A stretch of 64,000 bases of DNA, from positions 509,700 through 573,699 of the forward strand of contig NZ_KI912490.1 of assembly GCF_000518765.1 (NCBI RefSeq), read 5' to 3'. This stretch comes from Ruminococcus flavefaciens ATCC 19208 (lineage in GTDB: Bacteria; Bacillota; Clostridia; Oscillospirales; Ruminococcaceae). The notes beneath the pieces were generated by a model. That model had not been told where the DNA came from. It ran no database searches and saw nothing but the letters and a program-made list of their open reading frames with translations. The position numbers and the translations under genes were made by a program. This document shows positions 1 to 64,000 of the stretch, piece by piece (position 1 is the first letter of the stretch; the number at the start of each line of letters is the position of its first letter).

Positions 1-1
1 A

Positions 2-460
2 GTTGGTGCTATCGGTGGTGAAGAAGACGGCGTTATCGGTAAGGGCGAGTGCGCAGATCCTGCTGAGTGCAAGATGATCGCAGACCTCGGTGTTGACTTC
101 CTCGCAGCCGGTATCGGTAATATCCACGGTGTATATCCTGCAAACTGGGAAGGTCTCAGCTTTGAGACTCTCGAAGCTATCAACAAGACAGTAGGTGATA
201 TGCCTCTCGTACTCCACGGCGGTACAGGTATCCCTGACGATATGATCACAAAGGCTATCTCTCTCGGCGTTGCTAAGATCAACGTAAATACAGAGTGTCA
301 GCTCGTATTTGCTGAGGCTACAAGAGGATATGTTGAGGATGGTAAGGACAAGCAGGGCAAGGGCTTTGACCCAAGAAAGCTTCTCGCACCGGGTGTTGAT
401 GCTATCAAGGCTAAGGTCAAGGAGAAGATGGAGCTCTTCGGAAGCGTTAACAAGGCTTGA
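2..460 (+). CDS. fba: Fructose-bisphosphate aldolase class II, 3' part (5' end outside window)
   Basis: Glycolytic and gluconeogenic enzyme that reversibly cleaves fructose-1,6-bisphosphate into DHAP and glyceraldehyde-3-phosphate; class II enzymes use Zn2+. The frame is open from base 2, so the gene begins before the window. Visible family blocks are GGEEDG near the start, then GIGNIHGVYP, LHGGTGIPDD and AKINVNTECQ, which cover the phosphate-binding and metal-ligand half of the barrel. The C-terminus is complete. Codon use is strongly biased (GGT, ATC, CTC), as expected for an abundant glycolytic protein. A terminator follows within 25 bases. Confidence 0.96.
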   Translation, partial: VGAIGGEEDGVIGKGECADPAECKMIADLGVDFLAAGIGNIHGVYPANWEGLSFETLEAINKTVGDMPLVLHGGTGIPDDMITKAISLGVAKINVNTECQLVFAEATRGYVEDGKDKQGKGFDPRKLLAPGVDAIKAKVKEKMELFGSVNKA

Positions 461-483
461 TCATAATAATTCCATAAATATAA

Positions 484-513
484 AACCTGAGGACTTTGTG
501 TTCTCAGGTTTTT
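484..513 (+). terminator. Rho-independent terminator after fba, probably shared
   Basis: AACCTGAG (484-491) pairs with CTCAGGTT (503-510) and is followed by T residues. On the minus strand the same hairpin is followed by TTTTA, so it can also end the convergent flavoprotein gene that stops at 517. Confidence 0.85.
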
Positions 514-516
514 CTT

Positions 517-1056
517 TTATATATTCTCGCAGAAGTCTATGATCTCAGTTTTTCGCGGTTCAACTGCTTCCTTGTACTCTATGGAGCAGAGTCCGAGACT
601 GCCGCAGCATTCAATTTCAAGGTGACCGTAAAAGTGCTCTATAGTACCTATTATACGCTCACACTCCTTCATATTCGGCCCTGTACGGAGTGCTATGGTA
701 TAGCCCTTTTTTCCGCTGCTGAGCTTGGCATGAGGTTCATGTGTATTGCACCACGGAGTGCATCTGTCGATGAAAGCCTTGAACTGAGCAGGAACGTCAG
801 CCCAGTATGAAGGGGCAACAGATACGATGATGTCTGCGTTCTCGAACTTATCCATAATTACATCAATGTCGTCGTGCTGAACACACTCCGCCGTATTATG
901 ACAGCTCCTGCACCCTTTGCAGAAACTGAAATTAAAGTCGTCTATGCATATACTTTCGGCAGTGTATTTACTTGTCAGTTCCTCTGTGACTATGCGGACT
1001 ATCTCCGCTGTTGCGCCGTTTCTTACGGGACTGCAATTGATGATGAGTGCGTTCAT
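517..1056 (-). CDS. Flavodoxin-fold NAD(P)H-dependent reductase, iron-sulfur flavoprotein type
   Basis: A 179-residue protein of the NADPH-dependent FMN reductase / iron-sulfur flavoprotein family. The N-terminal INCSPVRNGAT is the FMN-phosphate loop. C46, C49, C52 and C58 form the compact C-x2-C-x2-C-x5-C arrangement that binds a 4Fe-4S cluster in some family members; other members keep these cysteines without a proven cluster, so cofactor content is inferred. APSYWADVPAQ is the second flavin-contact segment. The likely role is electron transfer or quinone/nitro reduction; the substrate cannot be told from sequence. Monocistronic, with its own promoter and a shared terminator. Confidence 0.85.
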   Translation of the reverse strand: MNALIINCSPVRNGATAEIVRIVTEELTSKYTAESICIDDFNFSFCKGCRSCHNTAECVQHDDIDVIMDKFENADIIVSVAPSYWADVPAQFKAFIDRCTPWCNTHEPHAKLSSGKKGYTIALRTGPNMKECERIIGTIEHFYGHLEIECCGSLGLCSIEYKEAVEPRKTEIIDFCENI

Positions 1057-1088
1057 AATGATACCTCCGTTTTATAATAATAAAACAG

Positions 1089-1117
1089 ATTATAGCACAG
1101 TATAACTCAAAAGTCAA
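1089..1117 (-). promoter_or_regulatory. Sigma-A-type promoter of the flavoprotein gene
   Basis: On the minus strand, TTGACT (1117-1112), a 17-base spacer and TATAAT (1094-1089) lie upstream of the gene start at 1056. A GGAGGT ribosome binding site lies between promoter and start. Confidence 0.85.
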
Positions 1118-1211
1118 TATGTAAAGGCGGTATTCATACGGAAGTTTAAGGGCTATGGCTTTTATAAATTATGAGTTAACGTAATTAATTGATGAGCGTA
1201 TGAACGGGATT

Positions 1212-1410
1212 CCAAAGGGACTTTGTTCCTTTGGCAGAGTCCAGAGACGGCGTCTCTGGTCGCTGTTCCCAGTTTTTAAAGAACAGCGAAATAATACGAA
1301 GGCGCATCGCAAAGGGTGAATTTCAAAACAGTCCGGTGGACTGTTTTGAAAGAGGGAACGCCTTGCAAGAGAAGGCGTTCCCTACAACGGGACGTCGAGG
1401 ACGCCGTCCC
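1212..1410. repeat. Array of six consecutive hairpins in a 368-bp gene-free gap
   Basis: The gap 1057-1424 has no credible gene. It carries six inverted repeats in a row: CCAAAGG 1212-1218/1228-1234; CCAGAGAC 1241-1248/1252-1259; CGCTGTTC 1261-1268/1281-1288; a 14-bp stem 1321-1334/1338-1351; a 12-bp stem 1353-1364/1372-1383; and GGGACG 1389-1394/1405-1410. The last unit, 1389-1416, is identical over 28 bases to 12783-12810. None is followed by a T tract, so these are better explained as small palindromic repeats inserted next to each other than as terminators. Confidence 0.75.
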
Positions 1411-1424
1411 CTACAAAAGAGTTT

Positions 1425-2207
1425 TTAGCTGTTCAGTAAAGATAATGGGTCGATATACTTGCCGTTGTGAGTCATTTCGATGTGGATATGAGGAGCAAGT
1501 GAACTCTCGATATCGGCAGAACCACCAACAGTTCCTATGACATCGCCAGAATTGAGTTTGTCGCCCTCCTGTACTGCGAGGTCGGCATTGAGTCCGCAGT
1601 ATTTTGTAGTATATCCGTTTTTATGGTCGAGGAGCAGAGTTACTCCCCATAACGCGTCATTCTTTACAGCTGTTACCTCTCCGCCTGCTATGGCATAGAC
1701 CTCGGTACCTACCTCGGCAGCAATGTCAACACCGTTATGGGTCTGCCATGAGCCTGTAGTCTCATTTTTTACAAGCTCACTTCCGCTGAATGGTGCGATA
1801 ATATTGCTGATATCGCTGACAGGCAGCCTGAGGTCTGTCATGCCCTGTGCAACTGTTTCCTCAGCTTCTGCCTGTACGGGTTCGGCAGGCGGCGGAGCGT
1901 CAACGCTTATCTCTGCGGCAGGTATAGTAACTGTGGGCGCGTCCGTAAAAACGGGTATGGTAGCGACTGCGGTAGTGACCTTGTAAGCAGGAGCAGTGGC
2001 TTTCGGTATGTTTGTAACTCGTCTGTCAACGGCAGCTTCTTGGACGATGGTCTTGTCCGCAGAAGGCTTTACTTCGGTGATCCTGTCGCCCTGTCTGTGA
2101 GCGAAAAAGCAGGCAGCACCTATCATAACGGCGCTTATGCCAAGAGCGGCATAAAATCCCTTAGAGCCTTTCGCGTAATGTTTATCGGTCAGTTCATTTT
2201 TCTTCAT
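1425..2207 (-). CDS. Membrane-anchored M23 (LytM) endopeptidase, SpoIIQ-like layout
   Basis: 260 residues. The start at 2207 is chosen because a GGAGGTG site sits just upstream; an in-frame upstream start at 2255 lacks one. One N-terminal membrane segment (about residues 20-38) follows a short basic cytoplasmic tail. A Pro/Ala/Thr/Glu-rich external linker leads to a C-terminal M23 domain. The zinc and catalytic pattern is intact: HNGVD (H-x3-D) and HIHIE (H-x-H). It should cleave peptidoglycan cross-bridges or stems outside the membrane. The layout resembles SpoIIQ, but no spoIID partner is adjacent and the species group is not known for robust sporulation, so a general wall-remodelling role is equally likely. 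Confidence 0.88.
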   Translation of the reverse strand: MKKNELTDKHYAKGSKGFYAALGISAVMIGAACFFAHRQGDRITEVKPSADKTIVQEAAVDRRVTNIPKATAPAYKVTTAVATIPVFTDAPTVTIPAAEISVDAPPPAEPVQAEAEETVAQGMTDLRLPVSDISNIIAPFSGSELVKNETTGSWQTHNGVDIAAEVGTEVYAIAGGEVTAVKNDALWGVTLLLDHKNGYTTKYCGLNADLAVQEGDKLNSGDVIGTVGGSADIESSLAPHIHIEMTHNGKYIDPLSLLNS

Positions 2208-2281
2208 ACTAACACCTCCGACCATATTATTGACAATTTGACGTATAATATTCATTTTTTATGTTTTAGAACTTTGAGCAG

Positions 2282-2400
2282 CTGTAGGGACTGCCTTTGG
2301 CAATCAGAATTATTATTGATTAATACATAGTGATTAGTAAGTGAGCATGACCTGCGCCCTTATGGTATGTTTATGTGTAGGGACGACCAATGGTCGTCCG
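2282..2400. repeat. Two TGTAGGGAC-type short palindromic repeats
   Basis: In the gap between the M23 gene and the small membrane gene, TGTAGGGAC begins a hairpin at about 2282 (TGCC/GGCA arms) and again at 2377, with arms GGACGACC (2381-2388) and GGTCGTCC (2392-2399) around an AAT loop. They share the TGTAGGG edge with the inverted units at 1389-1416 and 12783-12810. They look like small dispersed intergenic repeats without coding content. Confidence 0.6.
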
Positions 2401-2436
2401 TCAATAGCGCACAACCTTCCACAAATGTGACAAAAT

Positions 2437-2467
2437 AAAAAGGGGACGATATAACATCGTCCCTTTG
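2437..2467 (-). terminator. Terminator of the mreBCD-mrdA operon
   Basis: Read on the minus strand, AAAGGGACGATG pairs with TATCGTCCCCTTTTT, giving a G+C-rich stem with a T tract directly after the small membrane gene ending at 2471. Confidence 0.85.
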
Positions 2468-2470
2468 AGT

Positions 2471-2665
2471 TTAAAATACAAGTTTAAAATTGTCTCCGAT
2501 GAAAACAGCATTATTTTCGAGACCGTTTACAAATTCACTGTTTTCCTCGTCAATCTTTTTCTGGTCATCGCCTGTAACGTCATTAAGCTTGTTCAGAATG
2601 AAGTATATTGCTAATGCACACAGTACAAGTATAACGATTTTTGGAAGAAGATTTTTTATTCTCAT
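2471..2665 (-). CDS. Small single-pass membrane protein at the end of the mre operon
   Basis: 64 residues, not recognised. One hydrophobic segment (about residues 9-25) follows a basic RIKNLLPK start, then an external charged tail rich in Asp, Glu and Asn. A strong GGAGGTGGTGAC site precedes the ATG, and the gene begins 15 bases after the mrdA stop, so it is the last cistron of mreB-mreC-mreD-mrdA before the terminator. Position suggests a small accessory of the elongation machinery or septum-associated protein, which is an inference from context only. Confidence 0.7.
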   Translation of the reverse strand: MRIKNLLPKIVILVLCALAIYFILNKLNDVTGDDQKKIDEENSEFVNGLENNAVFIGDNFKLVF

Positions 2666-2680
2666 GTCACCACCTCCTTG

Positions 2681-4951
2681 TCAGTTATTTTCAGGTTCCT
2701 GCGATGTATCTGAAGAAAGCGCATTAGGATCATAAGGTAGTGTGGGTTCTGTAGGAACAGCGGCAGGATATTCTGTCCATGGCTGCTGCTGTACAGGCTG
2801 AGTCCAAGGCTGCTGGTCGTCTGCCGAAGGCTCGTTGTACTGCTCTATAGTTGCAGGCTCTGTAGTAGTTGTGGTTGTTGTGGTGGTAGTAGTCGTAGTG
2901 GAAGTTGTTGTAGTTAGCTCAGGGCGGACTTCCTCAGGGAGCTTCTGTTTTGATGGCTTGACGCCGTTAAGACCGTAGCACTCCTGATAAGCGAGGAGAA
3001 GGTCACGTATCATATACTTTGAATACTCACCGCTTTCGATAACGCCTGCAAAAGCGACTTCGGGGTTATCAGCAGGAGCAAAGCCGATGAAGAACGAGTT
3101 CTGCTCATCGAGTATCTTACCCGTCTGAGGAGTACCTGTCTTTATAGCCACATCGAAACCAAGGTCTGTAAGAGAGTATCTTGCAGGCATATTTCTTGCA
3201 GCGTCCATCATACCGCCGACAATATAATCATAGAGGTCGGGAGTATTGAGCTCTATCTGCTGAGCTATAGTCGGTTCAGTCTTTTTGATAAGTGTATCTG
3301 TACCGTATTTGTAATAGCTGTCTACCAGATATGGCTGATATCTTACACCGCGGTTAGCGATAGTATTTGCAACTACAGCCATTTGCAGGGGAGTCATACC
3401 GCAGTCCTGGTTACCGATACCTGCCTGTATAACATAACCGATATACCATTCCTGACCGTATTCGGCAAATGTCTCAGGGTTACAGAGATAGCCCTCTGCA
3501 TCGCCTGTTTCAATGCCTGTATGTGAGCCAAGTCCGTAGAGCTTTGCGTACTTTGTGATATTGTCGATACCGAGCATTCTTGATACTTCATAGAAGAAGC
3601 TGTTACATGATACCTCGATAGCAGGGCGGACAGTGATATTGCCGTGGTATCCCGTACACTCGTATCGTGTTCCGTAGAACCAGTAGTCATGGGAGCAGTT
3701 GAGCGGAGTGCCGCCTGTGATTACTCCTTCATTCAGACCAGCCGTAGCAGTAATGGTCTTGAAGGTTGAACCCGGTCGGTAAAGACCATAGGTACAGCGG
3801 TTTACAAGGGGAGTATCCTTAGCCTGTAAGAAGTAGTCATAGTTTTCGGAGTAATCCTTCAGATTATAAGTGGGGGCGGTAGCCATTCCTCTTACAGCAC
3901 CTGTCTTAGCGTCAAGAACGCATATAGCACCGCAGTTTCCCTTGAGTACCCACGGTTTCGGATTTATAGACGGGAATGTATTATTGAGGAAGTTATCAAG
4001 TATATTCTGGAGCTTGAGCTGATAAGCACCGTTTACGGTAAGCTTTACAGTTTCACCTGATGTGGCATCGGATATAGTCTTTACATCTCTTACCACACCG
4101 TCCTTGACAGCTATCTGTTCCTGACCGTTGAGACCTCTGAGCTCGGTTTCCATAGCGGCTTCGATGCCGTTTTTACCAAGTACATCATTGTAGCTGTAGC
4201 CCTTGTTTTTAAGTTCATCATACTCCTCAGCGTAGATAGGACCTACAGTGCCAATCTCATGGGGGAGGATATCTCCGCGGACTATTTTTCGCTCGGAAGC
4301 ATCAATTGCTTCGATGCCGCGGTAGAAATTGCCAAGCTCTTTAAGGTCAACTACAGTTTTTTCATCAACGCCCTCAGCGAGGAGAAGGTCGTTACTGTAG
4401 GAGAAGTCCTTATCTATCATCTGATAGCGCATACCTGCAATTATACGTTTTTCCTCGTCGTTATACTTATCGTCGATCTCATAATCGGATATGAGCTTGT
4501 CGATGCAGTTTTCGGCAGTGGCATAAACGTTGAGGTTAAGGTCTGAGATAAGCTCATCTGTCTCCTTTGAGGTGAAAACATAAGGTTTTGTAAAGGATAC
4601 GGGTATGCTTTCCTTGAATTTATAGCCTCTTTCCTCCAGTGCGCGGTAGATGCCGAGGAGAGTTTTGTTGCCCTCTTCAAGATCAGTGGGGAAGAAAGCC
4701 ATTCTGAGCACCAGATCTGTTCTGGATTCGTTGGTAACTATGGTATTGCCGTCGTAGTCTATTATCTCTCCGCGAGTAGCCTTTACGCCTTTTGTATAGG
4801 TAAGAGTACCCGGCTCATACTGGTTTGGAGAGGCGATATTCTTATCGCCGACTACCTGTATCTTCATAAGTCTGAGAGAGCTCAGCAGAGCAAGCAGGAC
4901 TACCAGCATGATAATGATTATGGATTTAAGGTTTTCTGCAAATCCTTTCAA
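2681..4951 (-). CDS. mrdA: Elongation-specific penicillin-binding protein 2 (transpeptidase)
   Basis: 756 residues. Class B PBP that cross-links lateral-wall peptidoglycan with RodA/MreBCD. N-terminal membrane anchor (about 11-30), PBP dimerisation domain starting near RGEIIDYDG, then the transpeptidase with SxxK in PGSTFKT (S395, K398), SCN in VSCNSFF and KTG in KTGTPQTG (K604). The start codon is TTG with GGAGG seven bases upstream. After the catalytic domain there is an unusual external tail: a run of Thr residues, then Gln/Pro/Trp-rich sequence with PWTQP and PWTEY. Such tails are not usual in PBP2. Fourth gene of the mre operon. Confidence 0.95.
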   Translation of the reverse strand: MKGFAENLKSIIIIMLVVLLALLSSLRLMKIQVVGDKNIASPNQYEPGTLTYTKGVKATRGEIIDYDGNTIVTNESRTDLVLRMAFFPTDLEEGNKTLLGIYRALEERGYKFKESIPVSFTKPYVFTSKETDELISDLNLNVYATAENCIDKLISDYEIDDKYNDEEKRIIAGMRYQMIDKDFSYSNDLLLAEGVDEKTVVDLKELGNFYRGIEAIDASERKIVRGDILPHEIGTVGPIYAEEYDELKNKGYSYNDVLGKNGIEAAMETELRGLNGQEQIAVKDGVVRDVKTISDATSGETVKLTVNGAYQLKLQNILDNFLNNTFPSINPKPWVLKGNCGAICVLDAKTGAVRGMATAPTYNLKDYSENYDYFLQAKDTPLVNRCTYGLYRPGSTFKTITATAGLNEGVITGGTPLNCSHDYWFYGTRYECTGYHGNITVRPAIEVSCNSFFYEVSRMLGIDNITKYAKLYGLGSHTGIETGDAEGYLCNPETFAEYGQEWYIGYVIQAGIGNQDCGMTPLQMAVVANTIANRGVRYQPYLVDSYYKYGTDTLIKKTEPTIAQQIELNTPDLYDYIVGGMMDAARNMPARYSLTDLGFDVAIKTGTPQTGKILDEQNSFFIGFAPADNPEVAFAGVIESGEYSKYMIRDLLLAYQECYGLNGVKPSKQKLPEEVRPELTTTTSTTTTTTTTTTTTTEPATIEQYNEPSADDQQPWTQPVQQQPWTEYPAAVPTEPTLPYDPNALSSDTSQEPENN

Positions 4952-5007
4952 TGGACTGCCTCCTTTATATTTTTATGACCGCACGGTTAAGTGCGGTCCG
5001 AAATATA

Positions 5008-5586
5008 TCATCTTTTGTTTTCTGTCTGTATATTTGTATTTATGGCTTCTTCGATAGTAAGATGCTCCTTCGGCATAAGCAGCTTGTTGACCAGCTTTAT
5101 GAGAAGATATACGAAGAAGGAAGATATAACAGTGTATGCCCAGACTCTCAGGGATACCCTTACGAATATGCGTCCGACGTTTTCGTAATCCCATATCTGA
5201 TAGTAGAATTTGTAATCCAGCCAGCACTGTATGTATGATACCAGAGCAGTTATCATCAGGTAATTGATGAAGCGGTTTTTCAGGTAAAGCTCAAATACAA
5301 GGTTTGCAGCTATACAGAAGAATGCAAGTATAACGGCGTTATATCCGAAAAGCTTACCGCAGCATATATCAATGAGGAAGCCGCAGAATGCTCCTGTAAC
5401 AGCCGAACCGTAGATATTGTTGTTTATAGCGATACCTATGGCAAGTGGAACAAGGAGTATTGGCTTATAGAGCGTTCCCGATGTCATTATGATAAAGCTC
5501 AGGAAGATAAGCAGATAATACAGCAGCCAGCGTATAGATGTTTTTATGCGCAGGATATGCTGCTGACGGGTAGTTTTAATCCTCAT
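5008..5586 (-). CDS. mreD: Rod shape-determining protein MreD
   Basis: 192 residues, integral membrane protein with about five or six hydrophobic segments, beginning LLYYLLIFLSFII. It links the MreB-MreC complex to the elongasome. The start at 5586 is preferred because a GAGGGA site lies just upstream inside the mreC end and the ATG overlaps the mreC stop by 11 bases; an earlier in-frame start (5649) would add an Arg-rich sequence inside mreC. The family is weakly conserved, so the call rests on hydrophobic pattern, length and position. Confidence 0.88.
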   Translation of the reverse strand: MRIKTTRQQHILRIKTSIRWLLYYLLIFLSFIIMTSGTLYKPILLVPLAIGIAINNNIYGSAVTGAFCGFLIDICCGKLFGYNAVILAFFCIAANLVFELYLKNRFINYLMITALVSYIQCWLDYKFYYQIWDYENVGRIFVRVSLRVWAYTVISSFFVYLLIKLVNKLLMPKEHLTIEEAINTNIQTENKR

Positions 5587-6496
5587 GGGCTTTTCCCTCG
5601 TCCTTATCAGCCTTGTCCGATTTATCGTCCTTTTCCTCTTCCTCGTCATCGTGGAATTTACCGCTGAAATCGGTTATAACTATAACAGAGGTAAGTCTTG
5701 TAACGTCCACACACGGCTGAATATCGGCACATACGGAGAGACCGTTTGAGTCAAGACCGATGTCAAGGATAGTACCGATAGGGTAATCCTTTGGGAAAAG
5801 ACCGCTTGTGCCTGTGGTTATCATAAGGTCGCCGCGCTTCAGCTTGTTCTTTTTCGGAACGTGTATAAGCTTGGTCTGACCGTTCTCAGATGAGAGTATA
5901 TTGCCCTCGATTATGCCCTGATCGGCATTTGACGATGAAGCAACTGCTGCAACGGAAAGGTCGGGAGAAAGGATAGTTCTTACAGTTGAAACGTGCTTTG
6001 ATACTTCGACTGTGATGCCCACAAGTCCCTCTGCGGTAACAACAGGACAGTTCACCATTATTCCGTCCTCAGAGCCGCGATCGATTGTGAAGGACTTGAA
6101 CGGATCATTGGTAACGTATCCGAGAACTCCGCATGGCTGAGAGAGCTGGTAATCCTCGTTCTTTTCCTTTATGGTGACGAATTTGCGCAGCTCCTCGACT
6201 TCAGCTTTTATAGCGTCATATTCGGTAAGCTGAGCATTCAGCTCGCCGATCTGCTTTTTGAGGCGTTCGTTCTCCTCGTAATACTTGTCGGCGTTTGAAA
6301 GCTTGTCAACAGTATTCTCCATTTTCATGCTTATCCTGTTTGAAGCGGCACGAAAAGGCTTTGTGATCGTATTTATAAAGGAAGCTCCCGAAATGGAATA
6401 GCCGCCTCTTGTGACGGCATAGATCATTATACCAATAAGGAAAGCGAGAAAAGCAAGCAGGATCTTACATCTGGTGCTTTTTAAGAATTCACGCAT
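5576..6496 (-). CDS. mreC: Rod shape-determining protein MreC
   Basis: 306 residues. N-terminal membrane anchor (about 12-30), a coiled coil around 60-110 with YYEENERLKKQIGELNAQL, and the beta-rich MreC domain with VTNDPFKSFTIDRGS and GTSGLFPKDYPIGTI. MreC sits outside the membrane and activates PBP2. The C-terminus is a strongly acidic/basic tail (DDEEEEKDDKSDKADKDEG). It lies between mreB and mreD and overlaps mreD. Confidence 0.95.
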   Translation of the reverse strand: MREFLKSTRCKILLAFLAFLIGIMIYAVTRGGYSISGASFINTITKPFRAASNRISMKMENTVDKLSNADKYYEENERLKKQIGELNAQLTEYDAIKAEVEELRKFVTIKEKNEDYQLSQPCGVLGYVTNDPFKSFTIDRGSEDGIMVNCPVVTAEGLVGITVEVSKHVSTVRTILSPDLSVAAVASSSNADQGIIEGNILSSENGQTKLIHVPKKNKLKRGDLMITTGTSGLFPKDYPIGTILDIGLDSNGLSVCADIQPCVDVTRLTSVIVITDFSGKFHDDEEEEKDDKSDKADKDEGKAHED

Positions 6497-6507
6497 GAAG
6501 CTCCTCC

Positions 6508-7524
6508 TTAATAGTACTTGACGTTTTCGGTGAGAGCGTCCTGATAATCGCTTATATTTTCGAGTATCTTGCCTGTACCCTCAGCAACGCAGTCGAGAGG
6601 ATACTCTGCGATATAAACAGGCATACCTGTTTCACGGTTTATGAGCTTGTCCAGACCGCGGAGAAGTGCACCGCCGCCTGCAAGGGTAATGCCGTGGTCA
6701 ATGATATCTGCCGAAAGTTCGGGAGGAGTTTCTTCAAGAGTGGACTTTATAGCGTCGATGACTCTTGAAAGGGGCTCAACGAGAGCGTCACGTATCTCGG
6801 CAGAAGTAACTGTTATATTCTCCGGGAGACCGTTGAGAAGATTTCTTCCCTTAATCTCTTGAGCTTCCTCCTTCTCGCTTGGAAAAGCAGAGCCGATATC
6901 AAGCTTGATGTTCTCGGCAGTTCTTTCACCAATGAGGAGATTATACTTTTTCTTGATATAGTTGATGATAGCTGCATCGAACTCATCGCCTGCACATCTT
7001 ACAGAGCGTGAAGCAACGATGCCGCCCATTGATATTACAGCGACTTCGCTTGTACCGCCGCCGATATCAACTATCATGCTGCCTGCGGGAGCGTTTGTGG
7101 GGAGACCTGCGCCGATAGCGGCTGCCATAGGCTCCTCAATTATGAGTACGTTGTTTGCGCCTGCCTTTTTGCAGGATTCACGTACAGCACGTCTTTCAAC
7201 GGCAGTAACGCCCGAAGGAATGCATATGATAACGTTAGCTTTTGTAAAAAGAGTACCCTTGAGGGCTTTTCTTATAAATTCCTGAAGCATTGTGGTAGCT
7301 ATATCGAAATCGGCGATAACGCCGTCCTTCAGAGGTCTGACAGCAACGATAGAACCGGGGGTACGACCGATGACGTCCTTTGCCTCCTTACCGACATAGC
7401 GGCATTTATCTGTTCTGGTATTTACGGCAACTACTGAAGGCTCTCTTATTATTATACCTTTTCCCCTCATATATACAAGGGTATTAGCAGTTCCCAGGTC
7501 AATGCCAATATCTTTTGTAAACAT
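6508..7524 (-). CDS. mreB: Rod shape-determining protein MreB (actin-like)
   Basis: 338 residues, usual length. Bacterial actin that forms membrane-bound filaments guiding lateral-wall synthesis. The N-terminal [12 protein letters not shown] is phosphate-binding loop 1, [11 protein letters not shown] is phosphate loop 2, and [11 protein letters not shown] is the adenosine motif. First gene of mreB-mreC-mreD-mrdA, 12 bases before mreC. A good promoter lies upstream. Confidence 0.97.
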
Positions 7525-7570
7525 TTTGCAGCTCCTTAAAATGCATTAATTCTTGTTATACACATATTAT

Positions 7571-7599
7571 ATTATATCACCAACGGGACATATGTACAA
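7571..7599 (-). promoter_or_regulatory. Sigma-A-type promoter of mreB operon
   Basis: Minus strand TTGTAC (7599-7594), 17-base spacer, TATAAT (7576-7571), about 45 bases before the mreB start. An AAGGAG site precedes the start codon. Confidence 0.85.
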
Positions 7600-7707
7600 G
7601 AATTTTCGGCGAGAAAAAGCATTTCCCGACAAAATTAGTGTAATACGGTCACATAACAGTCCGCAGGTGATGAAAAACTGTCGAAAAGGACAACAGCGGT
7701 GATTATA

Positions 7708-7965
7708 TCAGCCTGAGATGACCTTCGGAGCGGTTTTTATGTACGCATATATCGCTGCGATGATACAGATTACCTGTGCAACGCTGATATTTATGGAAAA
7801 ACCGAAGGTAAGTGATATAAGGTCAGTAGCGAATGTACTCGGGGCAAGTGTGATACCTCTTGACCAGCCAAGCCATGCGAATGAACCTGAAGCAGCACTT
7901 GCGATTATACCGCCGAGTATACAGCCGCATATAAGAAGAAGCAGAAAATATAGAGTTTTTTTCAT
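7708..7965 (-). CDS. Small membrane protein, DUF4321 family
   Basis: 85 residues with two hydrophobic segments (about 5-25 and 58-78) separated by a short loop. The block LTFGFSINISVAQVI matches what I recall of the DUF4321 family, small clostridial membrane proteins often next to mreB. Function unknown. It sits between dut and mreB on the same strand, which matches that usual neighbourhood and suggests a link to envelope synthesis. Confidence 0.75.
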   Translation of the reverse strand: MKKTLYFLLLLICGCILGGIIASAASGSFAWLGWSRGITLAPSTFATDLISLTFGFSINISVAQVICIIAAIYAYIKTAPKVISG

Positions 7966-8003
7966 AGTAATATCTCCAATCTTTTGTAAAAACTTAGTAT
8001 ATA

Positions 8004-8441
8004 TCAGATGCCTGACGAGCCGAAGCCTCCGCTTCCGCGCTCAGTCTCCGAGAGTTCGTCACTGACTTCTATCTCGGGCATTAAGATACGTGTGGGGATC
8101 ACCTGTGCGATACGCATACCGTGTTCAACGGTAAAGGGTTCTTTTCCATGATTTATCAGCGGAACGAACCATGCTCCGCGGTAATCGCTGTCAACAACAC
8201 CTACGCAGTTGGCAAGAGAGACTCCGAATTTTGACGAGAGCCCCGAGCGTGGGTAGATAAGCAGTGCGATATCGTCACAATCGGGCTGTGCGGTAATACC
8301 GATCGGTATCATTTTTATCTCGCCCACACCGAGAGTCACAGGCTCATCGAGACAGGCACATAGATCGAGACCTGCGCTGCCTGCTGTGGCACGTGAGGGG
8401 ATAACAGCCTTTGGATCGAGTTTTTTGAAGGTAAGTTTCAT
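8004..8441 (-). CDS. dut: Deoxyuridine 5'-triphosphate nucleotidohydrolase (dUTPase)
   Basis: 145 residues, trimeric dUTPase family. Hydrolyses dUTP to dUMP and pyrophosphate, keeping uracil out of DNA and feeding dTMP synthesis. All five motifs are present: AGLDLCA (1), PRSGLSSK (2), GVVDSDYRG with the catalytic Asp (3), RIAQVI (4) and RGSGGFGSSG (5). It lies two bases after the U32 gene, so zapA, the U32 gene and dut form one transcription unit. Confidence 0.97.
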   Translation of the reverse strand: MKLTFKKLDPKAVIPSRATAGSAGLDLCACLDEPVTLGVGEIKMIPIGITAQPDCDDIALLIYPRSGLSSKFGVSLANCVGVVDSDYRGAWFVPLINHGKEPFTVEHGMRIAQVIPTRILMPEIEVSDELSETERGSGGFGSSGI

Positions 8442-8443
8442 AT

Positions 8444-10474
8444 TCAGATACCTCTGTAGTATAGTCCGCGGGTGATGTTTCCCTGCGGCTTCCGCCCTGA
8501 GAGAACAGAGCGTATCATATCGTCTTCCTCGTCGGAGAGATAAGCGACACCGAAGGATATATTGCTCAGCTCGTCTGTTCTGTCAAGCATGGAGAGCTTG
8601 TCGGCGTTGAGTATCTCCACATAGTCCTTTGAACAGGCTACAGGGAGCTCTCGTCCTGTACGGTCAATGAGCTTCTTTGTGCATTTTCCGCAGCCTACTT
8701 CATTCTTTATAGGGCAGTTTCGCGTGAGCATAAGGGGAAGTCTGCCGTAAACTGCCGCACCAACAGGCAGGGATGTATTTACATGAGCGATCTGCTGTAA
8801 AGTTGCTTCAACGGAGAAAACGCAGTCCTCAAGTCCGAGACCGTTAAGGTATTCAGCACTGAAAGAGTTGAAAACATTAAGGGTGAAGCTTCCGTGAAGC
8901 TTGTATCCAAGCTTTCTGCCAATAGCGATATGATCGGGAGTATGGCAGTAAAGTCTGTTCAGCCCAATACTTTTCAGCTTTGTGAGCCTGTCTGCGAGTT
9001 TTTCCTCATGTGCAATGAAGCGCGGAGGAGAAACTATTATCTTTTCCATATCCACGGCACCGAGAAGCTCGTCATTTATCAGCTCTTCGGGAATAATGAC
9101 ATATTCTGAAAGAGAAGCTGCAATGACAGCCTGTCTTATTGTTCGGCAGAAAGTCCTTACAGGAAGCTTTTCGCCGATATTCGTTGCTGAGCTCTCAGGC
9201 AAACGCGGTGAATAGTCCGTTATGGTATAAGCAGGCGTATTTGCAGATATAACGCGTTCTGTGAGTTTTTCACTCACTTCGCGGCGCAGCTCGTTGAGCT
9301 TGCCTGCGGTGACTATTAGTCCATCATCTATATCAGCAGTAAGCTTTCCGAAGCTGAACACAGTATCACCAAGCTTTGAAAGCTGCTTTGTGAGCATTTC
9401 CATGTCAGTAGGGCGGTTTAAAGCATGCTGAGGAATATCTCCCTCTGCACTTGCCGAGATATCGCCGCAGGTCGCAGTGATGCGGACAGGAGTATCTTTT
9501 TTGATAACTGCGTGGAAATCAGCAGTAAAAGCCTTGCGCTCAAAGCGGTAAAGCTCGTGTATCTTTGGGATAAGCTCGTGAGCGGAAATAACATCGTCCT
9601 TTTCACGGACTCCGAACATATCAGTCCTCTGTGCGGTATAGTAGCCGTCGGTAAAGCCGCTCCGTGAAAAAACTCCGCGCAGGAGCTTCATATCGGGGGC
9701 TTCACCGTCAAGAGAAGCTTTTAGCTCGTGTACAGCCGAAGCTGCATATTCGGGGCGCTTCATGCGTCCCTCTATCTTGAATGAGTCAACGCCTATTTCG
9801 GCAAGCTCCCGTGCATAGGGCAGGAGAGAAAGGTCTTTCAGGGACAATGCGGCTTTGCTTTTATTTCCCACAGCCGAGAACGGCAGTCTGCAAGCCTGTC
9901 CGCAGCAGCCTCTGTTGGCTGAACGCGAACCTATCATGGCGGACATATAGCACTGTCCCGAGACTGACATACACAGCGCACCGTGTACGAATATCTCGGT
10001 CTCTATACCCACATTGCAGATGCGTGAAATAGCAGCTTTGTCCAGTTCACGCGCAGGGACTACCCTTGCATAGCCAAGCTCACGGAGCAGGGAAGCTCCC
10101 TCGGCAGTATGCACAGACATCTGTGTAGAGCCGTGAAGTACGGCATCGGGAACACAGCGGCGTATAAGCTCCGCACAGCCCCAGTCCTGAACGATGAATG
10201 CGTCAACTCCGCTTTGTGCAGCGACTTTGATATATTCGCAGAACTCTTCGGCTTCTTCATCGGAAATGATAGTATTCACAGCAAGATCAAGCTTTGCACC
10301 GTATTTATGGCAGAGCCTTGCGGCTTCGGCTATTTCCTCCGCAGAGAAATTGGCAGCACTGCTTCTGGCGGAAAAACGCTTGCCGCCTATGTATACAGCG
10401 TCTGCACCCGATCTGAGAGCAGCCTGTAAAGTCTCCATGCTGCCTGCGGGGGCGAGTATTTCGGCTTTATTCAT
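8444..10474 (-). CDS. U32 family peptidase / RlhA-like protein
   Basis: 676 residues. Starts with the conserved EILAPAGSMETLQAALRSGADAVYIGG and carries the U32 Cys-rich signature ALCMSVSGQCYMS...NRGCCGQACRLPF, followed by a long C-terminal collagenase-like region ending with more Cys residues (KNEVGCGKCTKK). U32 proteins include putative collagenases and RlhA/YegQ/TrhP-type RNA hydroxylation factors; the four conserved cysteines fit a Fe-S site in the latter. An RNA-modification role is therefore more likely than secreted proteolysis, and no signal peptide is present. The ATG overlaps the zapA stop (TAATG). Confidence 0.88.
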   Translation of the reverse strand: MNKAEILAPAGSMETLQAALRSGADAVYIGGKRFSARSSAANFSAEEIAEAARLCHKYGAKLDLAVNTIISDEEAEEFCEYIKVAAQSGVDAFIVQDWGCAELIRRCVPDAVLHGSTQMSVHTAEGASLLRELGYARVVPARELDKAAISRICNVGIETEIFVHGALCMSVSGQCYMSAMIGSRSANRGCCGQACRLPFSAVGNKSKAALSLKDLSLLPYARELAEIGVDSFKIEGRMKRPEYAASAVHELKASLDGEAPDMKLLRGVFSRSGFTDGYYTAQRTDMFGVREKDDVISAHELIPKIHELYRFERKAFTADFHAVIKKDTPVRITATCGDISASAEGDIPQHALNRPTDMEMLTKQLSKLGDTVFSFGKLTADIDDGLIVTAGKLNELRREVSEKLTERVISANTPAYTITDYSPRLPESSATNIGEKLPVRTFCRTIRQAVIAASLSEYVIIPEELINDELLGAVDMEKIIVSPPRFIAHEEKLADRLTKLKSIGLNRLYCHTPDHIAIGRKLGYKLHGSFTLNVFNSFSAEYLNGLGLEDCVFSVEATLQQIAHVNTSLPVGAAVYGRLPLMLTRNCPIKNEVGCGKCTKKLIDRTGRELPVACSKDYVEILNADKLSMLDRTDELSNISFGVAYLSDEEDDMIRSVLSGRKPQGNITRGLYYRGI

Positions 10475-10836
10475 TAAATGCTGTCGCTGAGCTGCTTGAG
10501 CTTGACCATATTCTCAAGCTGAACTATCTTAGACTTGAGGACTTCGATCTCCTTCTGTGCAGCGTCACGCTCTATACGTGTTCTGCCAGCCTCGTCAACA
10601 TATTCCTTAGTCTGGTCACGGATACTGTCAAGGCGCTGATTAGCCTTGTTGAGGTCGTCAAGGAGAGCCATAGCGACCATTATTGAAGCAGCATAGGGTG
10701 AAGAACCGCTTGCTGCAGTAATCTCGTTGATCTTTGTTTCAAGTGCTCTTGCAAGAGCAAATACGTAATTAGGTGCTTCTGCGGTCTTTATCTTGTATTC
10801 CTTTCCGCAGATGATTACCTTAACTTCATTAAGCAT
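10474..10836 (-). CDS. zapA: Cell division protein ZapA
   Basis: 120 residues from the ATG at 10836, chosen because AAAGGA lies nine bases upstream; an upstream in-frame start at 10884 has none. N-terminal globular part (VKVIICGKEYKIK) followed by helical segments and a C-terminal coiled coil (RTRIERDAAQKEIEVLKSKI). ZapA bundles FtsZ filaments at the division site. First gene of a unit with the U32 and dut genes, an arrangement common in clostridia. Confidence 0.88.
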   Translation of the reverse strand: MLNEVKVIICGKEYKIKTAEAPNYVFALARALETKINEITAASGSSPYAASIMVAMALLDDLNKANQRLDSIRDQTKEYVDEAGRTRIERDAAQKEIEVLKSKIVQLENMVKLKQLSDSI

Positions 10837-11045
10837 AGTATCGTCCTTTCCGTGGCGTATTTTAAACCAACTTACATTATACACTATTTCTCGAAGAAAT
10901 GGAAGAGTTTTTTGAAAATTTTTATTTTAGTGATAAGTTATTAGTGCATAGTGATAGTGTGAACGTTATTACAGAGCAGGATATTTCTCCCAAAATATAG
11001 AGCTGTTAAGGGTTCAATAATAACTCTCAACTCTTAATTCTCAAC
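10837..11045. other. Intergenic region with degenerate repeats
   Basis: A-T rich. Contains a TATAAT on the minus strand about 30 bases before the zapA ribosome binding site but no clear -35. A sequence resembling the one near 2310-2340 (variants of TTAGTGCATAGTGAT) and the repeat at 11023-11046 suggest old dispersed repeats. No gene seen. Confidence 0.4.
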
Positions 11046-11046
11046 T
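11023..11046. repeat. Left copy of an inverted repeat flanking two genes
   Basis: ACTCTCAA...ATTCTCAACT at 11023-11046 is matched in inverse orientation by AGTTGAGAATTGAGAGT at 12253-12269. The left copy runs to the first base of the stop codon of the gene ending at 11046. Confidence 0.6.
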
Positions 11047-11747
11047 TATATAAAGGCGAGTATGACACCTATCATAAATACAGCTGATATTATGATATGC
11101 GGAATACTTTCCGAAACAGCTTTGCGTATAGGTAACTGCTGTTTGAAATACCTGTATCCTATTCCGAAAAGAGCAGGCAGAAGTATAGCAACAGGGGATA
11201 ACGGTCCGGGAAGTCCGGAGTCCATAGTGATAGCAAAAAAGATAACTGCAACGACCGTGAGAACTATGACTTCCATAGTTTTTACGGAATATCTCGACTT
11301 CTGCGGCTTATCATTGTTATGTGCACTGGCAAGCGTCAGCATTTCAGTTATCTTTTTCTCAGCTTCCTCGGAACTGAGCTTGCCATCGGTCAGCTCTGAC
11401 GAAAGTGCGGCTACGTCAGACTGTAATCTCTCATCTCTCGTTTTTGCACTTTCTTTCTTTTCCCTTGTGCCTGTAAATATCCCTGTGCTCTTTTCCTCGG
11501 TTTCATATGGCTCGGAATTTATATCAGGAAGTTCAAAGGGATCGGGTGTTTCTTCGTCAGATGAACTGCCGTGCTTTTTCTTTTTGCTTGCACTCTGAGC
11601 CCTTGCCTGTGCAAACATTTCCTCGACTTTTGCCGCAGCTTCCTCGGAACTCATTTTCTGTCCTGAGGAGTTTCCGTCGTCGGACGCAGTGGACTTGAAG
11701 GCTGACAGTATGTCGTTAAGATCGTTATTTTCGTGCTTATCCTGCAT
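11046..11747 (-). CDS. Membrane protein with two short helical repeats, unknown function
   Basis: 233 residues from the ATG at 11747; an upstream TTG at 11756 is possible. Not recognised. The soluble N-terminal 140 residues are charged and contain the same motif twice, MSSEEAAAKVEEMFAQA and LSSEEAEKKITEMLTLA, reminiscent of short C-terminal oligomerisation helices. A related TEDKIAEIMAQA motif occurs in the protein at 12299-12721. Three hydrophobic segments fill the C-terminus (VIVLTVVAVIFFAI, LSPVAILLPALFGIGY, IIISAVFMIGVILAFI). The start lies next to the PPOX gene end (overlap or few bases), so the two are probably co-transcribed. Confidence 0.7.
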   Translation of the reverse strand: MQDKHENNDLNDILSAFKSTASDDGNSSGQKMSSEEAAAKVEEMFAQARAQSASKKKKHGSSSDEETPDPFELPDINSEPYETEEKSTGIFTGTREKKESAKTRDERLQSDVAALSSELTDGKLSSEEAEKKITEMLTLASAHNNDKPQKSRYSVKTMEVIVLTVVAVIFFAITMDSGLPGPLSPVAILLPALFGIGYRYFKQQLPIRKAVSESIPHIIISAVFMIGVILAFI

Positions 11748-11752
11748 TTTTA

Positions 11753-12229
11753 TCAACTCTTTTCATTAAACTTTGAGTACCCGTTTTCGTATTTCTTGTC
11801 AATGTCAAAGGAGTCTATCTCTGCCTTTGAAAGATCGCTTTTTCCGTCAAAACGGTAAGATCTGCCGCTATCGGCTATAATTTCCAGAACGCAGTAGTCC
11901 TCGTCATCAATGCCGTTGGAATAGTATTTTTCATCGCCCTCATTCCAGAGAAGCTCCTTATACTCTCTTTCGGAGCGTATCTCAGCTCTTCCGTACAGGC
12001 ATACGCCCTCAAATGTTGTATCATCTGAGAAGTACAGGCAGACATGATTGTTTTTTATAAGGCTATTTACATGGCTTGAACTTGTATTCGTGGAGATAAG
12101 GTGTCTGCCCAAGCCCTTGTGCCATACACAGAAAACCTTGCGAATATTCTGTCTGTTTTGTTCGTCGGTGTATCCAATTTCGGCAAATAAAGAACGGTCA
12201 ATAAGTGCCATTATTTCGTTTAGTGTCAT
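11753..12229 (-). CDS. Pyridoxamine 5'-phosphate oxidase-family (split-barrel) flavoprotein
   Basis: 158 residues from ATG 12229, which has GAGGTG six bases upstream; the in-frame GTG at 12238 is inside that site. The fold is suggested by HLISTNTSSSHVNSL, NNHVCLYFSD and FEGVCLYGRAEIRSEREYKELLW, typical of the FMN-binding split barrel of general-stress and PPOX-like proteins. It is not expected to be the true PNP oxidase because the family is large and substrates vary (FMN, F420, haem). Between two related membrane-protein genes. Confidence 0.75.
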   Translation of the reverse strand: MTLNEIMALIDRSLFAEIGYTDEQNRQNIRKVFCVWHKGLGRHLISTNTSSSHVNSLIKNNHVCLYFSDDTTFEGVCLYGRAEIRSEREYKELLWNEGDEKYYSNGIDDEDYCVLEIIADSGRSYRFDGKSDLSKAEIDSFDIDKKYENGYSKFNEKS

Positions 12230-12252
12230 GTTTTTCACCTCGGAATTGTTTT

Positions 12253-12269
12253 AGTTGAGAATTGAGAGT
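12253..12269. repeat. Right copy of the inverted repeat
   Basis: AGTTGAGAATTGAGAGT, inverse of the copy ending at 11046; the pair brackets the PPOX and membrane-protein genes. Confidence 0.6.
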
Positions 12270-12298
12270 CTGAGATAAATCAGAATTTACAAGCGCAA

Positions 12299-12721
12299 TC
12301 ATTTATCCAAAATATTTAGAATTGCCAAAAAAACGAATAATCCTGTAAGTAAAACCAAAACAATATTACCTTTTATAGCCCCTTTCAGATCAAGGTCTTG
12401 CTTCTTCATAGCTAACAGAACTTTTATGACCAAAAAAGACATGATCACAGGTATTACAAGAAAAGACGGAAGAAATTCCATACTTAGAATGAACAAAACC
12501 AATAATACCAACAAATAAACGATAGTATTAGATTGCATCATACTTTCTCTTAGCTCCGCCTTTCCTCTCTTTATATGGGCTTGAGCCATTATTTCTGCTA
12601 TTTTATCTTCGGTATTCTGATGGTTCCTGTCTTGTGAGATAGGCTCAGGTTGGGGATCTTCTCCGGGCATAAGCGGTTCGAGAACAGGCGATTCACCGGT
12701 ATTATTTAATTTATCACTCAT
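12299..12721 (-). CDS. Small membrane protein related to the 11046-11747 product
   Basis: 140 residues, unknown function. An acidic Pro-rich N-terminus, then TEDKIAEIMAQAHIKRGKAE, which resembles the repeated motif of the protein encoded at 11046-11747, then two or three hydrophobic segments (VYLLVLLVLFILSMEF, FLVIPVIMSFLVIKVLL, VLVLLTGLFVFLAILNIL). AAGGAA precedes the ATG. Likely a paralogue or a domain relative. The coding sequence is more A+T rich than most neighbours. Confidence 0.65.
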   Translation of the reverse strand: MSDKLNNTGESPVLEPLMPGEDPQPEPISQDRNHQNTEDKIAEIMAQAHIKRGKAELRESMMQSNTIVYLLVLLVLFILSMEFLPSFLVIPVIMSFLVIKVLLAMKKQDLDLKGAIKGNIVLVLLTGLFVFLAILNILDK

Positions 12722-12782
12722 ATCATTTCCTTAATAATATTTATCATCTAAATTCCGCTTTATCGTAGTAACGTCTGTCTGA

Positions 12783-12810
12783 GGGACGTCGAGGACGCCG
12801 TCCCCTACAA
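12783..12810. repeat. Second copy of the 28-bp palindromic repeat
   Basis: Identical to 1389-1416: a GGGACG/CGTCCC hairpin followed by CCTACAA, in the 111-bp gap before the lexA 3' end. Confidence 0.8.
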
Positions 12811-12832
12811 GCTGACGGCTAAAGGTAATGGC

Positions 12833-13414
12833 TTAGTAATAACGCTTCAAGCCGATGACTTTTCCGAGAACTTCCACTTCGTCCACGATAATAGGCTCCA
12901 TAGTATCGTTCTCGGGCTGTAAACGGTAGTGACCGCGCTCCTTGTAGAAGGTCTTTACGGTAGCCTCTTCGCGGTCTATGAATGCTACTACGATATCGCC
13001 GTTTTCAGCGTAGTTCATGCGTTTTACGATAACTATATCACCGTCGAGGATACCTGCATTTATCATGCTTTCACCGCGTATCTTCAGAGCGAAAAGCTCC
13101 TGCGGATCAACTCCGGGGGCTTCAAAGCCGATATATCCCGTGATATCTTCAACAGCTGTGATAGGCTTGCCTGCTGTGACAGTACCCATAACGGGAACAG
13201 AAGTAGTACCGCTGTTTGGCAGGCGCAGGGTGCGGTTCAGGTTGCCTGTTTTCTCAATGAGTCCCTCACGGACGAGAGTCTCGATATAACGGTGAGCAGT
13301 TGATGTGGACTTGAAGCCCATAGCGTCCATTATCTCTCTTACAGAAGGTGACATACCGTCGCTGAGACGGGATTTGATATAATTGAAAACAGCGATTTCC
13401 TTATCCTTGAGCAT
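12833..13414 (-). CDS. lexA: SOS regulator LexA
   Basis: 193 residues. Represses SOS genes and self-cleaves with RecA filaments. N-terminal winged helix (about 1-65) with SPSVREIMDAMGFKSTSTAH as recognition region; cleavage site A81-G82 in VTAGKP; catalytic S116 in GESMINAG and K154 in ATVKTF. All self-cleavage residues are present. It starts two bases after the murC stop, so it is likely read from the murC promoter. I found no GAAC-N4-GTTC box close upstream, so autoregulation is not evident here. Confidence 0.97.
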   Translation of the reverse strand: MLKDKEIAVFNYIKSRLSDGMSPSVREIMDAMGFKSTSTAHRYIETLVREGLIEKTGNLNRTLRLPNSGTTSVPVMGTVTAGKPITAVEDITGYIGFEAPGVDPQELFALKIRGESMINAGILDGDIVIVKRMNYAENGDIVVAFIDREEATVKTFYKERGHYRLQPENDTMEPIIVDEVEVLGKVIGLKRYY

Positions 13415-13416
13415 AA

Positions 13417-14832
13417 TTATTCCTCCGAAAGCTTTTTCAGTATCATCTTAGCGATCTTGTAAGCGTCACCGCAGCCGAGAGTTATGACAAGGTCGCCATC
13501 CTCAGCGTGATCGCATACATAGTCGCATATCTGTTCAAAGTTTGCGTATTTTCTTTCGTCTGTCCATTCAGCTGTCTCGTCCTGCGGGAACCATATGCAG
13601 TTGGGTATCTTTTCTGCAAGGTGACGGGTGAAGATACCGTATGTGTTCTTTTCGCGGCTTCCCATTATGTCGGTGAGAACTGCGTGATCGGGTATCTGTA
13701 AAACTCTTGCGAAGTCGTCAAGCAGGAGCTTTGTACGTGAGAATGTGAAAGGCTGGAACACAGCCCAAACGTGGTTGAAGTTCATCTCCATAGCTGCATT
13801 GAGAGTAGCTTCCAGCTCTGTTGGATGGTGAGCGTAGTCATCGACTACAGTTATGCCCTTTTCAAAGCCAAGCTTTTCGAAACGGCGTTTAGCACCGCGG
13901 AAGTCCTCAAGTCCTTTCTGTATGAACTTGAAATCCGTTCCTACATAGCGGGCAGCAGCAACAGCAGCAAGTGAGTTGAGGACATTGTGTATGCCTGCAA
14001 CGTGGAGAGTCACAGTGCCCAGTTTTTCGCCCTTGTACATAGCATCGTAAGTTGTGAGGAGACCGTTTTCGTGCTTTACGTTCTCGGGATAGTAGTCGCA
14101 GGAGCTGTCCTTGCCGAAGGTGATTATCTCCTTGCCTGTGATGCCTTCAAGTGACTTCATTGAATTCGCGTCAGAGCCATTTACGATGATACACTTTGAA
14201 GTATTCTCGTTGAATTTATGGAAAGATTTGATGATATTTTCAAGTGTGCCGAAATAATCGAGGTGATCTGCGTCGATGTTGAGTATTACGGATATATCGG
14301 GGAAGAATTTAAGGAAGTGATCCTCGAATTCGCAGGACTCACATACCATTATATCGCTTTTGCCTGCAATGCCGCTTCCGCCGATGCATGGGAGCTTTCC
14401 GCCGATATACGCAGAGAGGTCTATGCCTGCTGTGTAAAGTATCTGTGTTATCATTGAGGTGGTCGAGGTCTTGCCGTGAGTACCCGAAACGCAGATAGCG
14501 TTGCTGTACCAGCTTGTTACGATACCGAGCAGGTCTGCACGTTCAAGTACAGGTACTCCGCTTGCTTTTGCGGCTACGAGCTCGGGATTGTCAGCCATGA
14601 TAGCGGCAGTGTGTACGATAAGATCAGCACCTTCGATATTCTCAGCTCTCTGACCTATGAAAACGGGAATACCCATTTTTCTTACGGCATCAAGGGTCTC
14701 GGTCTCGTTATTATCCGAGCCTGTAAGATAGTATCCCTGTGAATGGAGTATCTGTGCGAGGGGGTACATACCCGAACCGCCTATGCCTATGAAATGAATG
14801 TGCTTTTTACCGTTTAAAATATTGGTATCCAA
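13417..14832 (-). CDS. murC: UDP-N-acetylmuramate--L-alanine ligase
   Basis: 471 residues from a TTG at 14832; AAAGGTG lies six bases upstream. A GTG at 14841 is in frame but lies inside that site. MurC adds L-Ala to UDP-MurNAc, the first amino acid of the stem peptide. N-terminal Rossmann domain IHFIGIGGSGM, ATP loop GTHGKTSTTSM, DDYAHHPTEL in the central/C-terminal region. It is located away from the dcw cluster of this window, directly upstream of lexA. Confidence 0.96.
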   Translation of the reverse strand: MDTNILNGKKHIHFIGIGGSGMYPLAQILHSQGYYLTGSDNNETETLDAVRKMGIPVFIGQRAENIEGADLIVHTAAIMADNPELVAAKASGVPVLERADLLGIVTSWYSNAICVSGTHGKTSTTSMITQILYTAGIDLSAYIGGKLPCIGGSGIAGKSDIMVCESCEFEDHFLKFFPDISVILNIDADHLDYFGTLENIIKSFHKFNENTSKCIIVNGSDANSMKSLEGITGKEIITFGKDSSCDYYPENVKHENGLLTTYDAMYKGEKLGTVTLHVAGIHNVLNSLAAVAAARYVGTDFKFIQKGLEDFRGAKRRFEKLGFEKGITVVDDYAHHPTELEATLNAAMEMNFNHVWAVFQPFTFSRTKLLLDDFARVLQIPDHAVLTDIMGSREKNTYGIFTRHLAEKIPNCIWFPQDETAEWTDERKYANFEQICDYVCDHAEDGDLVITLGCGDAYKIAKMILKKLSEE

Positions 14833-14841
14833 AATGATCAC

Positions 14842-15202
14842 CTTTCTTAATATATTATAATAGTATATGCCCGAACAGGATCGGGGGATATAAACAGTCC
14901 ATAATTTATGATGAACTGATATTTTCTTGTGTTTAAAACAGAAAATGTTAACAATTTTTGTAATCTGATGATGTCTGTAAAACAGCTCAAATCACGCTGT
15001 CACGCACTTTTCACAAAGTTTTCATCACTTTCACTCGAAATAATTAGATTTTTTCCTCGTATAATCAAAAATTAGCTTGCATTTTTACAAAATATAAGCT
15101 ATAATAGTTTATAGGTTTACTAACTGCTGCGTAATGTGGGAGAAATAAAGAAAATCAGCAGTCAGACCGATGAGTTCATAGACATTTTAAGGAGGAAAAT
15201 CT
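14842..15202. other. Divergent murC/spoVG intergenic region
   Basis: 361 bp with a TATAAT-like element for murC on the minus strand (about 14855-14862, no good -35), A+T-rich centre, and the spoVG promoter at 15077-15105. No gene seen. Confidence 0.5.
15077..15105 (+). promoter_or_regulatory. Promoter of spoVG
   Basis: TTGCAT (15077-15082), 17-base spacer, TATAAT (15100-15105). The transcript would have a leader of about 90 bases with AAGGAGG before the start. Confidence 0.85.
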
Positions 15203-15511
15203 ATGGAAATTACAGATGTAAAGGTTAGGAAGATCATGTCAGAGGGCAGATTAAGAGCCGTAGTTTCAGTAACTATCGACGATATGCTCGCAGTGCATGA
15301 TATCAAGGTGGTACAGGGAGATGAAAGACTCTTCGTGGCAATGCCAAGCAGAAAGGACGAAAACGGAGTGTTCCGTGATATCGTTCACCCTATCTCACCT
15401 TCAGCAAGAAAAATGTTTGAGGAAAGCATACTTGAAGCCTATGACAGACAGCTTGCTATACTTGAAGCAGAGGAAGCAAATGAAAATGTTGAAGAGGCTG
15501 AAGGAGCTTGA
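15203..15511 (+). CDS. spoVG: Septation regulator SpoVG
   Basis: 102 residues. Small conserved RNA/DNA-binding regulator. The family core is visible: MEITDVKVRKI, ALV-type strand replaced by AVVSVTIDDMLAVHDIKVV, and FVAMPSRKDENGVFRDIVHPIS. The C-terminus is acidic. SpoVG occurs in non-sporulating Firmicutes and in Listeria acts as a global regulator, so it does not by itself show sporulation. Own promoter and terminator. Confidence 0.96.
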   Translation: MEITDVKVRKIMSEGRLRAVVSVTIDDMLAVHDIKVVQGDERLFVAMPSRKDENGVFRDIVHPISPSARKMFEESILEAYDRQLAILEAEEANENVEEAEGA

Positions 15512-15526
15512 TCTATGGCACTATTT

Positions 15527-15553
15527 AAAGACCTGCCGCGAGGTGGGTCTTTT
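15527..15553 (+). terminator. Terminator between convergent spoVG and Nudix genes
   Basis: AAAGACCTGCC pairs (with two G-U pairs) with GGTGGGTCTTTTT around a GCGA loop; a T tract follows on the plus strand. Confidence 0.85.
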
Positions 15554-16089
15554 TATATTTTCAGTATCCTTGCGGCTTTTAGTATGGCTACCTGAGTCTT
15601 TCCGTCGCGGATAGTGCCGTCCATGACCTGCTTTACAGCTTCCGAAAGAGGTATGCGCTCAACATCGAGGAATTCATCGGGGTCAAGGTTCTGACTGCTG
15701 AAGGTAAGTCCCTTTGCAAGGTACATATATGTTATCTCACTGTTGTAAGCAGGAGTAGGCAGCATCTCGCCGAGATAGATGTATTCCGAGCAGGTATAGC
15801 CTGTTTCTTCAAGGAGCTCGCGCTTTCCGCATTCAGCGTGGTCCTCATCCTTTTCGAGCTTGCCTGCGGGAACTTCTCTTGTTACGGTCTTAAAAGGATA
15901 GCGGAACTGCTTTACAAGGAATATCTCGTTGTTCTCGGTTATGGGTATCACGCATACGCCGCCGTGATGGTGGAGTACATCTCTTGCGGCAGTTTTGCCG
16001 TTTTCAAGCTCTGCGGTATCATGTGTGATAGTGAAGATAGGTCCTTCGTACTTTACATCGCTTGATATAGTTTTCTCCTGTAAGTGCAT
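15553..16089 (-). CDS. Nudix hydrolase, ADP-ribose pyrophosphatase type
   Basis: 178 residues from ATG 16089 with GGAGG upstream; a start at 16107 is possible. Complete Nudix box G-x5-E-x7-REL-x-EE-x-G in GKLEKDEDHAECGKRELLEE, preceded by KQFRYPFKTVTREVPAG, which is characteristic of ADP-ribose pyrophosphatases (NudF/YqkG). It should hydrolyse ADP-ribose to AMP and ribose-5-phosphate. The exact substrate is an inference. Own promoter. Confidence 0.92.
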   Translation of the reverse strand: MHLQEKTISSDVKYEGPIFTITHDTAELENGKTAARDVLHHHGGVCVIPITENNEIFLVKQFRYPFKTVTREVPAGKLEKDEDHAECGKRELLEETGYTCSEYIYLGEMLPTPAYNSEITYMYLAKGLTFSSQNLDPDEFLDVERIPLSEAVKQVMDGTIRDGKTQVAILKAARILKI

Positions 16090-16157
16090 AATAATTCCTC
16101 CAAGCATATTTTTAAGACTTTTAAGTCTGAGAACTTTATAAGCAAATAGATAAGTTT

Positions 16158-16186
16158 ATTATATCATAATATACTGCAAAAAGCAA
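16158..16186 (-). promoter_or_regulatory. Promoter of the Nudix gene
   Basis: Minus strand TTGCTT (16186-16181), 17-base spacer, TATAAT (16163-16158). Confidence 0.8.
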
Positions 16187-16218
16187 CAGAAAAACGAATA
16201 TATTTTCGATTTTGCGCT

Positions 16219-16472
16219 AAAAAGTGAAAAGCGGCAGATTGCTTCCAGCGAGTGTCGCTATTTCCGTAATTATATGTTATAAGCGCGGAGCCCGCGCCGC
16301 CATGTTCGCGGTCAAAAAGTGAAAAGCGGCAGATTACTTTCCGCGAGTGTCGCTATTTCCGTAATTATATGTTATAAGCGCGGAGCCCGCGCCGCCATGT
16401 TCGCGGTCAAAAATGAAAAGCGGCATATTACTTTCCGCGAGTGTTGCTATTTCTGTAATTATATGTTATAAT
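16219..16472 (+). repeat. Tandem repeat of about 95 bp, two full and one partial copy, each with a promoter-like core
   Basis: Copy 1 is 16219-16313, copy 2 16314-16408, copy 3 16409-16472 (partial). Each has GTGAAAAGCGGCA, TTTCCGCGAGTG (varied in copy 1) and TAATTATATGTTATAA. Copies 1 and 2 also carry the hairpin GCGCGG-AGC-CCGCGC (16283-16297; 16378-16392). In copies 1 and 2 the promoter-like core reads TCGCTA-17-TATAAG; in copy 3 it reads TTGCTA-17-TATAAT. A diverged relative is at about 56754-56840. No ORF in the repeat. Confidence 0.85.
16444..16472 (+). promoter_or_regulatory. Promoter of the cysteine desulfurase gene, inside repeat copy 3
   Basis: TTGCTA (16444-16449), 17-base spacer, TATAAT (16467-16472), 37 bases before the start codon; GAAGGGAA lies just before the ATG. 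Confidence 0.8.
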
Positions 16473-16509
16473 GTAATGTGCTACTATAAACGAATGAAGG
16501 GAACATAAA

Positions 16510-17640
16510 ATGGAAGTTTACCTTGACAATGCTGCTACCACAAAGCCATGCGCAGAAGCTATAGAGGCTGCTGTGGAAGCTATGACAGATAATTACGGCA
16601 ATCCGTCGTCGCTCCACCGCGTGGGACTCAATGCACAGCTCCTCATGGACGGCGCAAGAAAGGCAATTGCCGACTCAATAGGCGTTGAAAGCGGCTGTAT
16701 CATTTTTACTTCGGGAGCTACCGAGAGCAACAATCTCGCACTCCGCGGAGCTTCGGCTGCTTACGGAAGAAAGCGCAAAAAGATAGTTATATCCGCAGTT
16801 GAACACGCCTCTGTGGAAGAGACTGCCGCTGACCTTGAAAAGAAGGGCTTCGAGATAGTCCGCGTTTCTCCCCGTGAGGACGGAAAATACTACGCCGCTG
16901 ACTTCGTAAATGCCTGCGATGACGACACCTGCCTCATAAGCATGATGTATGTCAATAACGAAACAGGCTATATTATGCCGGTCAAGGAGACTTTCTCCGC
17001 AGTGAAGCGGAAATTTCCCGAAATAATAACTCATACCGACTGCGTACAGGCTTACATGAAGCTGCCTGTTAAGGCAAACGCACTCAGTGCCGATCTCATA
17101 TCACTCAGCGGACACAAGATACACGGCGCAAAAGGTGTGGGAGCGATCTACATAAAAAAGGGAGTCCGCGTACTTCCCGTAGTTACAGGCGGCAAACAGG
17201 AAAAGGGGATACGCTCAGGCACTGAAAGTGTTCCGCTTATTGCGGCATTCGGTGCGGCTGTGAAGAAGCTTGCTCCGACCATATCGGAGCGTTACGAAAA
17301 AGTCAGCAGACTTAAAGCGTATCTGCTGGATAAGCTCGGCGGTATAGAGGGAGTTACGGTAAACTCTCCCGAGGACGGTTCGCCCTATGTGGTGAATATC
17401 TCGGCTGTGGGTAAGCGTTCGGAGATAATGCTCCATTTTCTTGAAAGTAAGGAGATATATGTTTCCAGTGGTTCTGCCTGTTCAAAGGGACAGCAAAGCG
17501 GAGTTCTCGGACAGTTCAGCATAAGGGACAAACGTGCGGACAGTGCACTGCGAATCAGCATGACAGCCGAGACTACCGAGGAACAGCTTGATATCTTCTA
17601 CGAGGCTCTCCGCGAGGGCATGGAAAAGGTAAGAGGCTGA
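16510..17640 (+). CDS. Cysteine desulfurase (NifS/IscS family)
   Basis: 376 residues. PLP enzyme that removes sulfur from L-cysteine to give an enzyme persulfide used for thio-cofactors and tRNA. N-terminal YLDNAATTKP, SGATESNNLAL, the PLP lysine in SLSGHKIHGAKG and the catalytic cysteine in VSSGSACSKG (short-loop, IscS-like). Two genes downstream is thiI, which needs a persulfide donor, so its main partner here is probably ThiI, as for NifZ in Bacillus. Confidence 0.95.
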   Translation: MEVYLDNAATTKPCAEAIEAAVEAMTDNYGNPSSLHRVGLNAQLLMDGARKAIADSIGVESGCIIFTSGATESNNLALRGASAAYGRKRKKIVISAVEHASVEETAADLEKKGFEIVRVSPREDGKYYAADFVNACDDDTCLISMMYVNNETGYIMPVKETFSAVKRKFPEIITHTDCVQAYMKLPVKANALSADLISLSGHKIHGAKGVGAIYIKKGVRVLPVVTGGKQEKGIRSGTESVPLIAAFGAAVKKLAPTISERYEKVSRLKAYLLDKLGGIEGVTVNSPEDGSPYVVNISAVGKRSEIMLHFLESKEIYVSSGSACSKGQQSGVLGQFSIRDKRADSALRISMTAETTEEQLDIFYEALREGMEKVRG

Positions 17641-17641
17641 T

Positions 17642-18160
17642 ATGGAAGAGGAACAGAAAAAGAAGAAGTTCCCGAAAGGGCTGATCATAGCCGCAGTAAT
17701 ATTGATTGTTTTTGCGTTTGGCTGCGAATTCATGTCTTATTGCTTTAATAAGTATTTTTTAGGCTATAGGATAGATGAGAAAAACGCCAAAGCAGAATAC
17801 TGCATGAAAGCCGTTAATACAGTTGTTATCGAGACTTATGAAAAAAAGGGTGAACAGATACCGAAAGACAAGGAATATATCGTAAGAGGCAATGGACAGA
17901 ATATCGAAGCGTGTGAGCTGATCGCAGAGAGTTCATACAGTGATTACCTGCGCGATGATAAAAAGCTGTACTGGGCTGTGAAATTCAGAGACGGCGAACC
18001 CTGCGAGGCGTGGAGCTGCTATCGTCCGATCAAAGATGATGAACTGAGATATTACAGCAGAGATGAACAGGTAGAGTTATATAATAAAAATGTGATGAAA
18101 AACAGTAAAAACGTGCTCGGTTACTTCAATGCCAAGGAAGGCGTAAAGTATTTCCACTGA
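17642..18160 (+). CDS. Single-pass membrane protein, unknown function
   Basis: 172 residues, not recognised. A Lys-rich start (EEEQKKKKFPKG) precedes one membrane segment (about 14-34), then an external domain with a pattern of aromatic and charged residues and several Cys. It starts one base after the desulfurase stop and ends 32 bases before thiI, so it lies inside that operon. It has no prepilin-type cleavage motif. Confidence 0.7.
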   Translation: MEEEQKKKKFPKGLIIAAVILIVFAFGCEFMSYCFNKYFLGYRIDEKNAKAEYCMKAVNTVVIETYEKKGEQIPKDKEYIVRGNGQNIEACELIAESSYSDYLRDDKKLYWAVKFRDGEPCEAWSCYRPIKDDELRYYSRDEQVELYNKNVMKNSKNVLGYFNAKEGVKYFH

Positions 18161-18192
18161 TGCAGATATTATAATAGTATAGGAGAATTTGA

Positions 18193-19371
18193 ATGAAAGA
18201 GTTAATACTTGTAAAATACGGTGAAATGGCACTGAAAGGTCTCAACAAAAAGACCTTTGAGGATATGCTCATAAAGAACATAAAGCGCAGACTGAAGCCT
18301 CTCGGTCACTTCCAGATGACCAGTGCTCAGTCCACAACATACATAACTCCACTCGATGATGACATCGACCTCAGTGAAGTTGCCGACAGAGTGGGCAAGA
18401 TATTCGGTATCGCAACTTATTGCCGTGCTTGTGTGTGCGAGAAGGACTTCGACGACATCTGTAACAAGAGCTATGAGTATCTTGAAGATGTACTGAGCTG
18501 CGCAAAGACATTCAAGGTCAACGCAAAGCGTTCGGATAAGGCTTTCCCTATGAAGTCGCCGGAGATATGCATGGAGCTGGGCGGAAAGCTGCTTGAAAAG
18601 TTCCCGCATCTCACTGTTGATGTTAAAAATCCCGAAGTTACGGTAACTGTAGAGATACGTGACGAGAATGCTTTCGTTCACGCCGAGAACATCAAGGGAG
18701 CAGGCGGACTCCCAGTAGGAAGCAGCGGAAAGGCTATGCTTCTGCTTTCAGGCGGCATCGACAGTCCTGTAGCGGGATATATGATGGCAAAGCGCGGTAT
18801 CCATATCGCAGCTATACACTATGTAAGTCCCCCTTATACATCAGATCGAGCACAGCTGAAAGTTGAGCAGCTCTGCCAGAAGCTCACGGACTACTGCGGA
18901 GGAATCGCATTCTACTGCGTACCGTTCACAGAGCTTCAGGAAGCTATCAAGGACCACTGTCCCGAGGAGTTCTTTACTATTATAATGAGAAGGCTTATGA
19001 TGGAGATAGCTCAGCGCATCGCGGCAAAGGACAACTGCCTTGCACTTATCACAGGTGAGAGTGTGGGACAGGTGGCAAGCCAGACAATGGCAGCTATGGT
19101 CTGCACAGATGCGGTATGCCGCATACCTGTTTTCCGTCCATGTGTAGGAATGGACAAGACTGAGATAATCGAGATAGCACGTAAGATAGATACCTTTGAT
19201 ACATCTGTACAGCCCTATGAGGACTGCTGTACTGTATTCACCCCTCGTCACCCAAAGGTAAGACCTCAGCTTTCAGACATAGAAAAGGCTCAGAACAGCT
19301 TCGATTTTGAACCGCTTATACAGAAGGCTGTTGAAAATACAGAGATGAAGACCTTCAATTTTGGAGATTGA
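18193..19371 (+). CDS. thiI: tRNA 4-thiouridine synthetase ThiI
   Basis: 392 residues. Adenylates U8 of tRNA and transfers sulfur to form s4U; in some bacteria also serves thiamin thiazole synthesis. N-terminal ferredoxin-like and THUMP domains (about 1-165), then a PP-loop ATP pyrophosphatase domain with LLSGGIDSPVAGYMM. YEDCCTVFTPRHP holds the conserved cysteine region. No rhodanese domain is present, which is the usual short Firmicutes form and explains the paired desulfurase. A 9-bp hairpin without a T tract (19383-19414) follows. Confidence 0.96.
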   Translation: MKELILVKYGEMALKGLNKKTFEDMLIKNIKRRLKPLGHFQMTSAQSTTYITPLDDDIDLSEVADRVGKIFGIATYCRACVCEKDFDDICNKSYEYLEDVLSCAKTFKVNAKRSDKAFPMKSPEICMELGGKLLEKFPHLTVDVKNPEVTVTVEIRDENAFVHAENIKGAGGLPVGSSGKAMLLLSGGIDSPVAGYMMAKRGIHIAAIHYVSPPYTSDRAQLKVEQLCQKLTDYCGGIAFYCVPFTELQEAIKDHCPEEFFTIIMRRLMMEIAQRIAAKDNCLALITGESVGQVASQTMAAMVCTDAVCRIPVFRPCVGMDKTEIIEIARKIDTFDTSVQPYEDCCTVFTPRHPKVRPQLSDIEKAQNSFDFEPLIQKAVENTEMKTFNFGD

Positions 19372-19442
19372 TTTTTTAAGTTTTTCACAAAGTAATCACT
19401 TAATTTTTGTGAAATCTTGACTAAAGAGAGCGTGTTGATTTA

Positions 19443-19979
19443 GTGGTAAGCAGTAAATTTTCTGAATGTAACCCCGAAAAACTTGACAAAACCGTTGCAA
19501 ATGTTGTAAAATTATTAGAACGAAAGGGTCTGACTATATCTACAGCGGAGAGCTGTACGGGCGGACTACTTTCGGAGCTTATAACATCAGTATCGGGCGC
19601 GTCGGCAGTCTTTGAACTTGGGATATGTACTTATTCGGAGAGAATAAAGACAAAGTTCCTTAACGTTCCTGCTGAGGTGATAGAAAAATTCGGAGTCGTA
19701 AGTGAGCAGACTGCACTTTTCATGGTCAGAGGACTTAAAGAAAGTTCGGGTGCAGATGTGTGTGTTTCCGTAACGGGTATCGCAGGTCCATCGGGCGGAA
19801 CTGCGGAAACACCTGTGGGAACGGTGTATATCGGCTTCGATATCTGCGGCAGACAATTTGTACGGCTGCCCGAGCTTTGGAAACTCAGTGATATGAGCAG
19901 AGAGCACATAAGACGGTGTGCGGCTGCTTATGCATTTGAAACTATTGAAAAAATACTGATGGAGGCGGTAACAAACTGA
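19443..19979 (+). CDS. CinA C-terminal-domain protein (nicotinamide-nucleotide amidase type)
   Basis: 178 residues from a GTG. It is the PncC/CinA-C domain alone: TAESCTGGLLSELITSVSGAS, GVVSEQTALFMVRG and SVTGIAGPSGGTAETPVGTVYI are family blocks. PncC deamidates NMN to NaMN in pyridine nucleotide recycling. The N-terminal MoaB-like CinA domain is absent. The stop overlaps the start of the first sortase gene (TGATG), so translation of the two is coupled, though a functional link is not obvious. Confidence 0.9.
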   Translation: MVSSKFSECNPEKLDKTVANVVKLLERKGLTISTAESCTGGLLSELITSVSGASAVFELGICTYSERIKTKFLNVPAEVIEKFGVVSEQTALFMVRGLKESSGADVCVSVTGIAGPSGGTAETPVGTVYIGFDICGRQFVRLPELWKLSDMSREHIRRCAAAYAFETIEKILMEAVTN

Positions 19980-21745
19980 TGAGCGATAGATTAAACGATG
20001 AAAGCTCAGAGGCTCAGCGCAGAGCTGAGAAGATAAAAGCTATCAGAAGGTCGATACACGGCGAAGCAGAAGTTGCGCCTACGACCTATGACAATAAAAC
20101 AGCAGAAAGTGAACGCTCGGAAACTATGGCGGAACGTATCATGCACGTGAAGGAAAAACACAGCTCGACAGCTGAGGATATCCTTGATGAGCTTGACGAG
20201 GCTATAGCTTTTGAAAAGGCGGAAGCTGTGAGAATGGCTGCCGAAGAGGCTGCCGAGGCTGAAAAGGCTGCTGTTAATGCTTCTCCTGATATCTCGGACA
20301 TCATCAACGAGCTTGAAACACCCGCACAAGAGGAATTGAGCGAAATTGCTGATGAAATTACCGAGGATTTTTCAGAGGTTGATACCGATATTGCAGCAGA
20401 GGTTGAGGACTTCACCGAAACTGCGGCTGAAAGTTCGGAAGAAGAATTAACGGAAGTATCTGATGAGGCTGAGGCTGAAACTGAAACGGCTGAGACAGGA
20501 TCGTATGCGGAAGCTGAAGACATCGAAGAAACAATGGTGTTCACTCCTGTGGGACAGAATACTACTGTTGAAGACCAGCTTGCTCCTCTAAAACGGGCTG
20601 AGGAGGAAGCGGCACAGCAGCTTGGAATGACCGACAGGAATATTGACGGGCATAGCTTTCAGCCTATGGAAAAGGCTGACGAAACAGTCAAGCCTGAAAA
20701 GAAGAAAAAAAAGAAGAAGAAAAAGCCTTTCAAGCAGAGGCTTCGCGGACTGTTCCCGGAAAAGGGCGACAGTGTGCTCGAATGCATAAGAAAGATCGTT
20801 TTTCTCGGCTCAGTGATCGCTATCTGCGTCTGCGGATACCTTGTCGGAGATTATTATTACGATCTCTGGTCAAGCAAGCACAAGACAGCGGAATTAATGG
20901 ATCTGTACGATATCTATAAGGAACGTGAGCCGCAGATCGAAGAAGAAACAACTCCCGAGGGAGATAAAAGAAAAAAATATGGCGGTATGCTCGACGGAGC
21001 TAAAAAGCTCTGGGACATCAACCATGATATAGTAGGTGTTATCAGTATCCCTGATACGCCGCTCAACAACCCTGTTTTACAGGCGGACGACAATTCAAAA
21101 TATCTGAACATGAAATATGATCTCACTGAAAATATCGCAGGAGAGATATTCATGGACTACAGAAATCATTTCGATGATGTAGGTGAGGACGGATATTTAA
21201 GATATGAAAATTCGCAGAATCTGATCATCTACGGACATGATATGTGGGACGATCAGATGTTTGGCTTTTTAAAGTATTATCTCAGGAATGAGGCATATTA
21301 CGGAGCACATCCCGTAATTGATCTCAGTTCTAATTATGAGAGATACAAATATAAGATATTTGCATTTTTTATGCTCGATAATAACGACGATACAGATACT
21401 AAGTTTGACTGCTGGAACGTTCTTGATTTTGCTGACGAAAAAGAATTCTACGATTTCGTAAATGAGGCAAAGAGAAGAACTATACGCACAAATGACGTAG
21501 ATGTTGAGTACGGAGATCAGCTCCTTACACTTTCTACCTGCAGCACCTTCTTCCCTGATGAAAGAGGACGTCTTATAATTCTTGCAAGGCGTGTAAGAGA
21601 AGGTGAAGATCCGATGAAGGGAACTCAGGACAGCAAAGCAAATCCTAACATAAAGTGGCCTACATTATATTATTCGATACATCCGGACGAACACTATGAT
21701 CCGAATGCCGAATTTGTTCCCTACGGTCCAAAGGGAGGAAAGTGA
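19979..21745 (+). CDS. Class B sortase with a long acidic cytoplasmic N-terminus
   Basis: 588 residues. Residues 1 to about 240 are Glu/Ala/Asp-rich with no known domain and probably coil; a run of lysines (about 240-252) and one membrane segment (about 268-288) follow. The external class B sortase domain (about 340-565) has the catalytic H420 in IIYGHDMWDD and C521 in LTLSTCSTFF, with RLIILARR supplying the Arg. Sortases cut an LPxTG-like signal and join proteins to the wall. A cytoplasmic head of 240 residues is far longer than usual. GGAGG upstream; overlaps the CinA-C gene. Confidence 0.92.
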   Translation: MSDRLNDESSEAQRRAEKIKAIRRSIHGEAEVAPTTYDNKTAESERSETMAERIMHVKEKHSSTAEDILDELDEAIAFEKAEAVRMAAEEAAEAEKAAVNASPDISDIINELETPAQEELSEIADEITEDFSEVDTDIAAEVEDFTETAAESSEEELTEVSDEAEAETETAETGSYAEAEDIEETMVFTPVGQNTTVEDQLAPLKRAEEEAAQQLGMTDRNIDGHSFQPMEKADETVKPEKKKKKKKKKPFKQRLRGLFPEKGDSVLECIRKIVFLGSVIAICVCGYLVGDYYYDLWSSKHKTAELMDLYDIYKEREPQIEEETTPEGDKRKKYGGMLDGAKKLWDINHDIVGVISIPDTPLNNPVLQADDNSKYLNMKYDLTENIAGEIFMDYRNHFDDVGEDGYLRYENSQNLIIYGHDMWDDQMFGFLKYYLRNEAYYGAHPVIDLSSNYERYKYKIFAFFMLDNNDDTDTKFDCWNVLDFADEKEFYDFVNEAKRRTIRTNDVDVEYGDQLLTLSTCSTFFPDERGRLIILARRVREGEDPMKGTQDSKANPNIKWPTLYYSIHPDEHYDPNAEFVPYGPKGGK

Positions 21746-21751
21746 TTAGCA

Positions 21752-22732
21752 ATGAACAAGAACGCGAAAACAATAACAGCCTGTGTAAGCTGCGCTGCGG
21801 CTGTTGGACTTGGTGCGTTTGCATTATACCTGAACAAGGACAAGAAATCTGTTCCGACTGTGGATAATGGCACAACGGCTGTGACAGAAGCAACAACGGA
21901 AGAAAATGCCGAAAAGCTTTCAGCCGATTGGGCAGACAATTATGAATATGTACCGTCTCTTAACGGTGTGACCGAAAGAACCAAGTCACTGATGCGTCTC
22001 AACAAGGACATTATGGGCTGGGTAAAGATCGATGGGACTCAGGTCGATTACCCGTTCTTGAGAGACCCCGGTGAGGTAGCTGCAAACGATCCGTATTACG
22101 GACCTGATGAGTGGGTGCCTAATTCATATTATCTTGAAAAGGATATATTCAGACAGTATTACGACCGCGGAACATTCTTTGCGGATTACCGCGATAATTT
22201 CGGCGGCGATGAAAGTCAGCAGTCTGATAATCTTGTGATCTACGGACATAACTGGTATGACGGGACTATGATGGGCTCATTGAGAAAGTATCGTCCCGAT
22301 CCCGAATTCTATGAGCAGCATCCTTTTATCGAGGTAAGCTCGAACTATAAAGAATACGATTACGTTGTCTTTGCATATCTCATAACAAGCGGAAGCTATA
22401 ATGCTACCGACTTCCATTACTGGGATATGGAAGATTTTGATACAGAAGAAGATTTTAAGTTTTACATCGACAACTGCCGTGGCGGACAGCTTCTGGATAC
22501 AGGAGTTGATGTTAAGTACGGCGACAAGCTGCTTACTCTTTCTACCTGCTATGCTGATTATGATAATTCGCGTTTCATAGTTGTGGCAAGAAGACTGAGA
22601 GAAGGAGAAGTCGCAGGAGACATGACAACTATACAGCACACTGAGGAGTATTTGAAGAAAAAGAATGAGGAAGCTGAAAAGGCTTCAAAGGAAGAAGCGG
22701 AAAAAGCCGCAAATGAGGAAAAGCCTCAGTGA
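21752..22732 (+). CDS. Class B sortase, second copy
   Basis: 326 residues. Membrane segment near the N-terminus (about 7-25), short Thr/Glu linker, and sortase domain with H166 in VIYGHNWYDG, C266 in LTLSTCYADY and RFIVVARR. The C-terminus is a charged helix (KKKNEEAEKASKEEAEKAA). It starts six bases after the first sortase gene. The pair is similar in the catalytic domain, so probably a duplication with one copy gaining or losing the acidic head. In R. flavefaciens a class B sortase is held to anchor the ScaE scaffoldin; a similar role is plausible. Confidence 0.93.
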   Translation: MNKNAKTITACVSCAAAVGLGAFALYLNKDKKSVPTVDNGTTAVTEATTEENAEKLSADWADNYEYVPSLNGVTERTKSLMRLNKDIMGWVKIDGTQVDYPFLRDPGEVAANDPYYGPDEWVPNSYYLEKDIFRQYYDRGTFFADYRDNFGGDESQQSDNLVIYGHNWYDGTMMGSLRKYRPDPEFYEQHPFIEVSSNYKEYDYVVFAYLITSGSYNATDFHYWDMEDFDTEEDFKFYIDNCRGGQLLDTGVDVKYGDKLLTLSTCYADYDNSRFIVVARRLREGEVAGDMTTIQHTEEYLKKKNEEAEKASKEEAEKAANEEKPQ

Positions 22733-22761
22733 TCTGACTTTATAATCTAAAGGAGATTGTT

Positions 22762-24057
22762 ATGAAAATGCAGAAAATGCTTAAACGAGCAGCAGCTGCA
22801 GCCTCGGGAATCATTGTATTCTCTGGGACAACAAGCATGACTACCTTTGAAAATGCCGATACTGATGTTAATGCGTCAGTGGCGGCAGAAGAGGTAAGTA
22901 GTGCAGCAGACGCTGTAACGGAAGCAGCTTCTGAAATTGCTGCGGATACCGCAGAGGAAAAACAGAAGATGCCTGAGGATTGGGAAAAAGCTGATATCAG
23001 CGAATATGACTCAAGCCTCACGCTTATAAGCTATGAGCTTGCAACACCTGAAATGGCTAAGATAGGTGAAGCTGCTGACCCTTATGCAGGGCTTTCAGAG
23101 GAAGAGCGCAAGGCTCGTGAGGAAGCTGTGGAAAAGAAGAAGAGTGCTTTGAAAAAAGGTACTCCTTCTTTGTCAAAGAACGCTGCAAAGAGCAGAAGCA
23201 AAGCTCCGACTGCTGTCGAAATAAAAACTTCGGGAGCATTCGTGGGTGATATCCCCGATTCTCAGCCGGGACCCACAGTAGACGCTCAGCCGGGACAGTT
23301 CGCATTCGTAACATACGGCTGGGGACACGGTGTTGGCATGAGCCAGAACGGTGCTAATTTCTATGCCGCTTATGCGGGCTGGACTTATCAGGATATACTG
23401 TTCCACTATTATCCCGGAACATACCTGATGAATACAGGAATGACAGACGATGAAGAGCTTACTATCGCTCACGAACCGGCAGGTGATACCCTGAAGGTCG
23501 TATCCGAGATAGTAAACCGCGAGGTTGGCGGAAGCTTCTCTTATGAAGCTATCAAGGCTCAGGCAGTTGCTGTATATACTTATTTAAAGTATAACGGTGA
23601 TGATTCAAGAGACCTGAGAGGTAAGCCAAATCCGCCGCAGGTAGTTATTGATGCCTGCGAGGAGGTTCTCGGCGAAGCTCTTTATTATGATGATAATTAC
23701 GCCCTTACAGTATTCTCTGCTTCGAGTGGAGGCTGTTCGGCAAACTGCTATGAAGTATTCTATGCAGACTACCCGTACCTGAGAAGCGTACCGAGCGAGT
23801 ATGATGCTGCGTTTGATCCGCACTGGGGTACAGTAAAATATATGGACGCAGCAGAAGTGAAGAAGAAGCTGGAAACAGCTTACCACATTACTCTCTCTGA
23901 CGATCCGGATAACTGGATACAGCCTGTATACTCGGAAGAGACAGGATATGTAACAGAAGTATGCATCGACGGACAGACTACTGCAAAGGGTTATCCGTTC
24001 TCAATGATGATGGGACTTAAATCATCAAAATTCAATCTTACATATACACATGATTGA
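22762..24057 (+). CDS. Secreted protein with a circularly permuted SpoIID/LytB domain
   Basis: 431 residues. Signal-like N-terminus (KRAAAAASGIIVFSG) and an Ala/Glu-rich spacer to about residue 175. Then GWGHGVGMSQNGA (186-198) and HYYPGT follow, blocks that end the SpoIID domain in normal proteins. After these come IVNREVGGSFSYEAIKAQA (core EAIKAQAVA at 262-270), FSASSGG (321-324 SSGG), PYLRSVPSEYD and a final GxxKSSKFNLTY, which in normal SpoIID precede the GWGHG block. The order is therefore rotated. SpoIID is a lytic transglycosylase acting on denuded glycan; the conserved Glu near REV is present. Last gene of the sortase operon. Confidence 0.88.
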   Translation: MKMQKMLKRAAAAASGIIVFSGTTSMTTFENADTDVNASVAAEEVSSAADAVTEAASEIAADTAEEKQKMPEDWEKADISEYDSSLTLISYELATPEMAKIGEAADPYAGLSEEERKAREEAVEKKKSALKKGTPSLSKNAAKSRSKAPTAVEIKTSGAFVGDIPDSQPGPTVDAQPGQFAFVTYGWGHGVGMSQNGANFYAAYAGWTYQDILFHYYPGTYLMNTGMTDDEELTIAHEPAGDTLKVVSEIVNREVGGSFSYEAIKAQAVAVYTYLKYNGDDSRDLRGKPNPPQVVIDACEEVLGEALYYDDNYALTVFSASSGGCSANCYEVFYADYPYLRSVPSEYDAAFDPHWGTVKYMDAAEVKKKLETAYHITLSDDPDNWIQPVYSEETGYVTEVCIDGQTTAKGYPFSMMMGLKSSKFNLTYTHD

Positions 24058-24092
24058 TAAAAGGCGATAAACAGCCTGATTAAGAACAAAAG

Positions 24093-24157
24093 GAATAAGT
24101 CTTTGGATATACCAAGTGTTACGGCATTTTATATTCGGAGACTTATTCTTTCTTTTT
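24093..24157 (+). terminator. Terminator of the sortase/SpoIID operon
   Basis: GAATAAGTCT (24093-24102) pairs with AGACTTATTC (24139-24148), followed by TTTCTTTTT. The loop is long (36 bases). Confidence 0.7.
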
Positions 24158-24158
24158 G

Positions 24159-24436
24159 GGTGATGAAAGGTGAATCCGAGTGGTAAAAAAATCCTTAAAA
24201 ATACCCGAAAAGGTGAAAAAAGGTGAAAGCAAAGCAAAATATTTAACGAATATAGAAACGTTTGTTTCGTTTTAAAGCAACCGAAAGTTAAACTTTAAAC
24301 AAAATCGACAAAAAATAGCCGATTTTAGGGTTTATACTTGTGAGATATTCCATCTTGAATTTCTACCCAAATGATGTTAAAATAGGTTTAGGGTGAAAAA
24401 AGGTGATTGGATGTGAAATTTTCCAAATTAGGGTGA
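24159..24436 (+). promoter_or_regulatory. MraZ-box-like GGTGA repeats upstream of mraZ
   Basis: GGTGA occurs with a 10-base period in three clusters: 24159 and 24169; 24212 and 24222; and 24392, 24402, (TGTGA) 24412 and 24432. MraZ is known to bind short direct repeats with 10-base spacing before its own gene. The third cluster begins at the predicted transcription start, so binding there should block transcription of the dcw cluster. The rest of the gap 24158-24477 has no gene. Confidence 0.7.
24355..24383 (+). promoter_or_regulatory. Promoter of the dcw cluster
   Basis: TTGAAT (24355-24360), 17-base spacer, TAAAAT (24378-24383), just before the third GGTGA cluster. Confidence 0.8.
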
Positions 24437-24477
24437 TCGAATCCTAAGAGGTTGTACGAAAGCGAGGCGAGGTTCAA

Positions 24478-24909
24478 ATGGCAGATCTGTTATGCGGTAC
24501 TTATTACCCGAGTATAGATCAGAAGGGCCGTATGAGCTTCCCGACAAAGCTTCGTGAGATCCTCGGACCGGAGTTTTATCTCTGTCAGGGACATGATGAC
24601 GCCTATATCGCCGTATACTCACCGGAGGCATTTCAGGAATACTGCGAAAAGCTTAATTCCGTAGCAGGCAAGAATGGTGCAAACATAAGACGTATGCTTC
24701 TTGCAGGTGCTGATAAGCAGGTCCCCGATAAACAGGGACGTATCTTTATCACACAGCAGCTCAGAGATCATGCAGGTATCACCGACGAGGTCGTTGTTAT
24801 CGGTGCAAACAAAAGAGCTGAGATATGGAATAAGTCTAAGTGGGAAGAATTCAACAATAGTATCTCTCAGGATGAGATCAACGACTTGCTTGCTGATCTT
24901 GTTATCTGA
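24478..24909 (+). CDS. mraZ: Transcriptional regulator MraZ
   Basis: 143 residues, usual length. Two AbrB-like halves: YYPSIDQKGRMSFPTKLRE and DKQVPDKQGRIFITQQLRDH each carry the DxKGR-type motif. MraZ forms a ring and represses its own dcw operon. First gene of the cluster; GGTGA repeats upstream fit autoregulation. Confidence 0.95.
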   Translation: MADLLCGTYYPSIDQKGRMSFPTKLREILGPEFYLCQGHDDAYIAVYSPEAFQEYCEKLNSVAGKNGANIRRMLLAGADKQVPDKQGRIFITQQLRDHAGITDEVVVIGANKRAEIWNKSKWEEFNNSISQDEINDLLADLVI

Positions 24910-24967
24910 TACGGACGTTTCTGTATTCGTTTTCCGAACATTGTCGGATTAAGGAGAGTTTTGTTTA

Positions 24968-25909
24968 ATGGAATTCAGCCACATACCTGTTATGCTTGAG
25001 GAATGTATTGAAGGACTTGATATCCGCCCCGATGGTATCTATGTAGACGGTACCGCAGGAGGTGCAGGTCATTCCTCTGCAATCGCTGCCCGACTGAATG
25101 AAAAGGGCAGACTTATCGCTCTTGACAGAGATCCCGACGCAGTTGCTGTTGCAACAGAAAGGCTGTCGGTGTTCAGTAATGCCAGAGTGTTCCACAGGAA
25201 CTACTCGGAGATAAGGGCGGTCCTCGACGAACTTGATATAGACTATGCCGATGGTATCCTTATGGATCTTGGCGTTTCGTCATTTCAGCTGGACGAGGGA
25301 AGCAGAGGTTTCTCTTACCACACTGATGCTCCGCTTGATATGCGAATGAGCAAGGAGGGTATGAGTGCAGCAGATGTTGTCAATACCTATTCAGAGTCAG
25401 AGCTTGCAAGGATAATATTCGAGTACGGAGAAGAAAAATTCTCACGAAAGATTGCTGCGAATATAGTCCGGGCAAGAGAAGCTGCTCCCATAGAGACTAC
25501 ATTACAGCTTGCAGATATAATAAGAGAAAGTGTTCCTCAGAAGGCGAGACGCGAAAAGAACCCTTGTAAAAAAACCTTTCAGGCAATAAGAATTGCTGTC
25601 AACGGAGAATTCGAGCACCTCGAAAAAGGTCTTGACGACGCTTTTCACAGCCTGAGAACGGGCGGACGGCTCGCAGTTATAACCTTCCATTCCCTTGAAG
25701 ACAGAATAGTAAAAAAGATATTCGCGGAATGGTGCAGGGGCTGTATTTGCCCACCTGACTTCCCACAGTGTGTATGCGGACACAAGCCGCAGGGAAAACT
25801 TGTAAACAGAAAGCCTTTAGAGGCTAAAGAAAAGGAACTCGAAAGAAACAACAGAAGCAGAAGCGCAAAGCTCAGAATAATAGAAAGGAGTGCGGAAAGC
25901 AATGGCTGA
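24968..25909 (+). CDS. rsmH: 16S rRNA (cytosine1402-N4)-methyltransferase RsmH
   Basis: 313 residues. SAM-dependent methyltransferase acting on C1402 in the ribosomal P site. HIPVMLEECIEGL at the start, DGTAGGAGHSSAI SAM loop, GILMDLGVSSFQLDE and RTGGRLAVITFHSLEDRIVK are family blocks. The last codons overlap the ftsL start. Confidence 0.96.
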   Translation: MEFSHIPVMLEECIEGLDIRPDGIYVDGTAGGAGHSSAIAARLNEKGRLIALDRDPDAVAVATERLSVFSNARVFHRNYSEIRAVLDELDIDYADGILMDLGVSSFQLDEGSRGFSYHTDAPLDMRMSKEGMSAADVVNTYSESELARIIFEYGEEKFSRKIAANIVRAREAAPIETTLQLADIIRESVPQKARREKNPCKKTFQAIRIAVNGEFEHLEKGLDDAFHSLRTGGRLAVITFHSLEDRIVKKIFAEWCRGCICPPDFPQCVCGHKPQGKLVNRKPLEAKEKELERNNRSRSAKLRIIERSAESNG

Positions 25910-26405
25910 AAACACTGTACGCTATTATAACGACGAAAGCTACGACGATGCCGACTCGGACGAGACAACCGATATGGACGACGCAGTAAAGAATGATACT
26001 GAGCAGAAGCCTGAGATACATATGAGAAAGAACGAAGCACAAAGCGGTTCGGTTCTTATGATAATATTTGTGTCGCTGCTGGCTGCCGCACTGCTTGGCT
26101 CGGTTATCTATTCGCTTGATAAGCGGAACACGGTGTACAACAAGGTGTCCGCAATGAACGAGAAGCTTGATGAAGCCGAAGCCGAAAACGTAAGACTCCA
26201 GTCTGAACTTGATAGCAAGATGTCCGCTAAGAATATAGAAGATTATGCGGAAAATGTTCTGAAAATGCAGAAGATAGATTCTACACAGATAAAATATATC
26301 AAGATACAGACAGGTGATGTCGTTACTATTCCGGAGCAGGAAAAAGGTGTGATATCGAAAATCAAAACCTTTTTCGATAATTGCGTGGAATATTTCAGAG
26401 GGTAA
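25902..26405 (+). CDS. ftsL: FtsL-like cell division protein
   Basis: 167 residues from ATG 25902, which overlaps the rsmH stop; AAAGGAG lies 11 bases upstream. An acidic cytoplasmic N-terminus of about 50 residues, one membrane segment (VLMIIFVSLLAAALLGSVI) and an external coiled coil (KLDEAEAENVRLQSELDSK). FtsL bridges FtsQ/DivIB and DivIC in the divisome. The family is poorly conserved; the call rests on topology and on its place between rsmH and ftsI. Confidence 0.85.
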   Translation: MAENTVRYYNDESYDDADSDETTDMDDAVKNDTEQKPEIHMRKNEAQSGSVLMIIFVSLLAAALLGSVIYSLDKRNTVYNKVSAMNEKLDEAEAENVRLQSELDSKMSAKNIEDYAENVLKMQKIDSTQIKYIKIQTGDVVTIPEQEKGVISKIKTFFDNCVEYFRG

Positions 26406-26724
26406 GTCCAATATAAATATAACACATGGACTGCCTGTATAATTAATGAGCACTATCGGCGATAAAAATATAAAAAGCCGAGGTTATATGTAGAACACGG
26501 AGATACAGCGGGTGATCGGAATATCGGAATTGCAGTTCCCGGACTCTTAGAGAGAAAGAGAGTCCGGGAGCGGCAGTCCCACGCTTGAATAGCGATAAAT
26601 CCTTCGTCGTATCAAAACAAAAGGACATCCCAGAAAAGAAATAAAGATGTTCACGGGCGGGGCACACAAAAACCCTGCCTTATTTATTTATAGACGATTT
26701 TTCGCGGAAAGGAAGAATTCTGCT
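26406..26724 (+). other. ftsL-ftsI gap with a perfect 10-bp hairpin
   Basis: CCCGGACTCT (26538-26547) and AGAGTCCGGG (26559-26568) form a perfect stem with an 11-base loop; no T tract follows. No clear promoter and no other gene are seen. If ftsI begins at 26725 the gap is 319 bases, unusually long inside a dcw cluster. An in-frame ATG at 26647 lacks a ribosome binding site. Confidence 0.55.
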
Positions 26725-29127
26725 GTGATAAATACAAATCCGTCGAATTCGATGCGGTTCAGGTCAAAAATAGTTATGACAGCTGCTTTCAGTCTGCTTT
26801 TCGGAGCTGTTGCAGCCAACTTCTTTAAAATATCCGTTCTTAACAACAAGAAGTATCAGGATATGGCAAATGACCAGCATTTTGGTTCTATAAGCATCTC
26901 TGCTCACAGAGGTACTATATACGATTCAAAAGGTATAACCCTTGCAAAGAGTGCGACTGTATACAAGATCTTCATTGATCCTGCCGCTTTTAAGGAGGAT
27001 CTTAAAACTCTCCAGAAGCGTATCGACAAGAGAAATGAGGAAAAAGCAAACGGGACATATACTCCTGTCTATGATGAAGAAGGCAAGGAGATAAATATAC
27101 TTCCCGAGTCAGCTGATGAGTTCAAGGATAAGGCAGCTGCATTTGTTGCACTGAAATTGAATGTAACAGCCGAGAAAGTCAAAACAGCTATGGACGCTGA
27201 GGGCAGATATTCAGAGATAAAGGTACAGACAGAAAAGCCTGTGGCTGATGAGATACTGAATTATTTCTATGATATGGGCTTTGTTTCTGTAGGAAGTGTC
27301 GAGGATACAAAGCGTTATTATCCTCAGAATGACCTTGCAGCTTCTGTAATAGGCTTTACCAGAGGAGACATAGCATACGGAGTAGAGTCATATTATAATA
27401 AGTATCTGTCAGGCGTTGACGGAAGAACGGTTTCTGCAAAGGACTCTAACGGTAAGGAGCTTCCCTACAGATACTCCAAGACCTTTGAGCCTAAGGACGG
27501 CGACGACGTATACCTTACTATAGACAGAGAGATACAGTATATCCTTGAAAAGCATCTTAAAGAGATGTCTGAGGAGCATGATGTCAAGAACAGATCATGT
27601 GCTATAATGATGAACCCCAAAACAGGTGCTGTACTGGGTATGGCAACATATCCAAGCTTTGATCTTAACAATCCTACAGAGCTTTCAAGCGATATGCTCC
27701 TCAAAAGAGTATTCTATGATAAGGATATTGATGATCCTAAAGAAAAGGATATTGAGGAATGTACTCCCGAAGCCCGTGAGCGTCAGTGGAACAACAAATG
27801 TATCAGTGAGCGTTACGAGCCTGGTTCGGTATTCAAGATAATCACAGGTGCCTCTGTAGTTGAGGAAAAGGCTATAGACATCAATACATGGTCTCATTTT
27901 TGCAGCGGTATCGAGTACTTTCAGGACGGCGACCGTAAGCTTCCTATAGCCTGTCACAGCAAGGATACAGGCGGACACGGCTCAGAGTCGTTCCAGAAGG
28001 CACTTACAGATTCATGCAACCCTGCTTTCATGGCTATGGGTCAGGCGCTCGGCATGGAAAAGTTCCAGTATTACTTCGATGCTTTTGGTTTCAGAGAACC
28101 AACAGGTATTGATCTCCCTTACGAGGCAAACGGTGATCTTCCGACTCTTGAAAAAATGATAGATATCGACCTTGCCGAAGCATCTTTCGGTCAGTGCGAA
28201 ACAGTTACACCTTTAGAGCTTATCACAGCTTGCAGTGCAGTTGTAAACGGCGGCTACCTGCTTCAGCCCTATGTTGTTGACAAGGTAGTGGATCAGGACG
28301 GAAATATCGTTCTGAATAACGAAAGAACTGTAAGGAGACAGGTAATATCTGAAGAGACCTCAAAAACAATGGCAAATGCCCTGAGAAATGTCGTTATAGG
28401 CAATACCGCCGGCAACGTTGATATAATGGGCTTTTCTATTGGCGGTAAGTCGGGTACTTCACAGCGTTTCAGTGCTATAAGACAGAATGTTGCACAGGAA
28501 TACGGCAAGGAAAATGAAAACCTTAATGAATACGGTGCTTCGTATGTATGCTTTACTCCTTCCGATGATCCCGAACTGATACTTCTTGTGCTTGCTGATA
28601 TGCCTGATAAGAGCAATCAGCAGTATTACGGAAGCAAATGTGCAGTTCCCTGCGCACAGGATATCCTCACAGACGTTCTCAGATACCTTGACAAGAGCCC
28701 TGAGTATGATGAGACTGAGCTTAAAAACCTTAATGTAAAGGTACCGCTCCTCAAGGGAGCATCTATAGATGATGCAATAAAGACCATCGAAGGTCTTGGC
28801 GTAAAATACGAAAAGATAGGCAACGGTATCGAAGTAGTCGAGCAGTCTCCAATAACAGGAACAGCTATATCAAAGGACGGCTGCATCTATCTTTATACAG
28901 AAAAGGGCAATACCTATGAGGCTGTAACAGTTCCGGATCTTTCGTATTACACCCCTGAGCTTGCAAACGAAGTGCTCAGTGCACTCGGTCTTAACTATGT
29001 AGCTAAAAATTCTCTTGCGACACAGGAGGGAGCAACGGTAAAGAGTCAGAATATTGATCCTTATTCAGTCGTAGCTAAGGGTACTACTATAGAACTTGAA
29101 TTCCAGGCACAGTCGTTCAACGACTAA
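26725..29127 (+). CDS. Division-specific penicillin-binding protein (FtsI/SpoVD type) with two PASTA domains
   Basis: 800 residues from GTG 26725 with AAGGAAG nine bases upstream; ATG 26647 or ATG 26752 are alternatives. Septal class B transpeptidase. Membrane anchor near IVMTAAFSLLFGAVAANF, dimerisation domain with SAHRGTIYDSKG, catalytic S368-V-F-K371 in PGSVFKI, SCN in TDSCNPAF and K575 in KSGTSQ. The last 125 residues hold two PASTA repeats (VPLLKGASIDDAIK and VPDLSYYTPELANEVL), which bind uncross-linked peptidoglycan. PASTA at the C-terminus is typical of SpoVD and Gram-positive PBP2x. The only septal PBP in the cluster, so it likely serves vegetative division. Confidence 0.93.
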   Translation: MINTNPSNSMRFRSKIVMTAAFSLLFGAVAANFFKISVLNNKKYQDMANDQHFGSISISAHRGTIYDSKGITLAKSATVYKIFIDPAAFKEDLKTLQKRIDKRNEEKANGTYTPVYDEEGKEINILPESADEFKDKAAAFVALKLNVTAEKVKTAMDAEGRYSEIKVQTEKPVADEILNYFYDMGFVSVGSVEDTKRYYPQNDLAASVIGFTRGDIAYGVESYYNKYLSGVDGRTVSAKDSNGKELPYRYSKTFEPKDGDDVYLTIDREIQYILEKHLKEMSEEHDVKNRSCAIMMNPKTGAVLGMATYPSFDLNNPTELSSDMLLKRVFYDKDIDDPKEKDIEECTPEARERQWNNKCISERYEPGSVFKIITGASVVEEKAIDINTWSHFCSGIEYFQDGDRKLPIACHSKDTGGHGSESFQKALTDSCNPAFMAMGQALGMEKFQYYFDAFGFREPTGIDLPYEANGDLPTLEKMIDIDLAEASFGQCETVTPLELITACSAVVNGGYLLQPYVVDKVVDQDGNIVLNNERTVRRQVISEETSKTMANALRNVVIGNTAGNVDIMGFSIGGKSGTSQRFSAIRQNVAQEYGKENENLNEYGASYVCFTPSDDPELILLVLADMPDKSNQQYYGSKCAVPCAQDILTDVLRYLDKSPEYDETELKNLNVKVPLLKGASIDDAIKTIEGLGVKYEKIGNGIEVVEQSPITGTAISKDGCIYLYTEKGNTYEAVTVPDLSYYTPELANEVLSALGLNYVAKNSLATQEGATVKSQNIDPYSVVAKGTTIELEFQAQSFND

Positions 29128-29158
29128 ATGCAAAAGAAAAAGACAGGAGGCAGACAAA

Positions 29159-30598
29159 ATGAAATTATGTGATCTTATTGAAAATAACGCCGTGACAGCT
29201 ATAGGCGATACCGAAATAAGCTCCGTGACCGACGATACACGCAAGGTAACTGAGGGAAGCCTCTTTGTCTGCGTAAAGGGTGGAAGCTTTGACGGACATA
29301 CGGCGGCTGCGGAGATGCTTGAAAAGGGGGCGGCGGCTGTAGTGTGCGAGCGTGATCTCGGACTTGGCGACAGGCAGATAATCACGGATAATTCCCGTAA
29401 GCTTTACGGTCAGATATGTTCGGCATGGTTCGGACACCCCGAGCGCAAACTGAAAATGATAGGTGTTACGGGTACTAACGGCAAAACTACCATAACTAAT
29501 GTTATCAAGCATATCCTTATGAAAAACGGTCACAAGACAGGTCTTGTAGGAACTATACAGAACGAGATAGGCGATGAGGTCATTCATACCGACAATACAA
29601 CGCCTATGGCATACGATTTCATGCAGCTCCTTGCAAAAATGGCTGATGCAGGCTGCGAGTATGTTGTAATGGAGGTATCTTCATTCGGTCTGTGTCAGTA
29701 CAGGATAGGCTCGTCTTACTTTGAGACTGCGGTGTTCACTAATCTTACTCAGGATCACCTTGACTATCACAAGGATATGGAGGACTATTATCAGGCAAAG
29801 AAAATGCTCTTCGATATCTGTGATACAGCTATAATCAATGCAGACGATGACTACGGCAAGAGACTTTTCGGCGAAGTAAAGTGCAGAAAGCTCAGCTTCA
29901 GCGTAAAAGAAAATGCTGATATATATGCCGACGGTATAAAGATAAAGTCAACAGGCTCAAGCTTCTGGTTCTGCTGCGGTGATAAGTCCCACCTGATAAA
30001 GACAAGAATGCCGGGACTTTTCAATGTATCCAATCTGACAGCTGCAATTGCAGTATGTCTTGAAGCAGGCGTCAGCATAGACAGCATAATTTCTGCTGTT
30101 GAGGAATACAACGGCGTAAAGGGACGCTGCGAGGTAATACCCACGGGTCGTGATTTCACAGTTATCTGTGATTACGCTCATACTCCCGATGCTATCGAGA
30201 ATATACTCAGAAGCGTTAAGGAGTACACCGAAAACGATCTTATATGCCTGTTTGGCTGCGGCGGAAACCGCGATGCGGCAAAGCGTCCGAAAATGGCAAA
30301 GGCTGCTGCAAAGTACGCCGACAAGCTCATAATAACATCGGATAATCCGCGAAATGAAGAGCCTGAAGCTATAATAAAGGACATACTCGCAGGCATCGAA
30401 GGTATGACGGTGAACTACGATGTTGTCACTGACAGAAGGGAAGCTATATATCATGCCTTGAAAATTGCTGAGAAAGGTGATATAATAGTTCTTGCCGGCA
30501 AGGGTCATGAGGATTATCAGATACTTGCGGGCATGGAGCATATCCACTTTGACGAGCGCGAAGTGGTAGCCGAAGGGCTTAAACTGCTCGATAAATAA
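29159..30598 (+). CDS. murE: UDP-MurNAc-tripeptide synthetase MurE, meso-DAP type
   Basis: 479 residues from ATG 29159, which has AGGAGG upstream; an in-frame earlier start overlaps ftsI. Adds the third residue of the stem peptide. VTGTNGKTTITN is the ATP loop; NLTQDHLDYHKDMEDY is the carbamylated-Lys/Mg region. SDNPRNEEP contains DNPR, the specificity motif of meso-diaminopimelate-adding enzymes. This predicts mDAP-type peptidoglycan. Confidence 0.95.
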   Translation: MKLCDLIENNAVTAIGDTEISSVTDDTRKVTEGSLFVCVKGGSFDGHTAAAEMLEKGAAAVVCERDLGLGDRQIITDNSRKLYGQICSAWFGHPERKLKMIGVTGTNGKTTITNVIKHILMKNGHKTGLVGTIQNEIGDEVIHTDNTTPMAYDFMQLLAKMADAGCEYVVMEVSSFGLCQYRIGSSYFETAVFTNLTQDHLDYHKDMEDYYQAKKMLFDICDTAIINADDDYGKRLFGEVKCRKLSFSVKENADIYADGIKIKSTGSSFWFCCGDKSHLIKTRMPGLFNVSNLTAAIAVCLEAGVSIDSIISAVEEYNGVKGRCEVIPTGRDFTVICDYAHTPDAIENILRSVKEYTENDLICLFGCGGNRDAAKRPKMAKAAAKYADKLIITSDNPRNEEPEAIIKDILAGIEGMTVNYDVVTDRREAIYHALKIAEKGDIIVLAGKGHEDYQILAGMEHIHFDEREVVAEGLKLLDK

Positions 30599-30621
30599 AA
30601 AACTGGAGTTGTTATATTAAA

Positions 30622-31659
30622 ATGTCTTTCTGGATAATCAATCTTGTCACATCACTTCTTTCATTCGTGATAGCAGGTGTTTCGGGTATATTCCTTGTAC
30701 CCTTCCTGCATAAGATAAAATTCGGTCAGCCCATAAAAACTGTTGACGGACCAAAGTGGCACGCGAAAAAGCAGGGAACTCCCACAATGGGCGGTTTTAT
30801 GTTCATAATATCCACAGTGATAACCGCTATTGCAAGCTACTGGATATACAGATGGAAAATGGGCTTGGATACTACAGATAAGAAGAGTTTCTATCCGTTC
30901 TATCTCATGCTGGGCTGTATTCTTTTTTCCGCAGCTTTCGGTATCATCGGTTTTATCGACGATTACACAAAGGTAGCCAGAAAGAAAAATGACGGACTTA
31001 CTCCGTGGCAGAAAATTGCTTTACAGCTTTTATTCTCTGTAGGTTTTCTCGCAGTGATACACTTCTTTGGTGACGGCGAGACACGTATAGATCTCGGGTT
31101 CTGGAAATCTCCTTCACTGGGAATATTCTATTATATACTTATGATGGCTGTGATAATTTACCTAACGAATGCGGTAAACCTCACAGACGGCGTTGACGGA
31201 CTCTGCGGCTCTGTAACATTTGTAGCTATGCTCATATTCACAGTATGCTGCACTATCCTCAAAAAAGACGAGATGACCTGTTTCACTATGGCACTTGCAG
31301 GGGGCTGTCTCGGATTCCTGCTCTGGAATCTCAATCCCGCAAAATGCTTTATGGGCGATACAGGCTCAATGTTCTTAGGTGCAGCCGTAACAGGTGTGGG
31401 ACTTATCCTTCACAAGCACCTGCTGCTTATCCTTGTTGCACTTGTGTATATACTTGAAGCACTTTCCGTAATGATACAGGTAGGCTACTTCAAGATCACA
31501 AAGAAGAAGTACGGCGAGGGAAGACGTATATTCAAAATGACTCCTATCCACCACCACTTCGAGATGAGCGGATTCAGCGAATACAAGATAGTCATAACTT
31601 TTTCGCTTTTCGGCATTATTTTCGGAGTATTGGGAATAATAACACTGCTGGCTCTGTGA
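30622..31659 (+). CDS. mraY: Phospho-MurNAc-pentapeptide transferase MraY
   Basis: 345 residues, about ten membrane segments. Moves phospho-MurNAc-pentapeptide to undecaprenyl phosphate, forming lipid I. FGQPIKTVDGPKWHAKKQGTPTMGG, NAVNLTDGVDGL (catalytic Asp region), NPAKCFMGDTGS and MTPIHHHFE are the standard motifs. Confidence 0.97.
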   Translation: MSFWIINLVTSLLSFVIAGVSGIFLVPFLHKIKFGQPIKTVDGPKWHAKKQGTPTMGGFMFIISTVITAIASYWIYRWKMGLDTTDKKSFYPFYLMLGCILFSAAFGIIGFIDDYTKVARKKNDGLTPWQKIALQLLFSVGFLAVIHFFGDGETRIDLGFWKSPSLGIFYYILMMAVIIYLTNAVNLTDGVDGLCGSVTFVAMLIFTVCCTILKKDEMTCFTMALAGGCLGFLLWNLNPAKCFMGDTGSMFLGAAVTGVGLILHKHLLLILVALVYILEALSVMIQVGYFKITKKKYGEGRRIFKMTPIHHHFEMSGFSEYKIVITFSLFGIIFGVLGIITLLAL

Positions 31660-31694
31660 TGTGAGCAGAATTTGTCATACCATAAGGAGGAAAA

Positions 31695-32972
31695 ATGGCA
31701 GCAAGCAAAACTGAAAATAAAAAGCGCGTTTCTCTTCCGAATGTTTTTTCGGGAGGAAGAAAAGGAGACCTGAGCCTTTCGTTCTTTGCATACGTTATGA
31801 TACTGCTTGTTGTCGGTATCGTAATGATGTCCTCTGCAAGCTATGCATGGGCATACAGCGAGCACGGCGGTGATGGTCTTTACTATGCAAAAAAACAGGC
31901 GAAGAATGCTATAGTAGGCTTTGTCGCAATGATCTTCTTTATGAAGATGGATTATCACAATTTCAAGAATTTAAAGCTCCCTGTACTGAAGAAATTCAAC
32001 ATAGCAGGACTTTTGTATTGTGTGGGTATCGTTCTCCTCATAGCCGTACTTATTTTCGGTAACGATGAAGGCGGTTCAATGGGCGCAAAACGATGGATCG
32101 ACATCGGCCCTCTCAACCTGCAGCCGTCAGAGGTGGCAAAGCTTGCGCTTATTATCTTCTTTGCCTATAATATGGAGCGCGACGGCGAAAAGATGAACGA
32201 TTTCAAGACGGGAATAGTCAAGTATGCCATAATACTCGGCGTATACGTTGCACTCATTGCCGCTGAAAAGCACATCTCGGGTATCATACTTATAAGCACC
32301 ATCGCAGTTGCTATGATACTTTGCGGCGGTGTTAACAAAAAGCACTTCCTTGCTTTCGGAGCAGCAGTCCTCGGACTTGCGATAGCTTATATCTCATGGC
32401 AGGCACAGGTGCCCGACAGCTATGTAAACGTCAGAATAAGAGCATGGAAAGATCCCTTTGCTGATAAGCTCGGCGATACATGGCAGAATGCAAACTCTAT
32501 TATCGCTATAGGCTCAGGCGGCCTTTTCGGACTTGGTCTCGGAAACTCCCGTCAGAAGTATCTTTATCTCCCTGAGACAAAAAACGACTTTGTTTTCCCT
32601 ATAGTATGCGAAGAGCTTGGCTTCGTGGGAGCACTTGCCATTATAATCGTATTTTTCCTTCTTATTATAGAAGGCTTCTCAATAGCAGTACGCTGCAAGG
32701 ACAGATTTGGTATGCTCATTGCTGTAGGTATCACTACACAGATAGGCATACAGACTGTTCTTAACTTAGCAGTTGTAAGCAACCTTATACCTAATACAGG
32801 TATCAGCCTTCCGTTCTTCAGCTACGGCGGTACCGCGCTGATAATGCAGCTGGCGGAAATGGGGATAATGCTGAATATATCACAGCATCGGTATTATCCC
32901 GATGAAAAGCCCAGACCGAAAAAGAAGAAAAAAACTGTAAAAGAAGAAAAAGCAGAGTTAAAAGGAGCATGA
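31695..32972 (+). CDS. ftsW: Lipid II glycosyltransferase FtsW (SEDS family)
   Basis: 425 residues, about ten membrane segments. SEDS glycan polymerase partnered with the septal PBP. MGAKRWIDIGPLNLQPSEVAKL, AWKDPFADKLGDTWQ and PNTGISLPFFSYGGTALI are family motifs. A Lys-rich cytoplasmic tail (RPKKKKKTVKEEKAELKG). A perfect AAGGAGG precedes the start. The normal murD between mraY and ftsW is missing. Confidence 0.95.
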   Translation: MAASKTENKKRVSLPNVFSGGRKGDLSLSFFAYVMILLVVGIVMMSSASYAWAYSEHGGDGLYYAKKQAKNAIVGFVAMIFFMKMDYHNFKNLKLPVLKKFNIAGLLYCVGIVLLIAVLIFGNDEGGSMGAKRWIDIGPLNLQPSEVAKLALIIFFAYNMERDGEKMNDFKTGIVKYAIILGVYVALIAAEKHISGIILISTIAVAMILCGGVNKKHFLAFGAAVLGLAIAYISWQAQVPDSYVNVRIRAWKDPFADKLGDTWQNANSIIAIGSGGLFGLGLGNSRQKYLYLPETKNDFVFPIVCEELGFVGALAIIIVFFLLIIEGFSIAVRCKDRFGMLIAVGITTQIGIQTVLNLAVVSNLIPNTGISLPFFSYGGTALIMQLAEMGIMLNISQHRYYPDEKPRPKKKKKTVKEEKAELKGA

Positions 32973-32974
32973 AC

Positions 32975-34111
32975 ATGAGAGTACTCATTGCCTGCGGCGG
33001 AACAGGCGGTCATATAAATCCCGGACTTGCAATAGCTGATATTATCAAGAAGAAGTATCCGGATACGGAATTCCTCTTTGCAGGTACTCCGAAGGGTATG
33101 GAGTCAAAGCTTGTCCCGAAAGCAGGCTACAGACTTGAGACTATTAAGGTAGCAGGATTTCAGAGAAAAATATCCCTTGAAAATATCGGCAGGAACGCCA
33201 AGGCTGCGGCTTATCTTGTTACATCGGGCAGGAGGGCAAAGCAGATAATAGAGGGCTTCAAGCCCGATATCGCTTTAGGTACAGGCGGCTACGCAGCAGG
33301 TCCCGTTATCAGGAAGGCTGCAAGAATGGGTATACCTACGGCAATACATGAGCAGAACGCTTATCCGGGCGTTACAAACAAGCTTCTTTCCAAGGAAGTG
33401 GACTATGTTATGCTCACCGTTAAGGAAGCTCTCAAGTTTATGGACAAAAGCAAATTCGAGTACAGTGTTACGGGACTTCCCGTAAGAAGCAATATAAATA
33501 CCATGAGCCGCGAGGAAGCACGTAAGAAGCTGGGTATGGACGACAGCTTCACTATCCTTTCATTCGGCGGCAGTCTCGGTGCAGGCTGCATAAACGAGAC
33601 TATGACCGAGGTCATCAAGTGGCACGTGGGCAAGGGACTTGACATCAACCATATCCACGGCTACGGCGGTATGGGAAAGGATACTTTCCCACAGGCTATG
33701 GAGGCAGCAGGTATACCTCTCAAAAATGACAGACTCCGCATTACAGAGTACATAAACGATATGGACGTATGTCTTGCTGCTGCGGATCTTGTTATCTGCC
33801 GTTCGGGAGCGTCTACCCTTGCCGAGCTTGAAGCAGCAGGAAAGGCTTCAATACTTATACCCTCACCTATAGTTGCTGGAAATCACCAGTACCACAATGC
33901 AATGGTGCTTGGAAACGCAGGTGCGGCAGTAGTCATCGAGCAGAAGGACGTTACCAACCAGCGCATGATAGACGAGATAGAAAAGCTTTACGGCGACAGT
34001 GCGAAAGTAAAGTCTATGTCAGAAAGTGCAGCTAAGCTCCACCTTGCAGATACAAATGACAGAATACTTGCAGTAATAGATAAGCTCATTGAAAAGAGGA
34101 ATAAAAAATGA
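32975..34111 (+). CDS. murG: Lipid II synthase MurG
   Basis: 378 residues from ATG 32975 (AAAGGAG eight bases upstream); an ATG at 32969 overlapping the ftsW stop is too close to that site. Transfers GlcNAc to lipid I. CGGTGGHINPGLAIAD, EQNAYPGVTNKL, SFGGSLGA and CRSGASTLAELEAAGK are the GT28 motifs. Its stop overlaps the next ATG. Confidence 0.97.
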   Translation: MRVLIACGGTGGHINPGLAIADIIKKKYPDTEFLFAGTPKGMESKLVPKAGYRLETIKVAGFQRKISLENIGRNAKAAAYLVTSGRRAKQIIEGFKPDIALGTGGYAAGPVIRKAARMGIPTAIHEQNAYPGVTNKLLSKEVDYVMLTVKEALKFMDKSKFEYSVTGLPVRSNINTMSREEARKKLGMDDSFTILSFGGSLGAGCINETMTEVIKWHVGKGLDINHIHGYGGMGKDTFPQAMEAAGIPLKNDRLRITEYINDMDVCLAAADLVICRSGASTLAELEAAGKASILIPSPIVAGNHQYHNAMVLGNAGAAVVIEQKDVTNQRMIDEIEKLYGDSAKVKSMSESAAKLHLADTNDRILAVIDKLIEKRNKK

Positions 34112-34980
34112 ACACAGGTATTAGAGTTGAAGTAAACGGTGAAAAGCTTAATGTGTACAGCGAAGGAAGCGGAGATATTACCATCGTTTTTATGGCGGGA
34201 AACGGCGTTACCTGCCCTGTGCTTGAGTATAAGCCGATATATCGCAGAATGTCAAAGAATTACCGCATAGCAGTCATTGAAAAGGCAGGCTACGGTTTCA
34301 GCGATAGGGCGAAAACTCCGAGAACTATCGAAAATCTTATCAATGAGGACAGAGAAGCTCTTATCAAAGCGGGCATTGAGCCGCCATATGTTCTCGCAGC
34401 GCATTCCTATTCTGGCTTTGAGGCAGTATACTGGACAAATACCTATCCCGATGAAGTGAAAGCAGTGCTGAGTATGGATATGGGTATCCCGACTATGGCG
34501 ATATTGCAGGCTAAGGAAATAGGCGAGGAAAAACGCACCGCCTTGATAAAAAAGCAGCTGAAGCTGCTTCAGAAGGTGGCAAAAGGCGGATTTCTTGCAA
34601 AGCTTTTCAGGAACAAGCTTGAAAATGCTTCGGGTCTTCTCAGCGGCAGCGAGCTTGATGACGAAGAAAAGAAGATATACAGGGAAATGTTCTATAAAAA
34701 CATCGCTAACACCGAATTTTCCGAGGAAGCGATGTACATGACAGAAAATGCACAGAAAGCAGAAAATACAGGCATTCTTAAATGCCCGTGCTGCTTTTAC
34801 ATAAGTGATATGAAGACCGTGACTAAAAAGGTCTCATGGAGACAGGTAGGCATAGATTACGCAAAAAAATGCGGCGGAGAGATACATCTTTCCGACAAAG
34901 GGCATATGATGTATGCTTTCATACCCGATGAAATGTCGGAGACATTCACAAAATTTCTAAATTCAATTCGCAATTCATAA
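34108..34980 (+). CDS. Alpha/beta hydrolase inserted between murG and murA
   Basis: 290 residues. Alpha/beta hydrolase fold with oxyanion strand IVFMAGNG, nucleophile S100 in AAHSYSGFEA and likely His266 in DKGHMMYAF; a helical lid region about 135-210. Cytoplasmic, no signal peptide. Substrate unknown. ATGA overlap with murG means coupled translation. Not a standard dcw gene. Its last codons and stop lie in an AATTC-rich intergenic repeat, which may have replaced the original end. Confidence 0.85.
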   Translation: MNTGIRVEVNGEKLNVYSEGSGDITIVFMAGNGVTCPVLEYKPIYRRMSKNYRIAVIEKAGYGFSDRAKTPRTIENLINEDREALIKAGIEPPYVLAAHSYSGFEAVYWTNTYPDEVKAVLSMDMGIPTMAILQAKEIGEEKRTALIKKQLKLLQKVAKGGFLAKLFRNKLENASGLLSGSELDDEEKKIYREMFYKNIANTEFSEEAMYMTENAQKAENTGILKCPCCFYISDMKTVTKKVSWRQVGIDYAKKCGGEIHLSDKGHMMYAFIPDEMSETFTKFLNSIRNS

Positions 34981-35098
34981 TTCGGAATGCAGAATTGAAT
35001 GTGTCGGCTTACGCCGACGGATTAAAGATTATTTTGATTCTGTTCGCCGAATGGCGAACACCTATAATTCCTAATTCCGAATTCCTAATTTCGCATTA
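34960..35098. repeat. AATTC-rich repeat element with two compact hairpins
   Basis: AATTCGCAATTCATAATTCGG at the left is roughly inverted by CTAATTCCGAATTCCTAATT at the right. Between them are GTCGGC-TTAC-GCCGAC (about 35003-35018) and GTTCGCC/GGCGAAC (about 35042-35059). Looks like a small non-coding repeat element in the dcw cluster. Confidence 0.55.
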
Positions 35099-35136
35099 CA
35101 AATCCAAATTTAGAGGAGCTAAATTTGGATTTGTAA
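35096..35136. repeat. Perfect 18-bp inverted repeat upstream of murA
   Basis: Arms 35096-35113 and 35119-35136 are exact reverse complements around the loop AGGAG. No T tract on either side, so not an obvious terminator. It ends 52 bases before the murA start. Confidence 0.8.
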
Positions 35137-35188
35137 CAAAATATCCCTCACAGGCATACAATACATAAAAATGCTGTGAGGTGGTATA

Positions 35189-36448
35189 ATGCAGAAATTC
35201 ATAATAACGGGCGGCAAAAGTCTGCGAGGCGAGCTTGCCCTGCAGGGGAGCAAAAACAGTTCGCTGCCGATAATGGCGGCTGCACTGCTTTGCTGCGGCG
35301 AGTGTACGCTGCATTGCTGTCCTAAGCTTACCGATGTTTATGCAGCTTCAAGGATACTTAACTGCGTAGGCTGTCGGTGTACATTCTCGGATAATACGGC
35401 TGTGATAGATTCACAGGTAGTCGACAGGACACAGATATCCGAGGAGCTTATGCGCGAGATGCGCTCTTCAATAATATTCATGGGTGCAATGCTTGGCAGG
35501 ACAGGTGAATGTGTTGTAAGCGTTCCCGGCGGCTGCGAGCTTGGTCCGCGCCCTATTGATATGCACCTTGCGGCACTGAAAAAAATGGGTGTCGATATTA
35601 CGGAAAGCGGCGGCAGCATAGTCTGCAAGGCTGTATGCGGCAGAGCAAAGGGTGCAAAGATATCACTTGTTTTCCCATCGGTGGGAGCAACAGAAAATGT
35701 TATACTCTGTGCAGTGACTGCTGACGGCGAGACAGTGATAAACAATGCTGCCCGTGAACCTGAGATATGTGACCTCTGCGGATTTCTGAGAAGCTGCGGA
35801 GCTGATATAAAGGGCGACGGCGAGAGCAGGATAGTAATAAAAGGAAAAAAACAGCTTCACGGCTGTGAATATACAATAATGCCTGACAGGATAGCAGCGG
35901 CGACTTATCTTTCTATGGTCGCAGCCGCACATGGCGAGCTTATACTTACAAATGCCTGCGTCCCTGAAACAGAACCGTTCCTGTCAGTGCTTGAGCAGAC
36001 GGGATGCAGCATATATACATCGGAAAACAAAATATATCTGCGCAGCGGTCCGCGCCTCCGCGCTGTAAGGGAAAGGATCAGGACAATGCCTCATCCCGGA
36101 TTTCCCACAGATGCACAGGCGGTACTCATGGCTGCGCTTGCTGTTGCTGACGGAACGAGCATTTTCGAGGAGAATATCTTCGACTGCCGATATCGTCACA
36201 CAGAGGCTCTTATTAAAATGGGGGCTGATATACAGGTACTTGGCAAGGTGGCAGTTGTTAAGGGAGTGGAAAAGCTTCACGGAGCCAAAGTGCAGGCTAC
36301 TGACCTTCGGGGAGGAGCGGCAATGATAATATCTGCACTTTGCGCTGACGGTACATCTGAGATAAGCCGTATATGTCATATTGACAGAGGATATGAAAGA
36401 ATTGAAGAAGCCGTAAGACTTCTCGGCGGAGATATGCGTCGGGTCTGA
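35189..36448 (+). CDS. murA: UDP-N-acetylglucosamine 1-carboxyvinyltransferase MurA
   Basis: 419 residues. First committed step of peptidoglycan synthesis: enolpyruvyl transfer from PEP. GSKNSSLPIMAAALL at the N-terminus; catalytic loop VPGGCELGPRPIDMHL contains the Cys targeted by fosfomycin; MPDRIAAATYLS and TDLRGGAAMIISALCADG near the end. The Cys is present, so fosfomycin sensitivity is predicted at this enzyme. GAGGTGG precedes the ATG. Confidence 0.96.
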   Translation: MQKFIITGGKSLRGELALQGSKNSSLPIMAAALLCCGECTLHCCPKLTDVYAASRILNCVGCRCTFSDNTAVIDSQVVDRTQISEELMREMRSSIIFMGAMLGRTGECVVSVPGGCELGPRPIDMHLAALKKMGVDITESGGSIVCKAVCGRAKGAKISLVFPSVGATENVILCAVTADGETVINNAAREPEICDLCGFLRSCGADIKGDGESRIVIKGKKQLHGCEYTIMPDRIAAATYLSMVAAAHGELILTNACVPETEPFLSVLEQTGCSIYTSENKIYLRSGPRLRAVRERIRTMPHPGFPTDAQAVLMAALAVADGTSIFEENIFDCRYRHTEALIKMGADIQVLGKVAVVKGVEKLHGAKVQATDLRGGAAMIISALCADGTSEISRICHIDRGYERIEEAVRLLGGDMRRV

Positions 36449-36470
36449 GGCGGAAAGATCTGGAGAAAGT

Positions 36471-37559
36471 ATGAAGGACGTCGAGAAAACAAGTGTCGAA
36501 AGAAAGAACAGCCGAAAGCGTATCAGACGGCGAAAAAGGTGGACGAATGTTTACGGACTTGTGGTGCTTCTGCTGGCAGTAACCGCAGGAATAACCATTA
36601 GCTATACATTCCTTTTCAATATAAGCGAGATACGTGTTTCAGGCGAATCTGATATGTATTCCGCTGAGGAGATAGTCGTTGCATCGGGTATTAACGAGGG
36701 CGATAATCTTCTTAGGCTCGATACGAAAAAAAGTGAGCAGAGGATACTTGATGAGCTGCTATATGTCGAGACAGCAAAGGTGAAAAGGGACTTTCCTTCA
36801 TCACTGGAAATAACGGTAACTCGCTGTATACCTGCTTTCAATGTTCAATACGACGGTGGAGTTCTTATTGTCAGCAAAAAGGGAAAGATACTTGCGGAAA
36901 ATGATTTCATTACCGAGGGCCTTCCCATAATATACGGACTTGACCCATCAGGACCGACTCTCGGAAAGCCTGTATCCTCGGAAAATGAGCATAAGAACGA
37001 GGCGTTCACAGAGCTCATCAGTACAATGGTTTCCATCGGAGATGACAATATTGCTATTGTAGACCTGAGTGACGAGCATTCCATAGTCGTTCAGTATAAG
37101 AATGATATGATATTCAAAATGGGCAACTGGAATGATGTGGAATATAAGCTCAATCTTGCAAAGAATGTTATGAACGACGACACTGTAAAGGGGAAAAAAG
37201 GCTATCTTACGATGATAGGCTCTAACCAGTGCAGCTTCAGAACAAGCGACTCTCCGGCATCTACTCCGGGTATCATTGAGCCCACAACACAGCCTAAAAC
37301 AGATGAATACGGCAATCCTATAGACGATATCGGCAGCGGTGAGCGAAATCCCGAGCAGGAAGCAGATTTTGACCGTATAAACAGCACAACTGCAACCACT
37401 CAGCCCGAGCCCGAAACCGAGGCACAGAACCAGTGGACAGATAACGGTTATGACTACAACAGCGGTTACGATGACGGAAGTCAGTGGCAGAACGATGGCG
37501 GATACAGTGATTATGGCGGAGATTACGGCAATTATGACAGTGGTACACAGCAGTGGTAA
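36471..37559 (+). CDS. FtsQ/DivIB divisome protein with long disordered tail
   Basis: 362 residues. Basic cytoplasmic start (RKNSRKRIRRRKRW), one membrane segment (VYGLVVLLLAVTAGITISY), POTRA domain starting FNISEIRVSGESDMYS and the FtsQ domain (about 50-255). The last 100 residues are disordered, Thr/Gln/Glu then Tyr/Gly/Asp/Asn/Trp-rich with a repeated NGYDYNSGYDDGSQWQ pattern. It resembles the odd external tail of PBP2 in this window. Follows murA by 22 bases, as in other Firmicutes. Confidence 0.9.
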   Translation: MKDVEKTSVERKNSRKRIRRRKRWTNVYGLVVLLLAVTAGITISYTFLFNISEIRVSGESDMYSAEEIVVASGINEGDNLLRLDTKKSEQRILDELLYVETAKVKRDFPSSLEITVTRCIPAFNVQYDGGVLIVSKKGKILAENDFITEGLPIIYGLDPSGPTLGKPVSSENEHKNEAFTELISTMVSIGDDNIAIVDLSDEHSIVVQYKNDMIFKMGNWNDVEYKLNLAKNVMNDDTVKGKKGYLTMIGSNQCSFRTSDSPASTPGIIEPTTQPKTDEYGNPIDDIGSGERNPEQEADFDRINSTTATTQPEPETEAQNQWTDNGYDYNSGYDDGSQWQNDGGYSDYGGDYGNYDSGTQQW

Positions 37560-37641
37560 GGAATAAAAATGTACAAAATGCTGAAAATATGCCGCTCGTT
37601 ATTGTTAAATTCGCAGAAAATAAAAAATGTTTTATTTACTC

Positions 37642-37670
37642 TTGAAAAAAAAGACTCAGTATGCTAAAAT
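37642..37670 (+). promoter_or_regulatory. Promoter of ftsZ
   Basis: TTGAAA (37642-37647), 17-base spacer, TAAAAT (37665-37670), about 73 bases before the ftsZ start. A strong AGGAGGAG precedes the ATG. FtsZ thus has its own transcription besides read-through. Confidence 0.85.
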
Positions 37671-37742
37671 ATAAAGTGTATTTATAGGTTAATATATAAA
37701 TTTGATGATTTATAAGGATAATAAATAGTAGGAGGAGTTCAA

Positions 37743-38876
37743 ATGTCAGATTTCAATTATGAGGAAACACTCGAACCCGATGTTAATATAAAGGTCATAG
37801 GTGTAGGCGGCGGCGGCGGAAACGCTGTAAACTGCATGGTAGATTCGGGCGTTAATAATATAGAATATATCGCCATCAATACAGACGCAAAGGCTCTCAA
37901 CAAGTCAAAGGCTACAACAAGAATACCGATCGGTGCTAAGCTCACAAAGGGCAGAGGCGCAGGAAACAAGCCTGAGATCGGTCAGCGCAGTGCTGAAGAG
38001 AACCGCGATGAGATCGAGACACACCTCAAGGGCGCTGACATGATCTTTATTACAGCAGGTATGGGCGGCGGAACAGGTACAGGTGCTGCTCCTGTTGTTG
38101 CAAAGATCGCTAAGGAAATGGATATCCTTACAGTTGCTGTTGTTACAAAGCCTTTCCTCTTTGAGAGAGAGCAGAAAATGGCGCAGGCTGAAAGAGGTAT
38201 CGCAGAGCTCAGAAAGTATGTTGACTCCCTTATCGTTATCCCTAACGAGAGACTTCTCGTAGGTCTTGACAAGCCTCTTACAATGATGCAGAGCTTTGCT
38301 CTTTCAGATGACGTTCTCAAGACAGGTGTAAAGAGCATTTCTGATCTTATCGTTGAGGAAGGATACATCAACCTCGACTTCGCAGACGTTTCTACGATCA
38401 TGAAGGACGCAGGCTATGCTCACATGGCTATCGGTCACGGTACAGGCAAGGACAAGGCAAGAGATGCAGCAAATGCAGTTATCTCCAGCCCGCTTCTCGA
38501 AACATCTATCTCAGGTGCTAAGAGACTCCTTATCAATATCGCAATGTCAGAGGATATCCTTTCATCTGATGTTGATGCAGCTACAAAGATGATCACAGAT
38601 ACAGCTGCTGAGGGTGTTGAGTTCATCTTCGGTACAGCATTCAAGGAAGATATGCAGGATGAGATGACCATTACAGTTATCGCAGCAGGCTTCGATGATG
38701 ATTCTGCTCCTGTTGCAGACGCTCCTATTGAGGAAAGCCCTGAGGAAGAGATCATTCCTATCGACAATCCTCTTATTGACGGTTTCGGTTATGGTGCTCC
38801 ACAGCAGAGACCTGCACAGCCTTCTTCAAGTCAGGATTATGATCTTGATGACATTTTCAAGATGCTTGGCAACTAA
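37743..38876 (+). CDS. ftsZ: Cell division protein FtsZ
   Basis: 377 residues. Tubulin-like GTPase forming the Z ring. [11 protein letters not shown], the tubulin signature [12 protein letters not shown], and T7 loop NLDFADV are present; the C-terminal peptide [12 protein letters not shown] is the binding site for SepF/FtsA-type partners. Codon use is highly biased, suggesting high expression. FtsA is absent upstream. Confidence 0.98.
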
Positions 38877-38890
38877 GAAAAACAATTATC

Positions 38891-38916
38891 AGCGGTCCTT
38901 TGCGGACCGCTTTTGT
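38891..38916 (+). terminator. Terminator after ftsZ
   Basis: AGCGGTCC (38891-38898) pairs with GGACCGCT (38904-38911), followed by TTTTGTTTT. Confidence 0.9.
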
Positions 38917-38991
38917 TTTATGTAAATGACGTAATTTAGCCATGTCAAATACTTTTTGCAGAATTTTTTGCCGCCTGCAAAACAGATTTGG

Positions 38992-39020
38992 TTGCAATAG
39001 AGTCCTGCATCTGCTATGAT
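38992..39020 (+). promoter_or_regulatory. Promoter of the XRE regulator gene
   Basis: TTGCAA (38992-38997), 17-base spacer, TATGAT (39015-39020), 39 bases before the start. Confidence 0.75.
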
Positions 39021-39059
39021 GAGTACAGACAGGTAAAACCTGCGGAAAGGAGAAACGCT

Positions 39060-39656
39060 ATGGAGCTTGGAAAGAAAATAAAGGAACTGAGAGCGGAAAA
39101 GAACTGGTCACAGGAGATGCTGGCAGAACGCGCGTATGTCAGCCGCCAGACTGTTTCAAACTGGGAGACTGAAAAGAATTATCCCGATGTTCACAGCCTT
39201 CTTATCCTAAGCGATATTTTCGGCGTTTCTCTCGACGAGCTTATCAAAGGAGATGTTGATACTATGAAAGAAACTATCAAAAATGAAGAAGGCAAAAGGC
39301 TTAAAAGACTTGAAGTAATTGCTGTTATCGAAATGCTTGCGCTTATGTTCGGTGTAACTCTTATTGTGGATAAAGGCGGCGAGATAGGGCGTATGATAGG
39401 TCTGTTCCTTGCGGGAGTGTTGTCAGTCATCATTATAATGGATTTCCACAAAATAGAAAATATCAAAAGGGATAATGATGTTCAGACCTACCGTGAAGTA
39501 GTTGCGTTTATGAACGGAGAGACTCTTGATGATATCGAAAAGGAAAAGGAAGCTGCAAAGCGTGTGTCAGAAAAGAAAAAGATACTTATTTTTTTAGTGT
39601 GTTATTTATCAGCAGCTGCTGTTATCGCACTTATTAAATTTGTTTTTTTTCACTGA
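39060..39656 (+). CDS. XRE-family regulator with C-terminal membrane segments
   Basis: 198 residues from ATG 39060 with AAAGGAG upstream. HTH_3 domain (1-65): GKKIKELRAEKNWSQEMLAE and SRQTVSNWETEKNYPDVHSL, with the usual DELIKGD ending. Two weak membrane segments at about 98-130 (VIEMLALMFGVTLIV, GLFLAGVLSVIIIM) and one at the C-terminus (ILIFLVCYLSAAAVIALI). This HTH-plus-membrane layout is common in Firmicutes and often of unknown signal. Confidence 0.85.
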   Translation: MELGKKIKELRAEKNWSQEMLAERAYVSRQTVSNWETEKNYPDVHSLLILSDIFGVSLDELIKGDVDTMKETIKNEEGKRLKRLEVIAVIEMLALMFGVTLIVDKGGEIGRMIGLFLAGVLSVIIIMDFHKIENIKRDNDVQTYREVVAFMNGETLDDIEKEKEAAKRVSEKKKILIFLVCYLSAAAVIALIKFVFFH

Positions 39657-40081
39657 GCGATCGTAAAATATAATTTGACTTTGACTCCTTTGTAAATGTT
39701 CCTTGTTCTAAAACAATAATGAATATGAGCAACAGGAGTTTCTTTTTATTATTTATGTTATTAAATTGTAAAAAAGATAAATATTGTCTAAAAATAAGAT
39801 AAAGCAGTTGACAGTTAGTTAAACACTTAGTATATTTTACATAAATTTTATAGTAAAGTGCACTAAAATAACTCCAAAATTTCTACATTTCAATAGTTGA
39901 AATAATATAGTCAATATGTTATAATTTATATAAGGCATAAATCAGCAGAACCTGTATTCTTATACTGTGAAGGCTTATTTATATGCAATATCACCAATGA
40001 GAAGGGCTTCACTGTGTTAGAGTGCGGGTTTTTGTTCCTTAAATTTTTAACCTCGATTTAGCGAGGGGAATGGAGTGTACC
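39657..40081 (+). other. Gap upstream of the DivIVA-like gene
   Basis: A+T-rich. Holds the promoter at 39897-39925 and a leader of about 150 bases. The leader ends with hairpin CCTCG-ATTTAG-CGAGG (40051-40066) just before the ribosome binding site. No gene seen. Confidence 0.5.
39897..39925 (+). promoter_or_regulatory. Promoter of the DivIVA-like gene
   Basis: TTGAAA (39897-39902), 17-base spacer, TATAAT (39920-39925). Confidence 0.8.
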
Positions 40082-41575
40082 ATGAGCGATCAGACACCGA
40101 CAGTATTAAGAGAAACCAAAATAGGTCAAAAAGGTTTTGTTAAAGAGGACGTTATTACATATCTTGACGAACTCAATTCAAAGATAGTTGGTCTTGAGGA
40201 AGAAAATAAAGTTTTAAAGGAGAATGGCCCTGCAACAAATTCTGATGAGCTGAAAAAGGCTTTAGCTCAGGTCGAGAACCTTCAGGAGAAGCTCAATACC
40301 TCCAACAACGCTCTCAGAACTGCAAAGAAGGAAAACGAAGAACTTCAGAAAACCATAAATGAGCTCAAGGCTGCAGGCGGCGGACAGGCATCTGTTGCTG
40401 CACTTGAAGCTGCTAAGAAGGAAATTGAAACACTTAAGGGACAGCTCAAGGCTGCCGAGCAGAAGGCTGCTGCAAGCGGAAATGCTTCACAGGCTAACGC
40501 TCAGACAACAGCTGCACTTGAAGCTGCTAAGAAGGAAATAGAGGATCTCAGGAACCGTCTCAAGGCTGCTGAGCAGAAGGCTGCCGCTACAGGCGCCGCT
40601 GCTGCAACAGGCGCTGCTGCTGAGGGCGAGGTCGCTAAGCTCAAGCAGGAGATCGCAAAGCTTTCAGAGGATATCAGCAGCAAGAACAAGGAGCTTTCAG
40701 AGAAGGACGGCAAGCTTGCTGACCTTGCTAAGAAGGATGCTGAGATCAAGTCACTCAATGATGAGATCGCTAAGCTCAAGGAAGAGGGAAGCAATCCTAT
40801 CGCTATGATGGGCGCAATGTTCGCTGAGGCTCAGAAGAACGTTAACCAGATCCAGAATCAGGCTAAGATCGATGCTGATAACGTTACCAAGGAAGCTAAT
40901 GACAAGGCTGCTCAGATACTCGATGATGCAAACATCGAAGCTGAAAAGGCTGTTGCAGTTGCAAATGCTGCTGCTGAGACCTGCATCAGAGAGGCTAACG
41001 ATCAGGCAAGAAATACTATTAATGAAGCTAATGCACACGCTGATAAGGTAAATTCAATGTCCAAGACTGTACGCGAGATGCTCCTTACAGAGATCGAAAG
41101 CGTAAACAGCAAGTTTGCTGATATCAAGTCTGTACTTAACAACCTTACAGGTCAGTGCACAAGCAGAATGGGCGAAGCTCAGAACCTTATCGGTGAAGCC
41201 CGCAAGACTGTTGATACTGCAAAGTCTGACGAGAATACCATCAAGAAGGCAGAAGCTCCAAAGGCTGAATTCTCACCTTCAAAGGCTCCGAAGGCTGCTC
41301 TCTCCGATCTTCCATCTGCAAAGACAGGTGACAAGAAGAGCGACCCTTTCGCTAATGTAGGCGGCTTCAATAAGGATAATAACAATAATAAGAATAATAA
41401 CAATAATAATTTCAACAATAACAATAACAATAATAATAAGCCTGCACAGACACCTGCTCAGAATCAGCAGCAGAACAAGCCTGCACAGGGCAATAAGAGC
41501 GCAAGCTTCAACTTCGATATGGCAGAGCTTTTAAAGGCTGCCGAAGAGGAAGCTGCAAAGGATCCTGAGAACTAA
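40082..41575 (+). CDS. DivIVA-like coiled-coil protein with Asn-rich C-terminus
   Basis: 497 residues from ATG 40082 (GGAG seven bases upstream). The N-terminal GQKGFVKEDVITYLDELNSK resembles the DivIVA membrane-binding segment. A long coiled coil follows with a 38-residue tandem duplication (AALEAAKKEIE...LKAAEQKAAA; period 114 bases at 40397 and 40511), a second Ala-rich helix region (about 260-390), an Asn-rich tract near residue 430-450 and a conserved-looking SASFNFDMAELLKAAEEEA end. No signal peptide; expected at curved membranes or septum. Strong codon bias suggests abundance. Function in polar organisation or division is inferred. Confidence 0.75.
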   Translation: MSDQTPTVLRETKIGQKGFVKEDVITYLDELNSKIVGLEEENKVLKENGPATNSDELKKALAQVENLQEKLNTSNNALRTAKKENEELQKTINELKAAGGGQASVAALEAAKKEIETLKGQLKAAEQKAAASGNASQANAQTTAALEAAKKEIEDLRNRLKAAEQKAAATGAAAATGAAAEGEVAKLKQEIAKLSEDISSKNKELSEKDGKLADLAKKDAEIKSLNDEIAKLKEEGSNPIAMMGAMFAEAQKNVNQIQNQAKIDADNVTKEANDKAAQILDDANIEAEKAVAVANAAAETCIREANDQARNTINEANAHADKVNSMSKTVREMLLTEIESVNSKFADIKSVLNNLTGQCTSRMGEAQNLIGEARKTVDTAKSDENTIKKAEAPKAEFSPSKAPKAALSDLPSAKTGDKKSDPFANVGGFNKDNNNNKNNNNNNFNNNNNNNNKPAQTPAQNQQQNKPAQGNKSASFNFDMAELLKAAEEEAAKDPEN

Positions 41576-41586
41576 TAATACGAATT

Positions 41587-41623
41587 ACCGACCTCCCTTC
41601 GGAGCGATCCGAGGGGAGTCGGC
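41587..41623 (+). promoter_or_regulatory. Stable intercistronic hairpin that masks a possible ribosome binding site
   Basis: CCGACCTCCCTTCGGA and TCCGAGGGGAGTCGG pair almost fully. The 3' arm contains AGGGGAG, the only Shine-Dalgarno-like sequence before the sigma-factor start at 41637, though about 20 bases away. No T tract follows, so termination is less likely than processing or translational control. Confidence 0.5.
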
Positions 41624-41636
41624 AATATAAACTTGT

Positions 41637-42257
41637 ATGGAAAATGCAGATTGTTGGGTGGATATCTTGCTTGATTTGGATTTCAATTTGAATGAACTGA
41701 ACAGCAAAACGGACGAAGAGCTTGCCGTTCTCGGAAAGACCGAAAAAACAGCAGCTGCTGTCCTTATATCACGCTATTCCAGGCTTGTTTTCATTAAATC
41801 GGAAATTTATGCGAATTCTGACACCGACAGTGACGACCTGCATCAGGAGGGCATGATGAGTCTCCTTAAAGCGATAGATGCTTTTGATCCTCATAAGGGG
41901 GTAAAATTCTGCACATTTGCAGAGGTATGCATCGTTAACCGCATGAGGACTCTTTCCAAAAGATCTGTGAAAAATACTTCTTTTGCAGAGCGCATAGATG
42001 AAGAAGAAGCAGAAGATGTTCTGTCTGTGGAAGAAACTCCTGAAAGCATTTACTTTTACAAAGAATTTTTTTCCGAGCTCTGGAAAAACATCTGCTCGGT
42101 GCTGTCATTGACTGAGCTTAATGTGCTTACACTTTGTGTACAGGGATTAAGCTATAAGAGTACAGCAGAAAAGCTCGGTATGACCGAGAAAGCTGTGGAC
42201 AATGCCATGCAGCGTGCAAGAAAAAAGATACGTGCTGTCATGCACGACACAAATTGA
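41637..42257 (+). CDS. Sigma-70 family factor, SigH-like
   Basis: 206 residues. Region 2 is visible as DDLHQEGMMSLLKAIDAFDPHKGVKFCTFAEVCIVNRM, which resembles SigH (Spo0H) proteins. Region 4 is LSLTELNVLTLCVQGLSYKSTAEKLGMTEKAVDNAMQRARKKIR, a helix-turn-helix for the -35. Starts 61 bases after the DivIVA-like gene with no good ribosome binding site near the ATG. A transition-phase or stress role is possible; no anti-sigma gene is adjacent. Confidence 0.85.
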   Translation: MENADCWVDILLDLDFNLNELNSKTDEELAVLGKTEKTAAAVLISRYSRLVFIKSEIYANSDTDSDDLHQEGMMSLLKAIDAFDPHKGVKFCTFAEVCIVNRMRTLSKRSVKNTSFAERIDEEEAEDVLSVEETPESIYFYKEFFSELWKNICSVLSLTELNVLTLCVQGLSYKSTAEKLGMTEKAVDNAMQRARKKIRAVMHDTN

Positions 42258-42355
42258 AATATGACCGTGTAGCTCAAGCCAGAGAGCGTTGTTTTACAAA
42301 GATGTGGGTGGAAATCCAACCGTGGTCGAAGAAAAAATTAAGCGAGGTATTTAAG

Positions 42356-42631
42356 ATGTACGAAGACAAGACATTAGTTTGCAAAGAGTGCGGTCAGGAG
42401 TTTATTTTCTCCGCAGGTGAACAGGAATTTTATGCAGAGAAAGGCTTCGTAAATGAGCCACAGAGATGCAAATCATGTCGTGATGCAAGAAAGAACGCAG
42501 GCAAGGCTGAGCGCGTAATGTACACAGCAACTTGCGCTTCATGCGGCGGCGAAGCAAAGGTTCCTTTTGAGCCAAAGGAAGGAAGAGCTGTATATTGCAG
42601 CGAGTGCTTTGCAAAGATGAACGAAGCATAA
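42356..42631 (+). CDS. Zinc-ribbon domain protein
   Basis: 91 residues from ATG 42356 (GCGAGG eight bases upstream); a longer frame from 42254 has no ribosome binding site and overlaps the sigma gene. Two CxxC pairs in VCKECGQEF...RCKSCRDA and a second set ATCASCGGEA...YCSECF, so probably two zinc sites. Matches the small probable zinc-ribbon family of Firmicutes; likely binds RNA or protein, function unknown. Strong codon bias. Confidence 0.82.
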   Translation: MYEDKTLVCKECGQEFIFSAGEQEFYAEKGFVNEPQRCKSCRDARKNAGKAERVMYTATCASCGGEAKVPFEPKEGRAVYCSECFAKMNEA

Positions 42632-42640
42632 TTGATCAGA

Positions 42641-42677
42641 CCGAAAGCACAGTCGGAAACGGCTGTGCTTGGTTTTG
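42641..42677 (+). terminator. Terminator after the zinc-ribbon gene
   Basis: AAGCACAG (42645-42652) pairs with CTGTGCTT (42663-42670), then GGTTTTGTTT. Confidence 0.75.
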
Positions 42678-42729
42678 TTTATGCGTACTGCCGAGCAGTG
42701 CGCTATTTTTGAGTTTATGAGGTGCAGAA

Positions 42730-44187
42730 ATGCTTGATAACAGACTGAAAAAAATTGCAGAGCTTGTCAGCGGCGAAGGTATCGCCGTCGATGTCGGTAC
42801 AGACCATGCATACCTCGCGGCTGAACTGGTTAAGAGCGGAAAGTGCAGTAACGTCATCGCTTCCGATGTAAAGGAAGGTCCTCTTGAAGCTGCGCGTAAT
42901 ACAGTGGAAAAATACGGAGTAAAGGACAGCGTTGAGCTGGTGCTCTCTGACGGACTTGATAATGTTGACCTCACAGGTGTTACGGATATCATTATCGCAG
43001 GCATGGGCGGAGAGACTATCGCTGATATAATGGAGCGCGTTGCCAAGTCTGGCAGAGCAAATGAAGAGACAGGCTGGATACTTCAGCCTATGACAAAACC
43101 TGAGGTGCTCCGCAAAAAGCTTTATGAATGCGGTTTTGTCCTATGGGACGACATCGTTGTTGAGGAGGGGGACAAGCTTTACAACATTATGAAAGCGGAA
43201 TATGACCCGAATATCCTCTTTGACTTTACAGAAACTGAAAGCATAATGGGGCATCTTGATGAGGAAGAGCCTGTTTCGCGTAAATACCTCGACCGTGAAG
43301 CAGAACGCTGTCTCAGAGTTGCGGAAAGTCTTAAAAATGCTGGGAAAATCAGCGATGCGCAGCATTATGAAGCTATCGCAGCAAAGTTGAAAAACGGTAT
43401 CGGTACTGAAAATGTTAGCGATATTGCAGCTTTCCTTGATAGTCTCTACCCTTTCGGACTTCAGGAGAAATGGGACAATTCAGGCTATCTTGTGGAGTGT
43501 CCCCTTGAAGAGTGCAGAAGGATACTCCTTGCGCTGGATATTACAAATGAAGTTGTGGACGAAGCGTTTAAAAAGAATGCAGACCTTATTATCTCTCACC
43601 ACCCTGTCATTTTTGATCCGAGAAAGAGAATTATGAAAAACGATCCTGTTTACAGGCTCATAACAGATGGTATCGGAGCTATCTGTATGCATACTAATCT
43701 CGATATAGCACAGGGCGGTACAAATGGTGTAATACTGAGCAAGCTCAGAGAAAAATTCAGCTTTGAGTGTGAGCCTGAGCCTTTTGAGGAGCTTGGCGGC
43801 GAAAACAATCTCGGCTGGATAATAACTCTTGAAGATGCTGTATTGCCGAAGCAGCTTGCAGAGATTTGCAGGGAGATATTCGGCTGCGAATATGTCCGAA
43901 TTAGCAAATGCAGACACAGGATATCAAGGATAGCCTTTTGTTCGGGTTCGGGCGGCTCTATGCTGGGTGAAGCATTGGAAAAGAGCTGTGATGCCCTTAT
44001 AACAGGCGATGTGAAGCACGATGTGTGGATAGATGCGAATAACAGCGGTATCGTACTGCTCGACTGCGGTCACTTCCACACTGAAAATATCGTTTTATGG
44101 GAGCTACGCCGCGTACTGGAAGAAAAATTCCCACAGCTGGATATCGAAATATCCGGGAATTCTATTGATCCCTGCGAATATGTCTGA
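42730..44187 (+). CDS. Fusion of tRNA (adenine22-N1)-methyltransferase TrmK and Nif3-like protein
   Basis: 485 residues. Residues 1-225 are TrmK: DVGTDHAYLA (21-30) SAM loop, IIAGMGGETI (88-97) and ILQPMTKPEVLRKKLYE. Residues 228-485 are a Nif3/YqfO dinuclear metal protein: WDNSGYLVECP, ISHHPVIFDP, HTNLDIAQGG, ALITGDVKHD and DCGHFHTENI supply the metal ligands. In Bacillus the two are adjacent separate genes (yqfN-yqfO). Here they form one reading frame with no stop or frameshift between, so the fusion looks real. TrmK methylates A22 of tRNA; Nif3 function is not settled. Confidence 0.93.
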   Translation: MLDNRLKKIAELVSGEGIAVDVGTDHAYLAAELVKSGKCSNVIASDVKEGPLEAARNTVEKYGVKDSVELVLSDGLDNVDLTGVTDIIIAGMGGETIADIMERVAKSGRANEETGWILQPMTKPEVLRKKLYECGFVLWDDIVVEEGDKLYNIMKAEYDPNILFDFTETESIMGHLDEEEPVSRKYLDREAERCLRVAESLKNAGKISDAQHYEAIAAKLKNGIGTENVSDIAAFLDSLYPFGLQEKWDNSGYLVECPLEECRRILLALDITNEVVDEAFKKNADLIISHHPVIFDPRKRIMKNDPVYRLITDGIGAICMHTNLDIAQGGTNGVILSKLREKFSFECEPEPFEELGGENNLGWIITLEDAVLPKQLAEICREIFGCEYVRISKCRHRISRIAFCSGSGGSMLGEALEKSCDALITGDVKHDVWIDANNSGIVLLDCGHFHTENIVLWELRRVLEEKFPQLDIEISGNSIDPCEYV

Positions 44188-44196
44188 GGTGAGAAA

Positions 44197-45015
44197 ATGA
44201 GTATATTCATATGTCCAGTGTGCGGAAAAAAGCTCGAACTGTCAGGGAATTCCTACGTGTGCGAAAAAGGACACAGCTTTGACAGGGCAAGGAGCGGCTA
44301 CGTAAATCTGCTGCTTTCAAAGCATATGGGCAAGACAGTACACGGCGACAATAAGCTCATGGTGCAGGCGAGGAGAGATTTCCTGAATAAGGGCTACTAT
44401 TCCCCACTGTGTGATGCACTGTGCGATGCTGTATCCGATAATCTCAGCGGTTCGGTCGTTATTGATGCAGGCTGCGGTGAAGGATATTACACATCAGCAA
44501 TAATTGACAGGCTGAAAAATGATAATATCATGGCAGAAATATGTGGTATAGACATATCCAAAACAGCGGTTGAGTACAGCTCGAAGCGTATCAAAACGGC
44601 AGAGCTTGCAGTTGCAAGTGTTTTTCACATACCTGTTGCAGACAGCTCCTGCGATATGCTGGTAACACTATTTGCTCCCTACTGCGGCGAGGAGTTTCAG
44701 AGAGTTCTCAGAAAAGACGGTATAATGATAATGGCTATACCTTCGGCAGATCATCTCTGGGAGCTGAAAAAGGCTATATATGATACTCCGTACAAGAATG
44801 AGGTCAAGCCATATGAGCTTGAGGGCTTTGAGCTTATAAGCAAAAAGCGCGTGACTTATGAGATGCACCTTGACTGTCAGGAGGATATAAATGCGCTGTT
44901 TTCCATGACTCCTTATTACTACAGAACAGGTCGTGAACAGCAGGAGAGGTTGTCACAGATACACCAATTAACAACAAAAGCAGATTTTGAATTGCTTATC
45001 TATCGCAATATATGA
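44197..45015 (+). CDS. RlmA-like 23S rRNA guanine-N1 methyltransferase
   Basis: 272 residues. N-terminal zinc site CPVCGKKL...CEKGHSFDRARSGYVNLLLS (C-x2-C, C-x3-H), then a class I SAM domain VIDAGCGEGYYTSAI and GIDISKTAVEYSSKR. This layout defines RlmA(I/II), which methylate G745 or G748 in helix 35 of 23S rRNA; RlmA(II) affects macrolide/tylosin response. The subtype is not certain. Nine bases after the TrmK-Nif3 fusion, so an RNA-methylation operon. Confidence 0.9.
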   Translation: MSIFICPVCGKKLELSGNSYVCEKGHSFDRARSGYVNLLLSKHMGKTVHGDNKLMVQARRDFLNKGYYSPLCDALCDAVSDNLSGSVVIDAGCGEGYYTSAIIDRLKNDNIMAEICGIDISKTAVEYSSKRIKTAELAVASVFHIPVADSSCDMLVTLFAPYCGEEFQRVLRKDGIMIMAIPSADHLWELKKAIYDTPYKNEVKPYELEGFELISKKRVTYEMHLDCQEDINALFSMTPYYYRTGREQQERLSQIHQLTTKADFELLIYRNI

Positions 45016-45131
45016 TAGGAACCTGCCTGCAATAAATGCTGCCGAATTTATACTAAGCACTATCAACGCTCGCAGCTGAGTCAGTTGAATGCAGTGGAAC
45101 TGCACATAAAAAATAGCAAAGGAATGATCTT

Positions 45132-46883
45132 ATGGCTCTTGACGGAGCTTTCTTATATGCAGTCAGAAACGAACTACTGCCCCTTATCGGCGGAAGAGTC
45201 GAAAAGATACATCAGCCTTCCCGTGAGGAGGTAATTATTTCCATACGCACCCGAAGCGGCAGCAAAAAGCTGTATATTTCTTCAAATGCTGGAAGTGCAA
45301 GGGTGCATATCACTGAAAATACTGTGGATAATCCCCAGACTCCGCCTATGTTCTGTATGCTTCTCAGGAAGCGTCTCGGCAGCGGTAAGCTCATTGATAT
45401 CAGGCAGGACGGGCTGGAAAGAATACTTTTTCTTGATTTCGAGTGCGTCAACGAGCTTGGCGATGTAGTCACGGTGACTCTCGCCTGTGAGATAATGGGA
45501 CGCTGTTCAAATCTTGTCATTATCAGCCATGAAGGCAAGGTCATCGACAGTATCAAACGAGTTGACGAGGATATGTCCCGTGAGAGACTTGTGCTGCCCG
45601 GAATGAAATACACCATGCCGCCCCGTGATGACAGACTGAATTTTCTGACAGCCGAGCCCGAGGAGATAGTATCGCGTCTGCGGAGTACCGAGCCTAAGGA
45701 GCTTTCAAAGGCTCTTATACGAATATTCGAGGGTATATCGCCGATACTTGCCCGTGAGTGGGCATTCTTCGCAGGCAGGGGAGCGCATCTCGAAAGCGAC
45801 ACCATAGATGGCGATCAGCTTGACAGGCTTCTTTTCGTCATAAAGCGCACGAAGGGACAGCTTGAAAACGGCGAGTGCTGCTTCTCGGTTGCAAGCGACA
45901 AGGAAGGACAGCTGAAGGATTTCTCGTTTATCCGTCTTTCACAGTTCGGAACACTCATGTACACAAAGGAGATACCCACAGCCTCGGAGCTGCTGGACTA
46001 TTTCTACTCTGAGCGTGACAGGGCGGCGCGTACAAAACAGCGCGCAAATGATCTTTTCAAGCTGCTGATGAACCTTACAGACCGTACTTCAAGGCGTATC
46101 GCCGCACAGCGCGAGGAGCTCGATGCCTGCGCCGACAAGGAACACGCAAAGCTCTGCGGCGATCTTATCTCGGCTAATATGTACCGTATTCAAAAAGGCG
46201 ACAGCAGTGCAACAGTAGAGAATTTCTACGACGAGAGCTGTCCGCAGATGACCATAGAGCTTGATGTGCGGAAAACTCCTGCACAGAATGCTCAGCACTA
46301 CTACAACGAATACAAGAAATCCGTTACTGCCGAGGAAAAGCTGGCAGTGCAGATACAAAAGGGCGAGGAAGAGCTTCAGTATCTTGAAAGCGTGTTCGAT
46401 TCGCTTACAAGAGCTTCTTCTGAAAATGATATCATACAGCTTCGACTGGAGCTGCGTGAGCAGGGCTATGTCCGCTATGCAGGCGGAAAAGCTAAGCCGC
46501 CAAAGGCGCTGCCCCCTGTGGAGTACAAGTCCAGCGACGGCTTTACCATACTTGTGGGACGAAACAACAAGCAGAATGACCAGCTCAGTCTGAAATTTGC
46601 GGAAAAGTCAGATATATGGCTGCATACTCAGCTTATTACAGGTTCTCACGTTCTTATACTTACTGACGGTGAAACTCCGCCTGACAAGACAATTGAAGAA
46701 GCTGCCGTAATAGCTGCGGTAAATAGCAGCGGCAGAAATTCGGGACTTGTTCCCGTTGACTACTGTCTGGCTAAGTTCGTGAAGAAGCCTGCGGGAGCAA
46801 AGCCGGGTAAGGTAATATTCACCAACTACAAGACCGCATTCGTAAAGCCCGATGCAGAGCTTGAGCAGAGTCTGAGGGTATGA
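45132..46883 (+). CDS. rqcH: Ribosome quality control protein RqcH (NFACT family)
   Basis: 583 residues. Binds stalled 50S subunits and adds C-terminal alanine tails. NFACT-N domain from MALDGAFLYAVRNELLPLIGGR with PQTPPMFCMLLRKRL, coiled-coil middle (about 280-430), NFACT-R from FTILVGRNNKQNDQLSLKFAEKSDIWLHT to KPAGAKPGKVIFTNYKTAFV. Often annotated as fibronectin-binding protein, but no secretion signal is present. Confidence 0.94.
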   Translation: MALDGAFLYAVRNELLPLIGGRVEKIHQPSREEVIISIRTRSGSKKLYISSNAGSARVHITENTVDNPQTPPMFCMLLRKRLGSGKLIDIRQDGLERILFLDFECVNELGDVVTVTLACEIMGRCSNLVIISHEGKVIDSIKRVDEDMSRERLVLPGMKYTMPPRDDRLNFLTAEPEEIVSRLRSTEPKELSKALIRIFEGISPILAREWAFFAGRGAHLESDTIDGDQLDRLLFVIKRTKGQLENGECCFSVASDKEGQLKDFSFIRLSQFGTLMYTKEIPTASELLDYFYSERDRAARTKQRANDLFKLLMNLTDRTSRRIAAQREELDACADKEHAKLCGDLISANMYRIQKGDSSATVENFYDESCPQMTIELDVRKTPAQNAQHYYNEYKKSVTAEEKLAVQIQKGEEELQYLESVFDSLTRASSENDIIQLRLELREQGYVRYAGGKAKPPKALPPVEYKSSDGFTILVGRNNKQNDQLSLKFAEKSDIWLHTQLITGSHVLILTDGETPPDKTIEEAAVIAAVNSSGRNSGLVPVDYCLAKFVKKPAGAKPGKVIFTNYKTAFVKPDAELEQSLRV

Positions 46884-46885
46884 GT

Positions 46886-47404
46886 ATGAATAAGAAACTT
46901 GATGCGGAGTTCTTTCACCGCGATGCACTTGATGTAGCTCCCGACCTTGTAGGAAAGATACTGGTACACAGGCTTGCTGACGGTACTGAGCTGCGCGAGC
47001 GTATCGCTGAGACAGAGGCTTACCGCGGCGAAGAGGACAAGGGCTGTCATGCAGCAAAGGGGCGTACAAAGCGTACAGAGCTGCTTTACGGTGAGAGCGG
47101 TGTCATTTATGTGTATCTCTGTTATGGTATGCACTGGCTTATGAATGTCATAACAGGTGAAAAGGATCAGCCTCAGGGCGTACTTCTCCGCGCAGGGGAG
47201 CGTTTTGACGGACCTGCAAAGCTTACAAAAAATATGAAGATAGACGGCAGCTTCAACGGTGTAATTCTCGAAGAAAATGAAGAGGTATGGTTTGAGGACG
47301 ACGGTTACAGACCTGAAATAAGGACTGCGCCCCGTGTGGGCATAGACTATGCAGGTGACTACTGGAAGGACATAGAATGGCGGTTTATTGCTGACGGGAA
47401 GTGA
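46886..47404 (+). CDS. DNA-3-methyladenine glycosylase (Mpg/AAG type)
   Basis: 172 residues from ATG 46886 (GAGGG seven bases upstream); ATG 46880, overlapping the rqcH stop, is too close to that site. Excises alkylated purines and hypoxanthine. ARDLLGKxL is represented by APDLVGKILVHRL, catalytic Glu in ETEAYRGEEDKGCHAAKGRT, YVYLCYGMHWLMNVIT and GVLLRAGE are family blocks. The usual family length is 190-200; the C-terminus ends early after APRVGIDYAGDYWKDIEWRF but appears complete. Confidence 0.93.
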   Translation: MNKKLDAEFFHRDALDVAPDLVGKILVHRLADGTELRERIAETEAYRGEEDKGCHAAKGRTKRTELLYGESGVIYVYLCYGMHWLMNVITGEKDQPQGVLLRAGERFDGPAKLTKNMKIDGSFNGVILEENEEVWFEDDGYRPEIRTAPRVGIDYAGDYWKDIEWRFIADGK

Positions 47405-47408
47405 TAAT

Positions 47409-48185
47409 GTGGATATACGCTGTACAGGCTGGAATTCTATATATAAAATCGGAACTGTGTTGAAAAAGCAGTCGGACTGTGAGTATATGCTCCTGCTCAT
47501 AAGGAGCAGAAGCTGCGTTTTTATTGACGGAGCAGAGATGCATCTTCCTGCAAATACGCTCATTCTGTGCAGCGGCAGGCGAGAGGTAGAGTGCTCGGCA
47601 GACGAATGTGCAATTATGTGCGACTGGATATGCTTTGATGCAGGAGACGAGCAGGAGCTTATGGAGTCACTTGAGCCTGTTTTCGACAGTCCCGTAAGAT
47701 TTGCGGATACAGAGTTCATATGCGGACTTATGCGGAATATTTCCGAAGAGTATTACACTCTCGGAGCGAGAAGGCTGAAAATGCTTGACAGCCTTATGAG
47801 GATACTCCTTATAAAGATAAGCGACGTGGCAGTGCGCAGAGATATGTCTGTGCAGACTACAGAGCCACACTACGGACTTCTGATAGAGCTTAGAGAAAAG
47901 ATATACCGCAATCCTCAGATGAAGTGGAATGTTGATACTATGGCAGCGTATGTAAATATGTCAAGGTCGTATTTTCAGCACCTTTACCGCGAGACCTTCG
48001 GCGTGTCCTGTATTGCAGATGTTATCAGCGGAAAGATAGAAAAGGCAAAGGAGATACTCAGCGAGACAGGCTGTACAGTATCACAGGTGGCGGCAATGTG
48101 CGGCTATGACAATGAAGAGCACTTTATGAGACAGTTCAAGAAAAATGTGGGAGTTACTCCTACAAAGTACAGAAAGCAGTTGTGA
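47409..48185 (+). CDS. AraC-family transcriptional regulator
   Basis: 258 residues from GTG 47409. N-terminal cupin-like sensor (LLLIRSRSCVFIDGAEMHLPANTLIL), C-terminal double HTH: NVDTMAAYVNMSRSYFQHLYRETFGVS and VSQVAAMCGYDNEEHFMRQFKKNVGVTPTKYR. The signal is likely a small molecule or sugar, unknown. It follows mpg by four bases; no obvious regulated partner nearby. Confidence 0.88.
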   Translation: MDIRCTGWNSIYKIGTVLKKQSDCEYMLLLIRSRSCVFIDGAEMHLPANTLILCSGRREVECSADECAIMCDWICFDAGDEQELMESLEPVFDSPVRFADTEFICGLMRNISEEYYTLGARRLKMLDSLMRILLIKISDVAVRRDMSVQTTEPHYGLLIELREKIYRNPQMKWNVDTMAAYVNMSRSYFQHLYRETFGVSCIADVISGKIEKAKEILSETGCTVSQVAAMCGYDNEEHFMRQFKKNVGVTPTKYRKQL

Positions 48186-48624
48186 TGTTAAAAAATAGTT
48201 CACAATTAACAAAGTTTATTAACAGTAATGATGCGACAAACAACGAAATAACGGCATTTTTGTCAATTATTGCGGACTATTGTTCAATTGTTGCTGTTTT
48301 TATGTACAAATGAGGTGATAAAACTTAAAAAAGGCATTATCCTAAGGCAAAATAATGGTATTTATCAACAAAAAATAGCAAAATATTGTCATTTGGTCTC
48401 GGGGTATTATTTATAACAATAAAGAAAAAAGTTCATACGGCAAACGCAAACAACGTATTACAGGCGAAAATCGGCTTGTCTTGTCATTGTGTGGAATCAA
48501 GATGAAGATTTGGTGAATTAATGGCAAACTTAAGACTATTTTAAGAAACGGCGGCTATAATGTAATCAAATGATACGAAAGGAGTGTGAGACTCCGTGCG
48601 GAAACAGCCGTTTCGGAGGTAGTT
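48186..48624 (+). other. Long A+T-rich gap upstream of the VTC-domain gene
   Basis: 439 bp. A TATAAT at 48556-48561 is a possible -10 without a good -35. Hairpin GGAGT-GTGAG-ACTCC (48581-48595) and long-range arms GAAACGGC (about 48545) / GCCGTTTC (about 48608) surround the start region. No credible gene. Confidence 0.45.
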
Positions 48625-49431
48625 ATGGCAATCAATACATTCGCTCGCAAAGAAATCAAGTTTCTCCTTAATATGGATCAGTATCACGGACTGATGGAGG
48701 TCATATCAGAGTATATGAATCCTGATGATTACTGCATAGGCGGCAAGGAGTACGGTATCTATAATATCTATTATGATACTCCCGACGATTATCTTATAAG
48801 AGAGTCGCTTTCAAAGCCTTATTACAAGGAAAAGATCAGACTTCGCAGCTACTATTCGCCTGCAAAGCCCGATGACAAGGTTTTCCTTGAGATAAAGAAG
48901 AAGATCGGCGGAATTGTTACAAAGAGAAGAGTTTCAATGACTCTTGCTGATTCAGATGCATACTTCGCTGACAGAACAAAGCCTGTATTCGATAAGTACA
49001 TAACAGAACAGGTTTTCAGGGAACTTGATGTTTTCCTTGACAATTATCCCATCGCACCAAAGCAGTATATCAGCTATCAGCGTGAGGCTTTCTTCGGCAA
49101 GTATGACCACGATTTCCGTCTTACATTTGACAGAAAGATAACTGAGCGCCGCTATGATCTTGGATTGAACTATGAGAGCTACGGTAACTATATAATCGGC
49201 GCAGACCAGAGACTTATGGAAGTCAAGGTCTTAAACGCTATTCCTGACTGGCTGGTAGGCAAGATGTCAGAGTTGGGCATCTTCAAGACCAGCTTCTCAA
49301 AGTACGGCAGAGCATATCAGAATTTTGTAAAGACACAGATCGAGGGTGCTCAGCAGACTTCGGGAAGAAGAATTTATATATCAGGCATCTCAATGGTCAA
49401 TAATAACGTAATTATGAACAGGAGCGTATAA
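48625..49431 (+). CDS. VTC-domain polyphosphate polymerase-like protein
   Basis: 268 residues from ATG 48625 (GGAGG seven bases upstream). The VTC domain is a tunnel enzyme in yeast Vtc4 that makes polyphosphate from ATP. Signature elements RKEIKFLL, YYKEKIRLRSYY, VFLEIKKKIGG, KRRV, ISYQREAFFGK, RLTFDRKI and LMEVKVL give the basic tunnel and the metal-binding Glu. Cytoplasmic. Followed after three bases by a DUF4956 membrane protein, a pairing seen often in bacteria. Confidence 0.9.
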   Translation: MAINTFARKEIKFLLNMDQYHGLMEVISEYMNPDDYCIGGKEYGIYNIYYDTPDDYLIRESLSKPYYKEKIRLRSYYSPAKPDDKVFLEIKKKIGGIVTKRRVSMTLADSDAYFADRTKPVFDKYITEQVFRELDVFLDNYPIAPKQYISYQREAFFGKYDHDFRLTFDRKITERRYDLGLNYESYGNYIIGADQRLMEVKVLNAIPDWLVGKMSELGIFKTSFSKYGRAYQNFVKTQIEGAQQTSGRRIYISGISMVNNNVIMNRSV

Positions 49432-49434
49432 TTT

Positions 49435-50178
49435 ATGTTTGAACACGGTTTTTTCGGAAATGTACTTTCAAAGTATTATGAGTCGAGTGATTCGGTTATA
49501 GCAAGCAGTGACTCAATGTTTAATCCTATCAAGGCAGGAGAATTCTTCCTCTGTGTAGGAGCTGCACTTGTTATAGGCTTCCTTATCAGCCTTATCTACA
49601 TCGTTACTCATAGAAAAGAGGGCTACTCTCAGAGCTATGTCCTGACAATGATAATGCTTCCGACTATCGTTTCACTTATACTTTTACTTATAAACACAAC
49701 AGCAGGCGCACTCAGTCTTGCAGGTGCATTCACACTTGTACGATTCAGGAGCGTTGCCGGTGACCCGAAGGATATAGCATATATCTTCTTCGCAATGGCA
49801 GCAGGTACAGCCTGCGGTATCGGATATATCGGATTTGCAATCGTATTCTTCATTATCCTCGGCATCGTAATGTTTATCCTCAGCGAGACAGACTTCGGCG
49901 GCTGCAAGAAGAGACATATGACTCTTAAGATAGCTATCCCCGAGAACCTTGACTATCAGGGCGTATTTGAGCCTGTTCTCAGCAGATACACTACATTCCA
50001 CAAGCTCAGAAGAGTTAAGACAACAAACTTCGGTACACTTTTCGAGCTTATCTACAGCGTTGATGTTCTTGACAACATCGACCAGAAAAAGTTCGTTGAT
50101 GAGCTCCGTGCTCTTAATGGAAATATGACCATCAACCTCGTATTCTTCAAGTATGACGACAAGATCTACGAAGGCTGA
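49435..50178 (+). CDS. DUF4956 integral membrane protein
   Basis: 247 residues. Four membrane segments in the N-terminal 150 residues (FFLCVGAALVIGFLISLIYIV, VLTMIMLPTIVSLILLLI, LAGAFTLVRFRSVAGDPKD, FAIVFFIILGIVMFIL) and a cytoplasmic C-terminal domain of about 90 residues ending with VFFKYDDKIYEG. GAFTLVRFRSVAGDPKDIAYIFFAMAAG is the family core. Function unknown; linked here and elsewhere to VTC-domain polymerases, so it may be the membrane channel or anchor. Confidence 0.88.
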   Translation: MFEHGFFGNVLSKYYESSDSVIASSDSMFNPIKAGEFFLCVGAALVIGFLISLIYIVTHRKEGYSQSYVLTMIMLPTIVSLILLLINTTAGALSLAGAFTLVRFRSVAGDPKDIAYIFFAMAAGTACGIGYIGFAIVFFIILGIVMFILSETDFGGCKKRHMTLKIAIPENLDYQGVFEPVLSRYTTFHKLRRVKTTNFGTLFELIYSVDVLDNIDQKKFVDELRALNGNMTINLVFFKYDDKIYEG

Positions 50179-50206
50179 TATAAAAAATCAAAAACCCTCT
50201 CCAGCG

Positions 50207-50243
50207 AATTTGTCAGGCTCTAACTGTAGGTCTGACAAATTTT
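50207..50243 (+). terminator. Partial terminator or processing hairpin before the lipoprotein gene
   Basis: AATTTGTCAG (50207-50216) pairs with CTGACAAATT (50232-50241), then TT and G. The weak T tract suggests attenuation rather than full stop. Confidence 0.5.
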
Positions 50244-50269
50244 GCATATTTGGAAAAGGAGATACAGAT

Positions 50270-51784
50270 ATGAAATATAGAAGGTTTACTGCAGCGGCTG
50301 CTGCATTTCTAACACTGATAACAACTATATCCTGCGGAAAAGATGAAGTTACCGAGTCGGACAAAGATAAAAATCCGACTATATACAGCGAAAATACTAC
50401 AAAGAATTCCACTCAGAAGCTTGACTGGGGCGACAGCTCCAAAAAACAGCAGCAGAATAACGGCGGACAGAACAACGGTCAGAATATGCCTCAGCAGAAC
50501 GGAAATAACGGCAATATGCAGGGTAATAACCCTCAGGGGGGCAATTCTGCGCCTCAAACAGGCGGAAGCGGCTATCCGTCAGGCAGCGGAAATAATAATT
50601 TCTGGGGCACAGGTAATCCAAACAGCGGCGGACAGCAGTATAATCAGAACTATGGACAGTCAGGCGGCACATGGGGCGGAGTTCAGAATAATAATAACAA
50701 CTATTACGGCGGCGGTTTCAGCGGCTATACAGGCGGAAATAATCAGAGCAGCGGAGAAAACCAGAGCAATGAGAATACACAGCCAAATACCCAGCCAAAT
50801 ACCCAGCCTGCAACACAGGCTCCTACTGCACCTGTCAGCAGTACAGAAGCTGAAGTGCCTGAAGACAATATGAAATATACTGCCGAGGTAACTCTTGGCA
50901 GCCAGATAAATATTAAGGGCAGCAATATAAGGCTTAACGGTTCAGTGTTGACTATTACCTCAGAGGGCGATTATATATTTACCGGAAGTCTGCCAAACGG
51001 TCAGATCTGTGTGGACACCGAGTCTCCTACAGATAAAGTAACTATCGTGCTCAACGGCGTTGATATAGCAAACTCAACAGGTCCTGCTATACTTATTGAC
51101 GAGGCTAAAAAGTGCACTATCAAGGTCAAGGAGGGAACTGCCAATTATCTTGCAGACGGCGGCGACAACAAGGCGTATGACGGTGCTATCTTCTCAAATG
51201 ATACACTGAGACTCAAAGGCAACGGTGAGCTTTATATAACAGCAAACAATGCACATGGTATCGCCTGTGACGACGATATAATCATTGATAACGGTACATA
51301 TAATATCATTTCTGCCAAGTCGGGAATCATGGTACATGATGATCTTACGATCAACGGCGGCAGAGTAAACATTAAAGCTGGTACAAACGGTATCAAATCA
51401 AAGGGTACTATCAATATAAACGGCGGCTGTACTATGATCTCCGGAGGATATAAAGAGGAAAAACGCTCAATTTACGCTATGGGAACATTCAGCTATACAG
51501 GCGGATATGTATTCGCGGCAGGCAATCAGGTATCTGTTCCGACATACTCCGAGAAACCGTATGTCGTTATGGATCTTATTGATCCTGTTGAGGGCGGCAG
51601 CACCGTTGAAATGGTTCTCAATGATATACAGATGGCTACATTTGTTCCTCATACAGAGTTCAGAAGCCTTATGATGCTTGCACCTGAAATAGCAGCAGGA
51701 AATACATTCTATGCTGTAATAAACGGTGAAAATACCGAGACTTTTACTGTAGAAGACGGACTTAATCTGTTTAATACAAAATAA
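50270..51784 (+). CDS. Lipoprotein with Cthe_2159-like carbohydrate-binding beta-helix
   Basis: 504 residues from ATG 50270 with AAAAGGAG upstream. Signal peptide with lipobox-like TTISC at about residues 18-22. Then 170 residues of Gln/Asn/Gly/Tyr-rich disordered linker, with short TQPNTQPNTQP repeats. The C-terminal 290 residues match the Cthe_2159 (DUF4353) pattern: VTIVLNGVDIANSTGPAI, GAIFSNDTLRLKGNGELYI, HGIACDDDIIIDNGTYNI, SGIMVHDDLTINGG and GIKSKGTININGG, repeats of a right-handed beta-helix. Cthe_2159 binds cellulose and polygalacturonate. Third gene of the VTC unit. Confidence 0.85.
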   Translation: MKYRRFTAAAAAFLTLITTISCGKDEVTESDKDKNPTIYSENTTKNSTQKLDWGDSSKKQQQNNGGQNNGQNMPQQNGNNGNMQGNNPQGGNSAPQTGGSGYPSGSGNNNFWGTGNPNSGGQQYNQNYGQSGGTWGGVQNNNNNYYGGGFSGYTGGNNQSSGENQSNENTQPNTQPNTQPATQAPTAPVSSTEAEVPEDNMKYTAEVTLGSQINIKGSNIRLNGSVLTITSEGDYIFTGSLPNGQICVDTESPTDKVTIVLNGVDIANSTGPAILIDEAKKCTIKVKEGTANYLADGGDNKAYDGAIFSNDTLRLKGNGELYITANNAHGIACDDDIIIDNGTYNIISAKSGIMVHDDLTINGGRVNIKAGTNGIKSKGTININGGCTMISGGYKEEKRSIYAMGTFSYTGGYVFAAGNQVSVPTYSEKPYVVMDLIDPVEGGSTVEMVLNDIQMATFVPHTEFRSLMMLAPEIAAGNTFYAVINGENTETFTVEDGLNLFNTK

Positions 51785-51910
51785 AAGAAAAAATATAAAT
51801 ATATTGTAAATATGTAATAAGTAAAAACTTATTTACATAAAATTAACTTGAAAAAATATAAAAAAATAAGAAAAAGTACACTTTATTGTATTTTTGTAGA
51901 CAAATGTATA

Positions 51911-51939
51911 TTGTAAAGTACGTGATAATGCAATATAAT
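51911..51939 (+). promoter_or_regulatory. Promoter of the predicted ncRNA
   Basis: TTGTAA (51911-51916), 17-base spacer, TATAAT (51934-51939). It lies 127 bases after the lipoprotein stop, before no reading frame. Confidence 0.75.
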
Positions 51940-51945
51940 AAATAC

Positions 51946-52197
51946 AGCAAATGAAGATTATTGGTATTCAACATCAAGTACCCTCCCCTCTCATGTGCTT
52001 GATATTGAGTATTAGTTCACTTGCACGCCATAGAAATAGTTTTGTCAAGTAATAAAACTAACCCCTTTCATTTGTAATTTTTTCATGTTTTCTATTCTCA
52101 ATAATTTGTTTTAACTTATCGTCTATGGCTCGACTCACAGTGCTAAACGAGAAATCGTTTGAGTCGAATATCCGCTCCCTCTGAGCGGATTTTTTTT
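51946..52197 (+). ncRNA. Candidate structured small RNA, about 250 nt
   Basis: Own promoter upstream and a strong terminator at the end, no ORF inside. Helix 1: 51963-51981 with 51995-52013, 19 positions with one C-A mismatch and several G-U pairs, closing a 13-base loop CCTCCCCTCTCAT that is complementary to Shine-Dalgarno sequences. Helix 2: GCCATAGA (52027-52034) with TCTATGGC (52122-52129), enclosing an A+T-rich region with ACCCCTTTC. Helix 3: CGACTC 52131-52136 / GAGTCG 52161-52166 with inner AAACGA-GAAA-TCGTTT and an eight-base bulge. Helix 4 is the terminator. I do not recognise it as 6S, tmRNA, SRP or RNase P RNA. Confidence 0.65.
52170..52197 (+). terminator. Terminator of the predicted ncRNA
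   Basis: ATCCGCTC (52170-52177) pairs perfectly with GAGCGGAT (52183-52190), followed by seven T. Confidence 0.93.
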
Positions 52198-52234
52198 GCA
52201 TTGTGAAACTTGCGTGAAAGATTATATAATCCGC

Positions 52235-52263
52235 TTGACAAATTCTATAATCAGTGATAGTAT
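52235..52263 (+). promoter_or_regulatory. Promoter of the ribbon-helix-helix gene
   Basis: TTGACA (52235-52240), 17-base spacer, TAGTAT (52258-52263). Confidence 0.75.
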
Positions 52264-52294
52264 ATATGTAATGAAGAAGGGAAGTGATGTACCC

Positions 52295-52939
52295 GTGAAA
52301 AAAAGTGTATACAGTCTCGTCCTTATGGACGATGTTATAAAAGCCGTGGACGAACAGGCTTACCGACTGGGAACGAGCCGTTCAAATCTGATAAATCAGA
52401 TACTTGCCGAGCACCTTTCCTGCGTTACTCCCGAAATGCGAATGAGGGAGATATTTGAACAGGTGGCAGAGCTTGTGAGCAGCAGCTTCCGTATACAGGA
52501 GCAGCGTTCACCGTCGCTTATGACTGTTCGGACGGCTCTCGAATACAAGTATCGTCCCACGATCAATTATAAAGTGGAGCTTGAACGCTCACCGTCGGAT
52601 TATATAGGTACGCTCAGAGTGAATATAAGGACGCAGAGTGCTGCATTGATAGATATGTTCCACAGCTTTTTTGCGTACCGCGCAAAGCTTGAAAATTCTT
52701 ATCTACAGCAGCTCGGTATAAATAAGTACAGCTGCGAGATAGGTGACGGAAGCTTTTCGAGAAGGCTTATAAATACAGGAACGCTGTCAGGCGAGCAGGT
52801 GGGCGAGGCAATAGGCGAGTACATCAAGGACCTCGACCATGCAGTGAAGGTATATTTTGCATCTCCGTCGGAATTCGGCGAGAGTGCTCATATACTTGAA
52901 AAGAATTATCGGGCACTACTGGGCAGGTATATCATTTAG
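52295..52939 (+). CDS. Ribbon-helix-helix (CopG-like) protein upstream of clpB
   Basis: 214 residues from GTG 52295, with AAGGGAAG ten bases upstream; the ATG at 52271 would be almost leaderless. N-terminal RHH fold: KKSVYSLVLMDDVIKAVDEQAYRLGTSRSNLINQILAEHL. The remaining 160 residues are unrecognised and mixed alpha/beta, perhaps a ligand- or partner-binding part. It lies 51 bases upstream of clpB, same strand, and may share its transcript. Confidence 0.75.
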   Translation: MKKSVYSLVLMDDVIKAVDEQAYRLGTSRSNLINQILAEHLSCVTPEMRMREIFEQVAELVSSSFRIQEQRSPSLMTVRTALEYKYRPTINYKVELERSPSDYIGTLRVNIRTQSAALIDMFHSFFAYRAKLENSYLQQLGINKYSCEIGDGSFSRRLINTGTLSGEQVGEAIGEYIKDLDHAVKVYFASPSEFGESAHILEKNYRALLGRYII

Positions 52940-52990
52940 TTCAGAGAATAATGTGATGATAAGAAAGAAAATGTGAATGGAGGAATAAAT

Positions 52991-55588
52991 ATGAATGCAG
53001 AGAAATTGACTCAGAAATCAATAGATGCCGTAAGAAAGGCTCAGAGTATAGCTGTAATGCAGTCAAACTCGGTGATCGAGCCTATTCACCTGCTTGCAGG
53101 ACTTGTTCGTCAGGAAAACGGACTTATACCGCAGCTCCTCAAAAAAATGAATATAGATGTGGATATCTTCGATTCCGAAGTAGAAAAGAAGATAAATTCA
53201 CTCCCAAAGGTAACAGGCAGCGGAAGAAGCAGCAATATCGGTATCTCGGCTGAGTGCGACAGAGTTCTCACATCGGCTGAGGGTATTGCTTCAAATATGA
53301 AGGACGAATTCGTGTCCGTTGAGCACCTTATGCTTGCCCTTATCGACAGCAAGGACAGAGATGTATCTCAGCTGTTCGGTACTTTCAATATTGCCCGTGA
53401 CAGCTTTCTCAGCGCACTTATGTCCGTGAGAGGAAATACAAGAGTTACCAGTGAAAATCCCGAGGACACATACGATGTCCTTACAAAATACGGTCAGGAG
53501 CTTGTGGGACTTGCGAGGAGAAATAAGCTCGACCCAGTTATCGGCAGAGACAGCGAGATACGAAACGTTATCCGCATCCTCTCAAGAAAGACGAAAAACA
53601 ACCCTGTGCTCATTGGTGAGCCGGGCGTCGGAAAAACTGCCATTGCTGAGGGACTTGCCCTCCGTATCGTGGCAGGAGATGTCCCCGACAGTCTTAAAGA
53701 CCGAAAGGTGTTCTCCCTTGATATGGGAGCTCTCGTGGCAGGAGCGAAGTACCGCGGCGAATTTGAGGAGCGTCTGAAAGCTGTTCTCAACGAGATAAAG
53801 AACAGCAACGGACAGATACTGCTCTTTATTGATGAGCTCCATACTATCGTCGGCGCAGGCAAGACCGATGGAGCTATGGACGCAGGCAATCTTTTGAAGC
53901 CTATGCTTGCAAGAGGTGAGCTGCACTGTATCGGTGCTACTACACTTAACGAGTACCGCCAGTACATCGAGAAAGACCCGGCATTGGAGCGCCGTTTTCA
54001 GCCTGTTATGGTTGATGAGCCAAGCGTTGAGGATACAATATCAATACTTCGTGGCCTGAAAGAGCGTTACGAGGTATTCCACGGCGTTAAGATAAGCGAC
54101 AATGCACTTATTTCAGCTGCAATGCTTTCAAATCGTTATATCACAGACCGTTTCCTGCCTGATAAGGCTATTGACCTCATAGATGAAGCCTGCGCGACTA
54201 TACGTACGGAAATGGACTCTATGCCTACCGAACTCGATGTTATCTCACGTAAGATAGTTCAGCTCGAAATTGAAGAAGCTGCACTGAAAAAGGAAAGCGA
54301 CAATATCTCTCAGGAGCACCTTGAAGAGATACAGAAAGAGCTTGCAGAGCTTCGTGAGAAGTTCAACAGCATGAAGGCAAAGTGGGAGAACGAAAAGAAC
54401 GATATCTCCGCTGTTCAGAAGCTTCGTGAGGAGATCGAAAAGACAGGCGGCGAAATAGACAAGGCAGAGCGCGAATACGATCTTAACAAGGCTGCCGAGC
54501 TGAAATACGGCAAGCTTCCGCAGCTCCAAAAGGAACTGGAAGAGCTTGAAAAGCAGGCAGAGCATGATGTGGAGAACGGCAGACTGCTGCGTGACAGAGT
54601 TACAGAGGACGAGATTGCAAAGATAGTATGCCGCTGGACAGGTATTCCCGTATCAAAGCTCATGGAGGGCGAAAAGGAGAAGATACTCGGTCTTGAAGGA
54701 CTTCTTCACAAGAGAGTTATCGGACAGGACGAGGCGGTAACTAAGGTCAGCGAAGCTATCCTGCGTTCACGTGCAGGTATACAGGCTCCCGACAGACCTA
54801 TCGGTTCGTTCCTCTTCCTCGGACCTACAGGTGTCGGCAAAACTGAGCTTGCAAAGGCACTTTCAGAGATACTCTTCGATGATGAGAGAAATATTATCCG
54901 TATCGACATGAGCGAATATATGGAGAAATTCAGCGTAAGCAGACTCATTGGTGCGCCTCCCGGCTATGTCGGTTATGATGAGGGCGGTCAGCTTACTGAA
55001 GCAGTTCGCAGAAAGCCTTATTCTGTAGTTCTCTTTGATGAGATAGAAAAGGCTCACCCCGATGTGTTCAATATACTCCTGCAAGTCCTTGATGACGGCC
55101 GTATAACCGATTCACAGGGCAGAACAGTTGACTTCAAGAATACAATAATCATACTCACATCAAATCTCGGTTCACCTTATATCCTTGAGGGGATTGACGA
55201 AAAGGGCGAGATAACGGACGAAGCACGTTCACAGGTGGAGGGACTCCTCAAAACACAGTTCAGACCTGAGTTTCTTAATCGTCTTGATGAGATAATCTTC
55301 TACAAGCCGCTGGCTAAGACGGAGATAGTCAAGATCGTAGATCTTATGCTTGCAGACCTCCAAAAGCGTCTTGATGACAAGCACATACGTATAAATGTAA
55401 GCGATGCGGCTAAGAATTACATCGTTGAATGCGGTTACGATCCGAATTTCGGTGCAAGACCGCTGAGAAGATTTATTCAGCGCAATGTTGAGACTCTTGC
55501 GGCAAAGCGTATAATTGGCGGCAATCTGTCGGCAGGTGACATTATAGATATAGACCTTGATGCAAATGGAAAGCTGACTGCGGATTAA
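52991..55588 (+). CDS. clpB: Protein disaggregase ClpB
   Basis: 865 residues from ATG 52991 (GGAGG upstream). Hexameric AAA+ chaperone that resolves aggregates with DnaK. N domain (1-145), AAA-1 with [13 protein letters not shown] and [10 protein letters not shown], coiled-coil middle domain (about 400-520) that distinguishes ClpB from ClpA/C, AAA-2 with [12 protein letters not shown] and GYVGYDEGG. No CIRCE (GCACTC-N9-GAGTGC) or CtsR-type repeat is seen upstream. Confidence 0.96.
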
Positions 55589-55601
55589 TGTATAAAGTTT
55601 C

Positions 55602-55647
55602 AGCCATAGTATCCCTGACAGTATGTGGAGATACTATGGCTTTTTTG
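55602..55647 (+). terminator. Terminator after clpB
   Basis: AGCCATAGTATC (55602-55613) pairs with GATACTATGGCT (55630-55641), followed by a T tract. Confidence 0.93.
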
Positions 55648-56003
55648 TGCCTGTCGGAGCTTTAAAAATGACAGATCATGTTGAAAAACGGGATTTTTTG
55701 CATGAGTTCACAAAAAGTTTAGAAAATCTGTCGTGAAAACGTTGATTTTTTTACCTTCAAAGGGCTGATTTCACTGTATATTTCGGAATATTTTGGCTAT
55801 AATATACAAAAAGTAAAATAATATTTGCTTCGTCTCACCGCTTTCAACGGAAAATAGGCAAATTCTATGGCGGTTTTGAATAAAAATGGGGCTGTATACA
55901 GCCAAATATAGGTAGATTTGTCATTTTTTTTTGAATTCCTTGACAAATCATCACAAAGGGTATATAATTCAATTGTAAAATCTTATTTATGGAGGATAAA
56001 ACT
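55648..56003 (+). other. Gap upstream of hup
   Basis: A+T-rich, no gene seen. The consensus promoter at 55940-55968 is the only clear signal. Confidence 0.5.
55940..55968 (+). promoter_or_regulatory. Consensus sigma-A promoter of hup
   Basis: TTGACA (55940-55945), 17-base spacer, TATAAT (55963-55968): full consensus, fitting an abundant product. Confidence 0.93.
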
Positions 56004-56279
56004 ATGACAAAGACCGAGTTAATCAGTGCAGTTGCCGATAAGGCTGACTTCACAAAGAAGAATGCAGAGACTGCTGTAAACGCTATCATCTCAACAATTA
56101 CAGATGCTCTCGCAAGCGGGGAGAAGGTTTCAATCGTAGGCTTTGGAACATTTGAAGTTCGTGACCGTAAGGAGAAGCAGGTAATCAACCCTCAGACAAA
56201 GAAGATGATGACAGCTCCAGCATCAAAGGCTCCTGCTTTCAAGGCTGGTCAGGCTTTCAAGAACGCTGTAAACAAGTAA
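56004..56279 (+). CDS. hup: DNA-binding protein HU
   Basis: 91 residues from ATG 56004 (GGAGG upstream). Nucleoid protein that bends DNA. KTELISAVADKADFTKKNAE, VGFGTFEVRDRKEKQVINPQT and APAFKAGQAFKNAVNK cover the dimer, arm and tail. Highly biased codons. Followed after 19 bases by a Lys/Ala/Pro-rich protein. Confidence 0.97.
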   Translation: MTKTELISAVADKADFTKKNAETAVNAIISTITDALASGEKVSIVGFGTFEVRDRKEKQVINPQTKKMMTAPASKAPAFKAGQAFKNAVNK

Positions 56280-56298
56280 TTCTAAGGAGGATACTATC

Positions 56299-56718
56299 AT
56301 GCCGGAGAAGAAGACTGCAGAAACAAAAGTAGTTGAGACAGCTGCTCCTGTAGAGGAGAAGAAGGCTGCTGCTGCAAAGAAGCCAGCTGAGAAAAAGGCT
56401 GCTGCAAAGAAGCCTGCTGAGAAGAAGGCTCCAGCTGCTAAGAAGCCAGCAGAGAAGAAAGCTGCTGCTAAGAAGCCTGCTGCAAAGAAGGCTCCAGCTG
56501 CTAAGAAGCCTGCTGCTAAGAAGGAAACAGCTGAGGAGAGAAAGGTATTCATTCAGTACAACGGTGCTGAAGTTGCAGGTACAGACCTCATTGACAAGGC
56601 AAAGGCTGTTGCCGGAGTAAAGTCTGCTAAGAGCGTCGTTGTATATGTAAGACCTGAGATCAACAAGGTATATTACGTAATAGACGATAACACATTCGGC
56701 AATTTTGATCTTTTCTAA
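56299..56718 (+). CDS. Histone-H1-like Lys/Ala/Pro-repeat protein with small C-terminal domain
   Basis: 139 residues. Residues 1-20 are neutral, 20-78 are AAKKPAEKK-type repeats (about seven to eight), very basic and like eukaryotic H1 or AlgP tails. The last 60 residues (ERKVFIQYNGAEVAGTDLIDKAKAV...VYVRPEINKVYYVIDD) form a small alpha/beta domain that I associate with DUF6465. Strong AAGGAGG site; co-transcribed with hup. Likely DNA or RNA compaction; the domain role is unknown. Confidence 0.82.
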   Translation: MPEKKTAETKVVETAAPVEEKKAAAAKKPAEKKAAAKKPAEKKAPAAKKPAEKKAAAKKPAAKKAPAAKKPAAKKETAEERKVFIQYNGAEVAGTDLIDKAKAVAGVKSAKSVVVYVRPEINKVYYVIDDNTFGNFDLF

Positions 56719-56724
56719 GAATTG

Positions 56725-56753
56725 AAAGGCTCCGCTTTATGCGGAGCTTTTTT
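56725..56753 (+). terminator. Terminator after the hup operon
   Basis: GCTCCGC (56729-56735) pairs with GCGGAGC (56741-56747), loop TTTAT, then TTTTTT. Confidence 0.93.
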
Positions 56754-56840
56754 GCGCCATGCGGGGAGCCCCCGCAGCCAAGTTCGCGTTTCAGTAAAAC
56801 TGATGCGCTGATTTATTTTCCGCGCATGATGTTGTATCAA
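56754..56840. repeat. Diverged relative of the 16.2-kb tandem repeat
   Basis: GCGGGGAGCCCCCGCAGCCAAGTTCGCG parallels the copy at 16283-16310, and TTATTTTCCGCGCATGATG parallels TTACTTTCCGCGAGTGTCG. The hairpin GCGGGG/CCCCGC (56761-56775) keeps the structure although bases differ. Single copy here. Confidence 0.6.
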
Positions 56841-56859
56841 AATTGTAACACACATAAAC

Positions 56860-56884
56860 AAGGCTCTCCATACAGGAGAGCCTT
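56860..56884 (-). terminator. Terminator for the dockerin-protein gene
   Basis: AAGGCTCTC (56860-56868) pairs with GAGAGCCTT (56876-56884). On the minus strand TTGTTTATG follows. Confidence 0.65.
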
Positions 56885-56968
56885 ATACTATATCATGTTT
56901 TTATCAGTTTAAATAATCTTTTGTAAAAGCGTGTGTCATCAGCTTATACTGCGCTTTCGGTAGTTACC

Positions 56969-59308
56969 TTATGATGCAGGTGTTGGGTCAAAACCGAGGA
57001 GTATGCGCTGTATTGCAAGTGCGTCCAGAGTTGAAATTCCATCGCCGTTCATATCACCGAGTGCAATTCCTCTTTTTGTGATATGTTGTGCGTCAGTACC
57101 GTTTTCGCCGTACTTGTTAGGATTTGCAAGAGACTGCATTATAAGAACAACGTCGCCCATGTCGAGTGAACCGTCTCCGTTGGCATCTCCCTTATCGCCG
57201 CTGTATTCTTCAACTTCAAGTTCGCTGCGGATGATAGTATTTGTATCAGGAGAAACATAGATATTACCTGAAACAATGTCGCCCTTGCGGATATCTGAGT
57301 CAAAGCAACTGTTTATAGTGTAAGCACCAACGTTGCTTATAACAAATCCGTTTTCTGAACCGATAGTGAAGTCTGTAACCTCAGCGTTGTTGATCTTTAC
57401 GAGCTTAGCTGACTTATCAGCTGAATTGATGTAGACTATAAAAGAGAATTCAACTGATTGTGTGTCATAAACAGTGCGGTCGGATGATTCACCTTCTACA
57501 TTGCACTTGAAGCTGCCGTCTGTACCAATTTTTACGATATAAGTACCGCCCTTGAGTGTGTTGAACTCATCGGCTGAAACAGAAGTATCACCGTCAAGTG
57601 ACTCTATCTTGATGTATTCGGGATAAATGTTTGTGATATCCCATAAGTAATCGGTCCTTAAAACCTCAAAATTGCCCTTGTTTGAATGTCTGTTTACGCT
57701 GTGGTAAGCACTGATAGCAAGACCGCTCAGATCGAGTGACTCGCCCTCGTCGTAGATAGTCTTTGTTGGGATAGTCTTTATCTCGTTGAAGTGGTCAACG
57801 CCTGTACCGTACATCCAGAGTTCAGGTTCTGTATATGTTGTTGAATTGTCGGGAACATCGTTATTTGTACCGCCGTAAGGGTAAGATACATTAGCTGTTG
57901 TGGTAGGGCTCGGGTTATAGTGAGTTGTAACAGAATATAGATCAATTCTGAAAATATCATAGAGATAGTTTACAGCCATATGGCTTTGATTAGCAGTTAC
58001 TATTATATTATCGCCCTTATTGAGGCTCTTTAGTATTTCAGTGACTTTTTCTTCCGAAAGACCGTCTTCGAGGCGGAGAGAGCTTAAAGTGTATTTTATA
58101 CCGCCGCTGAGATAAAGCTCCTTATAGCTGCCACAATCAGCATAGCTGTCGAAAGTACCTCTGAACGATGTGCGGTCATATTCTTTTACACTTGTTACCG
58201 GAGCAGTTAACGTAGTTGTGATCGTAGTAGTTGTTACAGGCTGAGTAACTGCCTTATCGGTAACTGTTACCTGGAATGACTTTTTATCTGCGCCTGTACC
58301 GCTGCCGTATATTACGTAGATAGTATATGTGCCGGGCTTTGTGTTGTCGAATTCAGATGCATCGACAGTATAGTAATCAGAATCAAATGATGCACCGAAA
58401 ACATCACCGTGCATACCCTTTGAGTTCTCATATATTCCATATGCACGGCTGCCTGATAGGTCAAGCTCTTCGCCTATTGCATAAGTGGTCTTGGTGGGAT
58501 ATGACATTACAGAAAGAGCATACTTTTCCCAGTATTCTGTAGTAACAGGCAATGTCGTGTTAATGCAGGTGGTCGTTGTCGTTATTGATGTCTGGACGCT
58601 TGTTGCTGTAGTTGTGCCCTCAAGAGTCTTTTCTATATTTATAATAGTATCAGAAGCTGAAAGGGTAACATTTATTATATTGCCCTTGCTCAGCGAATTG
58701 ACGATCGCTGCAAGTGATTCGCCATATGGATATTTTTCGTTGTTGATGAAATAGAGATAACCGTCCTCTGCATGGTCGAAAACGCCTGCGATACCGTGAA
58801 CTTCATTATCCTCCACAGTTACAGTGGTATCGTTTTCTGTGCTTGCACTTTTGAAGGTGATGATGTAATGATCGTCAGTGTGCTCGGGATTATCTACATA
58901 TGTATATTCCATATTCAGTTTTTCACCGACTTTGGGTTTGTGACCGAGCTTGTTTGTGAGGTGCTGTAATTCAAGCGGAGCGTTGAAGAAGTATTTGCCT
59001 GCTTTATCGAGTGTTACTGAGTCGTTGTCGATAGCAGTTATAATACCGCTTGCACTGGAAGTTACTGTCGGAAAACAGCATGAAGCAGCAGGATAGCAGT
59101 CATAGCAAGCAGCACAGCCGTTTGAAGCAACGTGTATTTCGCTTTTTGGCACTTCCTTATGACAGAGCATACACTTTGCCATATAGGCTTCCTGTGCTGT
59201 ATCAGCGGCTACAGCTACTGATGTACTTGTGATCGTAGGTGCAGCAGAAATCATTGATGCTGACATTGCAGCTGCAAGTGTGATTGATAATAATTTTTTG
59301 AATAGCAT
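56969..59308 (-). CDS. Secreted dockerin protein with Cys-rich head and repeated beta domains, no known catalytic domain
   Basis: 779 residues. Signal peptide (about 1-35). A Cys-rich head with C46-x2-C49 and C65-x2-C68-x2-C71, plus CC at 77-78, like a small zinc finger. Then three similar beta-rich modules separated by Thr linkers (GIITAIDNDSVTLDKAG, GIAGVFDHAEDGYLYF, FRGTFDSYADCGSYKELYL) and two Ig-like modules with YPTKTTYAIGEELDLSG and IPTKTIYDEGESLDLSG. C-terminal type I dockerin: DANGDGSLDMGDVVLIMQ and DMNGDGISTLDALAIQ. A structural or adhesive cellulosome component is most likely. AAGGAGG precedes the start. Confidence 0.85.
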   Translation of the reverse strand: MLFKKLLSITLAAAMSASMISAAPTITSTSVAVAADTAQEAYMAKCMLCHKEVPKSEIHVASNGCAACYDCYPAASCCFPTVTSSASGIITAIDNDSVTLDKAGKYFFNAPLELQHLTNKLGHKPKVGEKLNMEYTYVDNPEHTDDHYIITFKSASTENDTTVTVEDNEVHGIAGVFDHAEDGYLYFINNEKYPYGESLAAIVNSLSKGNIINVTLSASDTIINIEKTLEGTTTATSVQTSITTTTTCINTTLPVTTEYWEKYALSVMSYPTKTTYAIGEELDLSGSRAYGIYENSKGMHGDVFGASFDSDYYTVDASEFDNTKPGTYTIYVIYGSGTGADKKSFQVTVTDKAVTQPVTTTTITTTLTAPVTSVKEYDRTSFRGTFDSYADCGSYKELYLSGGIKYTLSSLRLEDGLSEEKVTEILKSLNKGDNIIVTANQSHMAVNYLYDIFRIDLYSVTTHYNPSPTTTANVSYPYGGTNNDVPDNSTTYTEPELWMYGTGVDHFNEIKTIPTKTIYDEGESLDLSGLAISAYHSVNRHSNKGNFEVLRTDYLWDITNIYPEYIKIESLDGDTSVSADEFNTLKGGTYIVKIGTDGSFKCNVEGESSDRTVYDTQSVEFSFIVYINSADKSAKLVKINNAEVTDFTIGSENGFVISNVGAYTINSCFDSDIRKGDIVSGNIYVSPDTNTIIRSELEVEEYSGDKGDANGDGSLDMGDVVLIMQSLANPNKYGENGTDAQHITKRGIALGDMNGDGISTLDALAIQRILLGFDPTPAS

Positions 59309-59647
59309 AAATAATACCTCCTTTGTAAATTTTTCATGCTTTCTATTACTTAGACGGAGCAGGAAAAATAAACTCTCACATTTTTTCAGAAAAATATTAT
59401 GAACTTTTTATGAATGGATATATTGCTTTTATTACTATATATAATATATGAATAGCAAAATAATTACCATGCGAGATGATAATTGACGGATTGTGTGAGA
59501 TTATTTATACTTATAGCACAAAACATCATCTAATAAGTATTATATGTCATTGAAAATACAGATATTGGAATATATAATATAGACAGTGAGAAAAGGTATG
59601 CAATAGGCATACTGTTCAGAGGATATTAAAATCTGGAGGGATTTGCA
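59309..59647. other. Divergent gap between two dockerin genes
   Basis: 339 bp, A+T-rich. Plus-strand promoter at 59550-59578; no clear minus-strand promoter. No gene or operator palindrome seen. Confidence 0.5.
59550..59578 (+). promoter_or_regulatory. Promoter of the pectate lyase gene
   Basis: TTGAAA (59550-59555), 17-base spacer, TATAAT (59573-59578). Confidence 0.85.
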
Positions 59648-62600
59648 ATGAAAAACACTAACCTTAAAAAAAGAGCTGCATCTGTTGCGGCTGCGGCTGT
59701 TATGACAGTGTCAGCAGCGGTAGGTACAACTGCCAATGTTTTTAACTTTGGTACAGGTGCAAAACTAATGACCGTGTATGCGGCTGAGAGCAGTGTTAAG
59801 ATACTCAGCAGTCAAGGCTACGGCGAGGGCGTTTATGCCACATGGTCATCGGTATCGGGAGCTTCGGGCTACAATGTCTATGTTGACGGCACTCAGATAG
59901 ACAGTATGCTCATAAGGCAGTACAGCGGCTACATGAGAGCCGATGCAGTAGGTCTCAAGGCAGGAAGTCATACTATTAAAATAGTACCTGTTATAGGCGG
60001 CAGGGAAGATAGTTCAAAGGCTGCCGAGACTAAGGCTAATGCTTATGCACACGACAGAAGCGGCTTTGCTTTCGTAGGCGGCAATGCTAACGGTGCATAC
60101 AATGCAGACGGTACACTCAAGAGCAATGCTATCGTTGTATATGTCACAAACTCAAATAAGGACAGTGTTACAGCAAGTATTGATGCTACTGGTAAGGGAG
60201 CAGAGATTCTTACAGGCGTTCAGAACATCATTACAGGCTACAAGAAAGGAAAAGAATCCAGACCGCTGAATATACGCTTAATCGGTAATATCACAGATCC
60301 ATCAGTTCTCACTAAAGGCGACCTTATGATGGATACAGTCACAGCAGGCTGTACCGTTGAGGGAATAGGAAACGATGCAACTCTTAATGGTTTCGGTCTC
60401 GTTATGAAGAACTGTTCAAACGTTGAGGTGAGAAACCTCGGCTTTATGAACTGCAACAGCAACGAGGGAGACAACTGCGGTTTGCAGCAGAATAATAACC
60501 ATGTATGGGTGCATAACTGCGACTTTTTCTATGGCGATGCAGGCTCCGACGCAGATCAGGTAAAGGGCGACGGTGCACTTGATACCAAGACATCTACATA
60601 TATAACTCATTCCTATAACCACTTCTGGGACAACGGCAAGTGCAACTTGCAGGGTATGAAGTCTGAGTCTACAGATAATTATATCACATACCACCACAAC
60701 TGGTATGACCACTCAGACTCACGCCACCCCAGAATAAGGACCTGCTCGGTACATTGCTACAACAACTATTTTGACGGCAATGCCAAGTACGGCGTAGGCG
60801 TAACAATGGGAGCTTCATGCTTCGTTGAGAATAATTATTTCAGAAACTGCAAATATCCTATGCTTATTTCGATGCAGGGCTCTGACGATATCACAGGCGG
60901 TACTTTTTCAAGTGAAGCAGGCGGCGTTATAAAGTCATTCGGCAATATTATGACAGGTCAGAAGGCTTATACCACATATCAGCAGAATAATACAGATTTC
61001 GACGCTTACGAGGCTTCTTCAAGAACAGAGAAGATAGGCTCAAACGTAAAAGCAAAGAACGGCGGAACTGTTTACAATAACTTTGATACATCAAGTGTGA
61101 TGTACAGCTATACTCCCGATAATGCAAGCGATGTTCCTGCAATAGTCACATCAAAGGCAGGACGAGTTGACGGCGGCGACTTCAAGTGGCAGTTCGATAA
61201 CTCCGTTGACGACGAGAGCTACGTTGTAAATCAGGGCTTGAAATCTGCACTTGTGGCATACAAGGGCAGCGTAACAGCTATCGGAAGCGGCTTCAAGGAG
61301 GACAATACTCCTGCGCCTGTGGTAACGACTACTACTGTTACTCAGCCTGTAGCTACAGATATAACTACTACCACGACTACAGTTTCACAGGCAGCTTCAT
61401 CGACTACTACGTCTGCTCCTGTGGTAACTCCCGTAACAGGCGGAAATATCATCTTCGCTTCACCAAACGGCGGCGGAGACGGAAAGACTTCAAGCTCGCC
61501 TACTGACGTTCTTACAGCTATAAAGTCAGTACCCGCAGGCGGAACTATTTATCTCCTTGCAGGTACATATAAATATACCTCAACTATTATGATAGAGGAG
61601 AGCAACTCAGGCAAGGCAGGCGCATACAAGACCATTGCTGCTTATCCCAATGCAGATGTAAAGTTCGACTTCTCGGGACAGGCTGTTGACGGTGCAAACC
61701 GCGGTTTTGTCCTTGACGGTTCATACTGGCACTTCTACGGATTCACTGTTGCAAATGCAGGGGATAACGGTATGCTCCTTTCAGGCGATAACAATATCAT
61801 CGAAATGATGGTATTTGAGGGAAATCAGGATACAGGTCTCCAGATATCAAGATATAACGGCTCATACAATACTGTTGCACAGTGGCCCACAAACAATCTT
61901 GTGAAGAACTGTACATCGCGCAATAACTGCGATGATGCTACAATGGAGAATGCAGACGGCTTCGCTGCAAAGCTTACCTGCGGTGAGGGAAATGTATTTG
62001 ACGGCTGTATCTCATACTGCAACTCAGATGACGGCTGGGACTTATACGCTAAGGAGGCTACAGGTCCTATAGGCGTTGTAACGATAAAGAACTGTATCGC
62101 ATTCCGCAACGGCTTTACAGAAAGCGGCAAGGGTTACGGAGACTGTGACGGCAACGGCTTCAAGCTTGGCGGCGGCGGTGTTGGCACACGCCATATCGTA
62201 GAGAACTGCCTCGCGTTTGAGAACCTCAACTGCGGCTTTACAGACAATAATAACCCGAAATTCGGTGATATGAAGAACTGTACCGCATATAACAACGGTA
62301 TCGGCGGCAAGGGCAAGGCTAACTACATGGTATATCGCTGCGATACATCTGCTACATTCAATGGCATGATGTCATACATCAATACAGGCAGAGTCTCAAA
62401 GACCAATGCGGCAGGTATAAAGGTATCAAATGATAAGTTTGTCGGAAATATGTCCGATTCTGTTTACTACAACAGCAAGTATTACTATGCAAAGTCAAAT
62501 ACTGCTATGACTAACGGCGCAAAGCTGGGCGATATCATTACTCCTGCGGACAGTGACTTTATGACACTTAACGTTGCTGCTATGGGAACTGATTTCCACA

Positions 62601-63052
62601 AGGCATGGAGAAATGCAGACGGCTCACCAAAGACAGGCGGATTTGCTGAAACAGCATCAGGCAGCGTGTACAAGAGTATTGGCTATCATATGAGCAGCGG
62701 TGTCAAGCAGACTGCAACTCCCGACCCATATGCAAACGGTACATCTAATCCTGTACAGACTACAACTTCCGCAACAACAACGACTACTACAACAACAACG
62801 ACTATTGCAACATCAACTACACTGCCTAAGGGTAACGGTGTAGCAGGTGATGCAAACGGCGACGGCGAGATAGATATGTCTGATATCGTACTTATCATGC
62901 AGAGCCTTGCAAATCCGAACAAGTATCAGATAGCTCCCGAAAACCGTGATAATGCAGACGTTAACCTCAGGGGCAATGGTATAACCAACGGTGATGCACT
63001 GGCTATCCAGAAGTATCTCCTGCATCTTATACCCACTCTCCCCGAATCATGA
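59648..63052 (+). CDS. Cellulosomal double pectate lyase: PL1 - Thr linker - PL9 - Thr linker - dockerin
   Basis: 1134 residues. Signal peptide (about 1-45), fibronectin-like start (YATWSSVSGASGYNVYVDG), PL1 domain (about 115-480) with VWVHNCDFFYGDAGSDADQV and YHHNWYDHSDSRHPRIR, the catalytic Arg/metal region. A Thr-rich linker leads to a PL9 domain (about 600-1010): ENADGFAAKL, NSDDGWDLYAK, DGNGFKLGGGG are metal-site blocks. A second Thr linker precedes the dockerin from about 1066 (DANGDGEIDMSDIVLIMQ; NGDALAIQKYLL). Both lyases cleave polygalacturonate by beta-elimination with Ca2+. GGAGG upstream. Confidence 0.92.
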   Translation: MKNTNLKKRAASVAAAAVMTVSAAVGTTANVFNFGTGAKLMTVYAAESSVKILSSQGYGEGVYATWSSVSGASGYNVYVDGTQIDSMLIRQYSGYMRADAVGLKAGSHTIKIVPVIGGREDSSKAAETKANAYAHDRSGFAFVGGNANGAYNADGTLKSNAIVVYVTNSNKDSVTASIDATGKGAEILTGVQNIITGYKKGKESRPLNIRLIGNITDPSVLTKGDLMMDTVTAGCTVEGIGNDATLNGFGLVMKNCSNVEVRNLGFMNCNSNEGDNCGLQQNNNHVWVHNCDFFYGDAGSDADQVKGDGALDTKTSTYITHSYNHFWDNGKCNLQGMKSESTDNYITYHHNWYDHSDSRHPRIRTCSVHCYNNYFDGNAKYGVGVTMGASCFVENNYFRNCKYPMLISMQGSDDITGGTFSSEAGGVIKSFGNIMTGQKAYTTYQQNNTDFDAYEASSRTEKIGSNVKAKNGGTVYNNFDTSSVMYSYTPDNASDVPAIVTSKAGRVDGGDFKWQFDNSVDDESYVVNQGLKSALVAYKGSVTAIGSGFKEDNTPAPVVTTTTVTQPVATDITTTTTTVSQAASSTTTSAPVVTPVTGGNIIFASPNGGGDGKTSSSPTDVLTAIKSVPAGGTIYLLAGTYKYTSTIMIEESNSGKAGAYKTIAAYPNADVKFDFSGQAVDGANRGFVLDGSYWHFYGFTVANAGDNGMLLSGDNNIIEMMVFEGNQDTGLQISRYNGSYNTVAQWPTNNLVKNCTSRNNCDDATMENADGFAAKLTCGEGNVFDGCISYCNSDDGWDLYAKEATGPIGVVTIKNCIAFRNGFTESGKGYGDCDGNGFKLGGGGVGTRHIVENCLAFENLNCGFTDNNNPKFGDMKNCTAYNNGIGGKGKANYMVYRCDTSATFNGMMSYINTGRVSKTNAAGIKVSNDKFVGNMSDSVYYNSKYYYAKSNTAMTNGAKLGDIITPADSDFMTLNVAAMGTDFHKAWRNADGSPKTGGFAETASGSVYKSIGYHMSSGVKQTATPDPYANGTSNPVQTTTSATTTTTTTTTTIATSTTLPKGNGVAGDANGDGEIDMSDIVLIMQSLANPNKYQIAPENRDNADVNLRGNGITNGDALAIQKYLLHLIPTLPES

Positions 63053-63086
63053 AAATGATCGGGTCTCCAAATAAATGATACAATGG

Positions 63087-63121
63087 AAAAAGGAACCTCA
63101 CCCCCATCAGGTTCCTTTTTT
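63087..63121 (+). terminator. Terminator after the pectate lyase gene
   Basis: AAAAAGGAACCT (63087-63098) pairs with AGGTTCCTTTTT (63109-63120). Confidence 0.93.
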
Positions 63122-63184
63122 CATAATTTAAGCTAATAGCTTAAATAATAACAGATTTTTTACATTTAAAGCGTACTGAAAATA

Positions 63185-63213
63185 TTGACATTCAGCTTAA
63201 AAGAAAGTATAAT
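63185..63213 (+). promoter_or_regulatory. Consensus promoter of the GH26 gene
   Basis: TTGACA (63185-63190), 17-base spacer, TATAAT (63208-63213), 49 bases before the start. Confidence 0.93.
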
Positions 63214-63261
63214 AAGATTAAAGAATTATTGGAGCTTTCCAATATAAGGAGGATATAAAAC

Positions 63262-64000
63262 ATGAAAAATAAGCTAAGAAAGGCGATCGCATTGGCTGCT
63301 GCGGGAGTTATGGCAGCTGTACATTGCAGTTCAACAGGTCTTTTCAGTGCTATCGCAGCAGGTGAGGCAACTGCTGCTACAGCTTTCCCTTACACTATCG
63401 AGGGCGAAAAGATGAAAGGTGCAGACCTGTGGAAATCTATCTATCAGACAGAGATACCGGGATACTCAGGCGAAGGATTCTATTATCTCACAGCTCAGCC
63501 TGCATCATTTGAGGTCACTGTTCCCGATGACGGTATGTATTCTATCGTTGTCCGCGGAGCACAGATACTCAATGAGGGTGGCAGACAGCAGGCTGTAAAG
63601 ATCAACGGAGTTAAGTATACGACACAGGCTGCTTATTCAGACAAGTGGATAGACTATGATTTCGGAATGGTACGTATGAACAAGGGCGTTAACACTATCG
63701 AATTCATCAGTGAGTACGGTTATATGGCTATTGATACTGTAACGGTGGACAATGCACAGTTCCCCGATCTTTCAAAGGCAAGCGGAACAACGGTTGATAA
63801 GAACGCTACTCCCGAGACAAAGGCTCTTATGAAGTATCTCAAGAGCGTTTACGGTAAGCATATCCTTTCGGGACAGCAGGAGATATACGGCGGCGGTCAC
63901 GCTGTTGAAACTACTATCCGCTATGACGCGAATGCAAACAAGTGTGTAGATCAGGAAGGCGTTGAGTACGTTATCGACGAGGAGAGCTGGGACAAGACCG
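63262..64000 (+). CDS. CBM35-GH26 secreted enzyme, 5' part (mannanase-like; runs off window)
   Basis: 246 residues visible, frame still open at the window end. GGAGG before the ATG. Signal peptide (about 1-38), CBM35 module (about 42-165: FPYTIEGEKMKG, GFYYLTAQPASFEVTVPDDG, NTIEFISEYGYMAIDTV), then the start of GH26: KYLKSVYGKHILSGQQE. GH26 contains beta-mannanases; other specificities occur. A dockerin is expected at the unseen C-terminus. Confidence 0.88.
   Translation, partial: MKNKLRKAIALAAAGVMAAVHCSSTGLFSAIAAGEATAATAFPYTIEGEKMKGADLWKSIYQTEIPGYSGEGFYYLTAQPASFEVTVPDDGMYSIVVRGAQILNEGGRQQAVKINGVKYTTQAAYSDKWIDYDFGMVRMNKGVNTIEFISEYGYMAIDTVTVDNAQFPDLSKASGTTVDKNATPETKALMKYLKSVYGKHILSGQQEIYGGGHAVETTIRYDANANKCVDQEGVEYVIDEESWDKT

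Follow-up and report, generated by a model that had tools for sequence, protein, structure and literature searches.

A circularly permuted SpoIID/LytB protein in a class B sortase gene slot of Ruminococcus flavefaciens

Genes and features of the locus

Our analysis covered a stretch of 64,000 nucleotides of Ruminococcus flavefaciens ATCC 19208 DNA, referred to here as the window. The genes stand in the order NifS, an unnamed ORF, ThiI, a CinA C-terminal protein, two class B sortases, the permuted SpoIID/LytB gene, a hairpin and mraZ (Table 1). The original prediction had placed a rotated SpoIID/LytB domain at 23317-24057. This interval is the 3′ part, starting at GWGHG, of an ORF (22762-24057) whose product consists of an N-terminus, the SpoIID/LytB domain (residues 178-429) and, between them, roughly 140 residues of charged spacer.

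RNA folding of the region 24080-24165 gave −29.9 kcal/mol (z −6.74), and the hairpin is likely a terminator ahead of mraZ. Direct repeats of the GGTGA type lie upstream of mraZ (24208-24418), and we take these to be perhaps MraZ boxes.

A separate canonical SpoIID with the normal order is present elsewhere in the same genome. A third SpoIID-like protein of this genome (L003:1420-2811) has only part of the domain and no GxGHG; after it come repeats that by eye resemble peptidoglycan-binding ones.

Table 1. Positions of the genes and features identified at the locus (window coordinates).
Feature	Position	Strand	Basis or remark
CinA C-terminal (PncC-type) protein	19443..19979	+	Upstream, in the same close gene run
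Class B sortase 1	19979..21745	+	Pfam Sortase above cut-off; TIGR03064 150 bits, under 153.75; His/Cys/Arg present
Class B sortase 2	21752..22732	+	Pfam Sortase above cut-off; TIGR03064 110.6 bits, under cut-off; His/Cys/Arg present
Permuted SpoIID/LytB protein, ORF of 431 aa	22762..24057	+	TIGR02669 112.6 bits
Probable signal peptide (basic, then hydrophobic N-terminus)	22762..22857	+	Judged by eye
Conserved spacer motif EKADISEYDSSLTLISYELATPEM, residues 75-98	22984..23055	+	Pattern in 35/68 permuted-order loci and 1/90 normal-order loci
Segment C-terminal in normal SpoIID, GWGHGVGMSQNGA ... HYYPGT, residues 178-224	23293..23433	+	Maps to 5i1t 283-326
New joint, old C-terminus to old N-terminus, residues 225-239	23434..23478	+	Limits by eye
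Residues 240-429, up to the cut hairpin; in normal SpoIID the N-terminal and central segment	23479..24048	+	Maps to 5i1t 73-109 and 146-278
E254 codon; counterpart of the catalytic E101 in C. difficile SpoIID	23521..23523	+	Alignment
Long hairpin with U-rich 3′ arm, 3′ of the permuted ORF	24085..24156	+	Inverted repeat

Rotated order of the domain

The usual SpoIID/LytB order is EALKAQA ... SSGG ... GxGHG ... HYYxGT, and it is the order of the canonical SpoIIDs examined. In the window protein this series is rotated. The motifs stand where the original prediction had read them, namely GWGHGVGMSQNGA at residues 186-198, HYYPGT at 215-220, REV at 253-255, EAIKAQAVA at 262-270 and SSGG at 321-324, with GLKSSKFNLTY near the C-terminus.

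Profile searches showed that the window protein is homologous to the SpoIID/LytB family, of which it is a permuted variant rather than an ordinary member. NCBIfam TIGR02669 (SpoIID_LytB) matched it in two stretches, above its cut-off of 83.3 bits (Table 1). The score of Pfam PF08486 was 24.3 (cut-off 23), with the best stretch at residues 247-278. Because PF08486 is limited to the region surrounding EALKAQA, the Pfam view hides the rotation, and annotation probably lists permuted members among the ordinary SpoIID/LytB proteins. The spore_II_D equivalog TIGR02870 scored 113.5, below its cut-off of 234.75.

A phmmer search of the permuted core (core residue 1 is ORF residue 174) against the PDB found C. 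difficile SpoIID (5i1t_A) with a whole-sequence E-value of 4.3e-19. Core residues 5-49 matched chain residues 283-326 (i-E 1.9e-5), while core residues 121-253 matched 146-278 (i-E 3.3e-8). The match of core residues 77-113 to 73-109 was insignificant alone (i-E 3.3).

We also trained an HMM on 43 domains of normal order and compared scores before and after rotation in silico. The permuted set comprised 28 domains, all of them tree rows, out of the 68 loci assigned the permuted order: 17 of clade A, 10 of clade B, which is a second, divergent group of permuted sequences, and the outlier L055. Rotation raised the best single-domain score in 28/28 permuted domains and lowered it in 26/26 held-out normal domains, some of which are close to training rows. 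The window protein scored in two pieces as it stands (62.7 and 174.3 bits) and in one piece of 257.4 bits when rotated. A continuous rotation that keeps all motifs is backed by the PDB matches and the HMM test, as well as by the conservation in the genus and the structure prediction described below. Tandem intermediates, with two GHG or two KAQA motifs per ORF, were not flagged among L034-L173 by our patterns, which miss some proteins.

Predicted structure, cut and joint

The permuted core was modelled unrotated by AlphaFold with 24 sequences. The model had a pLDDT of 88.1 and a pTM of 0.83, and its two halves are predicted together as one confident domain, in agreement with the original prediction. 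The pLDDT was 92-96 in residues 21-50, 76 in residues 11-20, and 65 and 61 in the two blocks of the joint (residues 51-70). With Foldseek, all three matches of the model at E ≤ 0.001 were SpoIID chains. In VIA-align, the order-preserving match to 5i1t covered only residues 53-258 of the model, on 70-307 of the chain (Z 15.8, rmsd 3.0, 201 residues).

As a structural control we used L080, a homologue in the normal order that occupies the same slot. Its model (pLDDT 96.0, pTM 0.90) matched 5i1t from end to end, with residues 1-265 on 71-351 (Z 29.6, rmsd 2.0, 252 residues). By eye, L080 elements E221-227, H237-247 and H251-258 correspond to E6-11, H22-32 and H36-43 of the permuted model, H20-32 and H38-57 to H70-81 and H88-104, and E213-218 to its last strand, E251-256. 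Some of the short strands in the L080 model, several in number, are reduced or absent in the permuted one. This comparison by eye supports a rotated order of the main elements in the predicted structures. From the same correspondence, the cut is placed at turn 219-220 of the normal model, which lies in a hairpin. That the moved segment (residues 178-224) packs as in SpoIID is predicted from the pTM, the pLDDT and the order of elements in the models.

SleB appeared in the fold-match list of the permuted model at Z 5.3 and 4.7, which is too low to use. For both the permuted and the L080 model, absence of a fold from the match lists does not exclude it.

At the new joint, HYYPGT is connected to the old N-terminus by a short linker. 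Two genus members, G044 and G017, have a Pro/Glu/Thr-rich insert exactly there, their two matches to the query being separated by 240 and 270 bases. The two inserts are similar to each other and are perhaps one event; an insert at this place fits a surface linker. Such tolerance of a long insert, together with the low confidence predicted for the joint, would suit a domain-swapped dimer in which the fold is completed across chains. However, the pTM of the monomer model and the high pLDDT of residues 21-50 argue for completion within one chain, and we consider a swapped dimer very unlikely.

Distribution of the permuted form

A strong match (E ≤ 6.3e-96) was found in 58/60 genomes of the genus. 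The other two, G035 (88% complete) and G046 (81% complete), had weak matches only, at best 6.8e-8 and 2.9e-8. The rotated order was read in 30/30 genus loci fetched. Other permuted members, for which the original prediction had proposed a search, were found in the family, where a profile of the permuted junction reached 16/148 genomes in 11/123 genera.

In the order survey, at least 4 of the 394 genomes (G000, G027, G406 and G1277) had a row spanning the junction among the matches listed. Some weaker rows among the matches listed reached position 66-81, most of them by reading across stop codons. The row from G296 has no stop codon and proved to be normal-order when read (L156). Among the matches listed in the surveys of the class (341 genomes) and of the phylum (398 genomes), only the window's own spanned the whole permuted profile. 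The furthest-reaching other rows in these two surveys, from G678 and G848, were normal-order when read. No match to the window core was found in viral contigs.

From the named public records, the best 80 of 464 relatives were kept. Of these 80 loci, 25 were permuted, 51 were normal-order and 4 were left unclassified by the script. Fifteen permuted loci of the best 80 belong to clade A (L064-L078), three of them placed in the tree and most assigned by similarity, and are titled Ruminococcus or Oscillospiraceae; ten are of clade B, including L112, whose ORF is cut and which is in no tree. Among all loci scanned, the order-calling script skipped eight (L044, L131, L132, L138, L142, L151, L164 and L169). 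Some species are present in both collections, the survey genomes and the named records.

Rotated domains are rare and genome G000 is a draft of 25 contigs, as might be expected of an assembly error, a frameshift or a chance fusion of two partial SpoIID genes. The strong matches throughout the genus exclude an assembly error, and the same order in all fetched genus loci, as well as the junction in other genera of the family and in named public records, leaves such an artefact a negligible chance.

The sortase-linked gene slot

Upstream SrtB matches were found in the fetched DNA of 15/15 clade A, 8/10 clade B and 22/51 normal-order loci from the best 80 of 464 relatives. ThiI and CinA were also present in 14 of the 22 SrtB-bearing normal-order loci. 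Among the remaining 29, a count limited by contig ends, 26 had none of these genes and three (L099, L114 and L117) had some. In other lineages of the order, the homologues that occupy the NifS-ThiI-CinA-SrtB slot have the normal order. The presence of permuted and normal forms in one slot suggests that the rotation most simply arose within this conserved slot.

The catalytic His, Cys and Arg of the sortases are kept at most loci from L049 up; Lys replaces Arg in L088 and L093. In L056 and L059, a sortase is fused to a normal-order SpoIID domain and its catalytic His and Cys positions are replaced. Single frames of 1225 aa (L105:3073-6747) and 1424 aa (L106:2494-6765) contain CinA, a class B sortase and a normal-order SpoIID/LytB domain.

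The mraZ gene was found within the 1.5 kb flank in 23/30 genus loci and was not found at L072-L078. Given this distribution, a role in division does not follow from its proximity.

Clades, spacer motif and number of origins

Clade B and the outlier L055 have the same cut as clade A. The Ala/Glu stretch of the permuted protein is not a plain spacer, since it contains the conserved motif EKADISEYDSSLTLISYELATPEM, which may be a binding site. This motif was found neither in clade B nor in L055. The sole normal-order locus with such a motif is L141, where it is probably unrelated to that of the permuted loci.

Seven clade B frames (L085, L096, L097, L102, L109, L126 and L146) are about 725-786 aa long. 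By eye, the permuted domain is preceded in these frames by a lengthy N-terminal part with one hydrophobic segment and a linker of low complexity, and such forms are probably membrane-spanning. In L085 and L109, the two that were scanned, Pfam named nothing in this N-terminal part. In L108:5512-6816 and L112:5620-6435, a dockerin type I lies in the same open frame as the permuted SpoIID domain.

A quick untrimmed tree of 86 rows separated clades A (99) and B (98) and placed L055 among canonical SpoIIDs. When A and B were held together in this tree, the likelihood was 24 above that of the free tree, with a p-AU of 0.777. In a careful tree of 56 rows with trimmed joints, clade A (100/100) joined normal-order SrtB-linked rows (99/93); clade B (100/91) lay outside this group, and L055 branched outside the two with weak support. 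The fewest order changes on the careful tree were three.

Two readings of these trees may be considered. SpoIID in this operon slot may have been permuted repeatedly, each time at the same hairpin but in separate lineages of the order (clade A, clade B and L055), a reading to which we give slightly less than an even chance. We rate at even odds a single ancient permutation for both permuted clades, from which the normal SrtB-linked proteins reverted or beside which they descend separately. The identical cut in all permuted groups speaks for one event. So does the fact that joining A and B was not rejected by either tree (p-AU 0.0635 with trimmed joints), nor was joining A, B and L055 (trimmed-tree p-AU 0.09). 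However, the grouping of clade A with normal SrtB-linked rows in the careful tree, with clade B outside, stands against it.

Catalytic residue and probable activity

The catalytic glutamate of C. difficile SpoIID is E101 (PMC6221140). It aligns with core E81, that is, E254 of the ORF, which is invariant in alignments A1 (16 rows), A2 (15 rows) and A3 (24 rows). The GxGHG, SSGG and EAxKAQA motifs are mostly kept across the three alignments; L107 is without SSGG. From homology and these conserved residues, we infer that the permuted protein has lytic transglycosylase activity. Enzymes in this slot can lose activity, as the fused sortase of L056 and L059 shows, and the permuted protein could be a non-catalytic glycan binder or a sortase helper; nothing direct points to this, and the invariant E254 and largely conserved motifs make it unlikely.

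The product is very probably an exported SpoIID/LytB lytic transglycosylase that has undergone a natural circular permutation, most likely with a role in vegetative wall remodelling. As the sequence shows and the structure prediction supports, its domain begins at the hairpin that normally precedes GxGHGVGMSQ and continues through HYYPGT; a new linker then leads into what was formerly the N-terminus, and the domain ends on the other side of the same hairpin. It should fold like SpoIID, and E254 would cleave glycan strands without stem peptides, judging by its homologues. With the rotation, the N-terminal tether or spacer joins the domain at the cut hairpin, a shift that might alter attachment or regulation, as the original prediction suggested. 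Since the permuted gene fills the slot of a normal-order homologue in other lineages, the protein most likely has the function of that homologue in the vegetative envelope, beside the sortases and apart from the canonical SpoIID of the genome.

Comparison with known systems

The window protein resembles the SpoIIDs of C. difficile (5i1t, 5txu) and B. anthracis (4rwr) in its motifs, its catalytic Glu and the fold of core 53-258. Unlike these, it is cyclically rotated, has sortase neighbours and falls below the TIGR02870 cut-off. The normal-order SrtB-linked homologues (for example L080, L105 and L106) share the NifS-ThiI-CinA-SrtB slot and group with clade A in the trimmed tree, but their GHG segment is C-terminal, and L105 and L106 are fused with CinA and SrtB.

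SleC of C. difficile (9h68), a member of another family, gave a partial fold match to the L080 model (Z 14.4, 13% identity over 137 residues) and to the permuted model (Z 7.4, 9% over 106). The chlamydial SpoIID of Waddlia is described in PMC6635528 as a SpoIID-domain lytic transglycosylase outside sporulation, tied to the division septum. By that description, it resembles the window protein in the role proposed here, that of a SpoIID-domain enzyme outside sporulation. In the open-licence literature, we found no description of a circularly permuted SpoIID and no paper on SpoIID domains that act vegetatively near class B sortases.

The recurrent association of CinA, SrtB and SpoIID, including full fusions, points to a vegetative role of the SpoIID domain near class B sortases. 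If the permutation did occur repeatedly, the hairpin would be a preferred site for relocating the tether in such a wall enzyme. A natural permutation kept through the genus, with unpermuted homologues in the same slot, offers a natural experiment on how the attachment point of a wall enzyme matters.
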